Shown here piece after piece: positions 1 through 6,462 of a stretch of DNA of 6,462 nt. Made by a program: the position numbers and the translations under genes. This DNA is from Actinomycetes bacterium. GTDB lineage: Bacteria > Actinomycetota > Thermoleophilia > BMS3ABIN01. Below the pieces are notes generated by a model. It did no database searches, was not told the DNA's origin, and worked only from the letters and a program-made list of their open reading frames with translations. How positions within the stretch are numbered: position 1 is the first letter of the stretch; each line of letters opens with the position of its first letter. The stretch is taken from positions 1 to 6,462 of the forward strand of contig JAJYLK010000070.1 in the NCBI GenBank assembly GCA_021787775.1. The letters run 5' to 3'.

Positions 1-539
1 TCCCCGATCACTTTCAGAAGATTTGCCGCGACCGTCCCGTCGGGGAGCTTGGCTGCGGGAAGCGACATCTCGGACCGCTGGCGGCGGATGTCCTCCACCG
101 CCGCTGTTATCTGCTCGCCGCCAGCGCGGTAAAGTCCGGAGATGTCCATCAATAACTTTTGCATTTGATCTGATGGAAGATATGTTATGCCACCGATCAA
201 TTCCCCCGCCGGGGTCAGAAATGCCAGCGTCGGCCATCCTCCCTGATTGTAACGCGCGTTGATGTCCGGCCGCCGGTCGCTGTCCACTCGCACCGGGATG
301 TAATTCTCATTGATCAACTGGATGACTTCGCCGTCGGAGTAGCTTGTCTCGTCCATGACATGACACCAGTGGCACCATGGCGCCGAGATTGCCAGCAGCA
401 CCGGCCTGGACTCCTGGCGGGCCTGCGCGAACGCCTCTGCGCTCCATGGGCGCCAGTCGATCTCAGCGGCGCGGTTCGGCCGCGGTGAAAAGCGAAATTC
501 CGGTGACCCTCCACCCTGATTTTTTTCCTGCTCTGCCAT
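1..539 (-). CDS. DUF255/YyaL-like thioredoxin-domain protein, N-terminal part (cut by window edge)
   Basis: Reading the - strand from ATG at 539-537 gives 179 codons with no stop before the window edge, so the gene is 3'-partial. A short polar N-terminus is followed by a thioredoxin-like fold. Visible are the active-site stretch WCHWCHVM (Cys56 and Cys59), a VRVDSDRRPDI segment near residues 83-93, and GGWPTLAFLTP near 100-110, where Pro103 is the expected cis-proline. The CHWCHVM, VD..RPD and GGWP signatures are those of the DUF255 / YyaL / spermatogenesis-associated protein 20 family. Members usually continue into a large alpha-helical barrel domain, which would lie outside the window. Compared with my memory of the family, the loop between RPD and GGWP is about ten residues short. 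There is no signal peptide, so it is probably cytoplasmic. The start is supported by AGAGGGTG a few bases upstream. The cellular role of the family is poorly defined; a thiol-redox role is inferred. It is transcribed divergently from mnmE. Confidence 0.85.
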   Translation of the reverse strand, partial: MAEQEKNQGGGSPEFRFSPRPNRAAEIDWRPWSAEAFAQARQESRPVLLAISAPWCHWCHVMDETSYSDGEVIQLINENYIPVRVDSDRRPDINARYNQGGWPTLAFLTPAGELIGGITYLPSDQMQKLLMDISGLYRAGGEQITAAVEDIRRQRSEMSLPAAKLPDGTVAANLLKVIG

Positions 540-541
540 AT

Positions 542-549
542 CACCCTCT
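542..549 (-). promoter_or_regulatory. Shine-Dalgarno site of the DUF255 gene
   Basis: The - strand reads AGAGGGTG ending two bases before the ATG at 539-537. This is a good match to the anti-Shine-Dalgarno complement and fixes the start of the thioredoxin-domain gene. It also shows that the organism uses SD-led initiation alongside the leaderless starts proposed for mnmE and parA. Confidence 0.6.
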
Positions 550-575
550 AAACTCGAATTTGCCGCCACGGAAAC

Positions 576-581
576 ATTTTA
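576..581 (-). promoter_or_regulatory. Candidate -10 box for the DUF255 gene
   Basis: The - strand reads TAAAAT (5 of 6 to TATAAT), about 36 nt upstream of the ATG at 539. This would give a 5' leader of about 30 nt carrying the Shine-Dalgarno site. There is no TG extension and no convincing TTGACA-like -35, so this is only a positional candidate. Confidence 0.3.
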
Positions 582-673
582 AACGAAACGCAGGCTGGTT
601 GAAGCTTGTGACGATCTAAGCATCGTGCTGCCGCCAGCAATCCTGTGAGTGCAATAACTGCCTGGGCAGCCAC

Positions 674-682
674 TGCTATAAT
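674..682 (+). promoter_or_regulatory. Extended -10 promoter of mnmE, leaderless type
   Basis: TGCTATAAT is a perfect TATAAT hexamer (677-682) with the TGn extension (674-676). Counting the last hexamer base as -7 puts +1 at 689-690, on the A of the mnmE ATG at 690. No Shine-Dalgarno sequence precedes that ATG, so the expected transcript is leaderless. I see no TTGACA-like -35 at 16-18 bp spacing, which extended -10 promoters can tolerate. The box also lies inside any reading frame extended upstream to GTG 645, which argues against that longer start. Confidence 0.75.
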
Positions 683-689
683 AGCGTTT

Positions 690-2066
690 ATGGGAGAGGC
701 CCCGACAATTGCGGCGATCTCGACTGCCCTGGGGGCCGGCGCCATCGGCATCGTCCGCCTGTCCGGGACGGCCGCGATCAACATCTGCGACCAGGTATTT
801 CGCGGCAAGCTGCCTCTGGCAGAAGCCGGCTCGCACACCATCCACCTGGGAACGATATTTGACACGACGTCGGGTGAGACCGTGGACGAGGTACTGGTCA
901 GTGTCATGAAGGCGCCGGCAACTTATACACGCGAAGACATCGTGGAAGTCAACTGCCACGGGAGCGCGGTGGCCCAGCAAAAAGTACTTTCCCTCTTCCT
1001 GGACCATGGCGCACAGCTCGCCACACCCGGCGAATTCACCAGGCGCGCCTTCTTCAACGGCCGCATCGACCTGGCTCAGGCGGAAAGTGTCGCGCGCATC
1101 GTCTCGGCCAGGACGGAAGCCGGTCTGAAGATGGCCGTGGGCCAACTCGAAGGGGTGCTCTCCAGGGAGATCGCCTCGATCCGCAGCTCCACTCTGGGAG
1201 TCCTGGCCGTTGTCGAAGCCGGCATCGATTTTTCCGATGAGGATGTCGACGAGATCGATGCCTCCGATGCTGGCAAGCAGCTAATGCGGCTCCGGGGTCG
1301 AATCGATGAACTGATCGAGACGGCGCTTACGGGCCGCGTGCTTAGCGAGGGCGTACGGACCGCGATCGTCGGCAAGCCCAATGTGGGCAAATCGAGCCTG
1401 CTGAATTCCCTGGTGATGCGGGAGCGGGCCATTGTCACAGAGACCCCCGGCACCACACGCGATACGATCGAGGAAATCATAAGTGTGGGCGGCATTCCTT
1501 TAAAGCTGACCGATACTGCCGGACTCAGGCCCGCGAACGACGAAGTCGAGAAACTCGGCGTCGAGCGCAGCCGTCAGGCAATCCGGGAAGCGGACCTGAT
1601 CCTCTGCATGTTCGACGGCAGCCAGCACGAGGACGACCATGACCGGGCGCTGATGACGTCGGTTCCCGCCGACAGAACGATATATGTGATCAACAAGTGC
1701 GATCTGTTCCGCGGCCGCTCTCCTGTTTTTAACCAGGGACTATTACCATCGCGCCCCGTCGTGATCTCGGCCATGACCCGCCAGGGACTGCGTATCCTCA
1801 AGGAGAAAGTGGCTGACAAGGTGCTGGGCAGATCTTTCCCCTCACCGCAAAGCCCGGTTGTGACACAGGAGCGGCACCGCCGTTTGCTGGCTGACGCCTC
1901 GGAAGCAATCGGCCGCGCGGAGCAGGGTCTGCGGGTGCGATTGGGTGAAGAGCTCATCGCCGAAGAGCTGCGTCTGGCCCTGAGATCGCTGGGTGAGATT
2001 ACCGGCGAGGAGATCATGGAAGACCTCCTGGACGTGATTTTCCAGGAATTCTGCATCGGAAAATAG
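690..2066 (+). CDS. mnmE: tRNA uridine-5-carboxymethylaminomethyl modification GTPase MnmE
   Basis: MnmE (TrmE) is a cytoplasmic, dimerising GTPase. With MnmG it adds an aminomethyl or carboxymethylaminomethyl group to C5 of wobble U34 in tRNAs reading NNA/NNG codons, using a tetrahydrofolate-derived carbon. The 458-residue product has the usual family length. The N-terminal folate-binding domain opens with TIAAISTALGAGAIGIVRLSG. The inserted G domain shows G1 GKPNVGKSS (228-236), G2 GTTRD (254-258), G3 DTAG (275-278) and G4 NKCD (335-338). The helical domain flanks it, and the protein ends in the diagnostic FCIGK with catalytic Cys455. All key residues are present. I chose ATG 690 because it matches the family N-terminus and lies where transcription from the extended -10 should begin. 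GTG 645 would add a 15-residue hydrophobic leader overlapping the promoter. A 12-nt gap separates it from the MnmG-like gene, suggesting an operon. Confidence 0.97.
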   Translation: MGEAPTIAAISTALGAGAIGIVRLSGTAAINICDQVFRGKLPLAEAGSHTIHLGTIFDTTSGETVDEVLVSVMKAPATYTREDIVEVNCHGSAVAQQKVLSLFLDHGAQLATPGEFTRRAFFNGRIDLAQAESVARIVSARTEAGLKMAVGQLEGVLSREIASIRSSTLGVLAVVEAGIDFSDEDVDEIDASDAGKQLMRLRGRIDELIETALTGRVLSEGVRTAIVGKPNVGKSSLLNSLVMRERAIVTETPGTTRDTIEEIISVGGIPLKLTDTAGLRPANDEVEKLGVERSRQAIREADLILCMFDGSQHEDDHDRALMTSVPADRTIYVINKCDLFRGRSPVFNQGLLPSRPVVISAMTRQGLRILKEKVADKVLGRSFPSPQSPVVTQERHRRLLADASEAIGRAEQGLRVRLGEELIAEELRLALRSLGEITGEEIMEDLLDVIFQEFCIGK

Positions 2067-2078
2067 CTTTCGCAAACG

Positions 2079-3170
2079 ATGAGTCCTTCCGGGAACAACC
2101 CTGAAAGATATGACGTGTTAGTCGTCGGTGGCGGGCCGGCCGGCTGCGAAGCCGCTGTTGCCGCCGCAATTCTTGGCGCCAGGACGCTGTGCCTCACCAT
2201 CAATCTGGACAGCGTAGCCCTTCATCCCGCCGGTCCGGTGCTTGCGGAAGGAAAAGACGATCCGCGCTCTGCCTTGCTACACGAACTTCGCGAGATCGGC
2301 GGGATCCTGCCTGAAATTCTCATGCACGAGGGGACAACGACTGGTGTCCCTGAAAAGGGAAGGGTGCTGATAGACCGGCGCCGCCTCAGCCTGGCATACA
2401 AATCGCGGCTTGAGCACACGGAAGGCGTTGAGCTGAGGCAGGGGCTGGTCGTCTCGCTGGAACCGCATGATGGTTACTGGTTGGCCGGGACAAAGCTGGG
2501 GGAGACATTCAGCGCCAACTTCGTCATCGTCGCGGTGGGGACTTATTTGAACGGGACCGTAACCGAGGCGGGCATCTCGGTCCCCGGAGGCCGCCATGGT
2601 GAGATTCCATCAAATGGCCTCGCCGCCTGCCTTGCCGCGCTCGGCATAGATCTGGAACCAGCCAATGCAACCTGCTTTGCCCGCGTCGCCGCAGGGAGCG
2701 CCGGCGGCGCCGGCCTGCCACCCGACGGCGAGGCCCTGCGCGAACTCTATGCTCTGGGCATCGACCTCAAGGGCAGCCGGGCGCACGCGCTCGAGGTCAT
2801 CCGAGGCTCCGCGGGGTACAACAAGCCGCCCGCAGCGATAGCCGCACCCGGAAGTCTCAAGCATGCCTGGATCACCCGCTCTCAGTTCACCGTCAGGCAC
2901 CTGATTTTATCGGCGGCTCAGGTGGACAGGGATTTGCAGTCGCGCTCGCTCCCCGGGCTCTTTTTTGCCGGGCGGGCCGCCGGGAGCTGCAACTATTCCG
3001 AAGCGGCGGCCCTGGGCTTGCTTGCCGGCGACAGCGCCGCTGTCAGAGCGAAAAATCTGGCAGGTGGTAGGTTAATAAAAGATTACAAATTTGTTAATAA
3101 GCTCGTCGCTGCAGTAGCCGAACAGCAGGTGCGACCCGTAACTATCAGAAAACCGCCGCCCGGATGTTAG
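2079..3170 (+). CDS. Short MnmG-like FAD-binding protein, probable non-canonical paralogue
   Basis: This 363-residue protein clearly belongs to the GidA/MnmG flavoprotein superfamily. It has a dinucleotide-binding motif, VVGGGPAGCEAA (15-26), a middle block VIVAVGTYLNG that aligns with VVLACGTFMRG of the adjacent MnmG, a following PGGRHGEIPS resembling PAGRMGEPPA, and a C-terminal FAD block LFFAGRAAGSCNYSEAAALG (294-313). It differs sharply from MnmG. The CNPAIGG motif is replaced by HPAGPVLAEG, the RYCPS cysteine segment is absent, and the C-terminal helical domain (over 200 residues) is missing. TrmFO-specific cysteine motifs are not seen either. The last 33 or so residues (from about 330) match nothing familiar and use AT-rich codons. 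The start is ATG 2079, 12 nt after mnmE, with no good Shine-Dalgarno. Its place between mnmE and mnmG suggests a link to tRNA U34 modification, but the reaction is unknown. The frame is intact with GC-rich codons, so a recent pseudogene is unlikely. Confidence 0.85.
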   Translation: MSPSGNNPERYDVLVVGGGPAGCEAAVAAAILGARTLCLTINLDSVALHPAGPVLAEGKDDPRSALLHELREIGGILPEILMHEGTTTGVPEKGRVLIDRRRLSLAYKSRLEHTEGVELRQGLVVSLEPHDGYWLAGTKLGETFSANFVIVAVGTYLNGTVTEAGISVPGGRHGEIPSNGLAACLAALGIDLEPANATCFARVAAGSAGGAGLPPDGEALRELYALGIDLKGSRAHALEVIRGSAGYNKPPAAIAAPGSLKHAWITRSQFTVRHLILSAAQVDRDLQSRSLPGLFFAGRAAGSCNYSEAAALGLLAGDSAAVRAKNLAGGRLIKDYKFVNKLVAAVAEQQVRPVTIRKPPPGC

Positions 3171-3183
3171 CACAAATTAATAA
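3072..3183 (+). repeat. AT-rich island with three TTAATAA copies and a 10-bp palindrome
   Basis: TTAATAA occurs at 3072-3078, 3094-3100 and 3177-3183. The first two copies sit inside GTTAATAA octamers exactly 22 bp apart, about two helical turns. Between them lies the perfect palindrome ACAAATTTGT (3085-3094). ACAAATT recurs at 3173-3179, again running into TTAATAA. The stretch is strikingly AT-rich for this window and spans the 3' end of the MnmG-like gene and the leader of mnmG. It could be an operator or part of an internal promoter, but I found no convincing -35/-10 pair. The function is inferred only. Confidence 0.4.
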
Positions 3184-3189
3184 ATTATC

Positions 3190-3197
3190 AAGGAAAG
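3190..3197 (+). promoter_or_regulatory. Shine-Dalgarno site favouring TTG 3206 as mnmG start
   Basis: AAGGAAAG ends 8 nt before TTG 3206, which is in the mnmG frame. The ATG at 3164 is preceded by GC-rich sequence without a Shine-Dalgarno. Starting at 3206 gives a product beginning MPGFDVIVVGGGHAG, close to the usual short MnmG N-terminus, and leaves the AT-rich 3171-3205 stretch as a spacer. Confidence 0.5.
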
Positions 3198-3205
3198 ACT
3201 GCAGT

Positions 3206-5062
3206 TTGCCCGGTTTCGACGTCATCGTGGTCGGTGGCGGGCACGCCGGCTGCGAAGCTGCCCTGGCAGCGGCTCGGATGGGCTGCTCCACCCTTTTGCT
3301 TACTCTTTCCCTGGAGAAGATTGCCTTGATGCCCTGCAACCCCGCGATCGGTGGAGTGGGCAAAGGCCAGCTGACGCGGGAAATAGACGCACTTGGGGGC
3401 GAACAGGGGCGCAACACTGACCGCTCTTTTATTCAGATGAAGATGCTGAATACTGGTAAAGGCCGCGCCGTTCAGGCGTTGCGAGCCCAAGCAGACAAGA
3501 AGCTCTACGAGGACAACATGAAAAGAGCTCTCGCCCAGGAACAAAACCTGCAAATCCTCGAAGGCACTGCTGCAGCTCTTAATGTTTCACGTGAAACAAT
3601 TGAGGGCCTCACTCTGACCGATGGCAGCTTCATTCCTGCAAGATCAGTTGTATTGGCCTGCGGCACCTTCATGCGCGGGAAGATAGTTGTCGGCGACCAC
3701 ATCTTCCCAGCCGGGAGAATGGGAGAACCGCCGGCCATTGAGCTTTCAGCGAGCCTGGCTCATGCTGGGCTGGAACTGGCACGATTCCAGTCCGCCACAC
3801 CTCCACGCATCGACGCGCGCTCAATAAATCCTGACAAGATGTCAGTCGAATCCGGGGACCATGATCCTGAGCTGTTTTCCATCTCCAGCAAACCCGATAA
3901 CCGGCGGCAGATCCCCTGCTATTTAACGAACACCACGGCGAAAACCCACGAAGTCGTCCGCAATCATCTTCATCTTTCTCCGATCAAGAACGGTTCTGTC
4001 AGCAGCAAGGGTCCGCGGTACTGCCCTTCAATTGACCGCAAGGTTATCAATTTTCCCGACCGCGACCATCATCCGGTCTTTGTCGAACCAGAGGGCCGGG
4101 ATACTTCAGAGATGTATCTTCAGGGCCTGACTACCAGCCTCCCGGTATGGATACAAGAAAAAGTGATCCGTACTGTACCCGGCTTGGAGAACTCCCGGCT
4201 CATGCGGCCCGGCTATGCCGTCGAATACGACTACGTCATTCCTGACCAGCTTACTCTTGCTTTAGAGACCAAAGCAGTAAAGCACCTCTTCCTGGCCGGC
4301 CAGATCAATGGCACCTCGGGCTACGAAGAGGCGGCGGCGCAAGGGCTTGTTGCCGGAATTAACGCGGCTCTGGGCGTCCAGGGCCATGAACCCATGATTC
4401 TCAGGCGAGATGAGGCTTACATCGGCGTTCTTATCGACGACCTGGTGACCAAGGGCGTTGACGAGCCCTATCGCATGTTCACTTCACGCGCGGAATACCG
4501 CCTGTTACTAAGACACGACAATGCTCACAGCCGGCTCGCCGAAACTGGAAACCGGCTCGGCCTGGTCCCCGATGCCACCCTGGCTGAGATCTTCAGCCAT
4601 ACGCAGCGAGTTCGTGCCTTGCTGGCGAATTTGAAAAAAACTCGCCTGCAACCCTCAGGGCAGCTGAACGATGTGCTGAAATCCCGCGGCTCAGCCACTA
4701 TTAGTGAGGCCCAAGCCGCTTGGCAACTGATAAAGCGGCCCGAACTTCGCCTCGAAGACCTGAAGCCGTTTATCGCCCTCCTTCCAGCACAGGCAGCCGA
4801 AATCATTAAAAGCGCCGAAATCGAGATCAAATATTCCGGTTATATCGCTCGACAACAAGAAGAGATAAACCGTTGCGCCAGCCTTGAAAATACCCTGATC
4901 CCTACTGATTTCAGTTACCCCGATCTGGAAGGCATCACGATCGAGGCGCGCGAAAAACTATCCCGCATCCGGCCGTCATCGCTAGGTCAGGCTTCCCGAA
5001 TCGCGGGCGTTTCTCCCGCTGATATCTCAGTCCTGTCTATTTTTCTGCGGGCGGCCCGTTGA
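3206..5062 (+). CDS. mnmG: tRNA uridine-5-carboxymethylaminomethyl modification enzyme MnmG
   Basis: MnmG (GidA) is the FAD/NADH-dependent partner of MnmE in U34 modification of tRNA. Numbering from TTG 3206 (618 residues), it shows GGGHAGCEAA at 10-19, CNPAIGG with Cys44, RYCPS with the conserved Cys273, the second FAD motif AGQINGTSGYEEAAAQG near 364-380, and YRMFTSRAEYRLLLR. The C-terminal tRNA/MnmE-binding domain ends with EKLSRIRPSSLGQASRIAGVSP in pieces typical of the family. All hallmarks are present and the length is normal. An alternative ATG at 3164 gives 632 residues and overlaps the upstream gene by 7 nt, which would allow translational coupling. I prefer 3206 because of its Shine-Dalgarno and the usual N-terminus, but this is not settled. 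The stop TGA overlaps the TTG start of rsmG. The coding sequence also contains a parS site at 3583-3598, read as NVSRET. Confidence 0.95.
   Translation: MPGFDVIVVGGGHAGCEAALAAARMGCSTLLLTLSLEKIALMPCNPAIGGVGKGQLTREIDALGGEQGRNTDRSFIQMKMLNTGKGRAVQALRAQADKKLYEDNMKRALAQEQNLQILEGTAAALNVSRETIEGLTLTDGSFIPARSVVLACGTFMRGKIVVGDHIFPAGRMGEPPAIELSASLAHAGLELARFQSATPPRIDARSINPDKMSVESGDHDPELFSISSKPDNRRQIPCYLTNTTAKTHEVVRNHLHLSPIKNGSVSSKGPRYCPSIDRKVINFPDRDHHPVFVEPEGRDTSEMYLQGLTTSLPVWIQEKVIRTVPGLENSRLMRPGYAVEYDYVIPDQLTLALETKAVKHLFLAGQINGTSGYEEAAAQGLVAGINAALGVQGHEPMILRRDEAYIGVLIDDLVTKGVDEPYRMFTSRAEYRLLLRHDNAHSRLAETGNRLGLVPDATLAEIFSHTQRVRALLANLKKTRLQPSGQLNDVLKSRGSATISEAQAAWQLIKRPELRLEDLKPFIALLPAQAAEIIKSAEIEIKYSGYIARQQEEINRCASLENTLIPTDFSYPDLEGITIEAREKLSRIRPSSLGQASRIAGVSPADISVLSIFLRAAR
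3583..3598. promoter_or_regulatory. parS: parS centromere site inside mnmG (ParB/Spo0J binding)
   Basis: TGTTTCACGTGAAACA is a perfect 16-bp palindrome and an exact match to the conserved bacterial parS consensus. ParB/Spo0J dimers load here and spread as sliding clamps, and ParA drives segregation of the resulting complex. In the mnmG frame it encodes NVSRET. It lies about 2.25 kb upstream of the parA start, consistent with the origin-proximal clustering of parS sites. I saw no second match in the window. Confidence 0.93.
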
Positions 5063-5754
5063 ACTGGCAGAGCCGGGCTCAATCCCGATACGACCTTGAC
5101 CGGGTGCAGATGGAACGTCTGGTGACGCTTCAAAGTCTTCTCTCTGAACCCGAAAACCGCGGTCTGACCTCGGTGCCGCCGGACCGGATCGGCAAAATCC
5201 ACATACTTGACAGCCTGAATTTACTGGATTTTCCTCAAGTCACACATGCGCACTCATGCGTAGATGTTGGCAGCGGCGGCGGACTTCCGGGCTTACCGTT
5301 GTCAATTGCCAGGCCCGGTCTGAATATGACGCTGATCGAATCAAACAAGCGTAAAAGTGCATTCCTCTCCCGTGCCGTTTCCATTCTTGGCTTGTCGAAC
5401 GTCCGCGTGCTGGCAGTCAGGGCTGAAGACGCTGCGCGTACGGAACTTCGGGACTCTTTCGATCTTGCGCTGGCACGCGCAGTGGGGCCGCTGCCAGTAG
5501 TCCTTGAATTTACATTGCCGCTACTGAGAACGGGTGGTAATTCCCTGCTACAGCGCGGTTCCCGGGAGCCGGGCGATCTGGAAGCCGCTGAAATCTCCTC
5601 ATCACTCCTTGGAGGCGAACTCAAACGAGTCAAGAAAGTCAGCCCATATCCCGGCTCCATAAATTTACACATCTGGGTGGTGGCCAAGAAAACATCCACA
5701 CCTAAGCGCTTCCCCCGCCGGGTCGGTGTAGCCAAAAAACGCCCCCTGGCCTGA
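5059..5754 (+). CDS. rsmG: 16S rRNA (guanine-527-N7)-methyltransferase RsmG
   Basis: RsmG (GidB) uses S-adenosylmethionine to make m7G at position 527 of 16S rRNA in the 530 loop; its loss causes low-level streptomycin resistance in several bacteria. The 231-residue product shows IHILDSL, the SAM-binding motif I DVGSGGGLPGLPL (69-81), the acidic ribose-binding motif LIESNKRK (92-99), RAEDA, the ARAVGPL segment, and the basic C-terminal signature RFPRRVGVAKKRPL. The family motif just upstream of the LDSL block is slightly divergent (NRGLTSV where NLTA is usual). The start is TTG 5059, whose TTGA overlaps the mnmG stop by 4 nt. No Shine-Dalgarno is obvious, so translation is probably coupled to mnmG. 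ATG 5110 is a later alternative but would trim the N-terminal helix. Confidence 0.95.
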   Translation: MNWQSRAQSRYDLDRVQMERLVTLQSLLSEPENRGLTSVPPDRIGKIHILDSLNLLDFPQVTHAHSCVDVGSGGGLPGLPLSIARPGLNMTLIESNKRKSAFLSRAVSILGLSNVRVLAVRAEDAARTELRDSFDLALARAVGPLPVVLEFTLPLLRTGGNSLLQRGSREPGDLEAAEISSSLLGGELKRVKKVSPYPGSINLHIWVVAKKTSTPKRFPRRVGVAKKRPLA

Positions 5755-5837
5755 GAAACCTGCAAGACTCCTCTGGAAATACATTCTGGATCCTGGCTAT
5801 TTTCCCGACTCAGCTTCTAGTCTCTGTCCGAAGCATC

Positions 5838-5846
5838 TGTTAAAAT
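5838..5846 (+). promoter_or_regulatory. Extended -10 promoter of parA, leaderless type
   Basis: TGTTAAAAT has a TGn extension (5838-5840) and a TAAAAT hexamer (5841-5846, 5 of 6 to consensus). The predicted +1, seven bases after the hexamer, is exactly the G of GTG 5853. There is no room for a Shine-Dalgarno, and the first three bases of the hexamer are an in-frame TAA that closes the parA frame upstream. The arrangement mirrors the mnmE promoter at 674-682. No clear -35 is seen. Confidence 0.65.
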
Positions 5847-5852
5847 TCCCTC

Positions 5853-6462
5853 GTGCAGGCAAATTCTTCTTTTCAGGCAAGAGCTGGTTTGGGCAAGACC
5901 TACGCAGTCGCAAATCAAAAGGGCGGCGTGGGCAAGACCACAACCTGTATTAACACCGCTGTATGCCTGGCCGAAGCGGGCGCCACAGTCCTCCTCATCG
6001 ACCTCGATCCTCAGAGTAATGCCACACATGGCTTCGGCGTTCATGATGAGTCCGGCCCGACTGTTTATGATGTTCTGCTCAACGGCGCCCGCATCGAATC
6101 CGCCATCGTCGGCACCGAAATACCCCATTTTTTCCTGGTGCCCTCGACTCCTCACCTGGCGGGTGCTGAGGTCGAGCTTCCCGCCCGGGATAACCGGGAG
6201 TTCATTTTGGCGCGCAGCCTGCAGAGCATAGCTCCCGATTTCGATTACCTGTTTATCGATTGTCCCCCGTCGTTGAGCCTGTTGACTCTCAATGGCCTGG
6301 TAGCGGCCGACCGCCTGATCATTCCGGTCCAATGCGAATATTATGCTCTCGAAGGCCTCGGCCAGCTCCTGTCCACCGTCGAGGCGGTGCGCATCAACTT
6401 TAATCCCAAACTGGAAATCGCCGGCCTCTTGATGACCATGTTCGATCCGCGCACCAGACTTT
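5853..6462 (+). CDS. parA: Chromosome-partitioning ATPase ParA/Soj, N-terminal part (cut by window edge)
   Basis: ParA is a deviant Walker ATPase that binds nucleoid DNA as an ATP dimer and moves ParB-parS complexes apart. The visible 203 residues show the deviant Walker A motif NQKGGVGKTTT (21-31) with signature Lys23 and Lys28, the Walker A' region LIDLDPQSN (48-56), the Walker B strand YLFIDCPPS (132-140) and the helix VQCEYYALEGLGQLL, all typical of chromosomal ParA/Soj. It runs off the window in frame, so roughly the last fifth to quarter is missing. GTG 5853 is chosen because an in-frame TAA lies at 5841 and the predicted transcription start falls on this codon. TTG 5889 would give MGKTYAVANQKGGVGKTT, a closer match to common Soj N-termini, but has only a weak GAG upstream. 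parB is expected just downstream. The parS site in mnmG is its likely cis partner. Confidence 0.95.
   Translation, partial: MQANSSFQARAGLGKTYAVANQKGGVGKTTTCINTAVCLAEAGATVLLIDLDPQSNATHGFGVHDESGPTVYDVLLNGARIESAIVGTEIPHFFLVPSTPHLAGAEVELPARDNREFILARSLQSIAPDFDYLFIDCPPSLSLLTLNGLVAADRLIIPVQCEYYALEGLGQLLSTVEAVRINFNPKLEIAGLLMTMFDPRTRL

Follow-up and report, generated by a model that had tools for sequence, protein, structure and literature searches.

A stripped-down MnmG paralog encoded between mnmE and mnmG in uncultured actinobacteria and its possible role as half of an MnmG heterodimer

Many uncultured actinobacteria carry a long-kept, stripped-down sister copy of MnmG, a flavoprotein that modifies tRNA. 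The gene, called X here, was found in a 6,462-nucleotide stretch of DNA (the window). It belongs to a paralogous line for which the label MnmG2 is coined in the present analysis, with MnmG1 denoting the canonical MnmG of the same genomes. Across a large part of the phylum, the MnmG2 line occupies a conserved tandem slot between mnmE and mnmG. The explanation put first, to which we give nearly an even chance, is that X is a reduced member of this old paralog line and the partner half of an MnmG1:MnmG2 heterodimer. The human mitochondrial counterparts of MnmEG are MTO1/GTPBP3.

Gene neighborhood and sequence features of X

The gene order in the window is thioredoxin-like (minus strand, divergent from mnmE), mnmE, X, mnmG, rsmG, and parA-like. 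Two X subfamilies are distinguished, X-A, which is the type of the window, and the divergent X-B. The features are as follows.

3-569, minus strand: 5' part of a thioredoxin-like domain gene; TsoB, DsbH, and thioredoxin models match well under cut-off
645-2066, plus strand: mnmE (tRNA U34 GTPase), C-terminal end FCIGK; 395 bits to NCBIfam PRK05291 against a cut-off of 380
2079-3170, plus strand: X, a truncated flavoprotein of 363 amino acids, of the MnmG2 lineage
2127-2144, plus strand: X residues 17-22, GGGPAG, the FAD dinucleotide-binding loop (MnmG G13-G18) by alignment and conservation
2223-2267, plus strand: X residues 49-63, HPAGPVLAEGKDDPR, replacing MnmG M45-K56 (CNPAIGGxGK), with no Cys
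2583-2603, plus strand: X residues 169-175, PGGRHGE; G170 and R172 are in all rows of both X subfamilies
2742-2744, plus strand: X E222, equivalent to E. coli MnmG E306, retained in almost every X row and in the majority of MnmG rows
2970-3008, plus strand: X residues 298-310, GRAAGSCNYSEAA, the C-terminal FAD motif, with C304 in place of MnmG T375
3132-3167, plus strand: X residues 352-363, RPVTIRKPPPGC, the remnant of MnmG R427..T430.R432 and a C-terminal Cys conserved in X-A
3164-5062, plus strand: canonical mnmG, 632 amino acids, CNPAIGG and RYCPS intact; 806 bits to TIGR00136 against a cut-off of 525
5059-5754, plus strand: rsmG (gidB); Pfam GidB at E 1e-36
5853-6461, plus strand: presumably a parA-like ATPase by its sequence, with its 3' end beyond the window; used solely as a gene-order probe

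A preliminary description of this DNA had placed an intact MnmG-like FAD-fold gene between mnmE and mnmG, and this is confirmed. The ORF of X runs intact from ATG to TAG over 363 codons, begins after a 12-nt gap from the end of mnmE (2066), and overlaps the start of mnmG (3164) by 7 nt at its 3' end; Pfam GIDA (129 bits) and the alignment with E. coli MnmG agree on the fold. X also scores far below the models of the MnmG and TrmFO families. The NCBIfam MnmG model (TIGR00136 equivalog) gives 111 bits, far below its curated cut-off of 524.85, and two TrmFO models give 41.1 against 262 and 20 against 428.65. PF13932 and PF21680 have no match in X at E 0.001, and megablast with the whole window gave no plasmid match.

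Against E. coli MnmG, 167 of 170 FAD-domain residues and 37 of 232 helical-domain residues align in X. Both catalytic cysteines are gone, C47 being A51 in X and C277 being deleted together with the entire 273-287 motif; L84-A91 of insertion domain 1 is deleted as well. The C-terminal domain, described earlier as absent, is absent for the most part, but its start survives, with R427..T430.R432 as R352..T355.R357 followed by a short tail ending in Gly-Cys. Among the features of MnmG membership, the FAD-binding fold is present in X, and C47, C277, and the C-terminal helical domain are missing. R63 of X occupies the K56R site common to MnmG2. The FAD-contact residues of E. coli MnmG used in the alignment are 125, 180, and 370.

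X is predicted to fold like MnmG and has both FAD motifs, and on these grounds it probably binds FAD. In the alignment, it lacks most of the stretches by which E. coli MnmG contacts MnmE or tRNA or which hold its catalytic cysteines. The earlier view that the FAD fold is kept and parts needed by canonical MnmG chemistry are missing is supported. For the X-B subfamily, the AlphaFold model of protein P0132 reaches a pLDDT of 72.6 and a pTM of 0.78. In X-B proteins, such as L079-L092, the FAD loop reads SGCACA, with Cys at site 25 in 22/23, and long variable inserts replace insertion domain 2.

The cysteines of X-A itself bear on the chief rival to the heterodimer reading, a redox role, which we consider unlikely. 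Here, X would be an active flavoprotein with redox chemistry of its own, and in X-A C304, by the flavin motif, would pair with the C-terminal Cys in a dithiol relay that serves MnmG/MnmE, for instance by keeping their cysteines or flavin reduced, or acts on another substrate. Of 33 X-A proteins, 29 have both residues and the remaining 4 have neither; among 19 loci that overlap these 33, 14 have both and 5 have neither. An origin of the terminal Cys in the overlap with the mnmG ATG is rejected. The preceding Gly codon is GGC or GGT in 11 of the 14 loci, so that the Cys is not forced by the overlap, and it is GGA in only 3 of the 14, the window's included. Outside the dinucleotide loops, R101, R120, Q121, G170, R172, and E222 show little or no variation in X-A and X-B, which also favors a redox function. 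X-B, however, is mostly without either Cys (2/23 and 1/23 at those columns) and yet retains the slot, and the AlphaFold model of X has an unstructured tail (pLDDT under 50 at 358-363). The co-occurrence in X-A, moreover, rests on few independent events because the losses of the pair cluster in few clades.

Distribution of X and selection on it

A protein search with X scored 7995 candidates. Among the best 120 are 26 close relatives (P0002-P0027), one identical to X, after which the E-value drops from 1.5e-62 to 2.5e-29 at a full-length MnmG; those of the 26 with a named organism are Thermoleophilia or Actinobacteria MAGs. On genome contigs, mnmE precedes and mnmG follows X in 9 of the 11 loci among the matches listed (L001-L009), with mnmG truncated at the contig end in some of them, and the remaining loci, L010 and L011, hold MnmG or match weakly. 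Recurrence of the mnmE-X-mnmG order in relatives, a check proposed in the preliminary description, is found wherever the contig allows.

A class sample of 399 genomes was searched with an X/MnmG profile at E 1e-12, and 38 genomes match. The other 361 are without a match to this profile, which is not an MnmG family model. X is present in 36 of the 38 matching genomes, 18 with type A and 18 with type B, and given these counts MnmG itself is rare in the sample and X accompanies it. In the two others, G132 and G088, MnmG is diverged and no X was seen; in G088, the mnmG is partial and runs off a short contig. The gene directly upstream of X is mnmE at 18/18 A loci and 16/18 B loci, the other two having X run into the contig end. 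At L083:2822-4531 (G084), on a 4.6-Mb contig, mnmE is broken into three ORFs, possibly through sequencing error.

MnmA scores over its cut-off in 26/26 class genomes tested. All 7 of those without an MnmG profile match keep it, so that 2-thiolation without cmnm5 may be common in such genomes. TrmFO and the MnmC FAD domain each score over cut-off in 0/19 class genomes, G132, which is without X, among them. These absences are all that favors X as a replacement for TrmFO (m5U54) or MnmC(o), a barely credible explanation.

X is under purifying selection. Its pairwise dN/dS is 0.40 (window/L001), 0.24 (L013/L014), and 0.35 (L018/L022), and mnmE gives 0.14, 0.20, and 0.14 for the same pairs; mnmG gives 0.14 (window/L001 pair only). 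The possibility raised beforehand that X exists only in this genome, with relaxed selection, does not fit a gene present in 36/38 class-sample genomes at dN/dS 0.24-0.40. That X is a slowly decaying, functionless duplicate is very improbable. Consistent with decay are its faster evolution than mnmE in all three pairs, the graded truncation across lineages, and a 223-aa remnant in L128. Against it, dN/dS is well under 1, motifs are fixed over a deep tree, and the reading frame of X is open in the genomes examined, save at contig ends and N runs.

Several candidates were set aside. A break of X in G009, considered as decay, is a run of N. Stops inside the gene in G069, G042, G090, G054, and G030 are read as matches running past the X frame, an open X ORF having been found at each locus. 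P0143, considered as an X-B member, is a truncated MnmG.

The MnmG2 line and its origin

A phylum sample of 396 genomes was searched at a match threshold of E 1e-20, and all 71 matching genomes were inspected; 11 are X carriers of the class, and the loci of the other 60 were read. Of these 60 loci, 54 have a second MnmG-type gene, placed downstream of mnmE or upstream of mnmG, and a second copy is found overall in 65 of the 71 genomes. The contig ends inside the second gene in 16 of the 54; of these, 14 show no mnmG further on and were assigned as second copies by sites (K56R, E298Q, or lost Cys47). In L135, the mnmG beyond the second copy is a 201-aa piece only. MnmG stands alone in 5 of the 71 genomes (L124-L127, L133), with a contig end 1.6-2.2 kb upstream of mnmG in L125 and L127. 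A 223-aa MnmG-like remnant lies between mnmE and mnmG at L128:4604-5275, possibly a loss in progress. The relatives include MAGs, and contig breaks are frequent inside the tandem copies. Second copies in the phylum sample range from about 630 to about 300 aa. The Cys47 site is readable in 52 of them, of which 25 retain the residue and 27 have lost it. Cys47 is kept in 0/33 X-A and 0/23 X-B rows.

The full-length MnmG2 set comprises 72 of the 83 clusters P0218-P0300 (at least 580 aa) together with L104 and L115, 74 rows in all. C47, N48, C277, K283, R427, and R432 are each present in 74/74. K56R is found in 74/74 against 0/37 canonical MnmGs, E298Q in all 74 rows and none of the 37, S315T in 93%, and R275K in 61/74; these four sites are invariant or nearly so in the canonical set. 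Site 310 is H in 72/74, where MnmG has Q or N. From the invariant sites and the changes at sites otherwise (nearly) invariant in MnmG, MnmG2 is a constrained line of its own. X-A has K56R in 30/30 rows, and the site is variable in X-B; P49S and E298Q are absent from X, which has P53 at site 49 and varies at site 298. In PMC4027165, joint change of four MnmG residues weakened MnmE binding, and two of these, E558 and R564, are not kept in MnmG2.

Such sharp constraint on full-length MnmG2, which has both cysteines and fixed changes (K56R and E298Q among them), could also mean a neofunctionalized MnmG, that is, X/MnmG2 homodimers acting on a different tRNA, position, or product independently of MnmG1. 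This is decidedly improbable. The gene adjoins mnmG wherever the contig allows, and X is without most of the tRNA- and MnmE-binding parts named in PMC12397908 and PMC4027165.

Full-length MnmG2 genes are hidden in databases as second MnmG copies; those in tandem with mnmG at L103-L162 are annotated as plain MnmG where named. No description of a second, duplicated, or unusual MnmG was found in the literature searched, subscription journals being mostly outside its scope, and within that literature X is undescribed, as had been thought. The sole match there to the term mnmG2, in PMC3617221, is taken to be an allele name.

The main tree was built from 70 chosen rows (18 X, 17 MnmG2, 22 MnmG1, 13 others) on an alignment of the N-terminal core only, which avoids tracts shared by the two copies. 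X and MnmG2 lie on one side of a branch (96/94), and the MnmG1 sequences of these genomes group together (100/99) among canonical MnmG; long branches are present. AU tests reject X as a recent copy of the lineage's own mnmG (57.6 log units worse, p-AU 6e-5) and X with all MnmG1 (32.5 log units worse, p-AU 0.013), with p-values weakened by the long branches and because the groups were named after the first tree was seen. By this phylogeny, X shares its origin with full-length MnmG2, apart from MnmG1.

X-A and X-B lie on one side, apart from other short MnmG2 copies, in 26% of bootstrap trees. X may not form a single clade, since the short copies L119 and L122 stand beside X-B, with weak support and long branches. 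The short forms L103, L116, L118, L106, and L107 lie inside the full-length group (100/98), a second place in the tree, so that the MnmG2 line was truncated at least twice. X is one end of a phylum-wide MnmG2 paralog series, and since full-length MnmG2 keeps both cysteines, their loss is a late state and not a founding feature. The interpretation given in the preliminary description stands with regard to the kept FAD fold, the missing chemistry parts, and the conserved slot; it did not foresee the MnmG2 series or its full-length members with both cysteines.

An earlier alignment kept 83 rows and omitted XA_P0003, P0013, P0025, P0122, P0126, and XB_L094. In a quick tree of these 83 rows, MnmG within the X class forms two groups mirroring X-A and X-B. 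X and MnmG distances co-vary in 15 type-B genomes (r 0.84, 0/5000 permutations), for which common descent suffices as an explanation.

The nucleotide sequences of mnmG2 and mnmG were compared at 9 loci. Near-identical tracts of 450 nt (99.6%) in L104 and 494 nt (100%) in L115 run from the end of insertion domain 2 through the last FAD-domain segment into the start of the helical domain, and L115 shares a further 134 nt at 95% at the 5' end. The gene pairs bearing these tracts are L104:3725-5491 and 1841-3718, and L115:2749-4509 and 4570-6606. In L117, brief runs of identity flank an N run; L108, L105, L113, L109, and L103 have no tracts or only short 78-89% matches; and L135 is ambiguous because two ORFs overlap. 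One reading of the tracts is gene conversion that keeps the halves alike, in one clade only, and the alternative is assembly error in short-read MAGs or assembly collapse.

A possible heterodimer and comparison with known systems

In the heterodimer explanation, tandem duplication would have given each half of the MnmG dimer its own gene, and some lineages would then have trimmed the idle half to its dimerizing FAD core. MnmG1 would perform the chemistry with MnmE and tRNA, and X would contribute a putative dimer surface and an FAD-binding core. Since X could not be occupied by MnmE, the complex would be locked in an alpha2-beta-beta' (half-of-sites) state. We infer the pairing of X/MnmG2 with canonical MnmG as the second half by analogy with E. 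coli. One MnmG subunit of the E. coli alpha2-beta2 MnmEG binds MnmE and FAD, the other has residues 255-292 and 554-629 disordered and no FAD (PMC12397908), and SAXS gives one tRNA per MnmG dimer (PMC4027165). X is without both regions reported there as disordered in the free subunit, and more.

Several observations weigh against a heterodimer. By PMC12397908, there is also an alpha4-beta2 form of E. coli MnmEG in which each MnmG subunit carries MnmE and FAD, and the free subunit shows no FAD, yet X retains FAD motifs. Full-length MnmG2 still has both cysteines and most of the residues that contact MnmE, so that a start as a passive half is not required. MnmG occurs without a second copy in 5/71 phylum-sample and 2/38 class-sample genomes. 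Finally, X outpaces mnmE in evolution in every pair, and the conserved cysteines of X-A would be unneeded by a passive half.

The wider form of the heterodimer proposal is tentative, at somewhat short of even likelihood. In much of the phylum, MnmG would be an MnmG1:MnmG2 heterodimer from an old tandem duplication, with its second half pared down at least twice independently. In the lineage of the window, that half would have become an FAD-binding core blind to MnmE/tRNA, with a new Cys pair at the flavin side and C-terminus, and the half-of-sites asymmetry of MnmEG would be encoded in the genome. The findings suggest that a normally symmetric enzyme pair is replaced by two unlike halves. If so, each MnmG half has a gene of its own in this natural system and can be changed alone, and one half has been progressively stripped of MnmE, tRNA, and catalytic parts. 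PMC12397908 treats the reason why MnmG engages MnmE on one subunit or two, depending on state, as still open, and raises the possibility that one MnmG subunit binds tRNA while the other binds MnmE.

Compared with MnmG (GidA; TIGR00136; structures 2ZXI/3CP8/3CES/9HIP), X is without C47, C277, motif 1, and L84-A91. Full-length MnmG2 of Actinomycetota MAGs (e.g. P0218-P0288) is like X in slot, side of the tree, and K56R; unlike X, it retains both cysteines and the C-terminal domain, has S at site 49 in most members where X has P, and carries E298Q, which X lacks. TrmFO shares the wider FAD superfamily with X, and its C-terminal FAD motif aligns, but X scores far below both TrmFO cut-offs (at 41.1 and 20 bits). 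The GidA-related protein of Thermus thermophilus HB8 (2CUL) has 232 aa, and X is not closer to it than to MnmG, with a profile match of 70 against 201 bits for MnmG. The nearest parallel to the proposed heterodimer is the asymmetric alpha2-beta2 MnmEG of E. coli, in which, by PMC12397908, one MnmG subunit is without ordered motif 1 and C-terminal arm and is unbound by MnmE. There, both MnmG subunits come from one gene and an alpha4-beta2 form exists, whereas here one half would be a separate gene.
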